From assembly GCA_020073185.1 (NCBI GenBank), contig JAIQFT010000009.1:1-64000 (forward strand): DNA of 64,000 bases. Direction: 5' to 3'. Both the position numbers and the translations under genes were made by a program. This document shows, one piece after another, positions 1 through 64,000 of this stretch. Origin of the DNA: Terriglobia bacterium. Its GTDB lineage: Bacteria; Acidobacteriota; Terriglobia; Terriglobales; Acidobacteriaceae. The number at the start of each line of letters is the position of its first letter. Position 1 is the first letter of the stretch. Under the pieces are notes generated by a model that saw only the letters and a program-made list of their open reading frames with translations, made no database searches and was not told where the DNA came from.

Positions 1-88
1 GTAGGGGCGAGAACGACGCGCCTCGGCTTGGGCGAGCGGATCAAGGGATCAGAAAACCCTGAGAGTCACTGGAATTCCTCTGAACCAC

Positions 89-703
89 TTGCTTTCAGCT
101 CAGCATCTGCCCAGAAAGCGGCGCTTATTCAGAGATTCCTTAGGGCCAAGCGGTTCAGGTAAGACCACGCTGCTGACGTCCATCTGCTGTATCAACGAGC
201 CGACGCACGGCCGGATCGAGCTGGATGGCGTCTGCGTTTTTGACGAGGGCTGGACGAACGTTGACGTGCGCGCCGTCCGCCGCGAGAAAATGGGGGTGAT
301 TTTCCGGGCGTATAACCTCATCCCATTCCTGACGGTACTGGAGAATGTCGAGCTTATCCTCACGCTCAATCAGGTGCCGCGCGAGGAGGCGCAGGCCCGC
401 GCAATAGAATTGCTAGAATACCTGGAAATCGCTCATCGCTGGCATCACTATCCCGCCGAGATTTCCGGTGGCGAGCAGCAGCGCGTGGCAATTGCCCGTG
501 CGCTCGCAAATAATCCCAAGGTCCTTCTTGCCGACGAACCCACGGCGGCTCTGGATACCGGGCGCGGAAAGATTGTCATGGGTTTACTGCGCAAGTTGAG
601 CAGGGAGAAGAATGCAGCCGTTATCGTGGTTACGCACGATGTCCGAATGGTAGAGGGCTTCGATCGGGTCTACCACATCGCCGACGGCAGAATTCAAAAC
701 TGA
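89..703 (+). CDS. ABC transporter ATP-binding protein, N-terminally damaged
   Basis: ATPase subunit of a MacB/LolD/DevA-type exporter. The Walker A motif GPSGSGKTT sits at residues 19-27, where intact members have it near residue 40, so the first beta strands are missing. The signature SGGEQQR, Walker B VLLADEP and the H-loop VTHD are all present. The Q-loop glutamine is replaced by arginine (VIFRAYNL), which should impair coupling to a permease. No permease or membrane-fusion partner follows; the next gene is an unrelated fragment on the other strand. The window edge is only 88 bases away, so whether the 5' end was lost by deletion or by frameshift cannot be told. I read it as a decaying gene. 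Confidence 0.75.
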
Positions 704-726
704 GCTGCTGAGGGCTAACTGGGCGT

Positions 727-1872
727 TCAAAAGCTGTACTTGAATTGCCCAAACAAATTTCTGCCCGGTTCCGGGACTTTGACGCCGGAGCTAAACGGGT
801 CTCGATAGTAAGAAAGATGCTCGTAATAGAAGCGGTTGAGCAGGTTGTCCACCGCCAGGCTGACGTTCAGCTTTCGGTACGTCACACCCAACTTCAGGTT
901 CATCAGCCCGTATCCCGCTGTCGGGGTTTCCTTCAGGTCGCGGTCCACCAGGCTCTGCCGGGCGACTCCGGTTCCGCCCACCTCGGCGAAGAGATATTTG
1001 TAAGCGTAACGCAGCGCAGCCCAGGTGCGCAGCGGCGGCATTTCGGGGAGGTTGGTTGACATCACGCCCGCCTCGGGTTTGCGGTCGTTCATTCCCCTTG
1101 AATACGAACCTCCACCAGTCTTAGAGAATCCAACAGGCAGGCCGAGGGCATAGCTCAGTTCGCCTCCGTAAATGCGTGCATCGACGTTCGTGTAGGACCG
1201 TGCTGTTGCGGGACCCATAGCCATCGATAATCGCGGTTGGTTGTTCACCAGAATGTAGTCACTGACATTCGAATAAAACAGCGTGGGCTTCACATAAGAA
1301 GAGCCGTGATGGAAAACCAGACCCACTGTTCGCTCGGTGTTGCGGACGATCGGCAGGTTCGGGTTGCCGACGTTCACACTGTTCATCAAGGCACGGTTGA
1401 TATACCGCTCCTCAGCGTCGGGTACGCGGCCCGTGGTGCCAATCCCGGCGAACAGTTCAACGTGTTTCGGCAACGTGTACGCCAAGTGGAGGTTGCCGGA
1501 GGCGTAATTGTCGGCCGTGCTGGTGCTGCGGGTGCCCTGGTAAGTGAAGTAGGCATTGGTGTTCAGATTCGCCGTATTCGCCCCCATGGAGTCGTGGTCG
1601 AAACGTAAGCCACCACTGAGCTTCAGACGGTCGGTAATCGCGTGGTGATAATCGGCGAAAACGCCAAGCGCGGTGGTCCCCACGTCGGGCAGCGACAGCT
1701 TGGCCGAGAGCATGCCCGCCATCCTCATGTAGCCCATCATGTTCCAATTGCGGTAGTAGCTCTCAAAGCCGAAAGTAAAATCTTTTCCCGCGTCCGCTTC
1801 AATGCGTCCTCCAATCGCCCGCGAGTAAGCATTGGCGGCCATCATCCAGGAGCCCGGGCACGGCGCAGGCAT
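727..1872 (-). CDS. TonB-dependent receptor, C-terminal fragment
   Basis: The C-terminal half of an outer-membrane beta-barrel receptor: alternating aromatic strands, repeated GLRFDHD- and LFYSNVSDY-type strand patterns, and a last residue Phe, as expected for BAM-dependent insertion. Intact receptors are 650-800 residues; here the plug and first barrel strands are missing. The frame opens inside the truncated feoB gene, and the real homology begins near position 1850, so the start codon is not genuine. Substrate cannot be named, though its position beside feoAB makes iron or another metal plausible. Expression as an independent protein is unlikely, because no signal peptide remains. Confidence 0.75.
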   Translation of the reverse strand: MPAPCPGSWMMAANAYSRAIGGRIEADAGKDFTFGFESYYRNWNMMGYMRMAGMLSAKLSLPDVGTTALGVFADYHHAITDRLKLSGGLRFDHDSMGANTANLNTNAYFTYQGTRSTSTADNYASGNLHLAYTLPKHVELFAGIGTTGRVPDAEERYINRALMNSVNVGNPNLPIVRNTERTVGLVFHHGSSYVKPTLFYSNVSDYILVNNQPRLSMAMGPATARSYTNVDARIYGGELSYALGLPVGFSKTGGGSYSRGMNDRKPEAGVMSTNLPEMPPLRTWAALRYAYKYLFAEVGGTGVARQSLVDRDLKETPTAGYGLMNLKLGVTYRKLNVSLAVDNLLNRFYYEHLSYYRDPFSSGVKVPEPGRNLFGQFKYSF

Positions 1873-2920
1873 GGGCAGAGAGCAAGGGGATGAATGATTT
1901 TCCGTTCAGCCCGATCTTTGCCATGCCGCGATCCGCAATCACAGCAGCGCGCGCCAGATAGCCGGAGTCCTCCAGGATTCCGATGGCCAGAAACAGAAAC
2001 ATAATCTGTGGCAGGAACACGAGCACCGCCGCCGTCCCATTCCATGCGCCATCGAACAGAATGGACTTCATCATCCCATCCGGGAACGCGGCCGCCGCGA
2101 GTCCACCTAAGTAATGCAGAACGCGCTGCAGAAGCCCCGACAATGGCTGTCCGACAAGGAAGATCGATTGAAAGAGCGTGAAAATGGTGAGCAAGAAAAG
2201 AACCGGTCCCCAGACGCGGTGCAGCAGCACGCTATCTAGACGTCGAGTCCAGCGCGAAGGCAGAGGGCGTCGGTATCCAGCGGACTCGCCGACTCGCCCA
2301 GCCCAGCGCTGACACGCCGGAATGTCCTGCAAAATCGGCAAACTGAGCGGTGCCGGAGCGGCGGCTGGAGAGGACAGAAACCGCAGAATCGCGGTCATGC
2401 CCTCACCGGTCGCCGCACTTGCCAACACGACCGGTGTGCCAAGTTCTTTCGCCAATGCCAAGGGATCGACATGGCCGCCCTGCGAGCGAAGAGAATCCGC
2501 CATGTTCAGAATCACCAATGTGGGCAGACCGAGGCCAATAATGTGGGCAGCCAAGGAGAGCTGGCGTCCGAGGTTGGTGGCGTCCAACTCCAGCAGAACG
2601 CTGTCGGGTTCTGGTACACCGGGAAAACGGCCGTGCAGCACCTCAATCGTGGTGCGGGTATCCTCCGAACGGGGCGAGAGGCTGTATACGCCAGGTAGAT
2701 CAATGAGTGTGAGTTTTTCGCCGGAGTCTGTCGTCACATACCCACGGTGCTGCTCAACTGTTACGCCCGGGTAGTTGGCGACCTTCTGGCGCAGGCCCGT
2801 CAGACGATTGAAAAGCGTCGTCTTGCCCGAGTTGGGCGCGCCAACCAGGGCCACCACGCGGGACGGTGCCGCTGTTGTCTCGGGCACGGCATGTGGCCCG
2901 GAGTGCACCGACACCGTCAT
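1799..2920 (-). CDS. feoB: Ferrous iron transporter FeoB, truncated
   Basis: N-terminal GTPase and first part of the Fe(II) permease. Visible G motifs: GAPNSGKTT (G1, about residue 27), DLPG (G3), NMAD (G4) and SAATG (G5). They are followed by the linker, the first membrane helices and the first gate motif with FIPLLSAHACAVPG. Homology stops at that proline-glycine; the last roughly 17 codons read TonB-receptor DNA out of frame. Full FeoB is 600-770 residues, so the second gate half is gone and transport should be lost. feoA lies 3 nt upstream, the normal feoAB order. Confidence 0.85.
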   Translation of the reverse strand: MTVSVHSGPHAVPETTAAPSRVVALVGAPNSGKTTLFNRLTGLRQKVANYPGVTVEQHRGYVTTDSGEKLTLIDLPGVYSLSPRSEDTRTTIEVLHGRFPGVPEPDSVLLELDATNLGRQLSLAAHIIGLGLPTLVILNMADSLRSQGGHVDPLALAKELGTPVVLASAATGEGMTAILRFLSSPAAAPAPLSLPILQDIPACQRWAGRVGESAGYRRPLPSRWTRRLDSVLLHRVWGPVLFLLTIFTLFQSIFLVGQPLSGLLQRVLHYLGGLAAAAFPDGMMKSILFDGAWNGTAAVLVFLPQIMFLFLAIGILEDSGYLARAAVIADRGMAKIGLNGKSFIPLLSAHACAVPGLLDDGRQCLLAGDWRTH

Positions 2921-2923
2921 GCG

Positions 2924-3109
2924 TCATTCCTCTTCTTGTTTCCCCGCAATTCTCACCTCGATCTGGTAAGCCGCCTCGCGCCGTAACGCCACCAAGCTTC
3001 CTTCCAACCGATAGACACGAGGATCTCCGCCCAGTCCGCTGTATGCAGGCGTCACATGCGCCCCGGGAATGAATCCCAAGTCCATCAGCTCCGCGGCGGA
3101 CGCGTTCAC
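2924..3109 (-). CDS. feoA: Ferrous iron transport protein A (SH3-like)
   Basis: Small SH3-fold partner of FeoB. The hallmark LMDLGFIPG is at residues 8-16, followed by the beta strands ending in YQIEV. A GTG at 3109 is the only start near the conserved part, but FeoA-like residues (GSSGVIAVV) continue in frame upstream to about 3139 before running into palindromic repeat DNA and a stop at 3164-3166. At 61 residues it is short for FeoA (about 75-85). The 5' end was therefore probably replaced or interrupted by the repeat cluster at 3143-3316. Confidence 0.7.
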   Translation of the reverse strand: MNASAAELMDLGFIPGAHVTPAYSGLGGDPRVYRLEGSLVALRREAAYQIEVRIAGKQEEE

Positions 3110-3142
3110 AACGGCAATTACACCGGAACTGCCGGTAAGTAT

Positions 3143-3316
3143 CCTCCGGCAGAGCCGGAGGCTTTACGGGTCGCGGGCCCCTCAAAGGGGCCTGATCGCG
3201 ACCCAAAGTCAAAACCGCTCGCTCCAGGCAGTACGGGTGAAAGCTGTGCGCTTGCAAAACCGCCACGCACATCCCGGAACTGTCAAACTTTGGGAGCCTC
3301 CCCGGCAGAGCCGGGG
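3143..3316. repeat. Cluster of REP-like hairpins upstream of feoA
   Basis: Three perfect or near-perfect inverted repeats: CCTCCGGC-AGA-GCCGGAGG (3143-3161); a nested hairpin with outer arms GGGTCGCG/CGCGACCC and inner GGCCCC/GGGGCC (3168-3204); and CCCCGGC-AGA-GCCGGGG (3300-3316). The first and third share the GGC-AGA-GCC apex. They occupy most of the non-coding stretch between feoA and the DUF6125 gene. No transposase of the RAYT type is in the window. Confidence 0.7.
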
Positions 3317-3463
3317 GAACTCCTAGTTGCATTAGGGAGATCGGCGAGAGGTATGAGAGTGGTATTCACGGCCCTGACCGAGGCGCCTCGCATCGAAGCG
3401 GAAATCCAGCGAGAGCGCGGGTTCAGGATAGCGCTCGCGCATCACGCACCGTCAGTACGATGG

Positions 3464-3479
3464 TCACATGGCCATGTGA
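3464..3479. promoter_or_regulatory. Perfect 16-bp palindrome, candidate operator
   Basis: TCACATGG followed directly by its complement CCATGTGA. It lies in the gap between the 3' end of the DUF6125 gene and feoA. Unlike the hairpins nearby it has no loop, which fits a dimeric protein site better than an RNA hairpin. Which gene it would control is unclear. Confidence 0.3.
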
Positions 3480-3519
3480 TCGCTTGCGGGCTCCTGCGGT
3501 GAAAACGGGAGACCGTGCG

Positions 3520-4059
3520 TCATGCCGAATCGCTGTCTGAATCGCCGATACTGAATTCCCAAGCACAAAATTCGCCGTCGGCGGCATCTGGCGGACAGCG
3601 CAAGCAGGTTGTCCGGATGCGAGGATCAACAGTGCGCGCAAACGTATGGAATTCGACCATGCCGACTGTCTTGCACGGAAAATCGGGCAGACCTTTACGA
3701 CGGCGCGTCTCCTGGACGCGGCACACGTCCATGTAAAAACGCAACCGGCTTCTGTCCCCTGACCACTCAATGTGTTGGGCGTTGATTACGCTGTACATTC
3801 GGAGTCCAAGGGCCTTCTCTAGGGCCGACAGCCCGCCGCCGGTCGCGATCTGAAAGGCGTCCATGATGCGGCGAGCCTCGGCGGCTGCGAACCGCTTCCA
3901 GGCACCTGCGTCGAGTTGGATGGCCGCTTCTATGCCAAGCCGTTCCTCGGCGGCCAGGAACCAGGAACCGTCATGTGCCAGCCAATTCTTCGCGAACATG
4001 ACCAATGCGCGCATGAGTTCTTCACGGTCCATCAGCTCAAAAGGACTTGGTGTACACAT
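3520..4059 (-). CDS. DUF6125 family protein
   Basis: A 179-residue cytosolic protein of the DUF6125 type. Typical conserved stretches are MDREELMRALVMFAKNW, RIMDAFQI, GGGLSALEKALGLRMYSVIN, CRVQETRRRKGLPDFPCK and FARTVDPRIRTTCLRCPPD. The paired cysteines near the C-terminus (TTCLRCPP and GEFCAWEF) could bind a metal. Function is unknown in this family. It stands alone on the minus strand. The start may be the first Met or the internal Met10 (MDREEL) at 4032. Confidence 0.8.
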   Translation of the reverse strand: MCTPSPFELMDREELMRALVMFAKNWLAHDGSWFLAAEERLGIEAAIQLDAGAWKRFAAAEARRIMDAFQIATGGGLSALEKALGLRMYSVINAQHIEWSGDRSRLRFYMDVCRVQETRRRKGLPDFPCKTVGMVEFHTFARTVDPRIRTTCLRCPPDAADGEFCAWEFSIGDSDSDSA

Positions 4060-4082
4060 CGTCAGTGCGCCTCATATTTGAT

Positions 4083-4230
4083 TCAGGGTATCTGTAGCTG
4101 ACCATCGTGCGGGCTTGCCACTTGCGCCAGCTCGATCGATGGCTCCAGCACAATCTCCGACTGAATCGAGCGCGAGATCAGGCAGGATTGAGGTTTTCCC
4201 ACCCATGTCGCCCCGGGGTTGGCGCAACAG
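4083..4230 (-). pseudogene. Short C-terminal remnant, possibly OsmC family
   Basis: Reading the minus strand gives about 48 sense codons ending in TGA at 4085-4083, with a stretch CLISRSIQSEIVLEP that resembles the conserved cysteine-containing C-terminal helix and strand of OsmC-like proteins. No start or N-terminal domain is present. A separate 23-codon frame with a GGAGG ribosome site overlaps it. I read it as debris of a deleted gene; the family assignment rests on one short motif. Confidence 0.3.
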
Positions 4231-4290
4231 GGTAAGGCATTGCTGTCATGCGTTCCTCCCTGGCGGCGGGCAACTTCAGGATTTAGAGGC

Positions 4291-5733
4291 CTATCTGCCC
4301 GGCGTCCGCTGCATGGCGGCTCGTAGCCTATACCCGGTCAGATAGGCCGCGTCGGCCTTCTCCGTCATGCCCTTGGCCTGATACGCATTGGCCAGCCAGA
4401 TCCACGCCTCGGCATCGCGCGGCGCCAGTTTCGTCTCGCGGGTGAACGCCTCCACCGCATCGTCGTAGCGTTTCAGGTTCATCGCAGCCAGCCCAAAGTT
4501 GAACCATGTCACCCGCTGGTTAGGCGCCAGCGATGTCGCGTTGCGGAAACTGGCCAGCGCGGCCTCGCGGTCGCCGAGTTCTGCCTGCACGAAGCCCAGC
4601 TTCAACTGTACATCAGCATCCTTCGGACTCAGTTGCGCCAGTCTCTGGTAGGTCGCCCTCGCCGACTCGTAACGCTTGCTGCGCAGGTAGAGTAATCCCA
4701 GTTGCTTCCACGCTACTGGATTGTCCGGCTGCAACTGCGCTGCACGCTGGAACGCGCCTTCCGCCTTGTCCGCCTCGCGATTGTGCGCGTACACCGTCCC
4801 CATCAGCGCCCACGCCGCGGCGTACTTCGGGCGCGCCTTTAGCACCTGGTTCAACTCGCGCATGGCAGCCGCGTTGTCACCGTTGCGCAAGTCCTGCTCC
4901 GCCTTGTCCAGCCGCACTACCGGCATGTGAACGTAGCGCACACCAAGGATGGCAACCAGCAGCAGCGCGGCAAAGGCGGGGAAGAGCATCGGCCTGCTGG
5001 CTGACGATCTCGGCGCCGGCCGCGGAAAATCCTTGCTCAACGCCGCTCCCAACAGGAGTCCTGAAACCAGCCCGCCGACGTGTGCGGCATTATCAATGCC
5101 GCCCTTGAAAAATCCATAGACAAGACTATAGCCGGCGAACACGATGAGACTGATCAGGCCCCATCGCAGTGCGGAGCGTGGGGTCGGAAGATGGGCCAAG
5201 TAGAGGGTTGCAATCAACGCGCCGGCAAGCCCGAAGATTGCGCCCGAGGCCCCCGCCCCCACCACCAGCGGATTCCGCCCTATGCTTACGACGCTCGCCG
5301 CCACTCCGGAAACCAGGTACAACGCCAGGAACGTCTTGGGGCCGTAAAGATATTCCGCGAGCATCCCCAGGTTCCATAGCGCCCACATGTTCAGCGCCAG
5401 GTGCGTGATGCCGATGTGCACGAACATCGCCGTCAGCAGACGCCACCACTGGCCCTGCAGCGTGAGCGAGCCGGAATTGGCGCCCCAACGAAGAAGCTGA
5501 TCGGAGGTGGGCTGGGTCAGCGACACACCCTTCACTACCATCGCAATGAAGAGGAAAACGTTGATCCCCACCAGCAGCAGCGTGATCGGGACCGGCATGC
5601 GCGGGGTGAGAACAGGTCCGGCAGTACTCGGTTCCGCCGAAGGAGGTGCAATGGCGGCGCATTCTGGGCAGATGCTTGCTGCAGCGGCGCGAGACGGCTC
5701 CAGTTCCCGTCCGCATTGTGCGCAAACCGTCAT
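4291..5733 (-). CDS. Rhomboid family intramembrane serine protease with zinc ribbon and TPR domain
   Basis: 480 residues if translation starts at MTVCAQC. Residues 4-25 form a CxxC...CxxC zinc ribbon. The rhomboid core (about 45-235) carries H106 and H111 plus N115, the catalytic Ser163 in GAGASGAIFG and His218 in NAAHVGG, with about six membrane helices. One more membrane segment (about 250-270) leads to at least five TPR units (about 280-470), in the periplasm or cytoplasm depending on topology. The protease would cleave membrane proteins and the TPRs would recruit substrates or partners. It overlaps no neighbour and appears monocistronic. An upstream Met at 5805 is possible but adds an unconserved leader. 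Confidence 0.9.
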   Translation of the reverse strand: MTVCAQCGRELEPSRAAAASICPECAAIAPPSAEPSTAGPVLTPRMPVPITLLLVGINVFLFIAMVVKGVSLTQPTSDQLLRWGANSGSLTLQGQWWRLLTAMFVHIGITHLALNMWALWNLGMLAEYLYGPKTFLALYLVSGVAASVVSIGRNPLVVGAGASGAIFGLAGALIATLYLAHLPTPRSALRWGLISLIVFAGYSLVYGFFKGGIDNAAHVGGLVSGLLLGAALSKDFPRPAPRSSASRPMLFPAFAALLLVAILGVRYVHMPVVRLDKAEQDLRNGDNAAAMRELNQVLKARPKYAAAWALMGTVYAHNREADKAEGAFQRAAQLQPDNPVAWKQLGLLYLRSKRYESARATYQRLAQLSPKDADVQLKLGFVQAELGDREAALASFRNATSLAPNQRVTWFNFGLAAMNLKRYDDAVEAFTRETKLAPRDAEAWIWLANAYQAKGMTEKADAAYLTGYRLRAAMQRTPGR

Positions 5734-5804
5734 TCGTGAAGGTGGGCCGGAGTCAAAGCTAACACAGGAGAGAAACTCGGGCGTGAACCAAGCGGGAACG
5801 ACCA

Positions 5805-5882
5805 TTGACGAATTGAAGAATTCACGAATTGTTCCGGCTCAGCGATGCAATACGAAAAATCGTAAATTCTTCAGTTCGCCAA
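5805..5882. repeat. AT-rich imperfect micro-repeat
   Basis: GAATT-rich words recur (GAATTGAAGAATTC, ACGAATTGTTCCGGCT and then AAATTCTTCAGTTCG, CCAATTATTCCGGCT). One of several micro-repeat tracts at gene edges in this window, each with a different unit. Confidence 0.5.
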
Positions 5883-6812
5883 TTATTCCGGCTCCGTCAT
5901 CCGCACGGTCAGCACCGGACACGGCGACTCGCCCACCACCTCGTACGCGGTCGCCCACTTCAGCCGGCGCACGAACCCTACCGGCTGCCGCACTCCCAGC
6001 ACGATCAGCCCGGCCTTGCGCTGCTTGGCGGCTTGCAGGATGCGCTCCGCCGCCACCCCGAATTCCACAATCGTCTCTGGCGACGCCGCCAGTTGCGTGC
6101 CCGGCGGGATCAACGATCGCAGCCGCTGGTGAGCTTGCTGCGCAATCTGCTGCTGCTCCTGCTCCGGCACGGACGTTTCCTTGCTCACGTGCATGAGCAG
6201 CAACTGCGATCCCTGGTGCTGCGCCAGCGACAGCGCATAGCCTCCGGCCTTCAGCGAGTGCGCGCTGAACCCAGTGCAAAACAGGATGGGCTGGTCCGGC
6301 GTGCGCTCGCTGACGTGCCGCGCCCGCGGACCCACCATCAGCACCGGACAGGTCGCCTGACGAAAAATCGTCTCCGCCACCGAACCCAGGAGGAGCTTCC
6401 CCACGCGCCCTCTGGCGTGCGTTCCGATCACCAGAAGGCTGATGGACAGCTCTTCGATTCGCCGCGACAGCACTTCCCACACGTCGCCCTGCTCCACCAG
6501 CACCTGGTGATCCACGCCTTCCAGATGTCCGGCGATCAGCAAGTTGGTCATGTGGCGCTGCGCGGTGCGCCACGCATCTTCCAGCGCGCGCTGACGGGCA
6601 TCGGGAGCCAGAAAATTGAACGGCTCGGGGGCCACCACGTGCATGAGGTAGATCTTGGAACCGTACCAGCGCGCAATCGCCAGCGAGTAAAGCAGGGCCG
6701 CCTCCGACACGGGATCGAAGTCGGTGGCCAGCATGATTCGCTGCATGGCAATGGGGGTGGAAGCGTCCAGGGTGGGCACGGCGGCAGGGAGATGGAGCGG
6801 CTTATCGGCCAT
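5883..6812 (-). CDS. Universal stress protein, two UspA domains
   Basis: About 309 residues with two tandem UspA folds. The first begins at IMLATDFDP and contains the ATP-binding pattern GTHARGRVGKLLLGSVAE. The second has a weaker version (VLGVRQPV...) lacking the full G-2x-G-9x-G(S/T) signature, so probably only the first half binds nucleotide. The start MADKPLHL at 6812 is favoured; an internal Met (MQRIMLATDF) would also leave both domains whole. It is separated from the rhomboid gene by an AT-rich micro-repeat. Confidence 0.88.
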   Translation of the reverse strand: MADKPLHLPAAVPTLDASTPIAMQRIMLATDFDPVSEAALLYSLAIARWYGSKIYLMHVVAPEPFNFLAPDARQRALEDAWRTAQRHMTNLLIAGHLEGVDHQVLVEQGDVWEVLSRRIEELSISLLVIGTHARGRVGKLLLGSVAETIFRQATCPVLMVGPRARHVSERTPDQPILFCTGFSAHSLKAGGYALSLAQHQGSQLLLMHVSKETSVPEQEQQQIAQQAHQRLRSLIPPGTQLAASPETIVEFGVAAERILQAAKQRKAGLIVLGVRQPVGFVRRLKWATAYEVVGESPCPVLTVRMTEPE

Positions 6813-6903
6813 GAGCGTCGCCCGCGAAGCCCTTAACCATAACACCGCAACTGAAGCCACTCAAGTGCGCCGCGCCGGTGCTGCTGGCCTGAATATGCCA
6901 GAC

Positions 6904-6917
6904 GGGGGATGTCCCCC
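6904..6917. repeat. Small hairpin GGGGGA/TCCCCC
   Basis: Short GC-rich inverted repeat in the otherwise featureless 260-base gap between the stress protein start and the mazF 3' end. No T-tract follows on either strand. Confidence 0.4.
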
Positions 6918-7072
6918 CGGCACGGCTGCAATCAGTACTGACTAACGTGCTCTTCGAGCCAAGCCGCGTGGGCGATTCGAAAGAGTCCACCAACAGCTCG
7001 GCGCGATCCAGTCGGCCGCGCCCTCTTCATTTGTACCGCGACACGGCTCGGGGTCGCCGACGACGAAAAACC

Positions 7073-7432
7073 TCATGCCGATTCCAGTTGCTCGTGGTTG
7101 GGCGGAGCGGCGATACCCAAGAAGACCAGAACTGCGCGATTCAGCCGCACCGTGTCCTCGTCAGCAAGCCTGCCGACACGCGCGCCGATCTTCGCCTTCG
7201 GAACGGTCGTGATCTTATCTACCATCAAGCGGCAGGCAGTACGCAGGCCGTTGTCCTCGCTGGGTTCGATAGGCAGCCGAAACAGAGGAGCATCAGTTGG
7301 GTCGGTAGTGAATGCGCACACTGTGACCGAATCCGTCATGTCGAAACGGTCGTCTTGAAGAATCACAACGGGACGGGGCTTGCCCGCGTAGTCCTTACCA
7401 CCTGCAACAGTGCAAATCTCGCCGCGCTTCAC
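7073..7432 (-). CDS. mazF: MazF/PemK-family toxin (mRNA interferase)
   Basis: A 119-residue protein of the CcdB/PemK fold. The opening VKRGEI, the strand KPRPVVILQDD, the central FTTD with a downstream FRLPIEPS, and the helix VDKITTVPKAKIG are typical of MazF endoribonucleases that cut mRNA. The start GTG at 7432 gives a GTGA overlap with the antitoxin stop, implying coupled translation; a TTG at 7444 is the alternative. It should be held inactive by the product of the upstream gene. Confidence 0.88.
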   Translation of the reverse strand: MKRGEICTVAGGKDYAGKPRPVVILQDDRFDMTDSVTVCAFTTDPTDAPLFRLPIEPSEDNGLRTACRLMVDKITTVPKAKIGARVGRLADEDTVRLNRAVLVFLGIAAPPNHEQLESA

Positions 7433-7665
7433 ATCCCGCCCCAATCGGAGACAGCATCGATAAAGTCCTGATCCTTCTTGGCGCGAGGACTCTTGGCGAC
7501 CGCGAGGGACTGCCGGTGTGCCTCGGTCACAAAAGCAGGCGACCGCATGTCAGGTACCCAAATCTGGATCGGCCGCAAGCCCAGTTGGCGCAGCCGCTTG
7601 CGATGCGCTCTGACCTTATCTCGAGACGACTTGGATGGAGTCCGTGCTCTCAATTCCCACCTCAA
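7429..7665 (-). CDS. MazE-family antitoxin (DUF3018 type)
   Basis: 78 residues or slightly fewer. The sequence SSRDKVRAHRKRLRQLGLRP, IQIWVPDMRSPAF and AHRQSLAVA is characteristic of the MazE antitoxin family that pairs with PemK toxins. The N-terminal half binds DNA, the C-terminal half neutralises toxin. There is no ATG: TTG at 7665, or TTG at 7653 just behind a GAGGTGGG stretch, are the choices. The palindrome at 7667-7688 abuts the start, so the protein probably represses its own operon. Confidence 0.85.
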   Translation of the reverse strand: MRWELRARTPSKSSRDKVRAHRKRLRQLGLRPIQIWVPDMRSPAFVTEAHRQSLAVAKSPRAKKDQDFIDAVSDWGGM

Positions 7666-7666
7666 C

Positions 7667-7688
7667 GATAGGTTACATGTAACCTATC
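7667..7688. promoter_or_regulatory. 22-bp perfect palindrome, mazEF operator
   Basis: Half-site GATAGGTTACA followed immediately by its exact complement, with no spacer. It ends two bases before the most upstream antitoxin start codon. Position and symmetry fit an autoregulatory site for the MazE-MazF complex. Confidence 0.75.
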
Positions 7689-7780
7689 ACAACTTCCTGT
7701 CGACATCCAGTCGTGCCCTGGCCCGTACCCCTGAAGCGTCTGACCGGGAAGTCCGGACCACCCGGTGGAACCCGCCCCTG

Positions 7781-7803
7781 CCACCCGCCGCTTCGGCGGG
7801 TGG
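7781..7803. repeat. REP-like hairpin
   Basis: CCACCCGCCG-CTT-CGGCGGGTGG, a 10-bp perfect stem with a 3-nt loop, lying between the mazEF operator and the serine hydrolase 3' end. It has no T-tract, so termination is less likely than a repeat element. Confidence 0.5.
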
Positions 7804-7885
7804 CCGTCTTGCCGCTAGGCTCGCTGTGGTGTTCACTCGACTGGTGTTGGACCTGCCGGAACGAAAAATCGTGCCGCAGGTGCCC

Positions 7886-9277
7886 TCAATCCGCGGCGGC
7901 GACCTGGTATTGCTCCAGCTTGCCGTCGGGCATTTCGAAGGTCCAGGCGCGCAGCGCCTTGTCGGCGAATTTCACCTGGTAAACGCGCAGCATCATGCCG
8001 CCGCGCAGCGATTGGTTGGTCTGGGTGAATTCCTTGGGCGCGCCCAGCGGGCCGAGGCTGGAGGCAAAGTCCTTCAGCGCCTGCTCGCTGAAGTAGCTGT
8101 TGGCATTGTCGGTAAAGAGCGCGCGATTGATGGTCCCCTTCTGCAGCCCGGCAAAGATCTGTTGCGCCTGCTCCAGCTTGCGGGCAGTGTCGGCGTCCTG
8201 AAGCGCGAGCGTGGCCAGCTTCTTGGCAATGGTGCCGGATGCATTGGCCGCGTCCTGGTTGGTGAGCACGACGACGGCAACGCGATCGTCGGGAAAGACA
8301 GTGTTGGTGGCGGTGAAGCCGGAAACCTCGCCGCCGTGGGTGAGCGCGCGATGTCCGGACTCGGAACGCACGAAGACGCCCAGCCCGTACTGCGTGCCCA
8401 GGCCGTTGGCGAGCACGGTTTCGGTTTCGAACTGCTGGTACGACGCGGGGCTCATGATCTTGCGCTCGATGAGCGCGATGTCCCACCTGGCGAGATCCTC
8501 GGCGGTCATGGCGAGCTCGCCGGCGGCAAACATCCAGCCGGCGCCTTCGGCCGGCGCAACGCGCGCCGGGCCGAGTCCATAGCGCAGGTAGCCGGTGGGA
8601 TCGGTCGGGGCAACGCCGTGCTGGTCGAAGTCAGCCACGCTGGTCATGTTCAGGGGCGTGAAGATGTGGTCGCGCAGGAATTGGAAGTAGGGCTTGCCGG
8701 TGACTTTCTCGATGATGGCGCCGGCGATGACGTAGCCGGTGTTGCTGTACTGCCAGCGCGTGCCGGGCTCGAAGTCGAGCGGCTTGCGCGCCCAGGTGTC
8801 CATGATCTGGGCGGCGGTGGTCGGCTTGAGCATCATCGGCATGACGTAGTCCTGCGGCCAGAAGTCCGAGTAGCCGGAAGTATGCGTGAGTACCTGGCGG
8901 ATGGTGACGTCGCGGGCGCGGGTGAGGTTGGGGAGGAACTTGCCGACGGGATCGTCGAGCGAGAGCTTGCCTTGCTCCTGCAACAGAAGAAGCGCGACCG
9001 CGGTGAACTGCTTGCTGATGGAGCCGATGCTATAGCGCATGTCGGGACGCACGGGAGTGCGCGGCTCCAGGCGCGACTCGCCGTAGGTCTGGAGGTAAGC
9101 CATGCGGCCATCCTTGACTACCGCGATGGAAGCGCTGGGCACGCCGGTGTCGCGGAGAGTCTGGACGGCGGCGACGTCCATCTGGTAGCGGACATCGTTG
9201 GGAAACAGCGAGCGCGGCTGCTGGGCGTGGGCGGCGAGAGAGACGAGGAGGGTGAAAACGGCGATGCGTACGCGCAT
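7886..9277 (-). CDS. Secreted serine hydrolase, class C beta-lactamase-like
   Basis: 463 residues with a signal peptide (MRVRIAVFTLLVSLAAHAQ, cleavage after AHA). The beta-lactamase/D-Ala-D-Ala peptidase fold shows the SISK nucleophile motif at residues 86-89, a YSN motif (WQYSNTGY) in the position of the class C tyrosine, and HGG (THGGEVSG) replacing KTG. About 110 C-terminal residues form an extra domain of the kind seen in esterase/peptidase members. The substrate may be a peptide or ester; antibiotic resistance should not be assumed. A frame extends 100 codons upstream, but only the Met at 9277 gives a signal peptide. Confidence 0.88.
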   Translation of the reverse strand: MRVRIAVFTLLVSLAAHAQQPRSLFPNDVRYQMDVAAVQTLRDTGVPSASIAVVKDGRMAYLQTYGESRLEPRTPVRPDMRYSIGSISKQFTAVALLLLQEQGKLSLDDPVGKFLPNLTRARDVTIRQVLTHTSGYSDFWPQDYVMPMMLKPTTAAQIMDTWARKPLDFEPGTRWQYSNTGYVIAGAIIEKVTGKPYFQFLRDHIFTPLNMTSVADFDQHGVAPTDPTGYLRYGLGPARVAPAEGAGWMFAAGELAMTAEDLARWDIALIERKIMSPASYQQFETETVLANGLGTQYGLGVFVRSESGHRALTHGGEVSGFTATNTVFPDDRVAVVVLTNQDAANASGTIAKKLATLALQDADTARKLEQAQQIFAGLQKGTINRALFTDNANSYFSEQALKDFASSLGPLGAPKEFTQTNQSLRGGMMLRVYQVKFADKALRAWTFEMPDGKLEQYQVAAAD

Positions 9278-9312
9278 GGCGTGGCTCCGAAGAAACACGG
9301 CAGTGTAACAAA

Positions 9313-9407
9313 GTTGCGAGTTGGGAGCTGCGGGTTGGGAGCGAACCACAAAAGCGTAATTCGAAACTGCAATTCCAACAGCAACACTGAAACTGAAACC
9401 GAAACTA
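9313..9407. repeat. Imperfect micro-repeats between two minus-strand genes
   Basis: Two tracts: GCGAGTTGGGAG/GCGGGTTGGGAG words near 9316-9341 and AACTGAAACTGAAACCGAAACT near 9387-9407. They fill most of the gap between the hydrolase start and the glycosyltransferase stop. Confidence 0.6.
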
Positions 9408-10631
9408 ATGCGTTCCGGTAGGGCGTACGGGAGCGGCGTGGGAGGCAGGTTCGGCGGGAGGGCCGTGGCGGAGGCTGACGACGCGCCCGCTGGGGCCAAG
9501 GCGGTAGAGTTCGCCGCGCCAGGTGATAGTGCGTCCGGTGAAGCTGGCGAGCCAGAACAAAAATCCGAGCAGGTCACGGAGCGGGTAGTACCAGAGGAAG
9601 CGCCAGACTTCGGGATCGCGCGCCACGCCCCATCCGACGACTAAGGCCTGCAGCCAGCGGTTGACGATGCCCCAGGCAAGCAGCGCGAAGGCGAGCGTCC
9701 AGTGTCCCCAGACGGCGGCGACGAGGAAGCCGAGCAATGCGAACGGCGTGGCGAAGGTAAGGCCGTTGCCGATGTGACCGGCAGGACGCGAGGAGCGGGT
9801 GCAGCGCATCCAGCGGACCTGGCGGCTGATCATGGCGCGGTTGAGGGTGACGTGGTCGATGACGACGTGCGAGAGCAGGACGCGGTAGCCGGCGGCGTCC
9901 ACCTGGCGTCCGATCTCGTAGTCTTCGGAGTGATAGTCGGCGAGCACGCCGAGGCCGCCGATCTGCGCCAGCACATCCTTGCGGGTGGCGGTGGTGGGGC
10001 CGAGAGCGAACTTCATGCCCTCGAGTAAGTCGGCAACCAGCACGCCGGAAGCGAATTCCACGGAGAAGCCGGCGGCTTCCAGGCGCGACCAAACGCCTCC
10101 GCTGGGCCGGCCGCGATACATGCAGGTGACCAGCCCGACGCGCGGGTCACGCAGGGGAGCGATGATGCTGCGCAGGTAGTTGCGGGGAACGCGCACGTCG
10201 CTGTCGCCCATGACGATGTAGTCGTGCCGGGCGGCGGCCAGCATCTTGTGTTCGGAGTACACGCGCGGGTTCGGCCAGGTGGGCTCGCCGGAGAAAATGC
10301 AGCGAGCCTTGACGTTGGGATAGCGATCGCGAAGCTGGTTGATCACGGCGATCGCGGGATCGTCGGGCGTGCGCGCGCCAAAGATCAGCTCGAAGGTGGG
10401 GTAGTCCTGCCGGAAAAAGCTTTCCAGATTTTCCGCCAGCATGGGTTCCAGGCCGCAGACGGGCTTGAGCACGCTGACCGGAGGAAAGTCGGTATCGCTG
10501 AACGCGGCGGCTGCAGCGGCGGCACTGCGCGCGCGCCTGCGGAAACGGCGCGCCGCCACCATCACCAGCAGGAGAAAGCCGGTCGAACTAACCAGCCCCA
10601 ATAGCGCGACCAACAGCAGAAACTGAGGCAT
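9405..10631 (-). CDS. hpnI: Ceramide glucosyltransferase-like protein, probable HpnI
   Basis: 408-residue GT21-type membrane glycosyltransferase. An N-terminal membrane helix is followed by a GT-A domain with PPVSVLKPVCG, the metal-binding DSDVRV, the third Asp in SEDYEIGRQV and the RQVRWMR motif; three or four helices close the protein. Bacterial members of this size are HpnI, which adds N-acetylglucosamine to bacteriohopanetetrol, and hopanoids are common in Acidobacteriota. No other hopanoid gene (hpnH, hpnJ, hpnK) is in the window, so a glycolipid other than hopanoid remains possible. Confidence 0.8.
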   Translation of the reverse strand: MPQFLLLVALLGLVSSTGFLLLVMVAARRFRRRARSAAAAAAAFSDTDFPPVSVLKPVCGLEPMLAENLESFFRQDYPTFELIFGARTPDDPAIAVINQLRDRYPNVKARCIFSGEPTWPNPRVYSEHKMLAAARHDYIVMGDSDVRVPRNYLRSIIAPLRDPRVGLVTCMYRGRPSGGVWSRLEAAGFSVEFASGVLVADLLEGMKFALGPTTATRKDVLAQIGGLGVLADYHSEDYEIGRQVDAAGYRVLLSHVVIDHVTLNRAMISRQVRWMRCTRSSRPAGHIGNGLTFATPFALLGFLVAAVWGHWTLAFALLAWGIVNRWLQALVVGWGVARDPEVWRFLWYYPLRDLLGFLFWLASFTGRTITWRGELYRLGPSGRVVSLRHGPPAEPASHAAPVRPTGTH

Positions 10632-10736
10632 CGATGTCTATCCTAAGCCCATGCAAACCCGGCAGCAACGAAAAGGATTCTGAGAGTAACGGGGAAATTG
10701 TAAAGTTTTGTATGCACGCGAGGTTTCATGACCCGT

Positions 10737-12152
10737 TCAGTTTGGTGCGGCTGCTTGTTCGTTCGCTTGAACAGGGCGGACGATTTTGTTGTAGATCCAC
10801 AATAGCATGGCGGTCGCGAGGCCGACGGCGGTCACGGCAAACCAGAAACGGTTGGGCTGGTGCGTGACTTCGCCGTAGTGGTGGGCGAGGCGTCCACCAA
10901 ACCATCCGCCGATGAGTGACCCGATCCCGATGGGCAGGAAGGCGAAGCCCATATAGGTGCCTTGCTGGCCGGGCGGGGCAAGGCGGGAGATGTACTCGTA
11001 ATAGCGCGGCGACTGGATGATCTCGCCCAGCGCGAGCACAAACAACGACAGCACCGCGCCCCACACGGTCGGGCGAAGGGCTAGGATCACCCAGGCCAGC
11101 GATGTGATCACCGTACCCACGATGACGGCATGGAACGCGGGAATTTTGCGCGTCGCGTAATTCACCGCCAGGGTGAGTGCGATGACGGTGAGGCCGTCGG
11201 TGATCAGGATCAGTTCGACATCGGCGTTGGCGTTGATGTAGCGGTGGATGTATCCCGGCAAGCTGATGTACTGCTGCCAGAAAACCACCCAGTATCCGGT
11301 GAACAGCACCAGGAACCACATGAAGCGGCTGATGCCGGCCAGCACCAGCACCAGCAGCGCGGTCCAGAGCCACCAGGGAATGGTGACACCCCACGGCAGG
11401 AAGAGTGAAAGAACGCCGAGGAGCAGGGCGACAAGCAATGCCGGCAAAACCAGCTTGTAGTTACCGAGGACGACGCAGAAATTGCCCGCGACTTCGGCAA
11501 TGGAGGGTGGTGGCGCGTCGCCGGCTTTTCGTGGCTCGCGGAAAAAGATCAGCACGACGAAGAACATGGCGAAGACGCTGAGGGCGGCAACGCGATAGAC
11601 GTTTTCCACGCCAAGGTGACGATGCGCCCAGGATGCGACATAGGGGCCGGCGGCGCCGCCGATATTCACCATCGTGTAGTAAATCGAGTAGCCGATGGAG
11701 CGCACGTTGTCCTTCGACGCGCGCGCCGTAGTACCGACCACACAGGGCTTCACCAGCGAGACGCCCAGCGCGGGAAGAATCAGGATGAAGCCGACGAACA
11801 GGCCGAGGGGCACGGCGTCACGCGCCGGCGCCAGCCAGGGCGCACCGATGGAGCCGATCAGGAAATATGCAGTCGCCAGAATAAAGTAGGCGATGGAGAG
11901 GGCGCGGCGGAATCCGAGGCGGTCGGCGGTAGCGCCGCCGAAGATGGCGAGAAACCAGACCATGCCGCCGAAAATGCCGGTGAGCGTGCCGGTCTGCTGG
12001 GTCGAAAAATTGAGTTTCTCCTGCAGGTAGAGGGCGAGCGAGGAGAAGGCGCCGTAGTAGGAAAGGCGCTCGAAAATTTCGGTGATGTTGGCGACCCAGA
12101 AGGGGCGCTCGAAGCCGGTGCGAATCTCGCGCAGGCGCTGCGCAAAGCTCAA
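10737..12152 (-). CDS. POT/PTR family peptide:H+ symporter
   Basis: About 471 residues, major facilitator fold with 12-14 helices. The family signature is clear: EIFERLSYYGAF near the N-terminus, then NVRSIGYSIYYTMVNIGG and, in the second half, FLPIGIGSLIGGW. These transporters import di- and tripeptides with protons. I choose the TTG at 12152 because a strong GAGGTAG ribosome site sits 5 nt upstream; the longer frame back to 12224 would translate a low-complexity micro-repeat. A separate OPT peptide transporter lies 1.7 kb away. Confidence 0.85.
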   Translation of the reverse strand: MSFAQRLREIRTGFERPFWVANITEIFERLSYYGAFSSLALYLQEKLNFSTQQTGTLTGIFGGMVWFLAIFGGATADRLGFRRALSIAYFILATAYFLIGSIGAPWLAPARDAVPLGLFVGFILILPALGVSLVKPCVVGTTARASKDNVRSIGYSIYYTMVNIGGAAGPYVASWAHRHLGVENVYRVAALSVFAMFFVVLIFFREPRKAGDAPPPSIAEVAGNFCVVLGNYKLVLPALLVALLLGVLSLFLPWGVTIPWWLWTALLVLVLAGISRFMWFLVLFTGYWVVFWQQYISLPGYIHRYINANADVELILITDGLTVIALTLAVNYATRKIPAFHAVIVGTVITSLAWVILALRPTVWGAVLSLFVLALGEIIQSPRYYEYISRLAPPGQQGTYMGFAFLPIGIGSLIGGWFGGRLAHHYGEVTHQPNRFWFAVTAVGLATAMLLWIYNKIVRPVQANEQAAAPN

Positions 12153-12164
12153 GGGTGCTACCTC

Positions 12165-12194
12165 AGTTGCGAGTTGTGAGTTGTGAGTTGCGAG
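12165..12194. repeat. GAGTTGTGAGTTG micro-repeat
   Basis: Four imperfect copies of a 7-8 nt word (GCGAGTT/GTGAGTT) directly upstream of the POT ribosome-binding site. Confidence 0.65.
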
Positions 12195-12224
12195 CCAAAG
12201 CGGCTGCTCGCAACCGTGACTCAC

Positions 12225-12488
12225 GACTAAAGTGTTTACCTCAGGGGCTAAAGTGTATGCCTGAGAACTTCAATCGTGCCTACGGCACTGAGAAATCCTT
12301 CCCACTATGCCCCGCCACTGAAGTGGCGGGCTATTCTCAATCGCCCCGCTGGGGCTGCGATGTCGCGGTTACGTGCCACCGGCAGTCATGCGAGACCAGT
12401 TCTCACGCAGACACTAAAGCCCAATTTTTCTTGAGGCTGAAACGGCACGGCCCAAGCCTCTGCCCTTCCGAAGATTCTGAAATCAGTT
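12225..12488. other. Non-coding stretch with palindromic elements
   Basis: No credible gene. It holds the GGGGCTAAAG-type intergenic phrases, a 9-bp hairpin CCCGCCACT-GA-AGTGGCGGG at 12311-12330 and a short CCCCGCTGGGG hairpin near 12343-12353. Confidence 0.5.
12311..12330. repeat. Palindromic element, CCC-N6-GA-N6-GGG architecture
   Basis: CCCGCCACT-GA-AGTGGCGGG, followed by CT. It matches in design, but not in stem sequence, the element at 12911-12930. Confidence 0.65.
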
Positions 12489-12794
12489 TCACGCACTTGC
12501 CGGCAAAGCGCGGCGCAAGCGCGCTCCAACCTCGGCGGCGCTCACCCCGGCAATGCGAATCAGTTTATTACGACTGGATTGGCCCGCGGCTATGGTAATC
12601 GAGGAACGCGGCAGCTTCAAAAGATCGGCGAGAAATTCGATGCAGGCGTCGTTGGCGCGGCCCTCGACCGGCAGCGCAGTGAGGGAGATTTTGAGGGCGT
12701 CGCCGAGCGAGCCGGTGATGGCGTTCTTCTTGGCGCGCGGGTGGAGGCGGACAGCGAAGGTGGCACCGTGCGGGGTGTCGCTAATTTTCAACAT
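12489..12794 (-). CDS. yggU: DUF167/YggU family protein
   Basis: 101 residues. Typical pattern: VRLHPRAKKNAITG, LKISLTALPVEGRAND and IAAGQSSRNKLIRI. The family is small, basic and of unknown biochemical function, and often sits with yggS (PLP homeostasis) and yggT; here yggS lies 240 bases upstream on the same strand with palindromic DNA between, and no yggT is present. Confidence 0.88.
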   Translation of the reverse strand: MLKISDTPHGATFAVRLHPRAKKNAITGSLGDALKISLTALPVEGRANDACIEFLADLLKLPRSSITIAAGQSSRNKLIRIAGVSAAEVGARLRRALPASA

Positions 12795-12910
12795 TCCAGT
12801 TCACCACGGAGGCACGGAGAAAGCGAACAATCAATCCGGTCGCGGGGACGATGCCGAGTCTCTCATTTTCAACCGTCCTACCGGACTGACTGAGATTTGG
12901 GATCCACGTA

Positions 12911-12956
12911 CCCAGCGATGAATCGCTGGGCTGCCATCAAGCGTCCTTGCGGGACG
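12911..12956. repeat. Two adjacent hairpins between yggS and yggU
   Basis: CCCAGCGAT-GA-ATCGCTGGG (12911-12930) followed by GCGTCC-TTGCG-GGACGC (12941-12957). The first has the same 9-2-9 layout and GA apex as the element at 12311-12330. Confidence 0.65.
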
Positions 12957-13035
12957 CGCGATCAAGTTGAGATAGCTACAAGTTACTGACTTAACCAAAT
13001 TCCTAAATCCCTTCATGGACTCCGTGTCTCGGTGG

Positions 13036-13740
13036 TTATTTGGTAGTTCGTTCGCCAAAGATCGCGGTGCCTAGGCGGACGCAGGTGGAGCCTTCTTCGA
13101 TGGCGACTCCGAAGTCGTGCGACATGCCCATGGAGAGCGTATCGAGGCGGATGGCGGGAAGATTGCGGCGGGCAATGTTGTCGCGGATTTCGCGCAGGCG
13201 GCGGAAGTAGGGGCGCGCGGCTTGGGGATCCTGAGAGAAGGGTGGAATCGTCATCAAGCCATGGAAAACGAGGTGTGTTAGGCACGGCACGGCTTCGAGC
13301 AATGCTCCGAATTCCTGCGATACGGGCGCGACACCGCTCTTCGACTCTTCTCCGCCGAGGTTGAGCTCGATCAGCACGGGAACGCTCTTGCCGAGTTTTT
13401 CGGCGGCGGCGTTGAGTTTTTCCGCCAGCTTCAGCGAATCCACCGAATCTACGGCGGAGAAAACTTCAACTGCTTTGGCGGCCTTGTTGGTTTGCAGGTG
13501 GCCGATCATGTGGAAGTCGGCGTCGGTGACATCGCGCAGCGCATCGACCTTACCGGCGAATTCCTGGACGCGGTTTTCGCCGAAGAGGCGCTGGCCGGCG
13601 TCGTAGGCGGCGCGGATGGCGTCGGGACCGAAAGTCTTGGTGACCGCCATGAGCGCGATGTCGCCGGGCGAACGCGAGGCACGGCGGGCGGCGGCGGCGA
13701 TGCGCTCGCGGACCTCAGCGAGATTTTCGGCGATGGACAT
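13036..13740 (-). CDS. yggS: YggS family PLP homeostasis protein
   Basis: 234 residues, single-domain alanine-racemase-like TIM barrel. The PLP lysine is in AVTKTFG (about residue 35). Other marks are GENRVQEF, FHMIGHLQTNK, HGLMTIPPF, LSMGMSHDF and RLGTAIFGERT. The protein binds PLP and balances free PLP and amino-acid pools; no catalytic activity is established for the family. The length is normal. Confidence 0.93.
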   Translation of the reverse strand: MSIAENLAEVRERIAAAARRASRSPGDIALMAVTKTFGPDAIRAAYDAGQRLFGENRVQEFAGKVDALRDVTDADFHMIGHLQTNKAAKAVEVFSAVDSVDSLKLAEKLNAAAEKLGKSVPVLIELNLGGEESKSGVAPVSQEFGALLEAVPCLTHLVFHGLMTIPPFSQDPQAARPYFRRLREIRDNIARRNLPAIRLDTLSMGMSHDFGVAIEEGSTCVRLGTAIFGERTTK

Positions 13741-13751
13741 ACGGAACGAAA

Positions 13752-13838
13752 AACACAGAGACGCAGAGGCACAAAGGCACAGGGCACAGAGGCCACAGAG
13801 AATAGCAGATCGAAAAAGCCTCTGTGTCTCTGTGGTTC
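13752..13838. repeat. CACAGAGGCAC micro-repeat with inverted end
   Basis: Imperfect copies of CACAGAGGCA fill 13752-13800, and 13819-13838 holds the complementary phrase CTCTGTGTCTCTGTGG. It lies between yggS and the OPT gene; similar words (ACCACGGAGGCACGGAG near 12800, CTCCGTGTCTCGGTGG near 13020) occur nearby. Confidence 0.6.
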
Positions 13839-13852
13839 TATGTTCGTCAGTT

Positions 13853-15919
13853 CTACATAATTGCCGTGGGCGGCGCGGGCTCGTCGGGGCTGCCGGCGTT
13901 GGCCAGCGGCAGCTTGATCATGACCGCGACCAGGATTGCCAGGCCGATCAAGCCGCTGATCCAGGCATTGCCGATCTTGATGTCGGGCATATTGTGACCG
14001 GTACCGACGATAGCGGCGATCACCAGCCCACAAAGCGCTTCGCCGGCGATCAGGCCGGAGGCGGTAAGTACACCGGCGTTTTCGACGCGCGCTTTCTGCG
14101 CGTCATTGAGGCCGCGGCGGTCACGCATGCCGTCGGTGATCCAGCGAATGACGCCGCCGACGAAAATGGCGAACGTGGTCTGCAGCGGCAGATACATGCC
14201 CACGGCAAACAGCATGGGGCTTTTGACTTGCACCATGATGAGCGCGAATCCCATGAAGATTCCGACCACCACCAGCGGCCACGCCATGTTGCCGCCAACG
14301 ATGCCTTGGCCGAGCATGGCCATCAGTCCGGCTTGCGGCGCGGGCAAGGCAGCGCTGCCGAAGTGGTACGCCTTGTCGAGAATCATCAGCGGAAAGAAGA
14401 GCACGAGCGAGGCGACGATGACGCCGAACATGTCGCCGATCTGCATTCGTGAGGGTGTGCCACCAAGGATGTGCCCAACCTTGAGGTCCTGCAGCATTTC
14501 GCCGGCGACCGCGGATGAAACGCAGACCACGGCGGCGACGCCCAGCACCGCTGCGACTCCGCCGGCGCCGCCAACGCCGAGTGCGACCATCATGAGCGCG
14601 GCAACCACCAGCGTGCACAGCGTCAGGCCGGAGACAGGATTGTTAGACGAGCCGATCATGCCGCAAAGGTTTCCGGAAACGGCGGCGAAGAAAAAGCCGA
14701 GCACGATCATCACGGCGGCGGCGACCACCGCGCCGGTGATGATTTTGCCGCCTGGCATACTGCCCGCGCCGGAGATAAAGAAATAGTAGAGTGCGATCAT
14801 GGCAAGCAGCACGACGGCGACGCCGAGGAAGACGACTTTGGCGCTAAGGTCTTTTTCGGTGCGGTCGGTGACTTCATGCGCTGCGGCGGACTTCTTCAGG
14901 TCGGAAACGGCGCGGCTCATGCCGACGCCGAGCTGCTTGCGCATGCGAAACAGCGTGAATCCCGCGCCCACCAACATGCCGCCGACGGCGATCGGTCGCA
15001 CGATGGCAAACCACATGTTGTTGGCCAAGCCGGCCCAGTCCATGGTGGCGCCGGCAGGCAGGCTGGCCTGGATGCCAGGCCCGAGAAAATAAACTAGCAG
15101 CGGAACCAGCAGGCCCCAGGCGACCACGCCGCCGGCGAAATTCAGCGCCGCGAGGCGCGGCCCGATGATGTAGCCGACACCGAGATAGGCAGGGCTGATG
15201 GCGGGCGTGTCAAAGGTGGTCATGCCGCCTGTGGCGACCACGGGTGCGGTAGCGGAGCGGCCGACGCGCAGGCCGGCGGACATAGTGGGGATCTTCACTA
15301 GGATGGTGCGCACGTACCAGAACAGGTTGATCTGGCTGAGGAAGTACATGACGGCGCCGAATCCCATGTTGGCGAAGAGAACTTTCGCGGCCTTGGCGCC
15401 CTGCTGTCCCGCCTTGTGAATTTCCGAGGCAGCGACGGATTCGGGAAAGGGCAGCTCGGGGTCCTCGACCATCACCCGGCGCAGCAGGGTGACGAACAGA
15501 ATTCCGAGCAGGCCGCCGATGATCATGAGTGCGACCGATTGCCAGTATTTGTCGGTGCCGAGTTCGGGCTTACCGGCATCATTGCGCCACAGGCCCGCCA
15601 TCACGAAGGCCGGGATGGTGAACACCGCGCCAGCCGCGACGGATTCGCCGATGGAACCGACCGTACGGGCGATGTTTTCCTCGAGTATGGAGCCCTTCAT
15701 CAGGCGAAGAATGGCCATGCTGATGACGGCCGCGGGATAAGTGGCGGCGATGGTCATGCCGGCGCGCAGGCCGAGATAAGCGTTGGCCGCGCCCAGAATG
15801 CCGGTCATGAGCAAGCCGAGTAAGACGGCGCGAAAGGTAAACTCGGACATCTGCATGGTGGGCGGTACGAAGGGCCGGAACTTTTTCGGCGGCGCCTGGT
15901 TGCTGGTCATGGTGCTCAT
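13853..15919 (-). CDS. OPT family oligopeptide transporter
   Basis: 688 residues with about 15 membrane helices. The bacterial OPT signature is evident: ANAYLGLRAGMTIAATYPAAVI near residue 46, and SIGESVAAGAVFTIPAF. These transporters move peptides or metal-siderophore conjugates across the inner membrane. Full length for the family. It is the only gene between yggS and the divergent comF promoter; another peptide transporter (POT) is 1.7 kb downstream. Confidence 0.92.
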   Translation of the reverse strand: MSTMTSNQAPPKKFRPFVPPTMQMSEFTFRAVLLGLLMTGILGAANAYLGLRAGMTIAATYPAAVISMAILRLMKGSILEENIARTVGSIGESVAAGAVFTIPAFVMAGLWRNDAGKPELGTDKYWQSVALMIIGGLLGILFVTLLRRVMVEDPELPFPESVAASEIHKAGQQGAKAAKVLFANMGFGAVMYFLSQINLFWYVRTILVKIPTMSAGLRVGRSATAPVVATGGMTTFDTPAISPAYLGVGYIIGPRLAALNFAGGVVAWGLLVPLLVYFLGPGIQASLPAGATMDWAGLANNMWFAIVRPIAVGGMLVGAGFTLFRMRKQLGVGMSRAVSDLKKSAAAHEVTDRTEKDLSAKVVFLGVAVVLLAMIALYYFFISGAGSMPGGKIITGAVVAAAVMIVLGFFFAAVSGNLCGMIGSSNNPVSGLTLCTLVVAALMMVALGVGGAGGVAAVLGVAAVVCVSSAVAGEMLQDLKVGHILGGTPSRMQIGDMFGVIVASLVLFFPLMILDKAYHFGSAALPAPQAGLMAMLGQGIVGGNMAWPLVVVGIFMGFALIMVQVKSPMLFAVGMYLPLQTTFAIFVGGVIRWITDGMRDRRGLNDAQKARVENAGVLTASGLIAGEALCGLVIAAIVGTGHNMPDIKIGNAWISGLIGLAILVAVMIKLPLANAGSPDEPAPPTAIM

Positions 15920-16085
15920 GACATGAGTCCTCGATTCAGATTTCCAGCTTTAATCCCGCTTCATGAAGACCGCGCAAAGTAGCACGGCAGGGTTGTAATG
16001 ACAACCCGAACGGTGATTTTACGCTGGCAGACTGGCGGGTGGGAAGCGCGCGGGGCGCATCAATGGCAGGGCTGCGTCTGGGGCG

Positions 16086-16114
16086 TTGATGGCTGAGGAG
16101 TAAGTGGCTATACT
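16086..16114 (+). promoter_or_regulatory. Sigma-70-type promoter for comF
   Basis: TTGATG at 16086-16091, a 17-base spacer and TATACT at 16109-16114. Transcription would begin around 16121, giving either a nearly leaderless mRNA for a GTG start at 16129 or a longer leader if a later start is used. Confidence 0.55.
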
Positions 16115-16128
16115 AAAAAGGCGATCAG

Positions 16129-17100
16129 GTGGCCGGCCCTGGGCCTCGGGTCGCGAGGAGGGTCGTCTTCAGCAGTAGCGGAGACCCAACCCGGTCGGTA
16201 GAGGATCCCGCCCACCGAGGGCATTCTTTTGTCTCGCGCGCAGCCGACGGATTGTTGTCGGTACTGTTTCCATCGTATTGCAGGCTGTGCCAGACGCCGC
16301 TGACGCGCCTATCGCGAGCGCCGGTGTGCGAGGCGTGCGTCGAGGCCATTCGGCCGATCATGGGACCGCGCTGCGCGGCCTGCGGCGAGCGGTTGATGAG
16401 TTCCCACCTAACGTCGGAGCGGGATGAGTCACCTTTGTGCCTGATGTGCATGCAGGACGAGCCGGCGTTTGCGCGCGCCTCGGCGTATGGCAGCTATGAC
16501 GGCGGCCTGCGCGAGATGGTCCACCTGCTAAAGTACGACCGGGTGCGTCCGGCGGCAAATGTGCTGGGACGAATGCTGGCCGAGGTGGTCGCCGATCTGG
16601 CGGAAGCTTTCAGGCCGGCTCCGCCGGTGGTGATGGCGGTGCCGCTGCATGTCTCGAAGCTGCGGCAACGCGGGTTCAACCAGTCGGAGCTAATTGCGCG
16701 CGCCATGCTCAAGCTGAAGCTGGCGGCGCTGCACGTCAAGCTGAACACCACGGCGCTGGCACGACAACGGGCGACGGAATCGCAAACCGGATTGACCTCG
16801 CCGCAGCGGCGGGAAAACATGCGCGGAGCATTCAGAGTCCTGCGCAGCGACCAGATTGCCGGGCGCGACATCTTATTGATCGACGACGTGTTCACCACCG
16901 GGACAACGGTGTCGGAATGCGCGCGCGTGTTGCGCCGCGCAGGCGCAAACAGGGTGTTCGTGGCGACGGTAGCAAGAGTGTTGAAGCCGGAAGCGCAGCG
17001 GGTGGAGCCGGAGATTGAAGAGTCGCGAGTGATGGTGGCACATGCATGCGAGTCGGTCAGTCCATCAGTCTTTCGGTCGTCATGGTTTCGTGCTCACTGA
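16129..17100 (+). CDS. comF: ComF family phosphoribosyltransferase-like protein
   Basis: Up to 323 residues. The typical ComF N-terminus (LLSVLFPSYCRLC) begins about 40 residues in, and four CxxC pairs form the zinc-binding region. The phosphoribosyltransferase domain has VMAVPLH, RGFNQSELIA and the PRPP loop ILLIDDVFTTGTT. ComF assists DNA uptake by type IV pilus systems; other competence genes are not in view. The GTG at 16129 sits 15 bases after the -10 box, but TTG codons near 16249 would also precede all conserved sequence. The last about 20 residues run into a micro-repeat. Confidence 0.88.
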   Translation: MAGPGPRVARRVVFSSSGDPTRSVEDPAHRGHSFVSRAADGLLSVLFPSYCRLCQTPLTRLSRAPVCEACVEAIRPIMGPRCAACGERLMSSHLTSERDESPLCLMCMQDEPAFARASAYGSYDGGLREMVHLLKYDRVRPAANVLGRMLAEVVADLAEAFRPAPPVVMAVPLHVSKLRQRGFNQSELIARAMLKLKLAALHVKLNTTALARQRATESQTGLTSPQRRENMRGAFRVLRSDQIAGRDILLIDDVFTTGTTVSECARVLRRAGANRVFVATVARVLKPEAQRVEPEIEESRVMVAHACESVSPSVFRSSWFRAH

Positions 17101-17138
17101 CTGATCGACTGACAGACTGATCGACTAAGAGACTAAGC
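17096..17138. repeat. GACTGATCGACTGA micro-repeat
   Basis: Imperfect copies of ACTGATCG and GACTAAGAG words overlap the comF stop codon and run to the HNH nuclease start. Confidence 0.6.
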
Positions 17139-17143
17139 AAGTT

Positions 17144-17746
17144 ATGTCAGGCGGAAAGGGACACATACCGGGACATGCGCATCGCAAGCCGATGGTCGAG
17201 ACGGCGCCTGTCCACGAGGGCAATAGTCATGGCGTGATGCACGCGCCGGTGCTGGTGCTGAACGCGTCGTACGAGCCGATCAACGTGTGCGCGGCGCGGC
17301 GGGCCATCGTGCTGGTGCTGAAGGGCGTCGCCATGACCGAGGAAGAAAACGGGCACTTCCTGCACGCGGCGCGCATTACCATCCGCGTGCCGTCGGTGAT
17401 CCGGCTGCTGGAGTACCGGCGGATTCCGCACCAGACGCGGGCGCTGTCGCGCAAGAACATCCTGCTGCGCGACCGCAGCAGTTGCCAGTATTGCGGCGCG
17501 GTGCTGGGCTCCAGCGAGCTCACGCTGGACCATGTGGTGCCGCGCTCGCGCGGAGGACTGTCCACCTGGGAAAACCTGGTGGCGTGCTGCCATGGCTGCA
17601 ACCGGAGCAAGGGCAACCAGCTTCCGATGGAGGCCAACATGAAGCTGATCCGCGAGCCGAGGGCATTCAATCTGCATACCAGCCGGCACATCATGCGGCT
17701 GCTGGGACATTCGGACGCGAAGTGGAGGAAGTACCTGTTCTACTGA
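17144..17746 (+). CDS. HNH endonuclease
   Basis: 200 residues. The C-terminal HNH domain has a zinc-holding CQYCG...CCHGC pair, the catalytic [11 protein letters not shown] and ENLVACC, followed by NRSKGNQ. The preceding domain ([26 protein letters not shown]) is the conserved partner region of this widespread, often chromosomal HNH family, whose role is not established. It follows comF by 43 bases on the same strand and may be cotranscribed. Confidence 0.9.
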
Positions 17747-17834
17747 AACAGGACTCTGCTTCAGCACGGATCAAGCCGTGCCCTTCCCGACGATGTAACG
17801 TCGCCTGCGTTCCGCCAGGCCTCTCAGGTCCGGC

Positions 17835-17864
17835 GACTAGAAACCAGAAACTCGAAACTGGGAA
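17835..17864. repeat. AGAAACCAGAAACTCGAAACT micro-repeat
   Basis: Short tract of GAAACT words ending just before the stop codon of the next minus-strand gene. Confidence 0.45.
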
Positions 17865-18710
17865 CTAATTCTTCGGCGGCTTCTGTTGCTGCGCCTGCGG
17901 TTGCTGCTGGCCCGGCTGCGCCTCGCCCTGATTCTTGGGTAGTTCCTGGCCTTCGTAGGTGATCTTCACGTTGGCGCCGAAGCGCTTGTAGTTGGTGTAC
18001 TTCACGATCTCGCGGATGTGCACGTCGCCGCCGGAAAAGTGAAGGTCATCGTCGGCCTTGGTGTAGGTCGGGAACCAGTAGCGGCCGTCCACCTGCTCAC
18101 GCCAAGTGGTGAAGGCGGGGAACAGGTTTTCTTCGTTTTTCTTTTTACGGATGTCGGGCACGGTCTTGCCGTGGGTCTTGACGATCTGGAAATCGCGATC
18201 GTCCACCCAGATGCGGCCCTGGAAGTACCGCCTGTTGTTCTCGATGCGTTTGGGCGCGACGTCGAAAACGTAGCAGTGGAGTTCGTCTTCCTGCTGCTGG
18301 CCGACGTACAGGATGTCGTACTCGGGAATTTCGTCGGAGGTGAGCACGAAAGGCAGGCGGTGCTGGATGTCGTCGATGTCCTCCCGCGTCATCTGCACGC
18401 GCTGGAGCGAGGACTGCGGCGCGAAGACCACGTGCTCCTGGCGGCGACCCTTGTCGTCGAAGGTGACCTCCACCACTTGGTGATACTCGCCGTCCACCGT
18501 ATTGCCGTCCACGGTCTGCACCTTTACGTCCTGGCGGTAGGTGTAGTTGTCGCGCGCCTGTTTGAATTCCTTTTCCTTGGCGGCAAAGCGCTGGATGATC
18601 TGGTCCACGGAGATGCCCTTGGGCTCGGCGGGATTGAGCGGGCCTTCCTGGGCGAGCGCGGGCAGGACAAGGGCAAGAGTGAGCAATGCGAGAACGGAAT
18701 TTCGTTTCAT
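17865..18710 (-). CDS. Secreted protein, LolA-like outer-membrane lipoprotein-sorting fold
   Basis: 281 residues starting at MKRNSVLALL, a clear signal peptide ending ALAQE. The mature part has strands typical of LolA-like superfamily proteins (YTYRQDVKVQTV, RIWVDDRDFQIVKTHGK, YWFPTYTKAD). The last 25 residues are a Gln/Pro-rich tail. Such proteins are frequent in Acidobacteriota and are presumed periplasmic, but substrate and role are unknown. A frame extends upstream to 18815 without conserved sequence. Confidence 0.7.
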   Translation of the reverse strand: MKRNSVLALLTLALVLPALAQEGPLNPAEPKGISVDQIIQRFAAKEKEFKQARDNYTYRQDVKVQTVDGNTVDGEYHQVVEVTFDDKGRRQEHVVFAPQSSLQRVQMTREDIDDIQHRLPFVLTSDEIPEYDILYVGQQQEDELHCYVFDVAPKRIENNRRYFQGRIWVDDRDFQIVKTHGKTVPDIRKKKNEENLFPAFTTWREQVDGRYWFPTYTKADDDLHFSGGDVHIREIVKYTNYKRFGANVKITYEGQELPKNQGEAQPGQQQPQAQQQKPPKN

Positions 18711-18872
18711 ATCGATGAGGAAAACCCAAGGGTAAACGGAAAAGTTGCGTTGGTATTCCGCTGAATTAGATGCGCGGGAGCGGCGCGGGGCGCGAAAAAG
18801 CTGTCGACGAGCCATGGCCGAAGTCCACGAGGTGAGCGGCAGCCGCGTGTGGCTGCCGTCACCATGACGAAT

Positions 18873-19592
18873 CTAATGGACCGAGGCCAGAGTCTGCTGG
18901 AAGTTCTGGTTAATCGACTGGATGTAGGCGTCCCTCGGCATCAAGTCGCGGCTGACAATTTGCTGCGCTCTATCCGAAATGATGCCGTCGTGCACCAGTT
19001 GCCGGCCGGCTTCGCGGGCAGCGTCCAGCACGTCCTGCACGGGAGCGCCCATTTCCAGCATGGCGGCCAGCAGCGGGCCGGCGGGACGCAGCAGGGCCCC
19101 GGCAAATTCAAAGCCGATGACGCGGCATAGGGTTTGCAGTTGCGCCAGCACGGGATCGAAGTTGTCCATCTCCCAGAAGCCGCAGTTGGAGACGAGCACG
19201 ATCTTGGCGCGCTTGGTGTCCGGGCGTAGCGGATGCGAGCAGTGGCCGTCGTTAATGGTGATGAACGGTTCGATCAGCGGAATTATGCGGTCCATCAGGT
19301 TCTTGAGCGGGCCGCTGACGCCCCAGACGTAAACCGGCGTGGCGAAGACCCAGGCGTCGGCTTCGCGCAGCTTGGGATGGACGAGCTGCATGTCGTCCTG
19401 CTGGTGGCATTTGCCCGGCGACTTGAGCCAGCAGTTGAAGTCGCCCTGGCAGGGGTTGATTTTGAGATTGCTGGTGTAGAGCAGCTCGACATCGGCGCCG
19501 GCGCTGCGCGCGCCGTCGAGAAAAGGCTCGAGGATGAGGGCGGTGTTGCCCTTGTGCATTTTGGGGCTTCCGTTAAAGGCGAGGACTTTCAT
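18873..19592 (-). CDS. NADPH-dependent FMN reductase / flavodoxin family protein
   Basis: 239 residues from MKVLAFNGSPK. The FMN phosphate loop GSPKMHKGNT is at residues 8-17, FATPVYVWGVSGPLKNLMDR is the flavin-ring loop, and a CNCW-like cluster (CQGDFNCWLK...GKCHQQDD) marks the iron-sulfur-flavoprotein/NADPH reductase branch. Probably a cytosolic quinone or nitro/multi-substrate reductase. A much longer open frame upstream is not coding; the Met at 19592 has a GGGAGGCAG ribosome site. Confidence 0.85.
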   Translation of the reverse strand: MKVLAFNGSPKMHKGNTALILEPFLDGARSAGADVELLYTSNLKINPCQGDFNCWLKSPGKCHQQDDMQLVHPKLREADAWVFATPVYVWGVSGPLKNLMDRIIPLIEPFITINDGHCSHPLRPDTKRAKIVLVSNCGFWEMDNFDPVLAQLQTLCRVIGFEFAGALLRPAGPLLAAMLEMGAPVQDVLDAAREAGRQLVHDGIISDRAQQIVSRDLMPRDAYIQSINQNFQQTLASVH

Positions 19593-19785
19593 AACTGCCT
19601 CCCGTACGCGGCAAGTGTGGGAGCGCGGCGCAGCGGTGTCAATGCGGCGTGGCGCCTGGTGAGGCGAATGTTTGCGCCGCCGGACCGGAATGGGAATCGA
19701 GGAAATCCCGCCCCGGTCAACACCGGGCTGGGACGGGGCACACGGTGAGGGTCTAGACTTGTCCGTTTTGTCGGGAGGCGAGGCA

Positions 19786-22029
19786 ATGATTCGTCGCGTG
19801 ATCGTCTTTCTACTCGTGGTTGCCTGCATGGGCTGGGCGCAGGGCAAGCATCCGTTCACCTTTGAAGACATGATGGCGCTAAAGCGGGTGGGCGAGCCGG
19901 TGGTCTCGCCCAACGGCAAGTGGGTAGCGTTCAGCGTGGTCGAGGTCAACTTGGAACAGAACAAGAAGACGCCGCACCTGTGGGTGGTTCCGCTGGCGGG
20001 CGGCGAGGCGAAGCAGATTTCGAACGATCCGGCGGGCGAGGACCGGCCACGGTGGTCGCCGGATGGAAAGAAGATCGCGTTTATCTCGGCGAAAGAGGGC
20101 GGATCGCAGGTGTGGGTGGCGGATTTCGATGCGGCAGCGGTGGCGCTGGGCACGCCGCAGAAGCTGACCAACATTTCGACTGAGGCGGCGGGCGAGCTGT
20201 GGTCGCCGGATGGGAAGTGGATTCTGTTTACGTCCGAGGTCTATCCCGATTGCCCGGATGATGCGTGCAACAAGGCTCGCGACGAGCAGAAGAAACAGTC
20301 AGCGGTGAAAGCATCGATCTTTCGCGGGCTGTTCTTCCGGCATTGGTCGAGCTACACGGGTGACAAGCGCACGCACATCTTCATTCAGGCGGTGGAACCC
20401 ACATCTCGCAAAAGCGGCGAGATGTGGGACACCACCACCGCGAGAGACCTGACGCCGGGCGAGCACGACGCGCCGCCATTTTCGCTTGGCGGGCAGGACA
20501 TGTACGCCTTCTCGCCCGACTCGCAGGAGGTGGCGTTCACCAGCAACATTGACGAGGTGGAGGCGACCAGCACCAACAACGAGATTTTCGTGGTGCCGGT
20601 CACGGGCGGAACGCCGAGGAAGATTTCCACCTCGCCGGGTTCGGATTCGACGCCGCTGTATTCACCGGATGGAAAGTACATCGCGTGGCGGATGCAGGAG
20701 ACGCCGGGGTACGAGAGTGATCGCTTCCAGTTGGTGCTCTACGACCGCAAGTCGGGGCAGATTCGGTCGCTGACGAAGGATTTTGACCGGTGGGTGGAGA
20801 GCTTCGTGTGGGCGCCGGATTCGCAAGAAATTTATTTCACTGCAGAGGACAAAGGAGAATCGCCGATCTATTTGGTCGCCTGGAAAACGACGCATCAAAG
20901 CGAACGCGGTTACGACATTTCGCTGACAGAAACAAACATCAACATCAACGAGATCTTACGGGGCCACAACGACGATCTGGCACTCACCCGGGACGGCGGT
21001 TCCCTGGTGTTCACCTGCATGACGGTGCAGGCACCCAACGAGATTTATTACCTCGAAGGGAGACAGCTGTCTATGCGAGCTACGCGGCACGACACCTTAA
21101 CAGGGTCGGCGCCAGATACGGCAACTCCCGTAGGTGGAACGTGTGAACCGCGCTCTGCGTACAGCCGCACAGTCGATCAAGAAGCTTACTTTAGCCGAGC
21201 GGGAAAACTTACTCATCTGAACGACAGCCTCGTCTCGCAAGTCTCGATGCAACGACTCGAATCGTTCTGGTTCACCGGCGCGGCGAATCAGAAAGTGCAA
21301 GGCTTCCTGGTCAAGCCGCCGAACTTCGATGCCTCGAAAAAATATCCCGTCAAGTTCCTCATCCACGGCGGGCCGGAGGGGGCGTTCGGGGATTCGTGGT
21401 CGTATCGCTGGAACACCGAGTTGATGGCGGCCAGCGGCTACGTCGTGGTGACGATCAACTTCACCGGCTCGACCGGCTACGGGCAAAAGTTCACGCAGGC
21501 CATCCAGGGCGATTGGGGCGGGCGTCCGTACCAGGACCTGATGCTTGGCTTGGATTACGTCGAGAAGACCTATCCGTTCATCGACAAAGACCGGGAGTGC
21601 GCGCTGGGCGCCAGTTTCGGCGGCTACATGGCGAACTGGATTCTGGGCCACACCACGCGCTTCAAGTGCATCGTGTCGCACGACGGGACGTTCAACACCA
21701 CGTCGGCGTATGGCACCACCGAGGAGCTGTGGTTTCCGGAATGGGAGTTTAAGGGCACGCCGTGGAGCAACCGCGCCATGTACGACAAGTGGTCGCCGCA
21801 CCTGTTCACGCAGAATTTCAAGACACCCACACTGGTGGTGCACGGCCAGCGCGATTACCGGCTCGACGTCTCGCAGGGATTCGACCTGTACACCACGTTG
21901 CAGCGTCTGAAGGTGCCGTCGAAGATGCTGTACTTCTCCGACGAAGGGCACTGGGTGCTTAAGCCGCAGAATTCGCAGCTCTGGTACAAGACAGTCGGGG
22001 AATGGGTGGATTCGTATTTGAAGAAGTGA
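19786..22029 (+). CDS. S9 family serine peptidase, secreted
   Basis: 747 residues. MIRRVIVFLLVVACMGWAQ is a signal peptide and the start has a GGGAGG ribosome site. A beta-propeller with repeated WSPDGKK/YSPDGKY units (about 40-450) precedes the alpha/beta hydrolase. The catalytic triad is Ser610 in GASFGGYM, Asp690 in GQRDYRLD and His722 in DEGHW. The domain layout is that of acylaminoacyl peptidase/DPP5-type enzymes, which release dipeptides in the periplasm. Length is normal. Confidence 0.93.
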   Translation: MIRRVIVFLLVVACMGWAQGKHPFTFEDMMALKRVGEPVVSPNGKWVAFSVVEVNLEQNKKTPHLWVVPLAGGEAKQISNDPAGEDRPRWSPDGKKIAFISAKEGGSQVWVADFDAAAVALGTPQKLTNISTEAAGELWSPDGKWILFTSEVYPDCPDDACNKARDEQKKQSAVKASIFRGLFFRHWSSYTGDKRTHIFIQAVEPTSRKSGEMWDTTTARDLTPGEHDAPPFSLGGQDMYAFSPDSQEVAFTSNIDEVEATSTNNEIFVVPVTGGTPRKISTSPGSDSTPLYSPDGKYIAWRMQETPGYESDRFQLVLYDRKSGQIRSLTKDFDRWVESFVWAPDSQEIYFTAEDKGESPIYLVAWKTTHQSERGYDISLTETNININEILRGHNDDLALTRDGGSLVFTCMTVQAPNEIYYLEGRQLSMRATRHDTLTGSAPDTATPVGGTCEPRSAYSRTVDQEAYFSRAGKLTHLNDSLVSQVSMQRLESFWFTGAANQKVQGFLVKPPNFDASKKYPVKFLIHGGPEGAFGDSWSYRWNTELMAASGYVVVTINFTGSTGYGQKFTQAIQGDWGGRPYQDLMLGLDYVEKTYPFIDKDRECALGASFGGYMANWILGHTTRFKCIVSHDGTFNTTSAYGTTEELWFPEWEFKGTPWSNRAMYDKWSPHLFTQNFKTPTLVVHGQRDYRLDVSQGFDLYTTLQRLKVPSKMLYFSDEGHWVLKPQNSQLWYKTVGEWVDSYLKK

Positions 22030-22573
22030 TCGGGTGTTGGAAGGCGGTAGCTGGCCGCTCGCAGTTGGTAATCGGTAGTCGGTAGTCTTCGGTCAGCACC
22101 TTTCTGCCTTTGTCAAGAGCGGCGTTGCACTCATCCCCCACATTAATCATCAGTGCGCTGAACCAGGGCTCATGTACATCGCGCGCTAGTCGGACATCCT
22201 GCTGACGCAAGGCGCGTCGCGCCACTGCAGTTCCAACGCCGGATTGGGTAGAGCTTAATCGGTCCCGCCGCATGCGCGACAAATAAAATCGCAACGGCGA
22301 ATGGCAGCATGACACGTCGGCCGCGACGGTCTCGAATCGGAGGTTGCATAGACGAGAGACTCTCATTCACCAAAGACCCAAACAGATCGACCGCGCCAAT
22401 GAATCGCGGGAGCTTTGCGCCGGCGAAAAAGGGGGCTTGAAATTTGAGGCTTCCAAGTGATTGCCGGTGAAATTATTGCGGCCCATCCGATTCAAAGGTC
22501 GCCGAGGAAGCGTCACAGCGGGGCGTGATGGTGGTCACAGCCGCGCCGCTCCTACAACGGTAGGCTTTCCTGA
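22030..22573. other. Non-coding stretch before the benzoyl-CoA operon
   Basis: Begins with a GGTAATCGGTAGTCGGTAG micro-repeat (22065-22095). The middle carries small frames without recognisable homology, including a short signal-peptide-like minus-strand frame around 22240-22330 that may be gene debris. A CCTAC-AACG-GTAGG hairpin is at 22551-22564. I see no convincing promoter for had, so its start of transcription is unknown. Confidence 0.4.
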
Positions 22574-22589
22574 TCGAACGTTCGTTCGA
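22574..22589. promoter_or_regulatory. Inverted repeat, candidate TetR-type operator of the had-bcr operon
   Basis: TCGAACG-TT-CGTTCGA, a perfect 7-2-7 inverted repeat placed 2 bases before the GGGGAGG ribosome site of had. Its core GAACG-N2-CGTTC recurs at 37188-37199 upstream of the acyl-CoA dehydrogenase operon. TetR-family acyl-CoA regulators often use such short-spaced palindromes. Confidence 0.55.
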
Positions 22590-22601
22590 ATGGGGAGGAC
22601 G

Positions 22602-23708
22602 ATGGCTGCCGTCCGGGCTATGCAACCGGGTTGTGCCGCGCCCGACGTCGTTCAAGGTCTGGCTTTAGTCGCTCCAGAAAAGTTCGGTCGCGTCGAGGCA
22701 GTGCCGCCGGACCTTGCTGCGGATGATGTTCTTATCGAGGTTGCCGGCTGCGGCGTCTGCCACACCGACATCGGATTCGCCTACGATGGCGTGCCCACCC
22801 GCCATGGCCTGCCGCTGATCCTGGGGCACGAGATCTCCGGGCGCGTCGTGCTCGCGGGAGAACAGGCCAAGCGTTGGCTGGGGCGCGCGGTCATCGTGCC
22901 CGCCGTGATTCCTTGCGGCACTTGCGACGCCTGTAGCTGCGGCCATCCCACCATCTGCCGCAAGCAGTTCATGCCGGGCAACGATGGCGATGGTGGTTTC
23001 GCCACGCACGTGCGCGTGCCAGCGCGAGGCCTCTGCCCGGTACCCGACCCGCTGTCCGGCAGCATCACGCTGGAGATGCTGTCGGTGGTGGCCGACGCGG
23101 TCACTACTCCTTACGAAGCCATTCGCCGCTCCGGCGTCGGCGCGGACAACGTCGCCGTCTTCGTCGGCGTCGGCGGAATCGGGGGATTCGGCGTGCAAAT
23201 CGCGGCCGCAATGGGCGCGGCCGTGGTTGCCATTGATGTAGATGCGGGGCGATTGGATCTTGCTGCTGCGCATGGCGCCACGCACACGATCAACGCCCGC
23301 GAGTGTCCCGACGCACGCTCCGCGGTGCGCGCCTTCGCCAAGCAGAGCGGCCGGCGCGGCATTGGCCTCAAGATCTTTGAAACCAGCGGCACCACCGCTG
23401 GCCAGCAGACCGCGTTCAGCCTGCTGGATCCCGGCGCCCATCTCGCGGTGGTCGGCTATACCGCGCACAAGGTCGAATTGCGACTCTCCAGCCTAATGGC
23501 CTTCGACGCCACCGCGCAGGGCAACTGGGGCTGCCCGCCTGACCAGTACCCGCCCGCACTCGCGCTGGTGCTCGAGGGCAAGGTCCAGGTTGCTCCCTTC
23601 GTCGAACTGCACCCCCTGGAGGAAGGGCCGCGGGTGCTGGAAGCCGCCCACCATCATCAACTCCGACGCCGTGCCGTGCTGGTGCCGCAGCAAGGATCGA
23701 AATCATGA
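22602..23708 (+). CDS. had: 6-hydroxycyclohex-1-ene-1-carbonyl-CoA dehydrogenase
   Basis: 368-residue zinc-dependent alcohol dehydrogenase of the Thauera Had type. It oxidises 6-hydroxycyclohex-1-ene-1-carbonyl-CoA to the 6-oxo compound with NAD+. Visible marks: catalytic zinc ligands in CGVCHTD and GHEISGR; structural zinc cysteines in [15 protein letters not shown]; the [14 protein letters not shown] and [14 protein letters not shown]-like stretches specific to Had; the Rossmann loop GVGGIGGFG; and a C-terminal [16 protein letters not shown] block. ATG at 22602 has a GGGGAGG site. First gene of the operon; its stop overlaps oah by 4 nt (ATGA). Confidence 0.9.
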
Positions 23709-24805
23709 AGGACCACAATCTGGTCGAGAAATTTTGCCCGAACGAAATCCTCATCGAGCGCAAGCCGGCGCGCGATCGTGACGGCAAGCTCGCTGACGGG
23801 CTGCACAATGTGTGGATCATCCTGAACAACCCGCGCGAGTTGAATAGCTACACCACCACGATGATCAAAGAGGTCATCCTCGCACTCCGCCAGGCCAGCA
23901 ACGATCGCGCCGCTGTGGCCGTCGTGCTGACTGGTGCGGGCACGCAGGCCTTCTGCACGGGCGGCAACACACGCGAGTACGCCGAGGTCTACGCCGGCGC
24001 GCCGGGCGAATACCGTCAATACATGCGGCTGTTCAACGACATGGTTACCGCCATCCTGCACTGCGACAAGCCCGTCATCTGCCGCGTGAACGGCATGCGC
24101 GTCGGCGGCGGGCAGGAAATCGGCATGGCGTGCGACTTTTCCGTGGCCAGCGATCTTGCGATGTTCGGGCAGGCCGGGCCGCGGCACGGTTCGGCGCCCG
24201 ACGGCGGCAGCACCGATTTCCTGCCGCTGTTCGTCGGGATCGAACACGCGATGTACAGCGCCACGCTGTGTGAGCCCTGGAGCGCGCATCGTTTCTATCG
24301 TCTTGGCGGGCTGACGCAGATCGTGCCCGCGCTCATGGTGGACAGTAAATACGTTTCCAACCCGCTGGTGGTGACCGACCGCGAGTACGACGAGTTTGGC
24401 CGCCGCGTATTCGGAGACTGGAAAATCGGTGACGCCCGCGAAGCCGGCAAGGCCGTGATGTCCAGGGGCGCGATTGATCTCGCGCTGCTCGATGACGCCG
24501 TTGAGCAGCTCTGCACCAAGCTGCTGCACACCATGCCGGACTGCCTCACCAAGACCCTCGAAAGCGTGCGCAAGCACAAGTTGGAACACTGGGACCGCAA
24601 CCGCGAAACCAACCGCGCATGGCTCGCGCTGAACATGATGACCGAGGGCAACGCCGGCTTCCGCGCATTCCACTACGGTCCTAAACAGCAGCGCGAGGTG
24701 GACTTTGTGCGCCTGCGCCAGCGTCTGGCGGAAGGTGTGCGCTGGAATGAGGAGTTGATCGCGGAGATTACGCCGGGCATGAAGAAAAAGGAAACGACTC
24801 CGTGA
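23705..24805 (+). CDS. oah: 6-oxocyclohex-1-ene-1-carbonyl-CoA hydrolase
   Basis: 366-residue crotonase-fold ring-opening hydrolase (Oah/BamA), converting 6-oxocyclohex-1-ene-1-carbonyl-CoA to 3-hydroxypimeloyl-CoA. It is larger than ordinary enoyl-CoA hydratases (about 260), as Oah is. Diagnostic stretches: [56 protein letters not shown] and [22 protein letters not shown]-like text around residue 180-200. BamA is the usual gene marker for anaerobic aromatic degraders. Overlaps had (ATGA) and bcrC (GTGA). Confidence 0.93.
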
Positions 24806-25971
24806 ACCGGGAACTGGAAGCCATTCTCGTCCGCGCGCAGGCACTGTACGAGGATATTGACTTCAAGTCGGTTGCGGAATGGAAGTCCGCCGCACCCGGG
24901 CGGAAGGCTGTCGGCTACATGCCGATGTATGTCCCGCGGGAATTGATTCACGCGACTGGGATGCTGCCGGTTGGCATCTTCGGCGGCGGCGACCGCCTGG
25001 AGATCATCCGTGGCGACGCCTACTTCCAGAGCTACATCTGCCATATCCCTCGCAGCACGATTGAGCTTGCGCTTTCGGGACGCTTGGATGCGCTCGAGGG
25101 CATGTTATTCCCATCCATTTGCGATGTGATCCGCAATCTGAGTGGCATGTGGAACATGCTTTTTCCCAGTCGCTATGTGCGGTATGTGGACCTTCCCCAG
25201 AATTACGACGTTAGCGTCGGAGGCGAATTCTGGCGGCGGGAATTGGCGGCGTTGCGCGACGACATGGTTCGACTGGCCGGCCGGCCGATATCCGATGAAG
25301 ATCTCCGAAGCAGCATTCAGGCGTACAACCAGAACCGCCGAGTCATCCGGGAACTCTACCAGGTGCGCAGCCAAACGCCGTGGCTCTACCCCATCGCGCA
25401 CGTTTATGCGGTGTTGCGAGCGGGCAGTGTGCTGCCGCCGGAGGAGCACACCATAATGATGCGCCGCTACATCGATCTGGCTTCGCAAGAGTCGAGCCAG
25501 CCCGATGATCGCAGCCGCATTGTGCTGGCCGGCATGTTCTGCGAGCAGCCCCCGAAGGCACTGCTCATGAGCCTGGAACGCGCCGGTTGCTGGGTCGTAG
25601 ACGACGACCTGCTGCTAGGTCTGCGCTGGTTCACCGACGAGGTTCCTGACGATGGCGATCCGCTCGCCAATCTCGCACACGCTTACCTGACGCAGAGCGT
25701 GTCCACGGCATCGTGCTATGCGGCGGACGGCCATCGCGGGCAATGGCTGGTCGAGTCGGTCCGCCGCAATCGCGCCGATGGCGTCATCTTCTGTGCGCCG
25801 AGTTTCTGCGACCCCGCGCTGCTGGAGCAGCCCATGCTCGTCGCCGCGCTGCAGCGCGAGCGCATTCCGCATACGCAATTCAAGTATTCCGAGGATACGG
25901 GGCAGTTCGCCGTCATCCGCGAACAGGCCGGGACTTTTTCCGATTCCATCCGCCTGTGGAGCGAGGCATGA
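24802..25971 (+). CDS. bcrC: Benzoyl-CoA reductase subunit C
   Basis: 389 residues, HgdC/HgdB-like fold, one of the two subunits (B and C) that bind benzoyl-CoA and carry [4Fe-4S] clusters. Conserved: YMPMYVPRELIHATGMLPVG, GDAYFQSYICHIPRS, MLFPSICDVIRNLSGMW and CAPSFCDP near the C-terminus. Starts at GTG in a GTGA overlap with oah and ends in an ATGA overlap with bcrB. Family length matches. Confidence 0.93.
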   Translation: MNRELEAILVRAQALYEDIDFKSVAEWKSAAPGRKAVGYMPMYVPRELIHATGMLPVGIFGGGDRLEIIRGDAYFQSYICHIPRSTIELALSGRLDALEGMLFPSICDVIRNLSGMWNMLFPSRYVRYVDLPQNYDVSVGGEFWRRELAALRDDMVRLAGRPISDEDLRSSIQAYNQNRRVIRELYQVRSQTPWLYPIAHVYAVLRAGSVLPPEEHTIMMRRYIDLASQESSQPDDRSRIVLAGMFCEQPPKALLMSLERAGCWVVDDDLLLGLRWFTDEVPDDGDPLANLAHAYLTQSVSTASCYAADGHRGQWLVESVRRNRADGVIFCAPSFCDPALLEQPMLVAALQRERIPHTQFKYSEDTGQFAVIREQAGTFSDSIRLWSEA

Positions 25972-27251
25972 GCGACGTTCAGGACTTTGCGCAGAAAGAG
26001 CGCAGTATGCTCCTGCAGAAGGAGCTGATCGCGAATTATTACGATTCGCTCGGCCGCGCGCGCGAGGTCGGGCAGCGGGTCGTCTCCACGTTCGTTCCCG
26101 GCAATCTCACCGAACTGCTGCGCTCCTTCGACCTGCTGCCGGTCCTTCCCGAAATCAATGCCCTGCAATCCGGCATGCGCAAGCGTTCCGCCAACTTCAT
26201 TGCGGAAGCGGAGAAACAGGGCCACAGCGAAGATGTCTGCACCTACGTGAAGTGCGACATCGGAATGCTGAAATCCGGCAACGTCGGTCCAACTGGCGTC
26301 ACGCTTCCTAACCCTGACTTGCTGCTGCTGTCCTACACCGGCTGCTTCACGTTTTTGAAGTGGTTCGAACTGCTGCGGCAGGAATATCAATGCCCGGTCG
26401 CGATGCTGCACGTCCCGTACCTGGCCAACGGCCGCATCGAACCGCACCAGGTGGATTACGTCGTGCAGCAACTCCGCACCGAGGTGATCCCCAAGCTGGA
26501 GCAAGTCAGCGGGCGCCGCTACGACGAAGCGCGCCTCGCCGAGATGCTGGCCCTGTCCGCGCAGGCGGAAGACGACCTCGTCTCGGTATTGGAGAGCGCC
26601 AAGCACGACCCTTCGCCGATTGACGCCTACTTCGGCGGCGTCTACTACATTGGCCCGATGTTCACCGCCTTCCGCGGGACGCCCCAAGGCGTCGAGTATT
26701 ACCGCGTGCTGCGCGAAGAAGTCGCCGAGCGCATTCGCCTCGGTCTCGGCCCCATCACCCCCGAGGGCACCATGGAACGCCAGCGCTACCGCCTGGTGGT
26801 CGAAGGCCCTCCGAACTGGACCAGCTTCCGCGAGTTCTGGAAGATGTTTTACGACGAAGGCGCCGTTGTGGTCGCCAGCACTTATACCAAGGTGGGCGGG
26901 CTCTACGACCGCGGATTCCGCCATGATCCCAACCGTCCGCTGGAAAGCCTGGCCGAATACTGCCTCGGCTGTTACACCAATCTCGGCCTGCCCGCGCGCG
27001 TTGACCTGCTCGAGCGCTACATCCGCGAGTACCGCGCCGACGGCTTCATCATCAACAGTGTCAAGAGCTGCAACTCCTTTAGCGTCGGCCAACTGCTGAT
27101 GCTGCGCCAACTCGAGCAGCGCACCGGCGTACCCGGCGGCTTTATCGAAAGCGACCTGGTGGACCCGCGCTACTTCTCCTCCGCCAACATCAAGAACCGC
27201 ATCGAGAGCTACGTTCAGATGCTCGAGCAGAGGCGGGCGGTGCACGCGTGA
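25968..27251 (+). CDS. bcrB: Benzoyl-CoA reductase subunit B
   Basis: 427 residues, the partner of subunit C in the ring-reducing half. The conserved blocks KCDIGMLKSGNVGPTG, LLLLSYTGCFTFLKWFELL, GPPNWTSFREFWKMFYDEGA and INSVKSCNSFSVGQLLMLR are those of class I enzymes. The cysteines in CDIG, GC(F/Y) and KSCNSF are the likely cluster ligands. The ATG at 25968 overlaps bcrC by 4 nt; a frame running further upstream is out of phase with any homology. Confidence 0.94.
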   Translation: MSDVQDFAQKERSMLLQKELIANYYDSLGRAREVGQRVVSTFVPGNLTELLRSFDLLPVLPEINALQSGMRKRSANFIAEAEKQGHSEDVCTYVKCDIGMLKSGNVGPTGVTLPNPDLLLLSYTGCFTFLKWFELLRQEYQCPVAMLHVPYLANGRIEPHQVDYVVQQLRTEVIPKLEQVSGRRYDEARLAEMLALSAQAEDDLVSVLESAKHDPSPIDAYFGGVYYIGPMFTAFRGTPQGVEYYRVLREEVAERIRLGLGPITPEGTMERQRYRLVVEGPPNWTSFREFWKMFYDEGAVVVASTYTKVGGLYDRGFRHDPNRPLESLAEYCLGCYTNLGLPARVDLLERYIREYRADGFIINSVKSCNSFSVGQLLMLRQLEQRTGVPGGFIESDLVDPRYFSSANIKNRIESYVQMLEQRRAVHA

Positions 27252-28585
27252 GCGCCGTCGACATTCTTCTCGGCATTGACCTCGGCTCCACCACGACGAA
27301 AGCGGTTGCTCTCGACTGCGCGGGCCGCGTGATCGGCCGCGGCATTACCAACACCCGCAGCAACTACGAAGTTGCGGCGCAGATCGTGCGCGAAGAAGCC
27401 CTGGTGCAATCGCGATTCGAACTCCTCCGCCAGGGTCTCGCTGCCGATCCCGAACTGGCGGGCATCGAAAACAAGTTCCTCGCACCTCTGGCGCGCCATT
27501 TCCGCCGGCAACAGCACGTCGAGCAATTCGAGCGGCTTGAGTCAGCGCTTCACCGCTGCGCCGGAGCGCCCCGCTATGCCACGACGCGAGACGACATTCA
27601 CCACGCGCTCGATCGCATCTGCGACTCCATGCGATTCCGCGTTGCGGCGCATTTCAACGAACTGTCCGTGCGCAAGAGCGACTTCTTCCGCGACCTTGCC
27701 GCCGCCGACTACATGCACTTCGCCGAGCAGTTCAAGGACCCCAAGCGCATTCCTTTCGACGTGCTGTGTGGTCTGTTCGACGCCGCCATCCTGCAAGTGG
27801 AAAACGCGGCCATGTCGGGCGGGTTCGAGCGCCACGCCGGAGCCGCCCTTGGGGAAACCATCGCGACGGCGCCGCCGGCGATCCAGGATATCGCACCGCG
27901 CCTCCGCACTGCGGTCACCTCCGTTCTCTCGCTCCAATTCCGCGTGCTGCGCATGGTGGGCACAGGCTACGGCCGCCAGCGCCTTCCCTTCCCCAAGGAA
28001 GACATCCGCAGCGAAATCCTCTGCCACGGCCTTGGCGCGCACGCCATGTTTCCGCTCACCCGCACCGTGCTCGATATTGGCGGCCAGGACACGAAAGCCA
28101 TCCAGGTGGATGCCCATGGGATCGTCACCAGTTTTCAGATGAACGACCGCTGCGCCGCCGGGTGCGGCCGCTATCTCGGCTACATCGCCGACGAAATGAA
28201 TCTCGGCCTGCACGAGCTCGGCACGCTCGCCCAGGAGAGCACCTGCGCGGTGAAGATCAACAGCACGTGCACGGTTTTTGCCGGCGCCGAACTACGCGAC
28301 CGTTTGTCGCTCGGGCAGAAGCGGCCCGACATTCTCGCCGGCCTGCACCGCGCCATCATGTTGCGCGCCATGTCGTTGCTGGCGCGCTCCGGAGGAATCT
28401 CCGACGAATTCACCTTTGCCGGCGGCGTGGCGCGCAATCCCGCCGCCGTGGCCGCGCTCGCGGATCTGGTGCGCCAGAACTACGGCGAGCGCACGCTCAA
28501 TATTTCCAACGAGTCCATCTACACCGGCGCGCTCGGTGCCGCGTTGTTCGCGCTGCGCGCTGCCGAAGGAAGAAGCGCGGCATGA
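27248..28585 (+). CDS. bcrA: Benzoyl-CoA reductase subunit A (ATPase/activator)
   Basis: 445 residues, ASKHA-fold ATPase that, with subunit D, couples ATP hydrolysis to electron transfer from ferredoxin. Phosphate loop GIDLGSTTTKAV at residues 9-20; second motif VLDIGGQDTKAI; the bridging [4Fe-4S] ligands are the cysteines in NDRCAAGCGRYL and STCTVFA. The about 150-residue insertion between the lobes is typical of BcrA and absent from simple 2-hydroxyacyl-CoA dehydratase activators. GTG start with GTGA overlap. Confidence 0.93.
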   Translation: MSAVDILLGIDLGSTTTKAVALDCAGRVIGRGITNTRSNYEVAAQIVREEALVQSRFELLRQGLAADPELAGIENKFLAPLARHFRRQQHVEQFERLESALHRCAGAPRYATTRDDIHHALDRICDSMRFRVAAHFNELSVRKSDFFRDLAAADYMHFAEQFKDPKRIPFDVLCGLFDAAILQVENAAMSGGFERHAGAALGETIATAPPAIQDIAPRLRTAVTSVLSLQFRVLRMVGTGYGRQRLPFPKEDIRSEILCHGLGAHAMFPLTRTVLDIGGQDTKAIQVDAHGIVTSFQMNDRCAAGCGRYLGYIADEMNLGLHELGTLAQESTCAVKINSTCTVFAGAELRDRLSLGQKRPDILAGLHRAIMLRAMSLLARSGGISDEFTFAGGVARNPAAVAALADLVRQNYGERTLNISNESIYTGALGAALFALRAAEGRSAA

Positions 28586-29430
28586 GCGCCTCCACCATCA
28601 TAGCCGCCGGCGTGGACGTCGGCTCCAGCGCCGCCAAGTTCGCGCTCGTTGAGGTGGACGCACACGGCCCCGCGACAATTCTCGCCCTGCACAACGAGCG
28701 CATTCGCCGCCGCGAACTGCGCAAAGTGATTCGCGACGGCTACGACGTCGCGCTGCAAACCGCCGGGGTACAGCTGAAGGACGTCGCCTACACCGCCAGC
28801 ACCGGTGAAGGCGAACTTGTGGATTTCCGCAGCGGACATTTTTACGGCATGACCACGCACGCGCGCGGCGCCGTGTTTCTCATGCCCGGAGCTACCGCCG
28901 TCATCGATATCGGCGCCCTGCACACGCGCGCCATATGCATTGACGAGCGTAGCCGCGTGTTGAACTATCGTATGACCAACCAGTGCGCCTCCGGCTCGGG
29001 ACAGTTTCTGGAAAATGTTGCGCGCTATCTCGGTATCCTGCTCGAGGACGTTGGGCCGCTGTCCTGCGAAGCGAAGAATCCCGAGCCGGTCAGCAGCATT
29101 TGCGCAGTGCTGGCGGAGACCGACGTGATCAACATGGTGAGCCGCGGCATTGCGCGTAACGACATTCTCAAAGGCATTCATCTTTCTATGGCGGGGCGCT
29201 GCACCAAGTTGCTGCGCGCCATCGGCGCATCCGGCGACGTGGCGATCACCGGCGGCCTGGCCTCCGACGTCGGCCTCACTCGCGCGCTGGAAGAGAAGAT
29301 CGCTGAAGAAAAGCTCGCCATGGGGGTCCGCACTCACCCCGATTCGATCTACGCCGGCGCGCTCGGCGCGGCTCTGTGGGGTGCGTACCGCCATCGCATT
29401 CTCGTACGGCGCACCGAGGTGGTGGCGTGA
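28582..29430 (+). CDS. bcrD: Benzoyl-CoA reductase subunit D (ATPase/activator)
   Basis: 282 residues, second ATPase subunit. GVDVGSSAAKFALVE is the phosphate loop, VIDIGALHTRAI the second nucleotide motif, and NQCASGSGQFLENVARYLG with SSICAVLAETDV supply the cluster cysteines shared with BcrA. AITGGLASDVGL and SIYAGALGAALWGAYR close the ATPase fold. It overlaps bcrA (ATGA) and the SDR gene (GTGA), so all four subunits are translationally coupled. Confidence 0.93.
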   Translation: MSASTIIAAGVDVGSSAAKFALVEVDAHGPATILALHNERIRRRELRKVIRDGYDVALQTAGVQLKDVAYTASTGEGELVDFRSGHFYGMTTHARGAVFLMPGATAVIDIGALHTRAICIDERSRVLNYRMTNQCASGSGQFLENVARYLGILLEDVGPLSCEAKNPEPVSSICAVLAETDVINMVSRGIARNDILKGIHLSMAGRCTKLLRAIGASGDVAITGGLASDVGLTRALEEKIAEEKLAMGVRTHPDSIYAGALGAALWGAYRHRILVRRTEVVA

Positions 29431-30149
29431 GCGGCACTCTCGACGGTAAAGTCGCGGTCGTCACCGGCGGTTCCGGCGCAATCGGCTCCGCCATCATCGC
29501 CGAACTTGAGGAGCAAGGCGCGCGAGCAGTGTCGCTCGACTTGGCGCGGCCGGCCGCAAGCGCCGCGCTCTACCAGGCCTGCGACGTCGGCGACGATTCT
29601 TCAGTTTCTTCTGCCATAGAAGCGGTGCGGCGCGAACACGGCCGCCTCGACTTGGTCGTGCACGCCGCGGGCATCTCGCGCGAGGGCGTGGTGTGGAAAC
29701 TCGCCGTCGAGGACTGGGACGTAGTACAACGCGTCAACCTGCGCGGGGCGTTTCTATTGCTGCGTCACGCCATTCCGGCGATGCGTGCGGGCGACGGCGG
29801 ACGCATCGTGCTCATCGGGTCGATCAACGGCTCGCGCGGCAAGTTCGGCACGTCGGCGTATTCGGCAAGCAAGGCGGGCCTGATCGCGCTGGCCAAATCG
29901 GTTGCGCGAGAGGTGGCGCGCTTCGGCATCCTTGTTAACGTGGTTGAGCCTGGCTGGGTTCTCACGCCATTGACGAAGTTCCTTCCAAAGGCGATTCTTG
30001 ACGCCGCGCTGGCGGAAAGCCTTGTGGGCCGCTTCGTCGAACCCGCCGACGTCGCCGCCGCGGTCACGTTTCTTTGCGGGCCGGAGGCACGGCAGATCAC
30101 CGGGCAGATTCTTCGCGTGGATGGCGGTCAATTTCTAGGCAGCAGTTGA
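29427..30149 (+). CDS. SDR family oxidoreductase
   Basis: 240-residue short-chain dehydrogenase: TGGSGAIG cofactor loop, HAAGISREG (an unusual form of NAAG), catalytic Ser in GSINGSRG and Tyr-Lys in YSASK. The cofactor is probably NAD(H), given an acidic SLDLARP after strand 2. The GTGA overlap places it firmly in the bcr operon. It could oxidise 3-hydroxypimeloyl-CoA, the product of Oah, or act like BadH; sequence alone does not decide. No FabG-type partner genes are nearby. Confidence 0.85.
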   Translation: MSGTLDGKVAVVTGGSGAIGSAIIAELEEQGARAVSLDLARPAASAALYQACDVGDDSSVSSAIEAVRREHGRLDLVVHAAGISREGVVWKLAVEDWDVVQRVNLRGAFLLLRHAIPAMRAGDGGRIVLIGSINGSRGKFGTSAYSASKAGLIALAKSVAREVARFGILVNVVEPGWVLTPLTKFLPKAILDAALAESLVGRFVEPADVAAAVTFLCGPEARQITGQILRVDGGQFLGSS

Positions 30150-30162
30150 ACGGGAGAGAGCA

Positions 30163-30660
30163 ATGAATCCGAAACCTGTGGGCGAACCCGGAATGCTGGA
30201 GACGGACAGCATCCCCGTCCGCGTGATGGATAAAGGTGACTTCGAGGCCGTTGTCTCGATCGACGCTGCCGCCACGGGGCGTCGTCGTCCGCGTTACTTT
30301 GAGCTGATGTTGGAGCGCGCCGTGACGCGGGCGGCGCTGCAGGTGTCGCTCGCCGCCGAACTCGACGGCCGAGTCGTGGGCTTCGCTATAGCCTCGCTCT
30401 ATTACGGCGAGTACGGCGTTGTCGAGCCAACTGCCTCGCTCGACGCTATCGGCGTCCTTCCTGCCTACCGCGGCCAGCACGTCGCCAAGGCTTTGCTTCG
30501 ACAACTGCGCGTGAACCTTTCCGCACTTCGCGTGACAACCTTGCGGACCGAAGTCTCATGGGACGACTTCGATCTACTCGCTTTTTTCAAGTGCGAAGGC
30601 TTCGCCCCGGCCCGCCGTCTCTGCCTCGACTGCGCACTCGATCCCACGCACATCGACTGA
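30163..30660 (+). CDS. GNAT family N-acetyltransferase
   Basis: 165 residues. The acetyl-CoA loop is GVLPAYRGQHVAKALLRQL (about residues 103-121), with IDAAATGRRRP and FAIASLYYGEYG as earlier strands. Start ATG with GGGAGAGAG ribosome site 13 bases after the SDR gene, so probably the last gene of the operon. An acyltransferase beside CoA-ester enzymes may modify a pathway protein (lysine acetylation controls benzoate-CoA ligases in Rhodopseudomonas), but that link is inference. Confidence 0.83.
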   Translation: MNPKPVGEPGMLETDSIPVRVMDKGDFEAVVSIDAAATGRRRPRYFELMLERAVTRAALQVSLAAELDGRVVGFAIASLYYGEYGVVEPTASLDAIGVLPAYRGQHVAKALLRQLRVNLSALRVTTLRTEVSWDDFDLLAFFKCEGFAPARRLCLDCALDPTHID

Positions 30661-30709
30661 CCCGAACGGGCTCCTCGTAGCGCGCTACTACTGCTCCCAA
30701 AACCGGCCA

Positions 30710-30740
30710 AAACCGGCCGAACGCCGAGCCGGTTTCTTGT
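30710..30740 (+). terminator. Candidate intrinsic terminator after the bcr operon
   Basis: AAACCGGC (30710-30717), a 10-base loop and GCCGGTTT (30728-30735), then CTTGT. The U-tract is weak, but the position 50 bases after the last gene fits. Confidence 0.45.
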
Positions 30741-30765
30741 ACATCCTCTTGGGCTTACTTGGTTG

Positions 30766-30840
30766 GTGTTGTGCTGTGTTGGAGGCGGAATCCCCCTGTT
30801 AACCGGAGGGTTGTGGGTTCGAGTCCTACCTGAGGAGCCA
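30766..30840 (+). tRNA. tRNA-Asn(GUU)-like sequence, apparently degenerate
   Basis: The 3' half reads as tRNA-Asn: anticodon loop CTGTTAA (anticodon 30798-30800), T-arm GTGGG-TTCGAGT-CCTAC at 30813-30829 and TGAGGAG-CCA at the end. The 5' half does not fold: the anticodon stem has TCCCC opposite CCGGA, the D-arm is shortened, and nothing at the expected distance pairs with TGAGGA. A TCCTC that could pair lies 20 bases too far upstream (30744). It is either a pseudo-tRNA or an integration-site remnant. Confidence 0.4.
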
Positions 30841-30922
30841 TTTTTTCCAGAGCTTGGCTGCGCCTGGAGCTGCCCCGATGTTCGCCGTCACCGCGACCGA
30901 ACGCGATGGCAACAGGTCTTCA

Positions 30923-31969
30923 TCAATCTTCGGCAAGGGCAGCGGATTTTTTCGCGAGCAGAGCATTCACCTTGCTGATGACGGCGAAGGCGTCGGCGAC
31001 ATAGACCACGTCGGCCTTGCCACGCGCCCAGCCGCAGTTGGGGTCGAGGTTGATCGCCCGTCGTTCGGTGATGAAGCGCCAGCCGACCACGTGCGGCTCC
31101 TCGCCGTGGCAGCAGGTGGAGAGTCCTTTGGGATGGCGCGGCGTGGCCCCGGTCTGGCCCACCTGGTTGAGGTGGGTCATGAAGCGCAGGGTGGCCTGGT
31201 TCTCACCGCTCTGCTCCACCAGCGACTTGCTGCCACCGAGCGATGCCTGCGATTCGCGCAGGAACCCGAGGATCAACCGCTCTGCGTCGGCGGAGTGCAC
31301 CTGGCCGTCGGATTGCTTCTTCGTCCATCCCGCACCGGCGACGAACAGCAGCTTGGCGTCCGGACGGATCGTCTGCTCGCCAGCCTTGGGCGCGCGGATG
31401 CCAGTCACGACGGTGCGAATCGGCGGAGGCGTCACAGCGACGGTTCCGACGTTGGCGCTTGCGGCTGGGCCTTGCCACGCCGGACGGCAGCCGCTCTCGA
31501 CCAGCATCAGCCACGGGCGCGCCGTGCGCTGGAGCGAGGCTTCGATGCGCTGGCGATAGAACCAGCGCGTCGCCACCGGTGCGGTATCGGTGACAGCGAC
31601 GCTAGTGACGTGGGTGTCCACGACGCCGTTGAGCCGTTGCGCCACGCCGGCAAGAACGCGCGCCAGACGCGAGGTCGCCGGAGCGAGAACGATGGTGGCA
31701 TTCGCAACGCGGCAGAGAGCTTCGCAGGCGGCAGCATCGGTGGCGTAACGCGGTTGTGCGAACTCCGCGCCGGAGACGCCGAGGAAACGCGCCGCGCCGC
31801 AGGTGGCGATGGAGTTTGCCGCCGTCTGGACATCGGCGCCGATGAGCGCAACCGTGAGCGGCGCAGCGAGGTTGGCGGCGAACTCGATCGCAGTGGTCAA
31901 CGATTCGAGCGCGATTCTTGGGAGCGCGTTGGCGTCGTCGGCGTGAGCGAGAAAGAGAATGTTTTCCAT
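30923..31969 (-). CDS. etfA: Electron transfer flavoprotein subunit alpha, divergent
   Basis: 348 residues from MENILFLAHADD. The N-terminal half is an ordinary ETF-alpha domain I. In the FAD domain the LNQVGQTG motif is kept (usually RQVGQTG), but the canonical SGAIQH segment is replaced by an unusual cysteine-containing GLSTCCHGEEPHVVGW region and the following INKD is INLDP. ETF alpha normally carries the electron-transferring FAD. Last gene of a minus-strand operon after etfB, from which it is separated by 49 bases containing a hairpin (31988-32009). Confidence 0.78.
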   Translation of the reverse strand: MENILFLAHADDANALPRIALESLTTAIEFAANLAAPLTVALIGADVQTAANSIATCGAARFLGVSGAEFAQPRYATDAAACEALCRVANATIVLAPATSRLARVLAGVAQRLNGVVDTHVTSVAVTDTAPVATRWFYRQRIEASLQRTARPWLMLVESGCRPAWQGPAASANVGTVAVTPPPIRTVVTGIRAPKAGEQTIRPDAKLLFVAGAGWTKKQSDGQVHSADAERLILGFLRESQASLGGSKSLVEQSGENQATLRFMTHLNQVGQTGATPRHPKGLSTCCHGEEPHVVGWRFITERRAINLDPNCGWARGKADVVYVADAFAVISKVNALLAKKSAALAED

Positions 31970-31987
31970 AGTTTCAGTTTCAGCTCC

Positions 31988-32009
31988 GCACACGCGAGGG
32001 CGCGTGTGC
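31988..32009. repeat. Hairpin in the etfB-etfA gap
   Basis: GCACACGCG-AGGG-CGCGTGTGC, a perfect 9-bp stem. It may be another of the REP-like elements, or may stabilise or attenuate the mRNA between the two ETF genes. Confidence 0.5.
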
Positions 32010-32018
32010 CACACGCTA

Positions 32019-32825
32019 TTATTCCCCGCCGATCCACTCGACGATTTCGGCGGCGATGGCGTCGGGAGAGAGGTCTTTCACAATGCGCGTTTCGCGCTGC
32101 TGCCTGGGCAGCGCCACGTTGAGGTATCGCAGGCCGTCACTGGCCACGGGCGCGGCTTTGGCGCGTTGCAACGCAGGCATCACGGTGCGCATGTTGGTCA
32201 TGCCGACCTGCGGGTTGTTGCGCGGCTCGGGCAAGTTGCCGGTCGCCCAGCCGAGCACGGCAGGCGGAGCCGCCAGCGTCGAAACCTGGTGACGTCCGCC
32301 CTCGATGCGCTCCAGGATTTCAAAGGAACCGTCGGCGTTGACGCTCAACTGGTCCGCGCCCTGGAACTGGTCGGTGATGCCGAGCAGTTCGCCGACAATT
32401 TGCAGCGTCGCTCCGGCGCCTCGGCTGGCAGATTCCCAGCCGCCGAACACGAGCAGGTGAGCGGGATCGAGTCCAGGAATTGCCTTGATAGCGGCGGCGA
32501 GCGTGGCGGCGGTGGCGTGTGCGTCGGTGAAGCCGCCGGCGGGACCGTCGAGCGCAATCAAGTCGAACGGAACTTTTTGTGCGACCGTCATCATCACCTG
32601 CTGCAGCTTTGCCTTCGGGCCCAGGCTCAGCAGCGTGACCTTGCTGCCAGGATTCTTGGCGGCCAGATTCGCGGCTTCGTACAGCGCGTGTCCGGCCCAG
32701 GGGTCGAGCACCGCGGGCAGCATCATTTCGTTCTTCAGCGCGGGGCCGTTCGGCGTTGTGACCGGCTCCAGGGTTTGCAGCGGATCAGGGACAACGCTGC
32801 CGAGGACGACGATTTGGAAAGGCAT
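32019..32825 (-). CDS. etfB: Electron transfer flavoprotein subunit beta
   Basis: 268 residues. The opening VVLGSVVPDP, then NEMMLPAVLDPWAGHALYEAANL, and the AMP/FAD-binding helix after LLVFGGWESASRGAG are ETF-beta features. The C-terminal recognition-loop region is LPEPRNNPQVGMTNMRTVMPAL. It would pair with the downstream etfA to accept electrons from the adjacent acyl-CoA dehydrogenase. Whether it is a bifurcating type (with a second FAD in beta) needs a structural alignment. Confidence 0.83.
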   Translation of the reverse strand: MPFQIVVLGSVVPDPLQTLEPVTTPNGPALKNEMMLPAVLDPWAGHALYEAANLAAKNPGSKVTLLSLGPKAKLQQVMMTVAQKVPFDLIALDGPAGGFTDAHATAATLAAAIKAIPGLDPAHLLVFGGWESASRGAGATLQIVGELLGITDQFQGADQLSVNADGSFEILERIEGGRHQVSTLAAPPAVLGWATGNLPEPRNNPQVGMTNMRTVMPALQRAKAAPVASDGLRYLNVALPRQQRETRIVKDLSPDAIAAEIVEWIGGE

Positions 32826-32860
32826 AGTTTCAGTTTCGAGTATCAGCTCAGCGTTAACAA

Positions 32861-32912
32861 GCGATCAGTGATCAGTGCCAGAAGAGGCTGGACGTACTGG
32901 CCACTGATCACT
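32861..32912. repeat. GATCAGTGATCAGTG micro-repeat
   Basis: GCGATCAGTGATCAGTGCCA followed by its imperfect complement GGCCACTGATCACTTCAG, in the gap between the FixC-like gene and etfB. It could fold as a hairpin. Confidence 0.5.
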
Positions 32913-34778
32913 TCAGTTTAGCGCTGAATGCAGGCCGCCGGCGCCGGCGCGGAACTCGATATTGGCGGTTTCGTCGCCGTTGAGCGCTTGCACGCAGTTC
33001 CACAGGCAGGCGCCGCAGTGGACGCACTTTTCGCGATCGAAGACAGGCAATCCACCGTCGCCGGGCGCGATGGCCTGGCCGGAGCACATCTCGATGCAGA
33101 GCCTGGCTTCGCACGCCTGGCAGACCTCGGGGAAATGAAACGCCACATGGTCGGCGTAGCCCGGCGGCGCCTGCACTTTGCCGCCGAGCAGCAGCGCGTC
33201 CTGGTGTGACACCAGCAGCCTGCCGTCGAAGGGAATTTGCGGCCAGCCGCAGCGGTCCATTAATGCATCGTGGAGCGATGTGTTGGTCTGGACACAGCGG
33301 CTGCGGATCTCCTCGATCTCGGCGCGCGGAATGCGTCCGGCAAAGTAGTGCTCCAGGGTGCTGACGCGGTCGTTGACCGAGGCGGGCTCGTGGCCGAGCG
33401 AAAAGCGGCCCTTGGTCAATCCGGCGAGCGTCATCCCGAGCACTCCGGTGACGACGCCGCGCTGGAAGCCGTCGCGGGCTCTTTCGGCGATGCGGCCTTC
33501 GCTTTCGACCCAACTGGTGCGGCGGCGGGCAACGTAGGCGCGTTCCAGGTTTTCGCGGGTGAACGGCGCGCGCGCGCGCAGCAGTTCAATGACGCCCTCG
33601 GCCAGCAGCGTGCCGGTGGTCCAGGCTTCGTCCACGCCCGAGCCGGTGAGGACATTGGTGCTGCCGGAGCCTTCGCCGATGCGCGCGTAACCGTTGCCGG
33701 CCAGCACGGGCTCGCCGCGCTTGCCGGATTCCTGCAGCGACTTAGCGCCCCAGGAGCGCAGCGTCCCGCCCTCAAGGTAGCGCCACAGGTACGGGTGCAT
33801 CATGAAGTGCTGCAGGTAGCGATAGGCGGTCCGCACCGGGCTGCCGAACCAGGAGGGCACGAAGATGCCGACGGAGGCGAGGCGGTCAGGATGGACATAG
33901 AAGAAGCCGAAGATTTCCGGCTCGGGGAAACCGAAGGTGTGTAAGACGGTGCCGGGCGCGAGGTCAACACCTTCACGCAATTCGACGACCAACTTCATGC
34001 CGAGGGCCCACTCGCGGCGATGGTTGCCGTCAGGCATCCCGAATTGCTGGTCGAGCTGGCGGCCGACGGGACCGACCGGACCATCGGCTACGACGGTGAG
34101 ATCAGCGCGGACGTCCATGCCGGGCATGAACGCGCCTTCGGGATTGCCGGCTTTGTCGGTACCTTGGTCAACCAGGCGGATGCCGGTCACGCGGTCGTTT
34201 TCAATCAGCGCCTGTGCCACCGGCATTCCGGGCCAGATTTGTACCATGCCGCTGGCCGCGATTTGCGAGCCCACCCACTGGTTGAACTGGCCGACGGAGA
34301 GCACGAAGCCGTCGTGCTTCTGCAGGAAGTCAGGAACGTAGGGCAGTTCGAGCGCGTGATCTTTGATCGGCAGCGCGAAGCGGAGCGCGCGCATCAAAGC
34401 GTCGGCGGAACGCAGGGCGAACGAGCGGCGGCTGGCGCCCACCGGATCGAGGAGATAAAGCATCTTCTCGCTGGTGACGCGCGCGGCCATGGGAATCTGC
34501 GCGGGATCAAGATCGGGGAAGCTGGCGCGAATGCCGCGGGCACGCGTGACCACGCCGGATACACCCACTCCGAGGTCGTCGGCGCGTTCGTAGCAGATGA
34601 CCTGCCGAGGAAGTCCGCTGGAGCTCTGCAGGGAACCGTCGGCGAGGACGCGCGAAAGCGTGGTGAGGAAGCCTCCCATGGCCGGGCCGAACCCGACGCA
34701 GGCAATGTCCACGGCGACGGATTCGCGCTCGATCATCTCCGCTTGTGCTTCCGGACACACTTCCATGTGAGCACTCAT
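32913..34778 (-). CDS. ETF:quinone oxidoreductase / FixC-like flavoprotein with fused ferredoxin domain
   Basis: 621 residues. A GFGPAMGG nucleotide loop near residue 27 and the ETF-QO-type NVLTGSGVDEAW and GDGPVGPVGRQ-like blocks define the FAD domain. The C-terminus holds two cluster motifs, C-x2-C-x4-C-x3-C (CQACEARLCIEMC) and C-x2-C-x2-C-x3-C (CVHCGACLWNC), ending in GAGGLHSA. It should pass electrons from ETF to quinone or, as a FixCX-like unit, take part in ferredoxin reduction. Its ATG overlaps the acyl-CoA dehydrogenase stop (ATGA), so the two are coupled. Confidence 0.82.
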   Translation of the reverse strand: MSAHMEVCPEAQAEMIERESVAVDIACVGFGPAMGGFLTTLSRVLADGSLQSSSGLPRQVICYERADDLGVGVSGVVTRARGIRASFPDLDPAQIPMAARVTSEKMLYLLDPVGASRRSFALRSADALMRALRFALPIKDHALELPYVPDFLQKHDGFVLSVGQFNQWVGSQIAASGMVQIWPGMPVAQALIENDRVTGIRLVDQGTDKAGNPEGAFMPGMDVRADLTVVADGPVGPVGRQLDQQFGMPDGNHRREWALGMKLVVELREGVDLAPGTVLHTFGFPEPEIFGFFYVHPDRLASVGIFVPSWFGSPVRTAYRYLQHFMMHPYLWRYLEGGTLRSWGAKSLQESGKRGEPVLAGNGYARIGEGSGSTNVLTGSGVDEAWTTGTLLAEGVIELLRARAPFTRENLERAYVARRRTSWVESEGRIAERARDGFQRGVVTGVLGMTLAGLTKGRFSLGHEPASVNDRVSTLEHYFAGRIPRAEIEEIRSRCVQTNTSLHDALMDRCGWPQIPFDGRLLVSHQDALLLGGKVQAPPGYADHVAFHFPEVCQACEARLCIEMCSGQAIAPGDGGLPVFDREKCVHCGACLWNCVQALNGDETANIEFRAGAGGLHSALN

Positions 34779-36994
34779 GCCGGATAATCCAGCGCCTCCG
34801 GGATCATCACGCGGGCCACGGCTTCGGCGGCCCGATCTTTGGCCAGGCGCGCGCCGGTAAGGCAGGTGTCGAGCTTCTGCCGCAGGTGAAGGAACTGCGC
34901 GGCGTTGCCGGAGCAGCCAGCGCACGGGCCCGCCTTCGCTGGATGCGAGCCGTCGGCGGCGATGACGTCGGTGGCGCAGGCGGCAATGCCGGGAATGAGG
35001 CCTTCGAGCGAATCGAGGTCCTCGGCCTGGAAGCATCCGCGGTAGCCTTCCTGGTCCCACGCGGGATGGCGGTTGAAGCCGAAGACCAGCTCGGCGCAAA
35101 TGCGTCCGACTTCCCCGCAGGCGCGCGCCGATTCGAGGTGGCAGAGGTCGGTGAAAAAATTGACGACGCCGGGCAGACTTTCGGCGAGGGCGGAGTTTGT
35201 CACGCCGGCCTTTTCGAGCTCGAGCACGTCGAGGATCTGCTGGCGGACAGCAAGCAGCCAGCAGAGCGCGTCGGCAAGGGGGAAAGTGACGCCCTGGCGC
35301 GGGCCGTGGTAGAGCTTGGCGCCGTCGGCATCGGTGGAGACCTGCAGGTAGTCGAGCGACCACAGCCACATCATCATGGCGGTGGCCAGCGTGCACGCGC
35401 CGGTGCCGGGATGCGTGGAGGCGATCTGGCGCATGTCCTTGATCCAGTTGCGGAACTGGGCGAGGAAGACGTGGTTGATCATGGTTACGGAGAGCTGGCG
35501 GCGCTGCACGCACTCGGGGCCTTCGTAGGTGGCCTCGAGTTGCGCGTCCATCCATTTGTGGCCGAGGAAGCCCGGGCAATCCTCGGTGATGCCGTAGCCA
35601 CCCATGAGAGAGACAGCCTCGCGCATCATGTTGGCGCCGTGGCCGGTGTTCCACAGCTTGGCGGCGGGGCAGAGGACGCCGGCTTCGCTGTCGAGAATGG
35701 CGAAGCGAACGAGCGGGTCGGACTCGAGCTGGAGGCGGGCCTCACTGCCAACGGGGAACGACAGCGCTTCGAGGGCAAGCTCTTCGGCGGCGCGCATGGC
35801 TTTCATCTGCGCGCGACCGCCGGTGATGTTGCGAAGCTGGAGTATGGAATCCTTTTCGTGCTCGACGGGATCCAGGACGTCGAAGGCACGGGCGGCGGCG
35901 AAGGCGAGCGAGGCGCTGGCTTCTCCGGTGGCCCAGACGTCCACCAGGCGCTGGAGCGCATCTTCGCGCTGCTGCAGGCCGAGCTCGTAGCGGACGGTGC
36001 CGGGGGTGGCCTGCTCGGCGCCGCGGAAACGTCCGCGCTGGTAACGGATGACGGGTTCGACGGCGGAGAGCAGCTTGGCCGCGGTCATGACGCCGACGGT
36101 GACGCGGGTGCGGCGGAAGACGGCCTCGATGATCTCGCTGTGGCTGTGGTTGGGAACGATGACGCCGCCTTTGACAGTGTAGCCGCCGATGATGCGTGAG
36201 GCGGGAATCTTCAGGCTGAAAATCGGATCGCCGGTGGAGGAGAGCTGGTGAACCAGTTTCCTGGTCGGGGTACCGCGGTCGAAGATGCCGGGATCATTTT
36301 CTTCCAGGATGACCATGCAGGAGCCCTTGATGCGCGGGTCGGCGGAGTCCACGGCGGCGGTAACGAAATTGGCGTAGGCGATGTTGGTGATAAAGCGGCC
36401 GCGCTTGTCCACTTGGAGCACGGGCTCTTTGCCTTCCTCCCACTCCGCGATGCGCAGCTTGCCGTTCAACATGCCGGTGTCCACGCCGACGTAGGGAATG
36501 GGCTCGGTGAGACAGAAGGCGCCGCGCCAGTGCGGCCGATCTTCGCCGAGAGCGGGCGGCGAGGCGAGGCGCATGTAGTGTTCGATCTGCTCGTAGGTGC
36601 CGCGCTCGTGAATGGGCGCCAGCGCCAGACACCCGGCGAGGGAGGCGGTAGCGGCGCCACCGTCAACCCAGGCGAGTTCAAAGGCCACCAGCGCCAGCGC
36701 CAGGTTCTTGGGGCCAGTGATGAAGCCGCCGTGCTCGGGGTCCATAAAGACGGCTGTGATGCCGGCGGTGTCGTAGGCCTGCAGCAGTTCGGACTTGCGC
36801 TGGGTCCATTCGTGAGAGTGGCGTTCGCCGGCGGCGACCAACTGGGCGACGGGGCCGCGGGCGACCGAGCGCGAAGACTGCACCAGCATCTGCAGGTCGT
36901 AGCGGTCGGCGAAGCGCCACAAAAGCTGGCGAACGTCGTCACCGGGAAGGGTGCGCAGGGTTTCCGGCTTGGGCTTCACGGCGGAGGTAGCCAT
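34775..36994 (-). CDS. Large acyl-CoA dehydrogenase with C-terminal extension
   Basis: 739 residues, against about 380 for standard enzymes. The FAD-binding segments are recognisable: FCLTEPIPYVGVDTG, KGSCMVILEENDPG, LSSTGDPIFSLKIPA and the C-terminal MREAVSLMGGYGITED, where the catalytic Glu-equivalent lies in the helix that follows (DAQLEATYEGPECVQRR). About 200 extra residues end with a CAGCSG pair. Substrate unknown; glutaryl-CoA, pimeloyl-CoA or a cyclic acyl-CoA would fit the neighbourhood. First gene of the ETF operon; the start at 36994 has an AAAGGA ribosome site. Confidence 0.82.
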   Translation of the reverse strand: MATSAVKPKPETLRTLPGDDVRQLLWRFADRYDLQMLVQSSRSVARGPVAQLVAAGERHSHEWTQRKSELLQAYDTAGITAVFMDPEHGGFITGPKNLALALVAFELAWVDGGAATASLAGCLALAPIHERGTYEQIEHYMRLASPPALGEDRPHWRGAFCLTEPIPYVGVDTGMLNGKLRIAEWEEGKEPVLQVDKRGRFITNIAYANFVTAAVDSADPRIKGSCMVILEENDPGIFDRGTPTRKLVHQLSSTGDPIFSLKIPASRIIGGYTVKGGVIVPNHSHSEIIEAVFRRTRVTVGVMTAAKLLSAVEPVIRYQRGRFRGAEQATPGTVRYELGLQQREDALQRLVDVWATGEASASLAFAAARAFDVLDPVEHEKDSILQLRNITGGRAQMKAMRAAEELALEALSFPVGSEARLQLESDPLVRFAILDSEAGVLCPAAKLWNTGHGANMMREAVSLMGGYGITEDCPGFLGHKWMDAQLEATYEGPECVQRRQLSVTMINHVFLAQFRNWIKDMRQIASTHPGTGACTLATAMMMWLWSLDYLQVSTDADGAKLYHGPRQGVTFPLADALCWLLAVRQQILDVLELEKAGVTNSALAESLPGVVNFFTDLCHLESARACGEVGRICAELVFGFNRHPAWDQEGYRGCFQAEDLDSLEGLIPGIAACATDVIAADGSHPAKAGPCAGCSGNAAQFLHLRQKLDTCLTGARLAKDRAAEAVARVMIPEALDYPA

Positions 36995-37166
36995 GTGCGG
37001 TCCTTTCGCGAGCCTTCCCATTCTGAAATCTGATCTCACTTGCGTCTGTGAGGTAGGGCACAGGTTGGAGTGACATGCGAACCACTAAGGGACGCTGATG
37101 GCCGATTGAGCCGGGCGCAGGGGCCCTAAGCCGGCTAAGGTTACCGGCCGCAAGGTGAGTCTTTCA

Positions 37167-38489
37167 TCACTTCAGTGGCCGATGTTTGAACGTCCGTTCG
37201 CCGGAGTTGTAACTTGCCACGGTGTGCCCGTTGCCGGCCAGTTGGTATTTGTAGGTGGTAAGCCCTTCTACTCCGACGGGTCCGCGAGCGTGCAGCTTTC
37301 CGGTGCTGATGCCCAACTCCGCACCCAGTCCGTAGCGGAAGCCATCGGCGAACCGCGTGGAAACGTTCTGATACACGCCGGCCGCGTCTACGCGCAGCAT
37401 AAACTCCGCAGCCGCCTTGGCATCCTCGGTTACGATGGACTCGGTGTGTTTTGAGCCCCATCGATTGACGTGCTCAACCGCTTCCTCGAAGCTGTCCACG
37501 ATTTTGATGGAGATGGTCAGATCGGAGTACTCGGTGGACCAGTCGGCTTGGGTTGCGGGCAAGACACGGCGGCCGCCGCTCAGCGCCTGGGTGCGCGGGC
37601 AGCCACGCACCTCGACGCCGGCAGCTTCAAACCGCGCCAGCATCTCGGGCAAGAATGCTGCCGCAACGTCCTGGTGGATCAACAGGGTCTCGGCAGCGTT
37701 GCACGCCGCCGGATACTGCACCTTGGAGTCGAACGTCACGTCCACCGCCTTCCTCGGATCGGCGGCAGCATCGACATACACATGGCAGATTCCTGCGCCG
37801 TGGCCCAGCACCGGGACGCGGCTGTGCGCCTTGATGTAGCGCACGAATTGCTCCGAGCCGCGCGGAATCATCAGGTCAATCCCCTCCTCCAACCGCAGCA
37901 ACTCCTCAATGTCCTGGCGGGTGTGCAGCAAGGTGATGACGTGGGCGGGAATTTCCGGGAATGGCGCCAGCGCGTCGCACCAGATCGCCGCCAGCGCCGT
38001 GTTGGTCTGCTCGGCTTCGCGTCCGCCTTTCAGCAGCACGGCGTTGCCGGAGCGCAGCGCCAGCGCCGCCACCTGCGGGATGACGTCCGGTCGCGATTCG
38101 AAGATGATGGCCACCACGCCCAGCGGGCAAGTGACCTTGCGCAGCGTGAGATCGTCATCTAGGGCGGTGATCCCCAGTTCGCGGCCGAGGGGATCGGGCA
38201 GGGCAGCCACTGCGCGCACCTGCTCCGCCATGGCCTCCACGGCGCGTTTGCTTACCTGGAGACGCTTGAACATTGCGGGTGACAGCGGTTGTCGATCCGT
38301 CAGTTGCCCCGCACAATCGCGCTCATTGGCCGCCAAGATCTCCGGCGAGCGGCGCTGCAGTGCGTCCGCCGCCGCCAGCAAGGCAGCCCGACGCAGATCG
38401 TCGGACAGTACCGCCAGCCGCAAGGCCGCCGTGCGTGCCCTCGCGGCTGCTTCGGCCACAGTCAGCGCCGTCTTGGGGATTGCGCTCAT
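37167..38489 (-). CDS. proA: Gamma-glutamyl phosphate reductase
   Basis: 440 residues (446 if the GTG at 38507 is used). Aldehyde-dehydrogenase fold that makes glutamate semialdehyde for proline. Visible: LGVVAIIFESRPDV, VLLKGGREAEQTN, IDLMIPRGSEQFVRYI, the active-site Cys in QYPAACNAAETLL and LGISTGKLHARGPVGVEGL. The length is normal. Follows proB on the same strand; the proB reading frame runs about 170 bases into this gene. Confidence 0.95.
   Translation of the reverse strand: MSAIPKTALTVAEAAARARTAALRLAVLSDDLRRAALLAAADALQRRSPEILAANERDCAGQLTDRQPLSPAMFKRLQVSKRAVEAMAEQVRAVAALPDPLGRELGITALDDDLTLRKVTCPLGVVAIIFESRPDVIPQVAALALRSGNAVLLKGGREAEQTNTALAAIWCDALAPFPEIPAHVITLLHTRQDIEELLRLEEGIDLMIPRGSEQFVRYIKAHSRVPVLGHGAGICHVYVDAAADPRKAVDVTFDSKVQYPAACNAAETLLIHQDVAAAFLPEMLARFEAAGVEVRGCPRTQALSGGRRVLPATQADWSTEYSDLTISIKIVDSFEEAVEHVNRWGSKHTESIVTEDAKAAAEFMLRVDAAGVYQNVSTRFADGFRYGLGAELGISTGKLHARGPVGVEGLTTYKYQLAGNGHTVASYNSGERTFKHRPLK
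37188..37199. promoter_or_regulatory. Second copy of the GAACG-N2-CGTTC inverted repeat
   Basis: GAACG-TC-CGTTC inside the last codons of proA, 194 bases upstream of the acyl-CoA dehydrogenase start codon. It matches the core of the repeat in front of had (22574-22589). Confidence 0.4.
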
Positions 38490-39672
38490 CGGTGGAGCAG
38501 TCGGCACCGGACTCGCCTTCTCGCGTCACCAGCACCGCTGCCTTGCGGGAACCCTGGCCGGGGTTGCGTGTACCGTTTTCCACGCTGCTGTGGTTGGCAA
38601 TGCCGCGCGCGAATTCTCGACCATGGACATCGGCAATGCTGATCACGTCCTGGGGCTTGAACGCCCGCTCGATTTTCACCACGCCCGACCACAGCAGGCT
38701 GGCTTTACCGCGCAAAAGGGCGGCGCGAGCCCCAGCATTGACCACAATTCGGCCCCGTACGTCGGCGGCGTAAGCGATCCAGCGCCGCTTTCCCGCCATG
38801 GGCGCCGCCGGCAAAAAGGCCGTCCCTACCAGCTCGCCGCGGAACACGCGATCCAGGTTGTCGGGCTTGGCGCCGTCGGCGATGACCGCGATGGCGCCGG
38901 CTCGCATGGCAATTTCGGCGGCTTCCAGCTTGGTCAGCATGCCACCGCGACCGCCCGGCGATGGACCGGAAGCCAGCGCCTTCAGCTCGGGCGAGATCTC
39001 GGTGATCAGCGGAATCACGGAGTCGGGTTTCTGCGGATGGCGCAGCAAGCCTGCGACATTGCTGAGCAGCACCAGCGCATGGGCGTCGAGTTCGCTGGTC
39101 ACCAGCGCCGCCAGGCGATCGTTGTCGCTGAAGATGCGAGTCCGCGTGCCCTCGCCCAGGTATTCCAGTTCGGCGGTCGAGACCGTGTCGTTTTCATTGA
39201 CGATCGGCACCACGCCGAACTTCAGCAACTTCTCCATGGTGTGGCGCAGATTGGAAGAGCGGCGCCGGTCGGCAAAATCATCCTCGGTCAGCAGCACCTG
39301 CGCGATCTTCACGCCATGACGGCTGAACAGCCGTTCATACAAGTACATGAGCCGCACCTGGCCCACCGCGGCGCATGCCTGGCGCGTGATGAGGTCGTGG
39401 GTACGCGCGCGATGCACATCCAGCCAGCCTCGCCCCAAGCCAACCGCGCCCGAGGAAACCAGTACCATCTGACGGCCCGCGGTTTTCAGGTGTGCAACCG
39501 CGGCTACCAGCGGTTCCAGCCGCTCGGCGCAAACACTGCCATCGGTTTCCGCGACCACGTTGGTGCCCAGCTTGACCACCACACGGCGCGCGTTCAGCAA
39601 AAGCTTCCTGCGCTCACCGGCCTCGCCGCCATGCTGGGTAAGCTTTTGACCGATCACTTCGCCGGAATTCAT
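38323..39672 (-). CDS. proB: Glutamate 5-kinase with extended C-terminus
   Basis: About 449 residues from Met 39672 (TTG codons nearer VVVKLGTNVV are alternatives). Kinase motifs VVKLGTNVV, LVSSGAVGLG, IVNENDTVS, FSDNDRLAALV and GGMLTKLEAAEIA are intact, and a PUA domain starts near ARAALLRGKASLL. Family members stop after about 370 residues. Here conserved sequence fades after GREFARGIANHSS, and about 70 low-complexity residues run over the proA start. A frameshift or stop loss near 38560 is likely; the kinase core should still work. Confidence 0.88.
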   Translation of the reverse strand: MNSGEVIGQKLTQHGGEAGERRKLLLNARRVVVKLGTNVVAETDGSVCAERLEPLVAAVAHLKTAGRQMVLVSSGAVGLGRGWLDVHRARTHDLITRQACAAVGQVRLMYLYERLFSRHGVKIAQVLLTEDDFADRRRSSNLRHTMEKLLKFGVVPIVNENDTVSTAELEYLGEGTRTRIFSDNDRLAALVTSELDAHALVLLSNVAGLLRHPQKPDSVIPLITEISPELKALASGPSPGGRGGMLTKLEAAEIAMRAGAIAVIADGAKPDNLDRVFRGELVGTAFLPAAPMAGKRRWIAYAADVRGRIVVNAGARAALLRGKASLLWSGVVKIERAFKPQDVISIADVHGREFARGIANHSSVENGTRNPGQGSRKAAVLVTREGESGADCSTDERNPQDGADCGRSSREGTHGGLAAGGTVRRSASGCLAGGGGRTAAPLAGDLGGQ

Positions 39673-39836
39673 CAAGGATTGGAGTGCGTGAAGGCGGTTA
39701 TCGTCGCAGAAGATGAGCACCAACCGAGCCGGTAGACTTTCCAAATTCTTCCGGCAAACTCGCTGTCCTTCAAAATTAGCGGCTGCGCTCAGGCTGCCTG
39801 GTGCCAGAACATGCTTTACACTGCTCCGTCATGAGA

Positions 39837-39861
39837 TCACCAGGTTGAGGGTAGCTGGTGA
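39837..39861. promoter_or_regulatory. Inverted repeat upstream of the DUF1801 gene
   Basis: TCACCAG-N11-CTGGTGA, ending 24 bases before the start codon. Seven-base arms with an 11-base spacer fit a dimeric repressor; no regulator gene is adjacent. Confidence 0.35.
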
Positions 39862-39885
39862 CATGCACCGTGGAGGAGAGATGCT

Positions 39886-40377
39886 ATGAAGGCAGCCGTG
39901 AAGGTCGCGCCGACGGCATCGGCTGATGCTGAAAAGCAGCTCAATAGTTTCATCGACAAATTCGAGCCAAAGAACCAGGCCTTGATTCGTGCGGTGCGGA
40001 AAGCGCTACGGAAGCGGCTGCCTACCGCGAACGAACTGGCCTACGACAACTACAACTTCTTCGCTCTGGGTTACTGTTCGACCGAACGCCCCTCCGATTC
40101 CATCGTCTCCATCGCTGCCGGAGCGAACGGAGTGGGACTGTGCTTCATCCGCGGCGCCAGTCTGCCCGATCCAAAGAAGATCCTGCTCGGCTTGGGTAAT
40201 CAAACTCGTTTCATCCGTCTCGGATCGGCGGAGATATTGGCCCGTCCCGAGGTCGAGGCACTCATCACCGCTGCCGTTGCTAAGGCCAAAGCGCCTCTGC
40301 CGGCTAGCGGCAAAGGAAAACTCATTATCCGATCTATTTCGGCGAAGCAGAGGCCGCGACGTAAGTCCGCGAAGTAA
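39886..40377 (+). CDS. DUF1801 domain protein
   Basis: 163 residues. The pattern LRKRLPTANELAYDNYNFFALGY followed by SIVSIAAGANGVGLCF and a conserved LGNQTRFIRL is that of the DUF1801/YdhG-like fold. The C-terminus is Lys/Arg-rich. Function is unknown. Strong ribosome site GGAGGAGAG. Single gene, reading away from proB. Confidence 0.82.
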   Translation: MKAAVKVAPTASADAEKQLNSFIDKFEPKNQALIRAVRKALRKRLPTANELAYDNYNFFALGYCSTERPSDSIVSIAAGANGVGLCFIRGASLPDPKKILLGLGNQTRFIRLGSAEILARPEVEALITAAVAKAKAPLPASGKGKLIIRSISAKQRPRRKSAK

Positions 40378-40488
40378 CCGGCCTTCGTCAAACCCAGAAG
40401 CGACATCTCAGGTAGGATGGAGCGGGGACGAACGATGGCAGGTTCGGCGCGGCCGCGCGCGGTTTGTTAGAATTTTGGGGAGAGGGCC

Positions 40489-41592
40489 ATGAGCATTAAG
40501 CGTAGTCTCCCGCTGGCATTCCTCGCGGCGCTGCTGATGTGGGCCGGTTGCGGGGGTCACGATTTCTGGAATCCGGCTCCGCCCAACCCCAGTGGAGCGG
40601 TCCCCAAATTCGCCTATGCCGCCAATTTCGCCAATGGGGGCACCGGCTCCGTTTCCGCCTACACCATAAATTCTTCCAGCGGCGCGCTCGGCGCGGTCAG
40701 CAGTTCACCCTTCGCGGCGGGAACCGGCACCGTCGCCGCCGGCGCCGACTCCGCCGGCAAGTTCGTCTATGCCGCCAACCAGGACGGAACCCTCTCCGCT
40801 TATGCCATCAACCGCAACGACGGCACACTTACCCAGGTCAGCGGCTCTCCGTATGTCGCCGGCACCACACCGGTTTGGGTGGCGGTGGACCCGGGTGGAC
40901 GCTTTGTGTACGTCGCCAACGGTGGCTCCAGCAACATCTCGGCTTTCGCGATCAACACCAGCACCGGCACGCTCACCTCCGTGAGTTCGGCAGTCGCTCT
41001 GGCCACTACGCCGGTGCGCGCCAGGGTTGACCCCGGCGGACGGTTCCTTTACGTCGCGCTGGGCACGGGCGGAACCGCCGTATTCAAGATCAACGGCGAC
41101 GGGACCCTGACGGCGGGAGTGCGCACGGTGCCAGCGGCCCCCTGTGCCGCCTCCGAGGACATCGCCATCGACGCCAACAGCCGCTTCGCCTTCGTCGCCG
41201 ACGGCGCCACCGGAATTTGCAATTACGCGGTCAACGCCAACAGCGGCGACCTCACGCTGATCAACAATACCGTGATCTCAGCCGGCGCCAAGCCGGTTGG
41301 CGTGGCCTCCGGCGGCGCAGGAAAATTCCTGTTTGCCGCCAACCAGGATTCGAACAATGTATCCGGATTCACGGTCAACGGCGATGGAACTCTGGCCGCG
41401 ATGTCAGGCTCGCCGTTCGCCGCCGGAACCTCGCCCGCGGACGTCAATGTGGACCCCTCCGGTGCTTTCGTGTACGTCGTCAACTTCGACGACAACACCA
41501 TTTCCATTTTCAAGATCGGCGGCAGCACGCTGACCTCGGTGGGCAAGATAGCAACGGGAGCCAACCCAAATTCTATCGTCACGACGCAGTAG
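40489..41592 (+). CDS. Beta-propeller lipoprotein, lactonase/YncE-like
   Basis: 367 residues. The signal peptide ends in a lipobox (MWAGC), so the protein is probably lipidated. Seven repeats of the type KFVYAANQDGTLSAYAIN/GTLT...GSPFAAGT form a 7-bladed propeller like the 6-phosphogluconolactonase/YncE family. The catalytic residues of true lactonases are not evident. These propellers are abundant in acidobacterial genomes and are thought to sit in the cell envelope; the ligand is unknown. Confidence 0.8.
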   Translation: MSIKRSLPLAFLAALLMWAGCGGHDFWNPAPPNPSGAVPKFAYAANFANGGTGSVSAYTINSSSGALGAVSSSPFAAGTGTVAAGADSAGKFVYAANQDGTLSAYAINRNDGTLTQVSGSPYVAGTTPVWVAVDPGGRFVYVANGGSSNISAFAINTSTGTLTSVSSAVALATTPVRARVDPGGRFLYVALGTGGTAVFKINGDGTLTAGVRTVPAAPCAASEDIAIDANSRFAFVADGATGICNYAVNANSGDLTLINNTVISAGAKPVGVASGGAGKFLFAANQDSNNVSGFTVNGDGTLAAMSGSPFAAGTSPADVNVDPSGAFVYVVNFDDNTISIFKIGGSTLTSVGKIATGANPNSIVTTQ

Positions 41593-41703
41593 AACCGGCG
41601 AGATGGGGTATCGCGAAGGGACTGGCGTCTGTTTCGGCGACTGAGTCGGGCAGCCAGTAATTCGGAGTCTGGCGGTTCGTGATTGGCTGCTCAGACCGGA
41701 TTT

Positions 41704-41727
41704 CCCAGCTACCAACTACCAGCTACT
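41704..41727. repeat. CAGCTACCAACTACCAGCTAC micro-repeat
   Basis: Three imperfect copies of a CTACCA word ending at the stop codon of the zinc-ribbon gene. Confidence 0.5.
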
Positions 41728-42148
41728 TTTTGAATAGGTTCTCAAAAGCCTTGCGGGCATCGTCGGCGCGCACGCCTCCCGTAGAGGTTTCGCGCTCGAC
41801 CGTGGTGCGGATGGCAAACAGCGCACAGCCGTTGCGGGTGTCCTTGCGCGCGATGCGTTCCGGCACCGGCTGCCGGCACTCGAACCGCACGGCCGGATCG
41901 AAATGAGTGCACTGCTTGCAGGAGTGCAGCTCGAAGCCGCACTTCGGGCACTGGCCGACGGGCTCGGTGATCATCGTCAGCACGGTCCCGCATTGCGCGC
42001 AGCGCGAAAGGGTGCGCGCTCCGGGCAGGTTAAGCGGGCGCGGCCCGAAGGTCTCGTCCTTCTTCAGCCGTGGCTGGCCAGGAGCGCGGGCCTCGGGCTT
42101 GTCGCCGCGGTCCATGTATCCGTGCTGCCGGTATTTCCTGTCTGACAT
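41723..42148 (-). CDS. Zinc-ribbon protein of unknown function
   Basis: 141 residues. A zinc ribbon CAQCGTVL...CPKCGFEL is followed by CKQCTHFDP, with a further cysteine pair in FECRQP and GCALF, suggesting two metal sites. The N-terminus is hydrophilic and basic. A strong AGGAGGT ribosome site precedes the ATG. I do not recognise a function. Confidence 0.7.
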   Translation of the reverse strand: MSDRKYRQHGYMDRGDKPEARAPGQPRLKKDETFGPRPLNLPGARTLSRCAQCGTVLTMITEPVGQCPKCGFELHSCKQCTHFDPAVRFECRQPVPERIARKDTRNGCALFAIRTTVERETSTGGVRADDARKAFENLFKK

Positions 42149-42592
42149 GCCGACCTCCTGTCGGACACGCCTGCCGGCGTAATCGCGAAATGGGGATTGC
42201 TACGGGGACTGTAAGCGCCAGTGTAGCGCGACCGGTGGGGAAATTCACCTTTCCAGGACGCAAAGACCCCGGCGGTGTTCGGTGCCCGTGGGGCAAGCGC
42301 GGCCAGGGTCCTCGCGCACACGAAGTGACAACTGCCAGCTTACGCAACCGGCTCGCGGGCTGCACGCGTCAACAAGCGTCAGAGGGTGGCAACTTGCGCG
42401 CCGGATGGGAAATGTACTGTGCAAAAAAAAACGTGCGCGCCGAGATATGTGGGGTGAGGATGGCAACGGCGCGCACGCATTCAGTTGTAGGTGCAGAGTA
42501 ACAGCAGGGCGGGGGCGCCGCTAGTTCGTACGTCATGCATCAGTGTGACCGGCGTCACATCCGAATGTTCATCGCGGCGGGCGGCCGAAGCG
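42149..42592. other. Non-coding stretch, 444 bases
   Basis: No credible gene. A run of nine A residues is at 42423-42431, and a CRP-like palindrome lies at 42544-42559. The central part is GC-rich and rich in short inverted words. Confidence 0.4.
42544..42559. promoter_or_regulatory. CRP/FNR-family consensus palindrome
   Basis: TGTGA-CCGGCG-TCACA, the exact TGTGA-N6-TCACA consensus. It is 395 bases upstream of the zinc-ribbon gene start and just behind the 3' end of the next gene, so its target is not obvious. Confidence 0.35.
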
Positions 42593-42988
42593 CTATCGCG
42601 CCGGCAAGTCGGCGCCTTTCACCTGGAACTTCGAGGAGGGTGTGCAGACGCTGTATCCCACCGGCACGGTGACGTCGGAATCGCGGCTCGCACGCGCGTA
42701 GAAATAGCTGCGCACGGTGTAACAGACGTTGTCTTCTTCAGCAGGCACCGGTCGGACTCGCCGAGCCCCAACGAATGGCACATTGAACCTGCGCATCTTG
42801 GGAGGCGGCTGGGTTGCGAACGTCGGATTCTGCGGCCATTGGAACTGGAAGCGCGGCGTGTCCGGCTTGGCGGGAAGGGTAAACCTGCGAGCGTAGACGC
42901 TTAGCGGAACACCAGAGCGTTGGGCTACTCCGGAGATTGCGGCAACGACGACAAACAGAACGAGGGCCACACTTCTGGCGGCGCGCAT
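42593..42988 (-). CDS. Small secreted protein of unknown function
   Basis: 131 residues. MRAARSVALVLFVVVAAISGVAQ is a signal peptide, and a GGAGGTG ribosome site lies 4 bases before the ATG. The mature part is rich in Pro, Arg and aromatic residues (FQFQWPQNP) and has two cysteines (NVCYTV, YSVCTPS) that may form a disulfide. No family is recognised. Confidence 0.65.
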   Translation of the reverse strand: MRAARSVALVLFVVVAAISGVAQRSGVPLSVYARRFTLPAKPDTPRFQFQWPQNPTFATQPPPKMRRFNVPFVGARRVRPVPAEEDNVCYTVRSYFYARASRDSDVTVPVGYSVCTPSSKFQVKGADLPAR

Positions 42989-43093
42989 CGCACACCTCCG
43001 CACGCCCATTCTAACTCCGCCGCGGCCATTGGGCGCACGAATCCTACCACCTTCGTGTAGTATTTCATGCGCAACATGTTGGGAGGTTTTTGT

Positions 43094-44868
43094 ATGCGTT
43101 CCACGCGGTTTCTTGTTCCCGCTCTCATAATGTCCATGGTCATTTCCGCTGCGGCCCAGAATTCGTCGCAGACGCCAACGTTCAAAAGCCGCACCGATCT
43201 GGTGCTGGTTCCGGTGGTGGTCCACGACAAAGAGGGCAAACACGTTTCCGGTCTGAAGGCAGACGACTTCATCTTGGAGGACAACGGCGGCCGGCAGAAG
43301 ATTGCTGCCCTGGAGGAGATCACATCCGACAAGTCCGTTCCCGAACCGCCTCCCGATCTTGCCTCGGATGTAAAACGCGGGATCGTCTTCACCAACCAAC
43401 TTGCGAACCCGAGCCAACCCAAGGAACTGCTGATTTTCGTTATTGACCTGGTGAACGCTCCGTTCGTCGATACCGAACAGGGGCGGCGGGCGATACTCGG
43501 TTTTGTGGCGTCCCACATGAGTCCGAACCGCACCATGGCGCTGGTGGCCGTGGAGTCGGGAGGCGTGCGACTGCTGCACTCGTTCACCACTTCGCCGACT
43601 GTATTGAGCTCCGCCCTGCAAAATGTGACTGCGCTCGCGAGCGCGCCGGCAACGCAACGGCCGATTGAGGCACAACAGTCAGCGCTGAAGGACCAGCGGA
43701 TATTCAATCAGACCGCGAATCTGCTGGCGAGCGACGGCCTCAGCCCAAACCAGGCCGCCATGATCCTGATGGCGAATTTCATCTCCGGTGCGCGCGTGCA
43801 GATGTCCCAGTCTTACCTGGCAGCGACGGCGGGTCGCACCGACCAGAACATCGCAACCGCGCTGGAATCCCTGCGCCAGATTGCGAGCTGGGTAGCCGGC
43901 GTTCCGGACGCAAGGTGCTGGTGTGGCTCACCGGCGACATCCCATTCGTATCCGGGCAGGGGACGATGGCATTGGGCAGGCTGGGCATGGAGGAGTATGA
44001 GCGCACCATGAAAGCGCTGGCCGACGCCAACGTGGCGATCTATCCGGTGGATGTACGCGGTGTCGTGCCTTCGACGATGTACGTAAAGGGCTATGTGGAT
44101 CCCACCCGGCAGCAGCAACAAACGATCGCCGAATCCTTGGATGCTTCGCCCACCGGCATCGCCCGCCGCAGCCAGTCGCTGCAAGTCGGGGTCACGCACA
44201 TGGAGGACGCGCATGAGGCCATGAATTACTTCGCCGGCCTGACCGGGGGCAGGGCCTACTACAACCGCAACGACATTCCCCGCGTGCTGGACGATGCGGC
44301 CACCGACTCCTCACGCTACTACATGCTCAGCTACTACCTCGACCGCAACCACGCCAAGCCGGGATGGCATAAGCTGAAGGTGAGCGTCCACCACCAAGAC
44401 GCCACGGTGCACGCCCGCAACGGCTTTTTTGTGGACAAACCGGCCCAGGATTCTTCGTCCACCAAGCAGCAGGATGAAGTCACGGCGCTTTCCTCGCCCT
44501 TCGAATACACCGCTTTGCCGGTCAACCTGAAATGGATGGATACAACCGCCCGCGGCGATAAGCGCCATGTACGCTTTGAGGTTTATATTCCCGCTTCCTC
44601 CGAACTCATCGGCAAGGACCTCAACACTTTGGACTTGGATGTGATTGCGACCGCTTTTGGTGGCGGCCGCGATGTGGCCGGGCAATCCTCTAAAAGCATC
44701 AAGTCGCAACTGAAGCCGCAAGCGCAGGAACAAATCCAGAAATTCGGGCTAACTTACGTGAGCGATCTCGACCTGAAGCCCGGCGAGTACGCGGTGCGCC
44801 TGGTGGTGCGCGACAACCTCACCGGACGGCTGGGGAGCATCACCGCGCCGCTGAAGGTCGCGCCGTAA
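43094..44868 (+). pseudogene. VWFA-related acidobacterial protein, frameshifted
   Basis: Family TIGR03436-type secreted VWA protein: signal peptide (MRSTRFLVPALIMSMVISAAAQ), then TFKSRTDLVLVPVVVHDK, a VWA-like domain with LLIFVIDLVN, and a C-terminal YLSDLDLKPGEYAVRLVVRD-like strand pair. Aligning with the intact paralogue just downstream shows one C missing at 43903-43905 (GTTCCGG against CTTCCCGG), which splits the gene into frames 43094-44011 and 43915-44868. The second frame is intact to its end. This may be a true mutation or a sequencing error. Confidence 0.85.
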
Positions 44869-45092
44869 GCAGGCTTGCTTTGCTTGCAGGCTGGAGGGTT
44901 CGGGACCTGGGTGTCCCTGGGCGCCTGAGGACAGCCTCGATTCCCGCTTCGGTTCCAATCTGCAATCTTTGCGATTTTTTCTGGCCGGAACAGCAGTGCG
45001 CTGTGTGTACTATGTAAGCAGATACTTACTTAGCGTTCCCCCGACGCGGCCTCTCGGCTAGTACGGCTGCGCAATCTCTGTGGAGGCGCCCA

Positions 45093-46847
45093 ATGCGCAA
45101 CGCACTCTCCTGCTTCGCGCTCGCCGCTTGCCTGATTACCACCTGCCACCAGGCGCCTGCACAACAGCAGCCCACCACACCAACCTTCAAGAGCCGCGCC
45201 GACCTGGTCCTGGTGCCAGCGATTGTGCGCGACAAGCATGGGTCGCATGTCAGCGGTTTGACCGCGTCCGATTTCACGCTGATGGACAACGGCGCGCGGC
45301 AGAAGATCGCGTCGGTGGAGGAAATCGGTCCGGCAGCGAATCCAGCGCGCCCAGAAACTGTGGACGCGCAGTCCGCAGGGGCGGCGGAATTCACCAACTT
45401 TGCCGGCCGGACGACGCGCGCACCGCAGCCGACCGGAGTCATCATCATTGCCTTGGACCTGGTTAACACGCCGATGCTGGACTTGGTCACGGCTCGCCGC
45501 GCCGTCGTCCAGTTCCTGAGCACGCAAATCAAGAACAGCCAGCCAGTGGGATTGGTGACCATCGAACCCGGACAGGTGCGCATGCTGCACGCCTTCACCA
45601 CCTCGACTGCCATTTTGAACGCGGCGCTGCAGCGCGTCACCGCGGTCGGCGCAGTCGCGGAAACCGCAGTCCCGACAACCAATGACCAGGTCACGCCCAG
45701 GGATGCCGCTTCCATCCAGGCTGAGAGCGCCGCTCTGAGCCACTTCATCGATCCCCAGGCAGCAGCGGCGATGCAGGACCTGAGGGACGCGACCACGGCG
45801 ATGAACCGGGCGCGGCAGGCGCAGGGCGTAGGGACGACGCTGGACGCACTCCGACAGATCGCCTCTTGGGTGGCGGGGCTTCCCGGACGCAAGGTGCTGA
45901 TCTGGGCGACGGGACAAATCCCGTTTATTACCGAGCAAGGCCAGATGGGGCTGGGCAAATTGGGCGCTGAAGATTACCAGCGCACCATGAAAGCGCTGGC
46001 CGACGCCAATGTCGCCATCTATCCGATGGATGTGCGCGGAATTTTCAATGCCGACTTCGCCGCTAACAGCAGCTTGTACATGGGCCCGGGCTCGGATGTA
46101 TTTGACGAAATGATCGCGAGGCCGACCCGCGGTAGCAGGGGTGTGCAAAGGGCAAGTGGCATGCTGCAACGCGGCGTATCGCACCTGCCGGAGAATCATT
46201 TCGCCATGAACGACCTTGCCAAGGCCACCGGCGGGCAGGCCTTCTATAACCGCAACGACATTCCTAAGATGTTCGACGCGGCGGTCGCGGACTCCGCGCA
46301 CTACTACATGCTGAGCTACTACCTGGATCACGCCCACAGCAAACCCGGCTGGCACAAGTTGCAAGTCAGCGTGAGCCGTCCGGAGGTAGTGACGCGCGCG
46401 CGCACGGGATTTTTTGTCTCCCACGCTGCCGACAACAAAGCTTCGTTGCGCGAAGCGGATGAGAACACTGCCCTGGCTTCGCCGTTCGAGTACACCGCGC
46501 TTCCCATCACGCTGAAGTGGAAAGACACGCAGGCGGGAAGCCGCAAAGTGCAATTCGAGGTCAACCTCCCGCCGGCGGCCGGCGTGGTGGATGCGGAGAA
46601 CAATTCCGTGGACCTGGACTTCCTGGCAGTCGCGACTGCTGCCAACGCGGAAGTAGCCGGTCGCTCGACACGGAATTTTCACGCGACTCTCGGATCTGCC
46701 GCTTTACAACAGATCACGACGTACGGCGTCACCTATCTGAGCGATCTCGACCTGAAGCCCGGTGAGTACGCCGTGCGCCTGGTGGTGCGCGACAACCTCA
46801 CCGGACGACTGGGAAGCATCACGGCGCCGCTGACCGTCGCCAAGTGA
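45093..46847 (+). CDS. VWFA-related acidobacterial protein
   Basis: 584 residues, the intact tandem paralogue. Signal peptide at the N-terminus (MRNALSCFALAACLITTCHQAPA). The VWA domain starts at IIIALDLVNTP; its metal-site DxSxS motif is not conserved, as usual in this family. QIASWVAGLPGRKVLIWATG, MKALADANVAIYPMDVRG and HYYMLSYYLDH follow. The last about 100 bases are nearly identical to the end of the upstream copy. Role unknown; the family is strongly expanded in Acidobacteriota. The 3' end overlaps the converging glycosyltransferase gene by 29 bases. Confidence 0.88.
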   Translation: MRNALSCFALAACLITTCHQAPAQQQPTTPTFKSRADLVLVPAIVRDKHGSHVSGLTASDFTLMDNGARQKIASVEEIGPAANPARPETVDAQSAGAAEFTNFAGRTTRAPQPTGVIIIALDLVNTPMLDLVTARRAVVQFLSTQIKNSQPVGLVTIEPGQVRMLHAFTTSTAILNAALQRVTAVGAVAETAVPTTNDQVTPRDAASIQAESAALSHFIDPQAAAAMQDLRDATTAMNRARQAQGVGTTLDALRQIASWVAGLPGRKVLIWATGQIPFITEQGQMGLGKLGAEDYQRTMKALADANVAIYPMDVRGIFNADFAANSSLYMGPGSDVFDEMIARPTRGSRGVQRASGMLQRGVSHLPENHFAMNDLAKATGGQAFYNRNDIPKMFDAAVADSAHYYMLSYYLDHAHSKPGWHKLQVSVSRPEVVTRARTGFFVSHAADNKASLREADENTALASPFEYTALPITLKWKDTQAGSRKVQFEVNLPPAAGVVDAENNSVDLDFLAVATAANAEVAGRSTRNFHATLGSAALQQITTYGVTYLSDLDLKPGEYAVRLVVRDNLTGRLGSITAPLTVAK

Positions 46848-48138
46848 ATGCTTCTGTAGCCGCATAGCACATCAGCAGCAGCATGAGCGGCTCCAGCACG
46901 TGCCGGTAGCGCACCTGGCTGTATGTGAGGTAATACGGCAGCGGATACAGGAGAATCGCGGCAAAAAACAAGGGCCAGGCATGGAGCTGCCGCCGGTGCG
47001 CGACCAGCATCGCCGGCAGCAGCAGGAAACTGAGCGCGGCGAAGCTCCACGGCAGCCAGTACCAGGCAATTGCCGGCCGGTAGCCGATGGCGCTGCCGTC
47101 CCAGAAGTACACCACGCGGCGCGCTGTCAGCCTGAGGAAGTCCCGCTTCGAGGTGCGCACCCACGCCAGCGCCTGGTGCAACTTCGCGCTCACGTACGCC
47201 GGCTCGCCCATCGCCTGGTAGCGGGCGAGTTCGGCGGCGTTGCCCGCCGGATGCTGGCCGATCCAGCCTCGCCCGACGCTGTAGCTCGTATTTCCCAGGA
47301 AGAATTCCAACCCGAAGTTGCTGCGCAGGAACGTCCATTGGCCGAATACCACCCGGTTGCGTACCAGCCACGGCGATATCACGACCAAGCATGCCGCCAA
47401 ACTCAGCATCGCGGGCTTGACCCATTCGTTCCCTCGCCGATGCAGTTGGAATCCGCGCCACACCAGCGATGCCGGCAAAAGCGGAAGCAGCGCCGGATTC
47501 ACCAGCAGCGCGAATCCCCAGAGCGCGCCGAAGCCGACCCACATCATGCGGCTGGCGGGTTCAGCCAGGCGCAGCGCGTACCAGAATAGGCAGGCAAACA
47601 GGAGCGTGCTGAGGCTGATCTCCCATACCCAGCTTACCGCCCACTTGCTGAACCATGGGAACACCGCCCACAGCAGCGCGGCGGCGATTGCCGCGCGGCG
47701 TCCGACCGTGCGCTCCCCAATGCCCAAGATGGGGATGCAGGTCAACGCCGAGAAAAGACTTTGCAGCGTCAGCAGCGCTGCCGCCGCCTTCGTACTCAGC
47801 ACGCCAAAGCCGGCAAAGAAAATTGCGCACAGGTACGGATACACCGGCGCCACCCACGATGTCGGACCCGTGTATGCCGGGCTGAATGGCGAACTGAAGC
47901 CGCGTCCTTCGGCGATGGAGCGCGCGATGGAAGTGGTCTCGTTGAGGTAAGAGTAGTCGTCCACCCGATAGCTGGCGAACAGGTAGGTATGCGCCGCCAG
48001 CATGAAGCCAATGCGCACCGCGAAGGCGAGCACGACCAGCCAGAAGATCGCGCGTGCTTGCCGGCCGCGCACGCGCACTGCGACGTCGCGGTGAGCGTTG
48101 GAGCGAGGGGTCTCGACGGATGGGGTTGGTGCGCTCAT
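46819..48138 (-). CDS. Glycosyltransferase family 39-like membrane protein
   Basis: 439 residues from MSAPTPSVE. About 10-12 membrane helices. The first periplasmic loop contains YRVDDYSYLNET with the acidic pair expected for polyprenyl-phosphate-sugar transferases of the PMT/ArnT type. Further on, SPWLVRNRVVFGQW and YRHVLEPLMLLL are typical. It would add sugar to lipid or protein at the outer face of the inner membrane; the acceptor is unknown. Confidence 0.78.
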   Translation of the reverse strand: MSAPTPSVETPRSNAHRDVAVRVRGRQARAIFWLVVLAFAVRIGFMLAAHTYLFASYRVDDYSYLNETTSIARSIAEGRGFSSPFSPAYTGPTSWVAPVYPYLCAIFFAGFGVLSTKAAAALLTLQSLFSALTCIPILGIGERTVGRRAAIAAALLWAVFPWFSKWAVSWVWEISLSTLLFACLFWYALRLAEPASRMMWVGFGALWGFALLVNPALLPLLPASLVWRGFQLHRRGNEWVKPAMLSLAACLVVISPWLVRNRVVFGQWTFLRSNFGLEFFLGNTSYSVGRGWIGQHPAGNAAELARYQAMGEPAYVSAKLHQALAWVRTSKRDFLRLTARRVVYFWDGSAIGYRPAIAWYWLPWSFAALSFLLLPAMLVAHRRQLHAWPLFFAAILLYPLPYYLTYSQVRYRHVLEPLMLLLMCYAATEAFTWRRSAAP

Positions 48139-48179
48139 TCCGGGTGCGTGCGGGCAGCCTACCACGGAACTGCAGCGCG

Positions 48180-48596
48180 TCAGAACCAGGTGTTGCGCTT
48201 GTAGGCGCGATATTCCTCGCCGAAGCGCTCTTCCAGCACGCGCTCTTCCCGTCGTGCCCGCACTACTTGCAGAGGTATCACAAGCACCAGCAGGACAAGA
48301 AGTTTGGGCATGTCGAGATACAGGAACAATCCCGCGATGCCGATAGCGCTGAATACGTACACCGGGTGGCGAATGCGGCTATATATCCCATGGGTCACCA
48401 GGATGTTCGCCTGCGGCGTGATGGAGAACGCGTTGCCAAGCTGAACGCGAGCAATCGTCAGCAGGGCAAAGCCAAACACAGCGAGCACGCCCCCTGCCAG
48501 CCGCATGGGCGTCCACGGCGACCTCGCCCCGACGATCATGACCGCCGCAATGGCGGCCATCGGAACAATTGTGACGAATTTTGCGCTGCGTTTCAC
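48180..48596 (-). CDS. Isoprenylcysteine carboxyl methyltransferase-family protein
   Basis: 138 residues with four membrane helices. THGIYSRIRHPVYVFS and EERVLEERFGEEYRAYKRNTWF are the conserved SAM-binding region of the ICMT/phospholipid methyltransferase family. Bacterial members methylate small lipids or unknown substrates. Lies downstream of gatA on the same strand. Confidence 0.85.
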   Translation of the reverse strand: MKRSAKFVTIVPMAAIAAVMIVGARSPWTPMRLAGGVLAVFGFALLTIARVQLGNAFSITPQANILVTHGIYSRIRHPVYVFSAIGIAGLFLYLDMPKLLVLLVLVIPLQVVRARREERVLEERFGEEYRAYKRNTWF

Positions 48597-48663
48597 TTGG
48601 GCATTCTAACGACGGGCGATCAGGCCGACGCGGTCGCGCCAATCTATCAACGGGCGCTTTCGC

Positions 48664-50103
<1,440 letters not shown>

Positions 50104-50180
50104 TTGCGTTTGATGCCATTGGCTCTTGGCCATTGACCGTTGGCAAATGCTTGGGATCGGTTCCTACCAATGGCCAACGG
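50104..50180. repeat. CCATTGGC micro-repeat between gatC and gatA
   Basis: Words of the type CCATTGGCTCTTGGCCATTG and CCAATGGCCAACGGC recur in both orientations in the short gap. Confidence 0.55.
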
Positions 50181-50525
50181 CTATCTTTCAATCACCCGTG
50201 GCACTTTGAAGAACGCTCCATCCGTCTCCGGCGCGTTCTCCATCACCACTTCGCGCGGCAGCGATGGCCCGGTCTTGTCTTCGCGCATCGCATACGCAAA
50301 GCGCGCCGTACCGGCTTTGCTCTCGTCAATACCGTAGCGATCGGAGGTCTGCGCCATGGGTTCGACGTTGGAAGTGTCAAGCTCGTTCAGGCGATCCACA
50401 TAATCCAGGATGGAATTCAAGTCCTTAACCATGCGCGCGCGTTCGTCGTCGGTGAGTTCCAGGTTGGCCAGCTCGGCGACGTAGAGGACATCTTTCTCGG
50501 TTATCGGTTGTCGGTTATCGGTCAT
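50181..50525 (-). CDS. gatC: Aspartyl/glutamyl-tRNA amidotransferase subunit C
   Basis: 114 residues. VLYVAELANLELTDDERARMVKDLNSILDYVDRL and the downstream NVEPM are conserved in GatC, the linker that clamps GatA to GatB. Its first eight residues (TDNRQPIT) are encoded by a GGTTATCGGT-type micro-repeat, so the N-terminus may be recent or the start may lie later, although no other start is near. Upstream of gatA in the same operon, after a DciA-like gene. Confidence 0.92.
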   Translation of the reverse strand: MTDNRQPITEKDVLYVAELANLELTDDERARMVKDLNSILDYVDRLNELDTSNVEPMAQTSDRYGIDESKAGTARFAYAMREDKTGPSLPREVVMENAPETDGAFFKVPRVIER

Positions 50526-50529
50526 CGGG
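50493..50529. repeat. CGGTTATCGGTTGTCGG micro-repeat overlapping the gatC start
   Basis: Four imperfect copies of a CGGTTAT/CGGTTGT word. The tract covers the gatC start codon and first codons. Confidence 0.6.
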
Positions 50530-50832
50530 TTAGCTGCCGGTGCGCTGGGCGCCGCCGGATTCTTGGGCGGTCACGAACTCGATGCGCCTGACGTTGGCAA
50601 ACTGGTTGAGCGTGGAAAGGTAACGCGGAACCAGTGCGAGCAGCTCGCGACGCCACTGCGCGTCCGGCACCTCGACGTGCAGCACGCCTTCGCTGTAGCC
50701 GAGTGCACGGGTACGGGCGGCCACCGTGGCGCCGCAGGCCAGAGGCCAGCCATGCAGCGGCGCTTCCGCCGCCGGTCCACGCCGTATGGCATCGACCACG
50801 ATCTTCTGCAATCCGTCGCGCGCGCTCCGCAC
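50530..50832 (-). CDS. DUF721 (DciA-like) protein
   Basis: 100 residues from GTG 50832, which has a GAGGAGG ribosome site 4 bases upstream. The DciA/DUF721 domain reads as VVDAIRRG, WPLACGATVAARTRALGYSEGVLHVEV and WRRELLALVPRYLSTLNQF. DciA proteins help load the replicative helicase DnaB. It begins a minus-strand group DUF721-gatC-gatA with only 4 bases to gatC. Confidence 0.8.
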   Translation of the reverse strand: MRSARDGLQKIVVDAIRRGPAAEAPLHGWPLACGATVAARTRALGYSEGVLHVEVPDAQWRRELLALVPRYLSTLNQFANVRRIEFVTAQESGGAQRTGS

Positions 50833-50940
50833 CCACCCTCCTCGCGAGACTGGGATTCTACCACTGGTCACCTGGGCGCGATTACTGGCGTAATTTGCAA
50901 GTTTTTCCGCCCGCTGTAGGATGCGTTTCGGGATGAATCC

Positions 50941-51066
50941 ATGAAGAACACGCACAAGCCAAGGACATGGGCAGAAGCCGCGGACACTCGTGTGTGGGAT
51001 CTCCTTACCTTCGGCCTGATCCTGAGTCTTTCGGCGCTGGCGTACCTCTGGTTCGTTCCCCGTTAG
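50941..51066 (+). CDS. Tiny single-TM protein A
   Basis: 41 residues, too short for most gene finders. A basic N-terminus (MKNTHKPRTW) leads to TRVWDLL and one membrane helix (LTFGLILSLSALAYLWF) ending VPR. It is paralogous to the protein encoded at 51301-51417, with the shared pattern TRVWD-x2-(T/S)F-x4-LS-x-LAY-x-W-x-VP. N-in, C-out topology is predicted. A real terminator follows at 51154-51179. No function known. Confidence 0.65.
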   Translation: MKNTHKPRTWAEAADTRVWDLLTFGLILSLSALAYLWFVPR

Positions 51067-51153
51067 GTCCTAGGTTGGATCACTTGACCGCCGGGCTGCG
51101 CCGCAACTTGGGGGAGGGGCGGCGCAGAGTCGGCGGCAAACTTTGGAAACGAT

Positions 51154-51179
51154 GGGCACGGCGCGAGCTGTGCCCTTTT
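51154..51179 (+). terminator. Intrinsic terminator
   Basis: GGGCACGGC-GCGA-GCTGTGCCC followed by TTTT: a 9-bp stem (one G-U) with a GNRA tetraloop, 88 bases downstream of tiny protein A. Confidence 0.75.
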
Positions 51180-51300
51180 AGTTGCCATTTCGTTCCACTT
51201 CGACGGTTACCTCGGGGCAAGGCCGGCTGACGGGTACAGTGGCCGGAGGTAAGGTTGTCACCGGGGCAGGCTTGGGACACCATCTGCGTGGGGGTAGCTT

Positions 51301-51417
51301 ATGCCGATCGTTGATTCGCGCACGCCGCTCAACGAAACTCGGGTCTGGGATTACATCAGCTTTGCGATCCTGGTGCTGCTGTCCGTGCTGGCCTATACCT
51401 GGCTGGTCCCCCACTAG
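51301..51417 (+). CDS. Tiny single-TM protein B
   Basis: 38 residues: MPIVDSRTPLNE, then TRVWDYI and one membrane helix (SFAILVLLSVLAYTWLV) ending PH. A GTGGGGG ribosome site lies 7 bases before the ATG. The same TRVWD...LAYxWxVP signature as protein A argues that both are translated and have been kept by selection after duplication. The stop codon directly abuts the 3' end of the converging cca gene. Confidence 0.7.
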   Translation: MPIVDSRTPLNETRVWDYISFAILVLLSVLAYTWLVPH

Positions 51418-52836
51418 CTAGGCACGGCGCTCCAGGGGATATTCGCGCCGGACCAACTCGATTGCCTGTTCGCGCGTGGTGACGCGTCCCTCGAGCTGCG
51501 CGTCTTCCACCGCGGCGAGGATCTCCCGAAACAACGGCCCGGCCCGGTAGTCCATGGCAAGCAGGTCGTGGCCGGTGATCAGCGGGCGGGGACGGATCTC
51601 CTCCGGCGGGGTCTCCGCCAACCGCTGCCGCAGAGATTCGTAAATGGAAAGATCGCCGTGGCTGGCGAGGCAGTCAATGCGGTGCATCTCCAGGTGCTCG
51701 GCAAACTGCGGTTGGCGCATGAAGCGTTTCAGGGTCGAAGGGTTCATTTTCAGCGCGTCGGCAAAGCGCATGTGCTGGCCGACGAGCGCGGCAATCTGGT
51801 GCGTGTCGTCGTTCGACATGCACAGGCGGCGCGCAATGCCCCCCGCCATCGCCACTCCAACCTCCACATGATGATCGAAGCGGATGCGGTCGGGCGCGAC
51901 GCGAAACGTGGGCGGCTTGCCGACATCATGCAGCAACGCGCCCCAGGCGAGCGTGCGCGAAGCGCCCGACGGCAGCATTTCCAGCATGAGCAACGTGTGC
52001 ACCCAGACGTCGCCCTCGGGATGGAACTGTGGCGGCTGCTCCACACCCTTCATCTTCTCAACTTCCGGCAGGACCTCGTGCAGCAGGCCGGGTTCATCCA
52101 GCAGTTCGAAGGCGCGCCGCGCATGGCCTTCGGTGAGCATCTTGGTGAGCTCGTCGCGCACGCGCTCGCGGCTGACCTGCGCGATTTGGGGCGCGACCTG
52201 CCGGATGGCGCGCATGGTTTCCGGTTCGATTTTGTAGCCGAAGCGCGCCGCGAAGCGCACCGCGCGCAACAGGCGCAGCTTGTCTTCGTCGAAGCGCTTC
52301 TCGGGGGAACCAATCGTCCGGATGATCTGGTGATGCAGATCGCCGAGCCCGCCGACGTAGTCGAGCACCTGGTTGGTTGTTGGGTCGAGCAGCAGGCCGT
52401 TGATGGTAAAGTCGCGCCGCTGCACGTCCTCGCGCGGGTCTTGGGAGTAGGTGACCTGGTCGGGGTGGCGGCCGTCGGTGTAGAGACCGTCGGAGCGGAA
52501 GGTGGCCACCTCAATTGATCTGGTGATCGGATGATCGGACGATCTGGCGATCGATTCGTTTGCTGCAGCGTCTTCTAGATCACCCGATCGCCCGATCGCC
52601 CGATCGCCCGACTCCACCGGCACCAGCACCACGCCGAACTGCGCTCCCACCGCCCAGGTTTCGGGAAAAATGCGCATCACGTCTTCCGGATGGGCATTGG
52701 TCGAGACGTCGTAGTCGGCGGGTTCGCGTCCGAGCACCAGGTCGCGCACACATCCGCCCACCAGGTACGCCTGGTAGCCGCGCTCGCGCAGCGTGCGCAC
52801 GATTTCGATGGCGGCGGGTTTGGCGGAGTCAGACAT
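51418..52836 (-). CDS. cca: CCA tRNA nucleotidyltransferase
   Basis: 472 residues. The nucleotidyltransferase head has LVGGCVRDLVLGREPADYDV (GG and the DxD pair), EVATFRSDG, QRRDFTINGLL and KLRLLRAVRFAARFG; an HD domain (LLHDVGKP) follows. It adds or repairs the 3' CCA of tRNAs. About 33 extra residues between VVLVPVES and EVATFRSDG are encoded by a GATCGCCC micro-repeat tract (52515-52612), an in-frame insertion into a loop between strands. Otherwise normal length. Confidence 0.93.
   Translation of the reverse strand: MSDSAKPAAIEIVRTLRERGYQAYLVGGCVRDLVLGREPADYDVSTNAHPEDVMRIFPETWAVGAQFGVVLVPVESGDRAIGRSGDLEDAAANESIARSSDHPITRSIEVATFRSDGLYTDGRHPDQVTYSQDPREDVQRRDFTINGLLLDPTTNQVLDYVGGLGDLHHQIIRTIGSPEKRFDEDKLRLLRAVRFAARFGYKIEPETMRAIRQVAPQIAQVSRERVRDELTKMLTEGHARRAFELLDEPGLLHEVLPEVEKMKGVEQPPQFHPEGDVWVHTLLMLEMLPSGASRTLAWGALLHDVGKPPTFRVAPDRIRFDHHVEVGVAMAGGIARRLCMSNDDTHQIAALVGQHMRFADALKMNPSTLKRFMRQPQFAEHLEMHRIDCLASHGDLSIYESLRQRLAETPPEEIRPRPLITGHDLLAMDYRAGPLFREILAAVEDAQLEGRVTTREQAIELVRREYPLERRA
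52515..52612. repeat. GATCGG/GATCGCCC micro-repeat inside cca
   Basis: Imperfect copies of a GATCGGAT/GATCTGGC word at 52515-52556 and CGATCGCC at 52578-52612, separated by about 20 bases. In frame with cca; adds Arg/Ser/Asp-rich residues. Confidence 0.75.
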
Positions 52837-52866
52837 CAGCGCGTCGTTGCAATCGATGCTCGTGAC

Positions 52867-53073
52867 CTAACTACTCGGCATCGGAAGCGATTCGGTTTCC
52901 AGCGTCCTTAAATCCAAGCTCTGCGACGCGTGTTGAATATCAATACCGACAACCCGGCCGTCGGCGTCGAAATCTACGACCAATCCGTCCGCGATCTCGC
53001 GTGAATCGACACTCGGTCTCGCATTCAGGTCGATGTAGAGCGAGTCAGTTTCGGGATAGTAGTGTAGCTTCAT
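52867..53073 (-). CDS. DUF2283 family protein
   Basis: 68 residues. The family pattern is YYPETDSLYIDL, IADGLVVDFDADGRVVGIDIQHAS. DUF2283 proteins are small and often encoded beside a second small gene. Here the ATG follows a GATAGGAGC ribosome site 9 bases after the upstream gene, forming a two-gene unit. Function unknown; an antitoxin-like role is a guess. Confidence 0.85.
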   Translation of the reverse strand: MKLHYYPETDSLYIDLNARPSVDSREIADGLVVDFDADGRVVGIDIQHASQSLDLRTLETESLPMPSS

Positions 53074-53082
53074 CCAATGCTC

Positions 53083-53331
53083 CTATCGCCGGTCCGGTCC
53101 TAACCGGAAATTACGGTCGGGAAATGCATTGTGGATTGTCTGCCCATCCTCGAGCGTCACCACCCGCAAGACCCGGCCCTCCAACTCCGGCACTGGACCC
53201 CAATATCGAATCCTGCCGTCCGGCTGTACTTCGCGTGCGAGCGGCTTGCTGACTATCCGTTCACACCACTCAACCTTCAAATACGTCCGCTTCCGTAGCA
53301 CTTGCTCACGAAAGTAGCGCGTCGTTTTCAT
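53083..53331 (-). CDS. Small basic protein paired with DUF2283
   Basis: 82 residues from MKTTRYFREQVL. Conserved-looking blocks: VEWCERIVSKP, QPDGRIRYWGPVPELEGRVLRVVTLEDGQTIHNAFPDR. This compact basic domain resembles the partner usually found beside DUF2283 in many bacteria; the length suits a toxin or RNA-binding protein, but no catalytic motif is identified. Longer frames upstream belong to the strand opposite tsaD. Confidence 0.65.
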   Translation of the reverse strand: MKTTRYFREQVLRKRTYLKVEWCERIVSKPLAREVQPDGRIRYWGPVPELEGRVLRVVTLEDGQTIHNAFPDRNFRLGPDRR

Positions 53332-53388
53332 CCGAACCGGAACCGCTGCAGCCAAGCAAGCGTCTGCAGCTATTGCTAGTATAGAGAC

Positions 53389-54534
53389 ATGCCCGACACC
53401 TACATCCTGGGAATCGAGAGCTCCTGCGACGAGACCGCGGCAGCCGTCGTCCGCTCCGGCGAGGAGGTCATCTCCAATGTCGTGCTTTCCCAGATTGCCA
53501 CCCACCGGCCTTATGGCGGCGTGGTGCCGGAGCTGGCGTCGCGCGAGCACTTGCGGGCCGTTATTCCCGTGGTGCGCACCGCGCTGGCCGAGGCGGAGCG
53601 CAGTTACGAAACCGTGGATGCCATCGCCGTCACCCGCGGCCCCGGCCTGCCGGGCGCGTTGCTGGTGGGCATCAGCTTCGCCAAGGCGCTGGCCTATGCG
53701 CTGGACAAGCCGCTGATTGCCGTCAATCACCTCGAAGGCCACATCCACGCCGTGCTCCTGGAGGAGCGGCAAAAAGGGAACCGCGACATGCGGTTTCCGT
53801 TGCTCGCGCTGGTGGTTTCGGGCGGGCACACGCACCTGTATCTGGCCGAGCAGCGCAGCCAGAGCTGGACGTACCAGAACATCGGCCACACCCGTGACGA
53901 TGCCGCCGGCGAAGCTTTCGACAAGGTCGCCAAGCTGCTCGGGCTTGGTTATCCCGGCGGGCCAATCATCAACCAGCTAGCGGCGCACGGCAATCCCCAG
54001 GCGGTGAAGTTCACCTTCGCGCAGATCAAGCACCGCGACCGCAAGGATCGCGGCACTGCCGCGGACGAGCGCCCGCACTTTGATTTTTCCTTCAGCGGCA
54101 TCAAGACTGCCGTTCTGCGCTATGCCGAAACCCACCACATGCAGCGCGTCATTGACGCCCGCCGCGCCGCCCTCGCCCAGATTCCCAAGCCCACCACCGA
54201 AGAGGTGTTACGTTTCTCCGATCCGATGACGCTCGATCTTGTCGCGTCGTTCCAGCACGCGGTGATTGGCGACCTTGCCGAAAAAACGCTGGCCGCAGCG
54301 CGCGCCTACGATGCCGCCACGCTGTTCGTGACCGGCGGGGTTGCCGCTAACAGCGAACTGCGGCACCGCTTCCAAGAGAAGGCTGCGCAGGAAGGGCTGC
54401 CGGTGTTCTTCCCTTCCCGGCCGCTCTCCACCGACAACGCCGCCATGATCGCCGCCGCGGCGTATCCGAAATTTCTGTCGCATGATTTTGCCGAACCCGA
54501 GCTTTCGGCCGAGGCAGGTCTGCAACTGCGCTGA
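53389..54534 (+). CDS. tsaD: tRNA N6-adenosine threonylcarbamoyltransferase
   Basis: 381 residues, ASKHA fold. Metal-binding HLEGHIHA and GGHTHLYL, then GHTRDDAAGEAFDKVAKLLG, FSFSGIKTAV and TGGVAANSELR, with STDNAAMIA near the end. It transfers the threonylcarbamoyl group onto A37 of ANN-decoding tRNAs with TsaB and TsaE, which are not in the window. About 30 residues longer than typical because of an insertion around KHRDRKDRGTAADE. Confidence 0.96.
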   Translation: MPDTYILGIESSCDETAAAVVRSGEEVISNVVLSQIATHRPYGGVVPELASREHLRAVIPVVRTALAEAERSYETVDAIAVTRGPGLPGALLVGISFAKALAYALDKPLIAVNHLEGHIHAVLLEERQKGNRDMRFPLLALVVSGGHTHLYLAEQRSQSWTYQNIGHTRDDAAGEAFDKVAKLLGLGYPGGPIINQLAAHGNPQAVKFTFAQIKHRDRKDRGTAADERPHFDFSFSGIKTAVLRYAETHHMQRVIDARRAALAQIPKPTTEEVLRFSDPMTLDLVASFQHAVIGDLAEKTLAAARAYDAATLFVTGGVAANSELRHRFQEKAAQEGLPVFFPSRPLSTDNAAMIAAAAYPKFLSHDFAEPELSAEAGLQLR

Positions 54535-54918
54535 CTAACTTACGGTCGCGGATTGGCCGAGCGTGATCGCCAGCCCCTTGGCGAGCTGCTCTTCGATGTC
54601 AATGTCCTTGTAAATCACGTAATCGGCACGGCCTTCCGGCTTCATTGCGCGCGCGCTGCTCCGGCCCGCCAGCACCAAGACGGGAACGCGCGCCGTTACG
54701 GGATTCTTCTTGACCGCGGTAATCAGTTCGCTGCCTGTCATCTTGGGCATCATCAGGTCGGTGACGATGAGGTCGGGCAGGACGCTGTCGAGGATCTGTA
54801 TCGCCTCCAGGCCATTGGTTGCCGACGCCACCGCGAAGCCGCGCTGCTCCAGAAAGCGACAGACGGCATGCCGGATCAGCATGGAATCATCCACCACGAG
54901 TGCGATTTGTTGCGGCAT
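54535..54918 (-). CDS. Single-domain response regulator
   Basis: 127 residues from MPQQIALVVDD. Receiver-domain marks: acidic pair VDD, phospho-acceptor Asp in DLIVTDLMMPKMTG (about residue 55), and a Lys in VIYKDI. The usual switch Thr/Ser lies in LVLAGRSSA. No output domain and no cognate kinase nearby, so it probably acts by protein contact. The stop adjoins the tsaD stop on the opposite strand. Confidence 0.88.
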   Translation of the reverse strand: MPQQIALVVDDSMLIRHAVCRFLEQRGFAVASATNGLEAIQILDSVLPDLIVTDLMMPKMTGSELITAVKKNPVTARVPVLVLAGRSSARAMKPEGRADYVIYKDIDIEEQLAKGLAITLGQSATVS

Positions 54919-55077
54919 AGTCGGCTGTCTGGCCTCGTAAACGCGTAACTGCGCGCCTGGCGGCGATGTATCCTGGGGGCTAGTCCGGAAAGTATCAAAC
55001 GGGCTAGCCAGCAACAAGATAACAACCCGGATGCGGGCATTACTTTAGTACTAGACCGCGACCCCAATTCGAAAGGG

Positions 55078-56046
55078 TCAATCCCCCGTGCCTTCCACGA
55101 CCGGCAGTTCGGTTGCGGGAACCTCAACCCCGGCCTTCGACCTCACCTTCGCGCTGGTGACCAGCGCCACCGCGCCCACGATGATCACCGACCCAGCGAG
55201 AATGTAGCGGTCCACCGTTTCGCGTAACACCAGCCAACCCAGGAATACTGCCACCACCGGATTGACGTAGGCATAGGTCGCTACCTTCGGCATGGGGACG
55301 TTCTGCAGCAGCCAGATGTAGGCGCTGTATCCCACCCACGAGCCGAACACGATCAGGTAGGCAATGGCTCCGATGCCCGACAGCGTCCAGTGCGCCCGCC
55401 ACGGATCTCCCAAAGCCAGCGCCAGGCAGAGATTCAGCCCGCCGGCAATGGCCATCTGCCAACCCGTGGCGGCAAAGGCGTCAATGCCCTCCTGCCAGCG
55501 CTTCGAGAGCGCGGAGCCCAGCGCCCAGGAAAACGAGGCCAGCGGCAAGGTGAGCGCGGCCAGCAGCACGCGCCGGTCCAAGGGGCTGGACGACATAGCG
55601 CGCAACTTGGGCCACAGTAACACCACAATTCCGGCAATCCCCAGAAACAGGCCGATCGTCCCACGGCGAGAAACGTGGTCGCCCCGGAACATCCAAGTGT
55701 CAATCAACAGAAACCACAGCGGCGTCATGGAAACAATCAGCGCCGCCAGGCCGGTGGGCACGACTTCCTCGGCGCGCGCCAGGACAGGATTGGCCACCGA
55801 GAGCAACAGCGCGCCAATGATGCCCAGCCGCACCAGTTCGGCCAGCGTCACCCGGATCTTTCGGCCCGTGATCGCGCACCAGGCCAGCATCAGCAGGCCG
55901 GCAATCAGAAAGCGCGTGCCGGTCATCAGCAGCGGCGGGATGTGCTCCACGGCGATGCCGATGCCCAGGTACGTCGAGCCCCAAAACACGTACACCAGCG
56001 CAAACGCAAAGGCGACTCGGAGGCGGTGCTGGCGCTCGTGCGGCAT
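55078..56046 (-). CDS. EamA family transporter (DMT superfamily)
   Basis: 322 residues with ten membrane helices in two EamA repeats: VFWGSTYLGIGIAVEHIPPLLMTGTRF in the first, SWVGYSAYIWLLQNVPM and ATYAYVNPVVAVFLGWLVLRE in the second. The YedA/RhaT-like branch exports or imports small metabolites such as amino acids; the substrate cannot be inferred. Confidence 0.88.
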   Translation of the reverse strand: MPHERQHRLRVAFAFALVYVFWGSTYLGIGIAVEHIPPLLMTGTRFLIAGLLMLAWCAITGRKIRVTLAELVRLGIIGALLLSVANPVLARAEEVVPTGLAALIVSMTPLWFLLIDTWMFRGDHVSRRGTIGLFLGIAGIVVLLWPKLRAMSSSPLDRRVLLAALTLPLASFSWALGSALSKRWQEGIDAFAATGWQMAIAGGLNLCLALALGDPWRAHWTLSGIGAIAYLIVFGSWVGYSAYIWLLQNVPMPKVATYAYVNPVVAVFLGWLVLRETVDRYILAGSVIIVGAVALVTSAKVRSKAGVEVPATELPVVEGTGD

Positions 56047-56137
56047 GATGGGGTGAAAAAGTTACGATACCAGATCATCACTTTCGTAACCCCCGCCGCT
56101 CCTACTCTGAGGGGTTACGCCGCCGCAGCCCCGGGTC

Positions 56138-56143
56138 TATAAT
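56138..56143 (+). promoter_or_regulatory. -10 box TATAAT, possible gabT promoter
   Basis: Exact -10 hexamer 254 bases before the aminotransferase start; the -35 region is weak. A CGTAACCCC...GGGGTTACG inverted repeat at 56085-56119 lies just upstream. The leader would be about 245 bases long. Confidence 0.35.
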
Positions 56144-56158
56144 GACGCCGGGGGTTGT

Positions 56159-56296
56159 ATGTCCCGCTACGCCAAGCATCACGGCAAAATCGAGGCTGCT
56201 CCACCCTGCGGTCTGCGCCTCATCCTGACCCGACCGCGCACCGGGCTGAACCTGGTTCCTTCTAACTCCCGCCCCAATTTGTTTGGCGGCGACTAG
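56159..56296 (+). CDS. Possible 45-codon leader reading frame
   Basis: ATG with a GGGGG stretch 5 bases upstream, 45 codons, TAG at 56294-56296. Lies in the long leader of the aminotransferase gene. No recognised homology and no obvious stalling motif; a plain chance frame is possible. Confidence 0.2.
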   Translation: MSRYAKHHGKIEAAPPCGLRLILTRPRTGLNLVPSNSRPNLFGGD

Positions 56297-56396
56297 GCAG
56301 ATTTCCTCCGCGCCCGGTACTCCGAACCAGTCCGGACTCAGCGTCACGGCCTGGTTGCAGAACTTGTCCCAGCAACACAGAAGACGGGAGGAAATC

Positions 56397-57773
56397 ATGC
56401 CAAGCACAATTACGATCCCGGCCGGGCCCCATATTCGCACCGACCTGCCCGGTCCTAATGCCCGGCGCGTACTGGAAGGCGACAAGACGTACGTTTCGCC
56501 CTCCTACACGCGTTCTTATCCCTTGGTCGCCAAGCGCGGCCGCGGCGTTGTCGTCGAGGACGTTGACGGCAACGAGTTTCTGGACTTTTCCGCCGGGATC
56601 GCCGTGGTCTCTACCGGTCACTGCCATCCCGAGGTGGTCGCTGCCATCCAAAAGCAGGCGGCGGAATTGATCCACATGTCGGGCACGGATTTCTATTACG
56701 AGAACATGATCACGCTGGCCGAGCGGCTTTCGGCGGTCGCGCCCATGAAAGGCCCGCACCGCTTCTACTACGGCAACTCCGGCGCGGAGGCGGTCGAGGC
56801 GGCCATCAAGGTGGCGCGCTACCACACCCGGCGCCAGAACATCATCGCCTTCTACGGAGCGTTCCACGGCCGCACCATGGGCGCGCTGTCGTTGACCTCA
56901 TCGAAGGTGCAGCAGCGCCGCCGCTTTTTCCCGCTCATGCCCGGCGTCACGCACGTCCCGTATCCCAACGTTTACCGCTGTCCCAAGGGCACTGATCCGG
57001 TGGAGTACGCGGTGGAGTGCGCGCGCTTCATCGAGCAGAAAGTACTGAAGACCACGCTTCCGCCGGAGGAAGTGGCGGCCATTTTCGTGGAACCCATCCA
57101 GGGCGAAGGCGGCTACGTCGTCGCCCCACCGGAATTCCTGGTCGAACTGCGCCGCATCTGCGACCGGCACGGCATCCTTCTCGTCGCCGACGAAGTGCAG
57201 TGCGGCTCCGGGCGCAGCGGCAAGTGGTGGGCGATCCAGCACGCCGGGGTTGAGCCCGACATCGTCTGCATCGCCAAGGGCATCGCCTCCGGCATGCCGC
57301 TGGGCGTGACCATCACGAAGAAAGACATCATGGACTGGGTGCCCGGCTCGCATGCCTCCACCTTTGGCGGCAATCCGGTTTGCATTGCTGCGGCTCTGGC
57401 GACGATCAACGTTCTCGAGCGCGAGGCGATCGCTAACGCCGAGACCATCGGCCGTCACATCATGCAGCGCATCAGCGCGTGGCCGCAGAAGTACGAGCTT
57501 GTGGGCGACGTGCGCGGTCGCGGCCTGATGATCGGCGTGGAACTGGTCACCGATAAGCAGAGCAAGGCGCCCGCCGGACCGGCTCGCGACAAGGTCGTCG
57601 AAATGGCCTTCGCGAAGGGCTGCCTGTTCCTCGGGGCCGGAGAGAACTCCGTCCGCATCTGCCCGCCGCTCGTTATCACCAAGGAGCAGGCGGACATCGG
57701 ACTGGATACCCTGGAAGAGTGCATTCAGGCTGTGGACAACAGCTCAAAAGACGCCCAGCCCGGCAAGGCTTGA
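56397..57773 (+). CDS. gabT: Class III aminotransferase, probable 4-aminobutyrate/acetylornithine type
   Basis: 458 residues from ATG 56397 (GGGAGG ribosome site). PLP-dependent: YYGNSGAEAVEAAIKVARY, the aromatic FYGAFHGRTMGA, the acidic DEVQCGSGRSGKWWA that binds the pyridine, and the Schiff-base Lys in CIAKGIASGMPLG. The length and GHCHPEVVAAIQ favour GABA aminotransferase over acetylornithine aminotransferase (about 400). No gabD neighbour. Followed by a strong terminator. Confidence 0.85.
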   Translation: MPSTITIPAGPHIRTDLPGPNARRVLEGDKTYVSPSYTRSYPLVAKRGRGVVVEDVDGNEFLDFSAGIAVVSTGHCHPEVVAAIQKQAAELIHMSGTDFYYENMITLAERLSAVAPMKGPHRFYYGNSGAEAVEAAIKVARYHTRRQNIIAFYGAFHGRTMGALSLTSSKVQQRRRFFPLMPGVTHVPYPNVYRCPKGTDPVEYAVECARFIEQKVLKTTLPPEEVAAIFVEPIQGEGGYVVAPPEFLVELRRICDRHGILLVADEVQCGSGRSGKWWAIQHAGVEPDIVCIAKGIASGMPLGVTITKKDIMDWVPGSHASTFGGNPVCIAAALATINVLEREAIANAETIGRHIMQRISAWPQKYELVGDVRGRGLMIGVELVTDKQSKAPAGPARDKVVEMAFAKGCLFLGAGENSVRICPPLVITKEQADIGLDTLEECIQAVDNSSKDAQPGKA

Positions 57774-57776
57774 GGA

Positions 57777-57812
57777 AATGAAGAATTAAGAATGCAGAAT
57801 GAAGAATGGAAA
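57777..57812. repeat. GAAGAATTAAGAATGCAGAATG micro-repeat
   Basis: Five imperfect copies of an AGAAT word between the aminotransferase stop and its terminator. Confidence 0.55.
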
Positions 57813-57816
57813 GATT

Positions 57817-57845
57817 AGCCCGGCTAATTGGCCGGGCTTTTGTTT
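57817..57845 (+). terminator. Intrinsic terminator after the aminotransferase gene
   Basis: AGCCCGGC-TAATTG-GCCGGGCT followed by TTTGTTT. Confidence 0.9.
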
Positions 57846-58341
57846 ACCCGCTGCGCTGCTTGACCGCCAACGCAGTGGAAAATCGGACGTGGATATTACA
57901 CGTGGGTCGAAAACTGAGTCAAACGTCTGTAGGGATAGTGTGTATTGGATGTAGATGTGTACACACCTGGCCCGGCGTGTGCGCCGCGGCAGGTTTCGCC
58001 GTTTATGCGGGTGCGAGCGCTATGGCGTGCGTTTCGACCGCGTCACATGCGGTGTGAATGGTCACGGGGAAGTGCGAGCGGGCGGAGTAGGTGCTGCGCG
58101 TGCGTGCGGCGTGGGGCATGCGCATCGCGGCAGCTGAAATCGTGCTTTCGGAGTGTTCGTTTTCGGGAATTAAACCTGTTGCGCGAGCGGCGAGCCGGTT
58201 TTGTTCTGAAAGTAGAACACGGACAAAAAAATGCTTCCCGTCTACAAGAATGCCACATAATCTGCAGCCGAATGTCATAGCCACACAATGAAGGTTGTCA
58301 TTCGCAACCCACACAATCTGAATGGGAGGCACTTCAAAATT
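57846..58341. other. Non-coding stretch, about 500 bases
   Basis: Only small unlikely frames. Base composition drops in places (TTAAACCTG, AAAAAAATG near 58230). No tRNA or recognised riboswitch. It may contain the promoter of the next gene. Confidence 0.3.
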
Positions 58342-58851
58342 ATGTCGCGACTAATTTTCGCCATTGTTGCGGTTTGTCTGTCGCTCCCCGCGCTCGGACA
58401 ACAAGCGCAACAACAGGACAATGTCAAAGAACTCTCGAAAGATTTGGGTGAGTTAAACAGCCTCGTTCAGCAACTTCGGGTCGCAGAGCAGCCCGCGCAG
58501 GACGGCAAGCAAATGGCGTACCTGCGGCTAGACTCCGAAGCGAAAGCGCAGCCGATGGTTGCAGCAAAGAACACGGCGCAGTTTAAGCATGGGGAAGCAG
58601 CTCAAGTATTGAAGGAGCGCGGTGATTGGGTGCTTGTTGTTGGCCAGGACAATAAGACCGGCTGGGTCGAATCCCAGGCGATCGCGGTGCAGGCTACAGC
58701 GCAGGCAGCATTTGACATGGCGGTTGAAAAAATCATTCGCCAGCTTCAGAAGATGCGCGCGAAGTACTCGCAGGGGCCAGTTGTCTTGTCGGGCTTCACG
58801 ATTGACGTAAAGTTTCCGCCCGGAGCTTCCGTAGAGTTTGGTTTCAAGTGA
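58342..58851 (+). CDS. Secreted SH3-like domain protein
   Basis: 169 residues from MSRLIFAIV; the signal peptide ends at PALGQQ. A Gln-rich, helical stretch (about 20-50) is followed by a bacterial SH3-like fold (MVAAKNTAQFKHGEAAQVLKERGDWVLV...GWVES). Such domains bind peptidoglycan or other periplasmic ligands. A longer start at 58288 is less likely because it would hide the signal peptide. Confidence 0.65.
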   Translation: MSRLIFAIVAVCLSLPALGQQAQQQDNVKELSKDLGELNSLVQQLRVAEQPAQDGKQMAYLRLDSEAKAQPMVAAKNTAQFKHGEAAQVLKERGDWVLVVGQDNKTGWVESQAIAVQATAQAAFDMAVEKIIRQLQKMRAKYSQGPVVLSGFTIDVKFPPGASVEFGFK

Positions 58852-58954
58852 TCCCGTTCCGCGACAGCACTGATAGGCCTTCGGTATTGGCGTTGGGCTG
58901 CTCTGCAAAAAAACGGGGATTCGATATGCCTTATCACCACATCCGGGCATACGG

Positions 58955-59053
58955 TTGGGTGCAGGCGCTGGGTGGGCGAACTGGAGCCTGGTGCCCCACA
59001 TCTGCCCGCCTTTGGCAGATGTGGGTCATTCCAAAGAGGGAATCTGCACCCAA
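58955..59053. repeat. Nested inverted repeats beside a transposase remnant
   Basis: Outer arms TTGGGTGCAG (58955-58964) and CTGCACCCAA (59044-59053). Inside lies a 12-bp hairpin CCCACATCTGCC-N7-GGCAGATGTGGG (58995-59025). The design suits a cruciform or a mobile palindromic element. Confidence 0.7.
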
Positions 59054-59078
59054 GCAGGCAGCATGTCCTGGCCAAGGC

Positions 59079-59225
59079 TTGCTGGAGGAGTTGCAGGTGG
59101 ATCTGGATGACTGGCTTGACGACTACAATCGGACACGCCCGCACTCGGGCAAGTACTGCTACGGCAAGACGCCGATGCAGACCTTCTTGGATTCGCTTTC
59201 CTTGGCGCGGGAGAAAATGCTGGAC
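59079..59225 (+). pseudogene. IS481-type transposase, C-terminal remnant
   Basis: Within a longer open frame (58848-59318) a 49-residue stretch matches the end of IS481-family integrase-core transposases: VDLDDWLDDYNRTRPH, GKYCYGKTPMQTF and AREKMLD. The catalytic DDE residues lie upstream in intact elements and are absent. No terminal inverted repeats of an intact element were seen. Confidence 0.7.
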
Positions 59226-59351
59226 TCCCACTTGAGTCCAGCGCCGGCGCCGGAGCGGAGCCCTGCGCAGCGAAGCGCAGGCGACGGCGCGGCCGCGGAT
59301 GCGGCTGCTTGCAGTTAACCGGAGTGTCAGATCAAGTCTGAGCTATTACAG

Positions 59352-60068
59352 CTATTTGCAGGGTCTTTGTCGTATACGTTCCAGCATTTCCTTCATTACA
59401 AGCTCGAGGGCCTTCGAGGGGTCATTGGGGTGCTCGGTCGCTAGCTCTTCAATACGTTTCTCAAAATATTTGGCGTCATCGGCAGGAACTACAGGATTTT
59501 CCAGCCATTTTTGCAGCATTTCAATCTTCGGAGAACTCAATCCCAAGAACTCTTCATTTAGCGCAGCAATCTCTGCGGCCATTTCAAGTGTGATGCACTC
59601 ATCCGGTGCCACAAATTTCTGGTCTTTGAAATCGACATATAATGCGGCGTTTTTTGCGGTATTGGCCTTCAGATGAAATGCTTTCTGCATTTGCTTAAAA
59701 GCGGTAAGGGCGGCGTCGAAGTCTCCAGCCTGTTTCGCACTCTCTTCTTCTGCGGATGCGTTTAAGGAGTATGCGTTGGTGCGGTTCTTGTGAGCATGGC
59801 TTGCCAAACCCTTCTGTACCTTTTCAAAATCAACGTCGTGGCCCATCAGCAGGCTGGTGGCAAATGCTCCCAAGATTTCGATCTTTGCACACTCTTCTAA
59901 CGAAATCTGATGCAGGAACAGCGCGCGACTCAACCTTCCCTGTCCCCGCAGAAAAGATGCCTCGTTGTAGAGAGCTTCACCATTTGCGAACGTGATTTGC
60001 GCTCCTCGCGCAAGTTCGGCCAAAAGCACCTTGTCTACTCCGCTCGAATTTTGCTTGTTGCCCGTCAT
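59352..60068 (-). CDS. AbiV family abortive infection protein (HEPN)
   Basis: 238 residues, all helical. The N-terminal ANGEALYNEASFLRGQGRLSRAL...HQISLEECAKIEILGAF pattern is that of the AbiV/HEPN family, which stops phage in Lactococcus by interacting with phage SaV. The HEPN RxxxxxH-like motif is not clear. Base composition is visibly more AT-rich than its neighbours, and it lies between a transposase remnant and nadA, so recent transfer is likely. Confidence 0.75.
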   Translation of the reverse strand: MTGNKQNSSGVDKVLLAELARGAQITFANGEALYNEASFLRGQGRLSRALFLHQISLEECAKIEILGAFATSLLMGHDVDFEKVQKGLASHAHKNRTNAYSLNASAEEESAKQAGDFDAALTAFKQMQKAFHLKANTAKNAALYVDFKDQKFVAPDECITLEMAAEIAALNEEFLGLSSPKIEMLQKWLENPVVPADDAKYFEKRIEELATEHPNDPSKALELVMKEMLERIRQRPCK

Positions 60069-60102
60069 TGCCAGAAATACTTCGGAACTCGCAACCGGTG
60101 GC

Positions 60103-61296
60103 TCACTGAATTTCCAGCATCCGGTCCAGCGCCACCCGCGCCCAGCGCTTCACCTCGTCCGCGACCTGGATGCGGTTCACCACGTTGCCGTCCACCAGGT
60201 TTTCCAGCGCCCAGCACAAATGCTGCGGCGAGATGCGGAACATGGTGGTGCACAGGCAACCGGAATCGTCAAGGGTGATCACCGTCTTCTCCGGCGCCAC
60301 TTGCTTGGCCAGCCGGTTGATCAGGTGTATCTCCGTGCCGATGGCAAATTTCGAGCCCGCGGGCGCCTGCTCCACCATCTTGATCAGCTTCTCGGTCGAG
60401 CCGATGCCGTCCGCCTTCTGGCAGACCTCCAGCCGGCACTCGGGATGCACGATGACCTGAATGCCGGGATATTTCGCGCGCACCTTATCCACGTGCTCCG
60501 GCAGGAAGCGCTGATGCACCGAGCAGTGGCCCTTCCACAGGATTACGCGGGCCGCGCGCAGCCGGTCCTTGCTTTGCCCGCCCTGCGGCAGGAACGGGTC
60601 CCACACCACCATCTCACCGAGCGGTATCTGCATCGCGTAGCCGGTATTGCGTCCCAGGTGCTGGTCGGGCAGGAAAAGGATTTTTCCATTCTTGGCGAAT
60701 CCCCACTCGAACGCGCCGCGCGCATTCGACGACGTGCACACCAGCCCGCCGCGCTCGCCGCAAAACGCCTTGATCGCCGCCGTGGAATTCATGTAGGTGA
60801 TCGGCGTCATGCCCTCGCCCGCGTCGCTGGTCAGGCCCAGGGCGGCCAGTTGCTCCCAGCAGTCTTCCACCTGGGTGATTTCGGCCATGTCGGCCATGGA
60901 ACAGCCGGCGTTCAAGTCGGGCAGAACCACCACTTGGTCGGGACGGCTGAGCACGTCGGCACTTTCCGCCATGAAATGTACGCCGCAGAAGACGATGTAC
61001 TGGCCGCGCGCCTGCGCCGCCATTTTGGAAAGCTTGTAGGAATCGCCGGTGTGGTCCGCGAACCGGATCACCTCGTCGCGCTGGTAGTGATGTCCCAGGA
61101 TGACGCAGTCCTCGCCCAGTTCGCGCTTGGCGGCGGCGATGCGCTCGTCCATCGAGGTATCGGGCAGGACAAGATAGTTGTCCAGCCTGCAACTGGAAGC
61201 AATTACTGTTGCCACTTTTGAACTCGCTTTCAGTCCCGCGCGTTGAGCGCGCTGAACGGGGATGTTGAAAGCATCCTTGGGCTCCAGTAGATCCAC
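60103..61296 (-). CDS. nadA: Quinolinate synthase
   Basis: 397 residues. Makes quinolinate from iminoaspartate and DHAP in NAD synthesis. The [4Fe-4S] ligands are the cysteines in NAGCSMAD, VHPECRLEV and DSGCLCTTM; DCVILGHHYQ, HFMAESADVL and YMNSTAAIKA are also diagnostic. Length is normal for the longer type. nadB and nadC are not in the window. The start Met at 61296 is not certain; a later Met (MDERIAAAK) exists. Confidence 0.95.
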   Translation of the reverse strand: MDLLEPKDAFNIPVQRAQRAGLKASSKVATVIASSCRLDNYLVLPDTSMDERIAAAKRELGEDCVILGHHYQRDEVIRFADHTGDSYKLSKMAAQARGQYIVFCGVHFMAESADVLSRPDQVVVLPDLNAGCSMADMAEITQVEDCWEQLAALGLTSDAGEGMTPITYMNSTAAIKAFCGERGGLVCTSSNARGAFEWGFAKNGKILFLPDQHLGRNTGYAMQIPLGEMVVWDPFLPQGGQSKDRLRAARVILWKGHCSVHQRFLPEHVDKVRAKYPGIQVIVHPECRLEVCQKADGIGSTEKLIKMVEQAPAGSKFAIGTEIHLINRLAKQVAPEKTVITLDDSGCLCTTMFRISPQHLCWALENLVDGNVVNRIQVADEVKRWARVALDRMLEIQ

Positions 61297-61394
61297 TGCC
61301 CGGTTGCTGGCCCGACCTACGGGGTTGTTGAAGCCGCTGGTCTTAATTGTGCATCCAGGAGATTGGCCGGCGCAAGTTAAAACGGAGGCGGCAC

Positions 61395-63878
61395 TTACCG
61401 CTGCCCAGGCGCCTTGAAGTTAACCGTGATCGTGTTTTCGACTTCGAGCGGTGTTCCGTTCAACACGAAGGGCTGGTAGCGCCAGCGCTTCACGGCAGCG
61501 GCCGCCGCCTGCGCCAGAACCGCTTGGCCTCTGACGACCTGCACCGCAGTCACTTTGCCCTCGCGGTTGATGGTCGCCTTCAATATCACTTCGCCGTGCA
61601 TACCCATGGCGCCGGACGGATAGACGGGGTCAAACCTCTTGATCAGCTTGCCGCCGCTGATATGCGAAACTCTCGCCTCCAGGGTGGGCACCGGCACCGG
61701 CGCATGCAGCACGTGGGAAATGGCTGACAATTCGCTCGGCGCATGCGTAGCCATCGCAATCGCCGGAGGCGGATCGGCCTCTGCCTTAATTGCCTTAGTA
61801 ACGTTGGTAACGTTGGGCGGCGGTAACGTAATCGTCTCCGCGACCTTCTCCTCTGGAGTGTCCTTCGCGGGACCTGGCGGAATCGCCGGCGCGGTGACGA
61901 CGCCGACGGGCACTGGCTTGGCGACGGCTACGCCGGGCTGCGACGCCGACGGTTTTGCCGCCGGCGGCACGGCGTTCGCCGGAACGGGCGCCGCAGTCGT
62001 ACTCGCCGCAATCGTGGGTGCAGCCGTATTGCTGGGCGGTGCCGCAGCAGGATTGGCTCGCTTGAACTCGCTGTCCATGGGCGTGCCCTGGGGAGGGGCG
62101 AACGCCCGCCAGACCTGCCATCCGCCTATCACCAGCACCGCCACCAGGATGACGCCGCCGGTAGTTCTCAGCCTCCAGGGCGACGGCCGTTGCGCCGCCA
62201 AGCTGGACAACACCGCTTCGCGTGTCGAAGCAGCCGTGGGCAGTTCGTCGCCACCATCCTCATCCTGATCTCGCACCGGCGCCGGCTTGGGCCGGGCGGA
62301 AGCCTGCACGGCCGCAGCCGCCGCAGCAGCCATCGCGCGCGGCTTGACAAAATCAGGCTTGTTGACCGGCGGCGGAGGCGCCACTGCCTCCAGCGGCGCA
62401 ACCGGAGTACTCGCTACCACTGGAACACTGACCACCGCCGGCACACTTGCTTCTCTCGGCGCGACTCTTTCCACCGGTGGCGGCGCGACTGTTTTTTCCA
62501 CCGCCACTAAGCTGCGCTTCGCTGGCGGTTCCTGCTCTGCCTTGACCTCGGACTTGACGACCGGAGCAGGCACGGGCGGCGGCGGCACAGGCCGCTCGAT
62601 CGGTGCAACGCTTGCGGTGGATACGACAACCGGCGTCGGTTCAGCTGCTGGCTGCGGCTTTGGCGCAGGCGGCGGCACAGGCCGCTCGACCGGTGCAACG
62701 CTTGCGGTGGATACGACAACCGGCGTCGGTTCAGCCGCTGGCTGCGGCTTTGGCGCAGGCGGCGGCACAGGCCGCTCGACCGGTGCAACGCTTGCGGTGG
62801 ATACGACAACCGGCGTCGGTTCAACTGCTGGCTGCGGCTTTGGCGCAGGCGGCGGCGCAGGCCGCTCCTCAACGTCCAGCTTGAGGATTTCTTCGATCAT
62901 AGCCGGCATGGTTTCTTCCGCCTGCGGATCTGCCAGGAACGGTTCCATTAGCGCCGCTGCCATCACCGTGTGCGGACGCGAGACAGAGGACGGCGCCGGC
63001 CCCGGTTGGCTGACGGTGATCCCCGCTACCAGTTCGGATACGCGTCGCAGGAGCAGCACGTCACTGCTTTCGAAGGCGTGGGCTCGGGAGGAAAACACTT
63101 CCAACACGCCCGCCGGACATCCCTGCACGCGCACCGGAACAATCACGATGGAACGCAGTTCCAGGCGGCGGCAAACCAGGCGGTCGGCACGAGGATCGGT
63201 TTCCGTGTCTTCGCAGCGCACAATCTCGCCGGTGCGCACGCATTCGCCCGAAAGTCCTAAGTTGGGATCGACCCGTGCCCCGATACCGGGCGCATTCCCG
63301 CTGCTGGCGCGGCACACGATCTCTCCGCCCTCTTCCAGGGCAATCGCACCGCCGGTGGCGCGAGTCATGCTGCGCACTCGTTCCACGATGTACGTCAGCG
63401 CCGCGTCACCGGTGAGCTTATCGCTGGTCAGCTCGCGGCGCAGGGCGGCGATTTCGTCGCGCGTATGCGCTGGTGGCCAGGACGGAAGCGCCACATTCGG
63501 GCCGGGCGCGATCAGCGGACGCCGGTCGCGCGCCAGCCACTGCGCCAGGTGAAGCCGGCTCCTCTCGGCAATTTCCTCAAACCGGATTCCCAACCGCCCC
63601 GAGCTGTCCGTCCACGCAATCCGGCCCACGCCGACTATCCGTCCGCCGGTTTCCGGAAGATCAAAATGGAGAGGGGTGGTGGTGCCGCTGGGCACGCTGC
63701 CCAGCGCTTGCACGCCCATGCCAGTCTCGCTCAGATCGAGGAGCAGCGCTCCGGTCTGGAACGCCAAGTCGACGGTGATCAGCTGCGAATCCACCACGCT
63801 GCGCCGCAGCGAAGTACGCCGGTCATTCGCGCCTTCGTCCTTAGGCGGTTCGGTCTCTCCCGTCAGTATCGTGCCCAT
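61395..63878 (-). CDS. PilZ-GAF-TonB multidomain protein
   Basis: 827 residues. A PilZ-like domain (about 20-115; RRTSLRRSVV, then DLSETGMGVQ and LGIRFEE), a GAF domain (about 160-290; ASSGNAPG, IVIVPVRVQG, AGVLEVFSS), a Pro-rich linker with three perfect 30-residue repeats (about 340-430), one membrane helix (about 595-615; GGVILVAVLVIGGW) and a C-terminal TonB domain (about 735-827; GEVILKATINREGKV and VKRWRYQPFVLNG). Cytoplasmic sensors are thus linked across the membrane to a TonB-like C-terminus. No exbBD is nearby. Confidence 0.82.
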   Translation of the reverse strand: MGTILTGETEPPKDEGANDRRTSLRRSVVDSQLITVDLAFQTGALLLDLSETGMGVQALGSVPSGTTTPLHFDLPETGGRIVGVGRIAWTDSSGRLGIRFEEIAERSRLHLAQWLARDRRPLIAPGPNVALPSWPPAHTRDEIAALRRELTSDKLTGDAALTYIVERVRSMTRATGGAIALEEGGEIVCRASSGNAPGIGARVDPNLGLSGECVRTGEIVRCEDTETDPRADRLVCRRLELRSIVIVPVRVQGCPAGVLEVFSSRAHAFESSDVLLLRRVSELVAGITVSQPGPAPSSVSRPHTVMAAALMEPFLADPQAEETMPAMIEEILKLDVEERPAPPPAPKPQPAVEPTPVVVSTASVAPVERPVPPPAPKPQPAAEPTPVVVSTASVAPVERPVPPPAPKPQPAAEPTPVVVSTASVAPIERPVPPPPVPAPVVKSEVKAEQEPPAKRSLVAVEKTVAPPPVERVAPREASVPAVVSVPVVASTPVAPLEAVAPPPPVNKPDFVKPRAMAAAAAAAVQASARPKPAPVRDQDEDGGDELPTAASTREAVLSSLAAQRPSPWRLRTTGGVILVAVLVIGGWQVWRAFAPPQGTPMDSEFKRANPAAAPPSNTAAPTIAASTTAAPVPANAVPPAAKPSASQPGVAVAKPVPVGVVTAPAIPPGPAKDTPEEKVAETITLPPPNVTNVTKAIKAEADPPPAIAMATHAPSELSAISHVLHAPVPVPTLEARVSHISGGKLIKRFDPVYPSGAMGMHGEVILKATINREGKVTAVQVVRGQAVLAQAAAAAVKRWRYQPFVLNGTPLEVENTITVNFKAPGQR
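62581..62850. repeat. Three 90-bp tandem repeats inside the PilZ-GAF-TonB gene
   Basis: Units begin at 62581, 62671 and 62761 and differ by only one or two bases. Each encodes a 30-residue Pro/Ala/Val-rich segment (VERPVPPPAPKPQPA...). Near identity points to recent expansion. Confidence 0.9.
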
Positions 63879-63934
63879 CTGTTCTTACCCGAGCCAATCT
63901 GGCCGCGCGATTACGGGAACTGCCGAATGCCGGA

Positions 63935-63957
63935 CGGCGGAGCCATTGGCTCCGCCG
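63935..63957. repeat. REP-like hairpin at the window end
   Basis: CGGCGGAGCC-ATT-GGCTCCGCCG, 10-bp stem, 3-nt loop, in the leader of the PilZ-GAF-TonB gene. The rest of 63879-64000 shows no gene. Confidence 0.55.
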
Positions 63958-64000
63958 GTTTCACCGTAGCGACGACGGCCGCCGCCGCGGAAATCCGTGG

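Follow-up and report, generated by a model that had tools for sequence, protein, structure and literature searches.

Introduction

KdpF and MgrB are small proteins of a single helix, each acting on a larger partner in the membrane. AcrZ and similar small proteins of one helix are likewise described as acting on a larger membrane protein (PMC7267776, PMC11539335). For CydX, the account in PMC4325964 reports a conserved tryptophan at the N-terminal end of the helix, conserved residues along one face, a cytosolic N terminus, and a Y-x-x-W-x-x-G-x15-E/D motif, in a protein tied to cydAB. Small proteins limited to one genus are very common, which makes the find reported here a modest one: of the 96.7 million families with at least three members in a global catalogue, 52.6 million are described as specific to one genus (PMC11364881).

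Here, we analyzed two short open reading frames in a window of 64,000 nucleotides (positions 1 to 64,000 of contig JAIQFT010000009.1 of a Terriglobia bacterium; genome G000), which an earlier note on this DNA had described as a tandem pair of tiny membrane proteins with a shared signature. We conclude that the two, termed A and B, are real paralogous genes. Together they make up a family that is itself new but belongs to an established kind, that of small single-pass membrane proteins; no model in four family libraries matches A or B.

Results

Two small genes lie between dciA and cca

Gene A (positions 50941 to 51066, plus strand) encodes a predicted single-pass membrane protein of 41 amino acids, MKNTHKPRTWAEAADTRVWDLLTFGLILSLSALAYLWFVPR, and gene B (51301 to 51417, plus strand) one of 38, MPIVDSRTPLNETRVWDYISFAILVLLSVLAYTWLVPH; frames, lengths, and common residues were as the earlier note had given them. 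When 100 relatives were searched with B as the query, both frames were found in the same order and place in all four genomes of the genus, G000 included. A was free of indels and stops and had 41 codons in each of them, and B was intact throughout, its length of 38 or 41 codons differing only in the variable N terminus. Probable ribosome sites on the plus strand, identified from sequence, are GGGATGA for A (50930 to 50936; GGGGTGA in G003) and TGGGGGT for B (51289 to 51295). GTGGGGGT precedes the start codon of B. Five or six G in a row lie upstream of B in all four genomes, which bears out the ribosome site proposed there previously; a G-run also precedes the related gene of genome G018, described below. 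A and B each have start signals of their own and, probably, separate promoters.

The divergent neighbor is dciA (DUF721; 50530 to 50832, minus strand), the product of which matched Pfam DciA with an E value of 3.3e-11. Its start probably lies near 50832, judged from alignment with relatives; the open frame reaches 50955. The convergent neighbor is a gene for a cca-type tRNA nucleotidyltransferase (51418 to 52836, minus strand), and its stop codon adjoins that of B. Genes near A and B are gatA, gatC, dciA, and cca, with dciA, gatC, and cca all on the opposite strand. Short tandem heptamer-like repeats (TCGGTTATCGGTTGTCGGTTATCGGTCATCGG) were seen at the gatC start (50497 to 50528), and TTCTGGC repeats lie 3' of B in G003 (locus L005).

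A and B share a polar motif and two tryptophans

Over the segment from [DE]TRVWD to VP, A and B of G000 are identical at 14 of 26 residues, with a DNA identity of 63%. Nucleotide differences are concentrated at third codon positions (8, 6, and 15 at positions one, two, and three), and different codons encode 8 of the 14 common residues. None of 2,000 simulations yielded a pair as similar as that observed. This combination of core identity, DNA divergence, third-position bias, and simulation outcome identifies the two as paralogues. Moreover, their ungapped BLOSUM62 score was 88, compared to a best of 44 in 3,000 block-wise shuffles of B. Only five positions are invariant across nine proteins (A, B, and the G018 relative): M1, T13, W16, D17, and W34 in B numbering. 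The stretch TPLNETR-[VI]-WDYI-[ST]-F is nearly constant in B, variation being found at the start of the protein and inside the helix. Of the signature described earlier, TRVWD and the other elements are present in A and B of the window, but two of them vary among A proteins: LAY may be LAC, MAC, or LTY, and the C-terminal VP may be TP or AP.

Selection is clear for B and weaker for A

Pairwise dN/dS between genus members, taken as the ratio of the computed dN and dS values, was ∼0.1 to 0.3 for B, a range indicating clear purifying selection, and ∼0.4 to 0.75 for A, indicating weaker selection. The B values refer to the 31-codon core from TPLN on, so that omission of the variable first residues favors conservation, whereas those for A cover the whole frame. 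We also placed the observed substitutions at random, in 4,000 runs per pair for five of the six genus pairs. The observed similarity of the B proteins was reached in none of the 4,000 runs for four of the five pairs and in 121 for the closest pair. For A, it was reached in 2073, 53, 3, 166, and 2 of 4,000 runs; the first value, from the closest pair (G000-G001), is not significant, and the third is from G000-G003. None of the five alternative frames of B stood out in the G000-G003 pair. One reverse frame of A scored 19/1500 in the same pair, which speaks against clean specificity. In codon usage, the proposed frame beat the five others for A and B alike. The simulations support both frames, B more firmly than A, and as judged from these comparisons B shows a strong coding signal and A a moderate one. 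Coding selection, as the earlier note had claimed it, is supported to that extent by dN/dS and simulations alike. The loss of frame in relatives that the note had named as contrary evidence did not occur, both frames being kept in all four members.

High GC content yields many spurious open frames, and A and B could in principle be two of them; the absent signal for A in the closest pair (2073/4000) and its reverse frame at 19/1500 would fit such an origin. For B it is already refuted. Conservation in four of four genomes, selection on B, and paralogy with third-position bias all oppose it, and we regard chance frames as extremely unlikely overall. A may, however, be decaying, given its fast evolution and dN/dS of up to ∼0.75.

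A conserved hairpin and a terminator follow A

The segment 3' of A folds as a three-tier RNA hairpin (51086 to 51141, core 51096 to 51127, plus strand), the tip of which, ACUUGGGGGAG, is invariant; the hairpin is conserved in the four genomes with z scores of −5.9, −4.8, −4.3, and −3.8. The sequences of the outer stems differ, with pairing kept in each genome; covariation of the core in the four rows was not above shuffles (124/500). An intrinsic terminator follows A and the hairpin (51154 to 51179, plus strand; predicted site 51154 to 51175). Terminator-like sites were about equally common in the region and in shuffles (3 versus a mean of 2.2, standard deviation 1.6). The terminator, called strong in the earlier note, was found again, and we credit it because it is conserved in all four genomes. 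Hairpin and terminator together (51086 to 51179) constitute a candidate 3'UTR-derived small RNA.

The pattern of tip and inner stem had one exact match in G000 and one more with 3 mismatches. Beyond the genus, the hairpin model matched 29 of 150 genomes at an E value of up to 1; no convincing copy was found in other genera among these 150 genomes, with 11 matches inspected. The 11 fetched loci resembled coding sequence or unrelated hairpins, and the best outside match (G444; E = 2.3e-4, 37 bits) overlaps a 129-codon frame on the opposite strand. Only below-threshold matches were obtained in Rfam. The RNA-model search also brought up a different recurrent hairpin in three genera (L224, L229, and L232 in G052, G025, and G115), which lies beside TTGGCGAA...CTCCGGGG(A)AGGAGG and near genes that by eye resemble those for outer membrane lipoproteins. 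The mRNA of B was no more strongly folded than shuffles (z = 0.5); its predicted fold pairs the ribosome site with the 3' end over a long range, the fold itself being not unusual.

The position of the hairpin, within ∼20 nt 3' of A and ahead of the terminator, would suit a leader frame whose translation controls hairpin and terminator, with the peptide of minor importance and B as the sole working protein. The faster evolution of A agrees with this. A nevertheless retains its 41 codons in four of four genomes, along with a helix and the motif that it has in common with B, and its frame is supported at larger distances (3/4000 for G000-G003); moreover, the start signals of B lie downstream of the terminator. 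We judge a leader role to be very unlikely.

Type I toxins are often intergenic or duplicated. Here, tandem paralogues lie in an intergenic gap with a structured RNA between them, as might be expected if A and B were small membrane-damaging hydrophobic peptides restrained by RNA. Their size and single hydrophobic helix match the usual description of such toxins (PMC8309996), and duplicated type I loci are described (PMC3919570). However, hairpin and terminator share the strand of A and B and are not antisense to them, and no antisense promoter was seen, although the crude scan used found no promoter at all. Nor is the mRNA of B folded beyond shuffles, and the best-conserved part is the polar TPLNETRxWD, rather than the helix and a cationic end. 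Taken together, a type I toxin-like module seems distinctly unlikely.

Relatives outside the genus are rare

Among 398 genomes of the family, a profile of the nine sequences matched five strongly, G018 and the four members of the genus. The remaining 393 gave no strong match; the family is patchy. The G018 match had an E value of 1.6e-17 in a profile that included G018 itself, and B alone matched it with 0.10. The G018 protein, MSLRTKVRAQSWETRAWDFITVAVMLVTAFSCAIWMVRS, retains ETR-x-WD-F-I-T and a tryptophan at the right distance. Its gene is located outside the dciA-cca gap, downstream of an FAD/NAD oxidoreductase gene and convergent with what we take to be a sugar-nucleotide gene. Upstream sequences of G018 and the B genes aligned weakly, the best being a 12-base exact match to B of G003, equaled in 1 of 200 shuffles. 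The search of relatives for the signature, which the earlier note had proposed, thus found it kept in the genus and rare elsewhere.

The next profile match (G039; E = 7.8e-5) was rejected because it sits in a 781-codon frame. In 399 genomes of the class, no further convincing member was found among the part of the weak matches inspected. Ten loci from the B search of 100 relatives, five from the family profile search, and four from the class search were inspected; except for G018, each frame was part of a larger gene, was broken, or lacked a usual start. A family-like sequence at L190 (G667; LEANKFTVRWAAQQLESRYWDFLIFSAVVTVLMFLELLMPGR; E = 2e-4 per genome) lacks a usual start codon upstream of the helix. 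A and B matched no family in Pfam or NCBIfam (E up to 5) or in PHROGs or PADLOC (E up to 1), and a profile of a wider sequence set had no match among PDB sequences. NapE and PsaX matched two relatives only, weakly and below the Pfam gathering threshold (G018-NapE, E = 0.26; G035-PsaX, E = 0.0019), with A and B themselves unmatched; both matches probably reflect helix composition.

The dciA-cca gap holds one-helix frames in other genera

DciA was searched for in 61 genomes (47 matched), and by profile in 300 (173 matched). Stretches from 106 genomes, a part of all those with a DciA match, were surveyed, and in 53 of them cca followed dciA on the same strand within the stretch. A small frame on the plus strand, with 25 to 100 codons and a 19-residue hydropathy above 1.9, was present in 8 of these 53 gaps, from four genera in all: those of G024, G033, G035, and G138 and of the four genus members. 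The cut was not clean, since the best other frame reached 1.88 (G215) and B of G002, read from an upstream start, 1.77, its A having passed. Gaps of at least 150 nt numbered 28 of 53, and 20 of the 28 were without a qualifying small frame.

Relative to the cca stop, the end of the last small frame lay at −1, +3, +3, and −103 nt in G000 to G003 and +3, −12, −2, and −6 nt in G024, G033, G035, and G138; seven of the eight frames therefore terminate within 12 nt of it. B's position at the cca stop is held by one-helix hydrophobic frames in three further genera (4 genomes), a finding that is new. Read from the first possible start, the G033 frame is 80 codons long and that of G138 is 90; in our judgment, later starts are likelier (∼45 codons for G033, 39 to 43 for G138). 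D-x19-P spacing is common to A, B, and the frames of G024 and G033, and IYFFY-x-P to those of G035 and G138, which belong to the same genus. From position and architecture, the gap frames of these four genomes are likely orthologous to B, a relationship unproven by sequence. In the gaps of G117 (L144) and G161 (L148), an ATTACCA-type site (GATTACCACCGTACATTGACC / TATTACCAAGGTGCATTGACC) precedes a different small gene, whose product of ∼92 amino acids contains two C-x-x-C pairs; the G161 protein had no Pfam match above the cutoff.

Putative regulatory sites upstream of the small genes

A palindrome, GATTACTGGCGTAATTTG, upstream of A (50880 to 50897, plus strand) is a possible operator. ATTAC-N4-GTAAT was found there in all four genomes, as three distinct sequences, followed by TAGGAT, which may be a −10 element. 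The site upstream of B is weaker (TTAC...CAA or GTAA). A crude sigma-70 consensus scan of the locus found no promoter of any kind. In overlapping loci totaling 735,627 bases, a strict pattern matched nothing but the small-gene promoters from which it had been drawn, a circular result. When a matrix of the three distinct A sites was used to rank 101 stretches upstream of dciA in other genomes, some of which were included twice, the small-gene loci of G138, G033, and G035 ranked 2, 4, and 5. Rank 1 was L148 of G161 and rank 3 was L121, where no small gene was seen; the small-gene locus of G024 (L184) fell outside the top 15. A common regulator of the gap small genes may be suggested by this ranking as a lead, not as a finding.

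A loose form of the motif was present in 233 of 398 family genomes and is therefore unspecific; in each genus genome, it occurs once, at the A site. At 30 loci fetched for the loose motif, no hydrophobic small frame (cut 1.7) was found within 250 nt downstream. With up to 2 mismatches, GATTACNNNCGTAATTTG occurs at 8 places in G000, exactly only at A. No convincing member of a regulon was found among the other places, at least three of which are inside long open frames. Palindromes of the TTACCCCCGTAATTTG type, which match the A site of G002 exactly or almost exactly, were observed at L246, L251, and L257 (G339, G269, and G187), ∼94 nt upstream of a gene resembling one for a response regulator (by eye, from the first 45 residues).

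These observations would accommodate a wider scheme, in which A and B would be a module of two single-helix proteins specific to the genus, paired on one partner or with each other, with the hairpin tuning it as a trans-acting or protein-binding 3' RNA and the dciA-cca gap serving as a recurrent home for regulated microproteins behind a TTAC-N4-GTNA-like site. We consider this scheme rather unlikely.

Predicted structure and proposed function

AlphaFold2 predicted one helix for B, spanning residues 7 to 35, with a mean pLDDT of 78.5 from an alignment of four sequences, in agreement with the single transmembrane helix claimed earlier. In this predicted helix, W16 and W34 would lie on one face, as they are 18 residues, or five helical turns, apart. 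The N terminus of A and B is likely cytoplasmic, judging from the tail of A, which is rich in Lys, Arg, and His, and from the end after the helix, which has only two or three residues. On these predictions, and being coding and shorter than ∼60 amino acids, A and B are small single-pass membrane proteins.

We propose, with a probability of about 0.55, that A and B each serve a larger inner membrane partner as a small anchored helix, in an accessory or modulating role. Constraint on TPLNETRxWDYI in B appears to exceed bare hydrophobicity, as expected of a binding surface, and together with the two tryptophans on one face it resembles the pattern of a partner-bound helix, as in CydX. The frames of like build in G024 and G033, and the related ones in G035 and G138, all located in the same gap, also count in favor of the proposal. 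Such a protein would be tail anchored and ∼40 residues long, with a polar N-terminal tail, a T-[RK]-x-W-D interface motif, a membrane helix of ∼19 residues, and a W-x-x-P end. A and B would insert with the tail in the cytoplasm, bind a larger inner membrane protein, and stabilize or tune it, as modeled on CydX, KdpF, AcrZ, and MgrB. B is the more constrained and probably the older copy, and A a faster-evolving duplicate seen in this genus alone.

Against this proposal, we count that no operon partner at the locus indicates a target, that the family is patchy and A evolves fast, and that a partnerless role would leave similar traces; the AlphaFold model is silent on partners. A and B might then be free-standing membrane microproteins, related to lipids or stress or self-oligomerizing, with no large partner and possibly paired with each other. 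The lack of an adjacent partner gene, the tandem paralogues with the same two tryptophans, and the patchy distribution of related frames would all fit. Nothing speaks against it directly; the strong juxtamembrane constraint, however, argues for a specific contact, and we hold the free-standing role to be possible, if doubtful, and prefer the modulator proposal.

Discussion

The locus illustrates how a 40-codon frame can become a firm gene once a few congeners are compared and its position, along with a small RNA, proves to be conserved. If a partner is found, A and B would represent a microprotein-controlled membrane system in Terriglobia. In the open-access PMC text, none of the papers listed was on the family, and none was found that prints TRVWD, ETRVWD, NETRIWD, or TRIWDY.

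Among described systems, the type I toxins Hok, Ldr, Ibs, TisB, and Fst are likewise described as short and hydrophobic with one helix (PMC8309996), but the conserved part of A and B is a polar segment and the structured RNA at this locus is on the same strand. AcrZ, KdpF, and MgrB differ in that no Pfam or NCBIfam match links A or B to them, a comparison by family models only. From CydX, A and B are set apart by the lack, by eye, of the YxxWxxGx15(E/D) motif and by a neighborhood of gatA, gatC, dciA, and cca, not cydAB. With CydX, as PMC4325964 describes it, they share a length of ∼40 amino acids, one (here predicted) helix, a conserved tryptophan at the helix start, low overall conservation, and probably a cytosolic N terminus.
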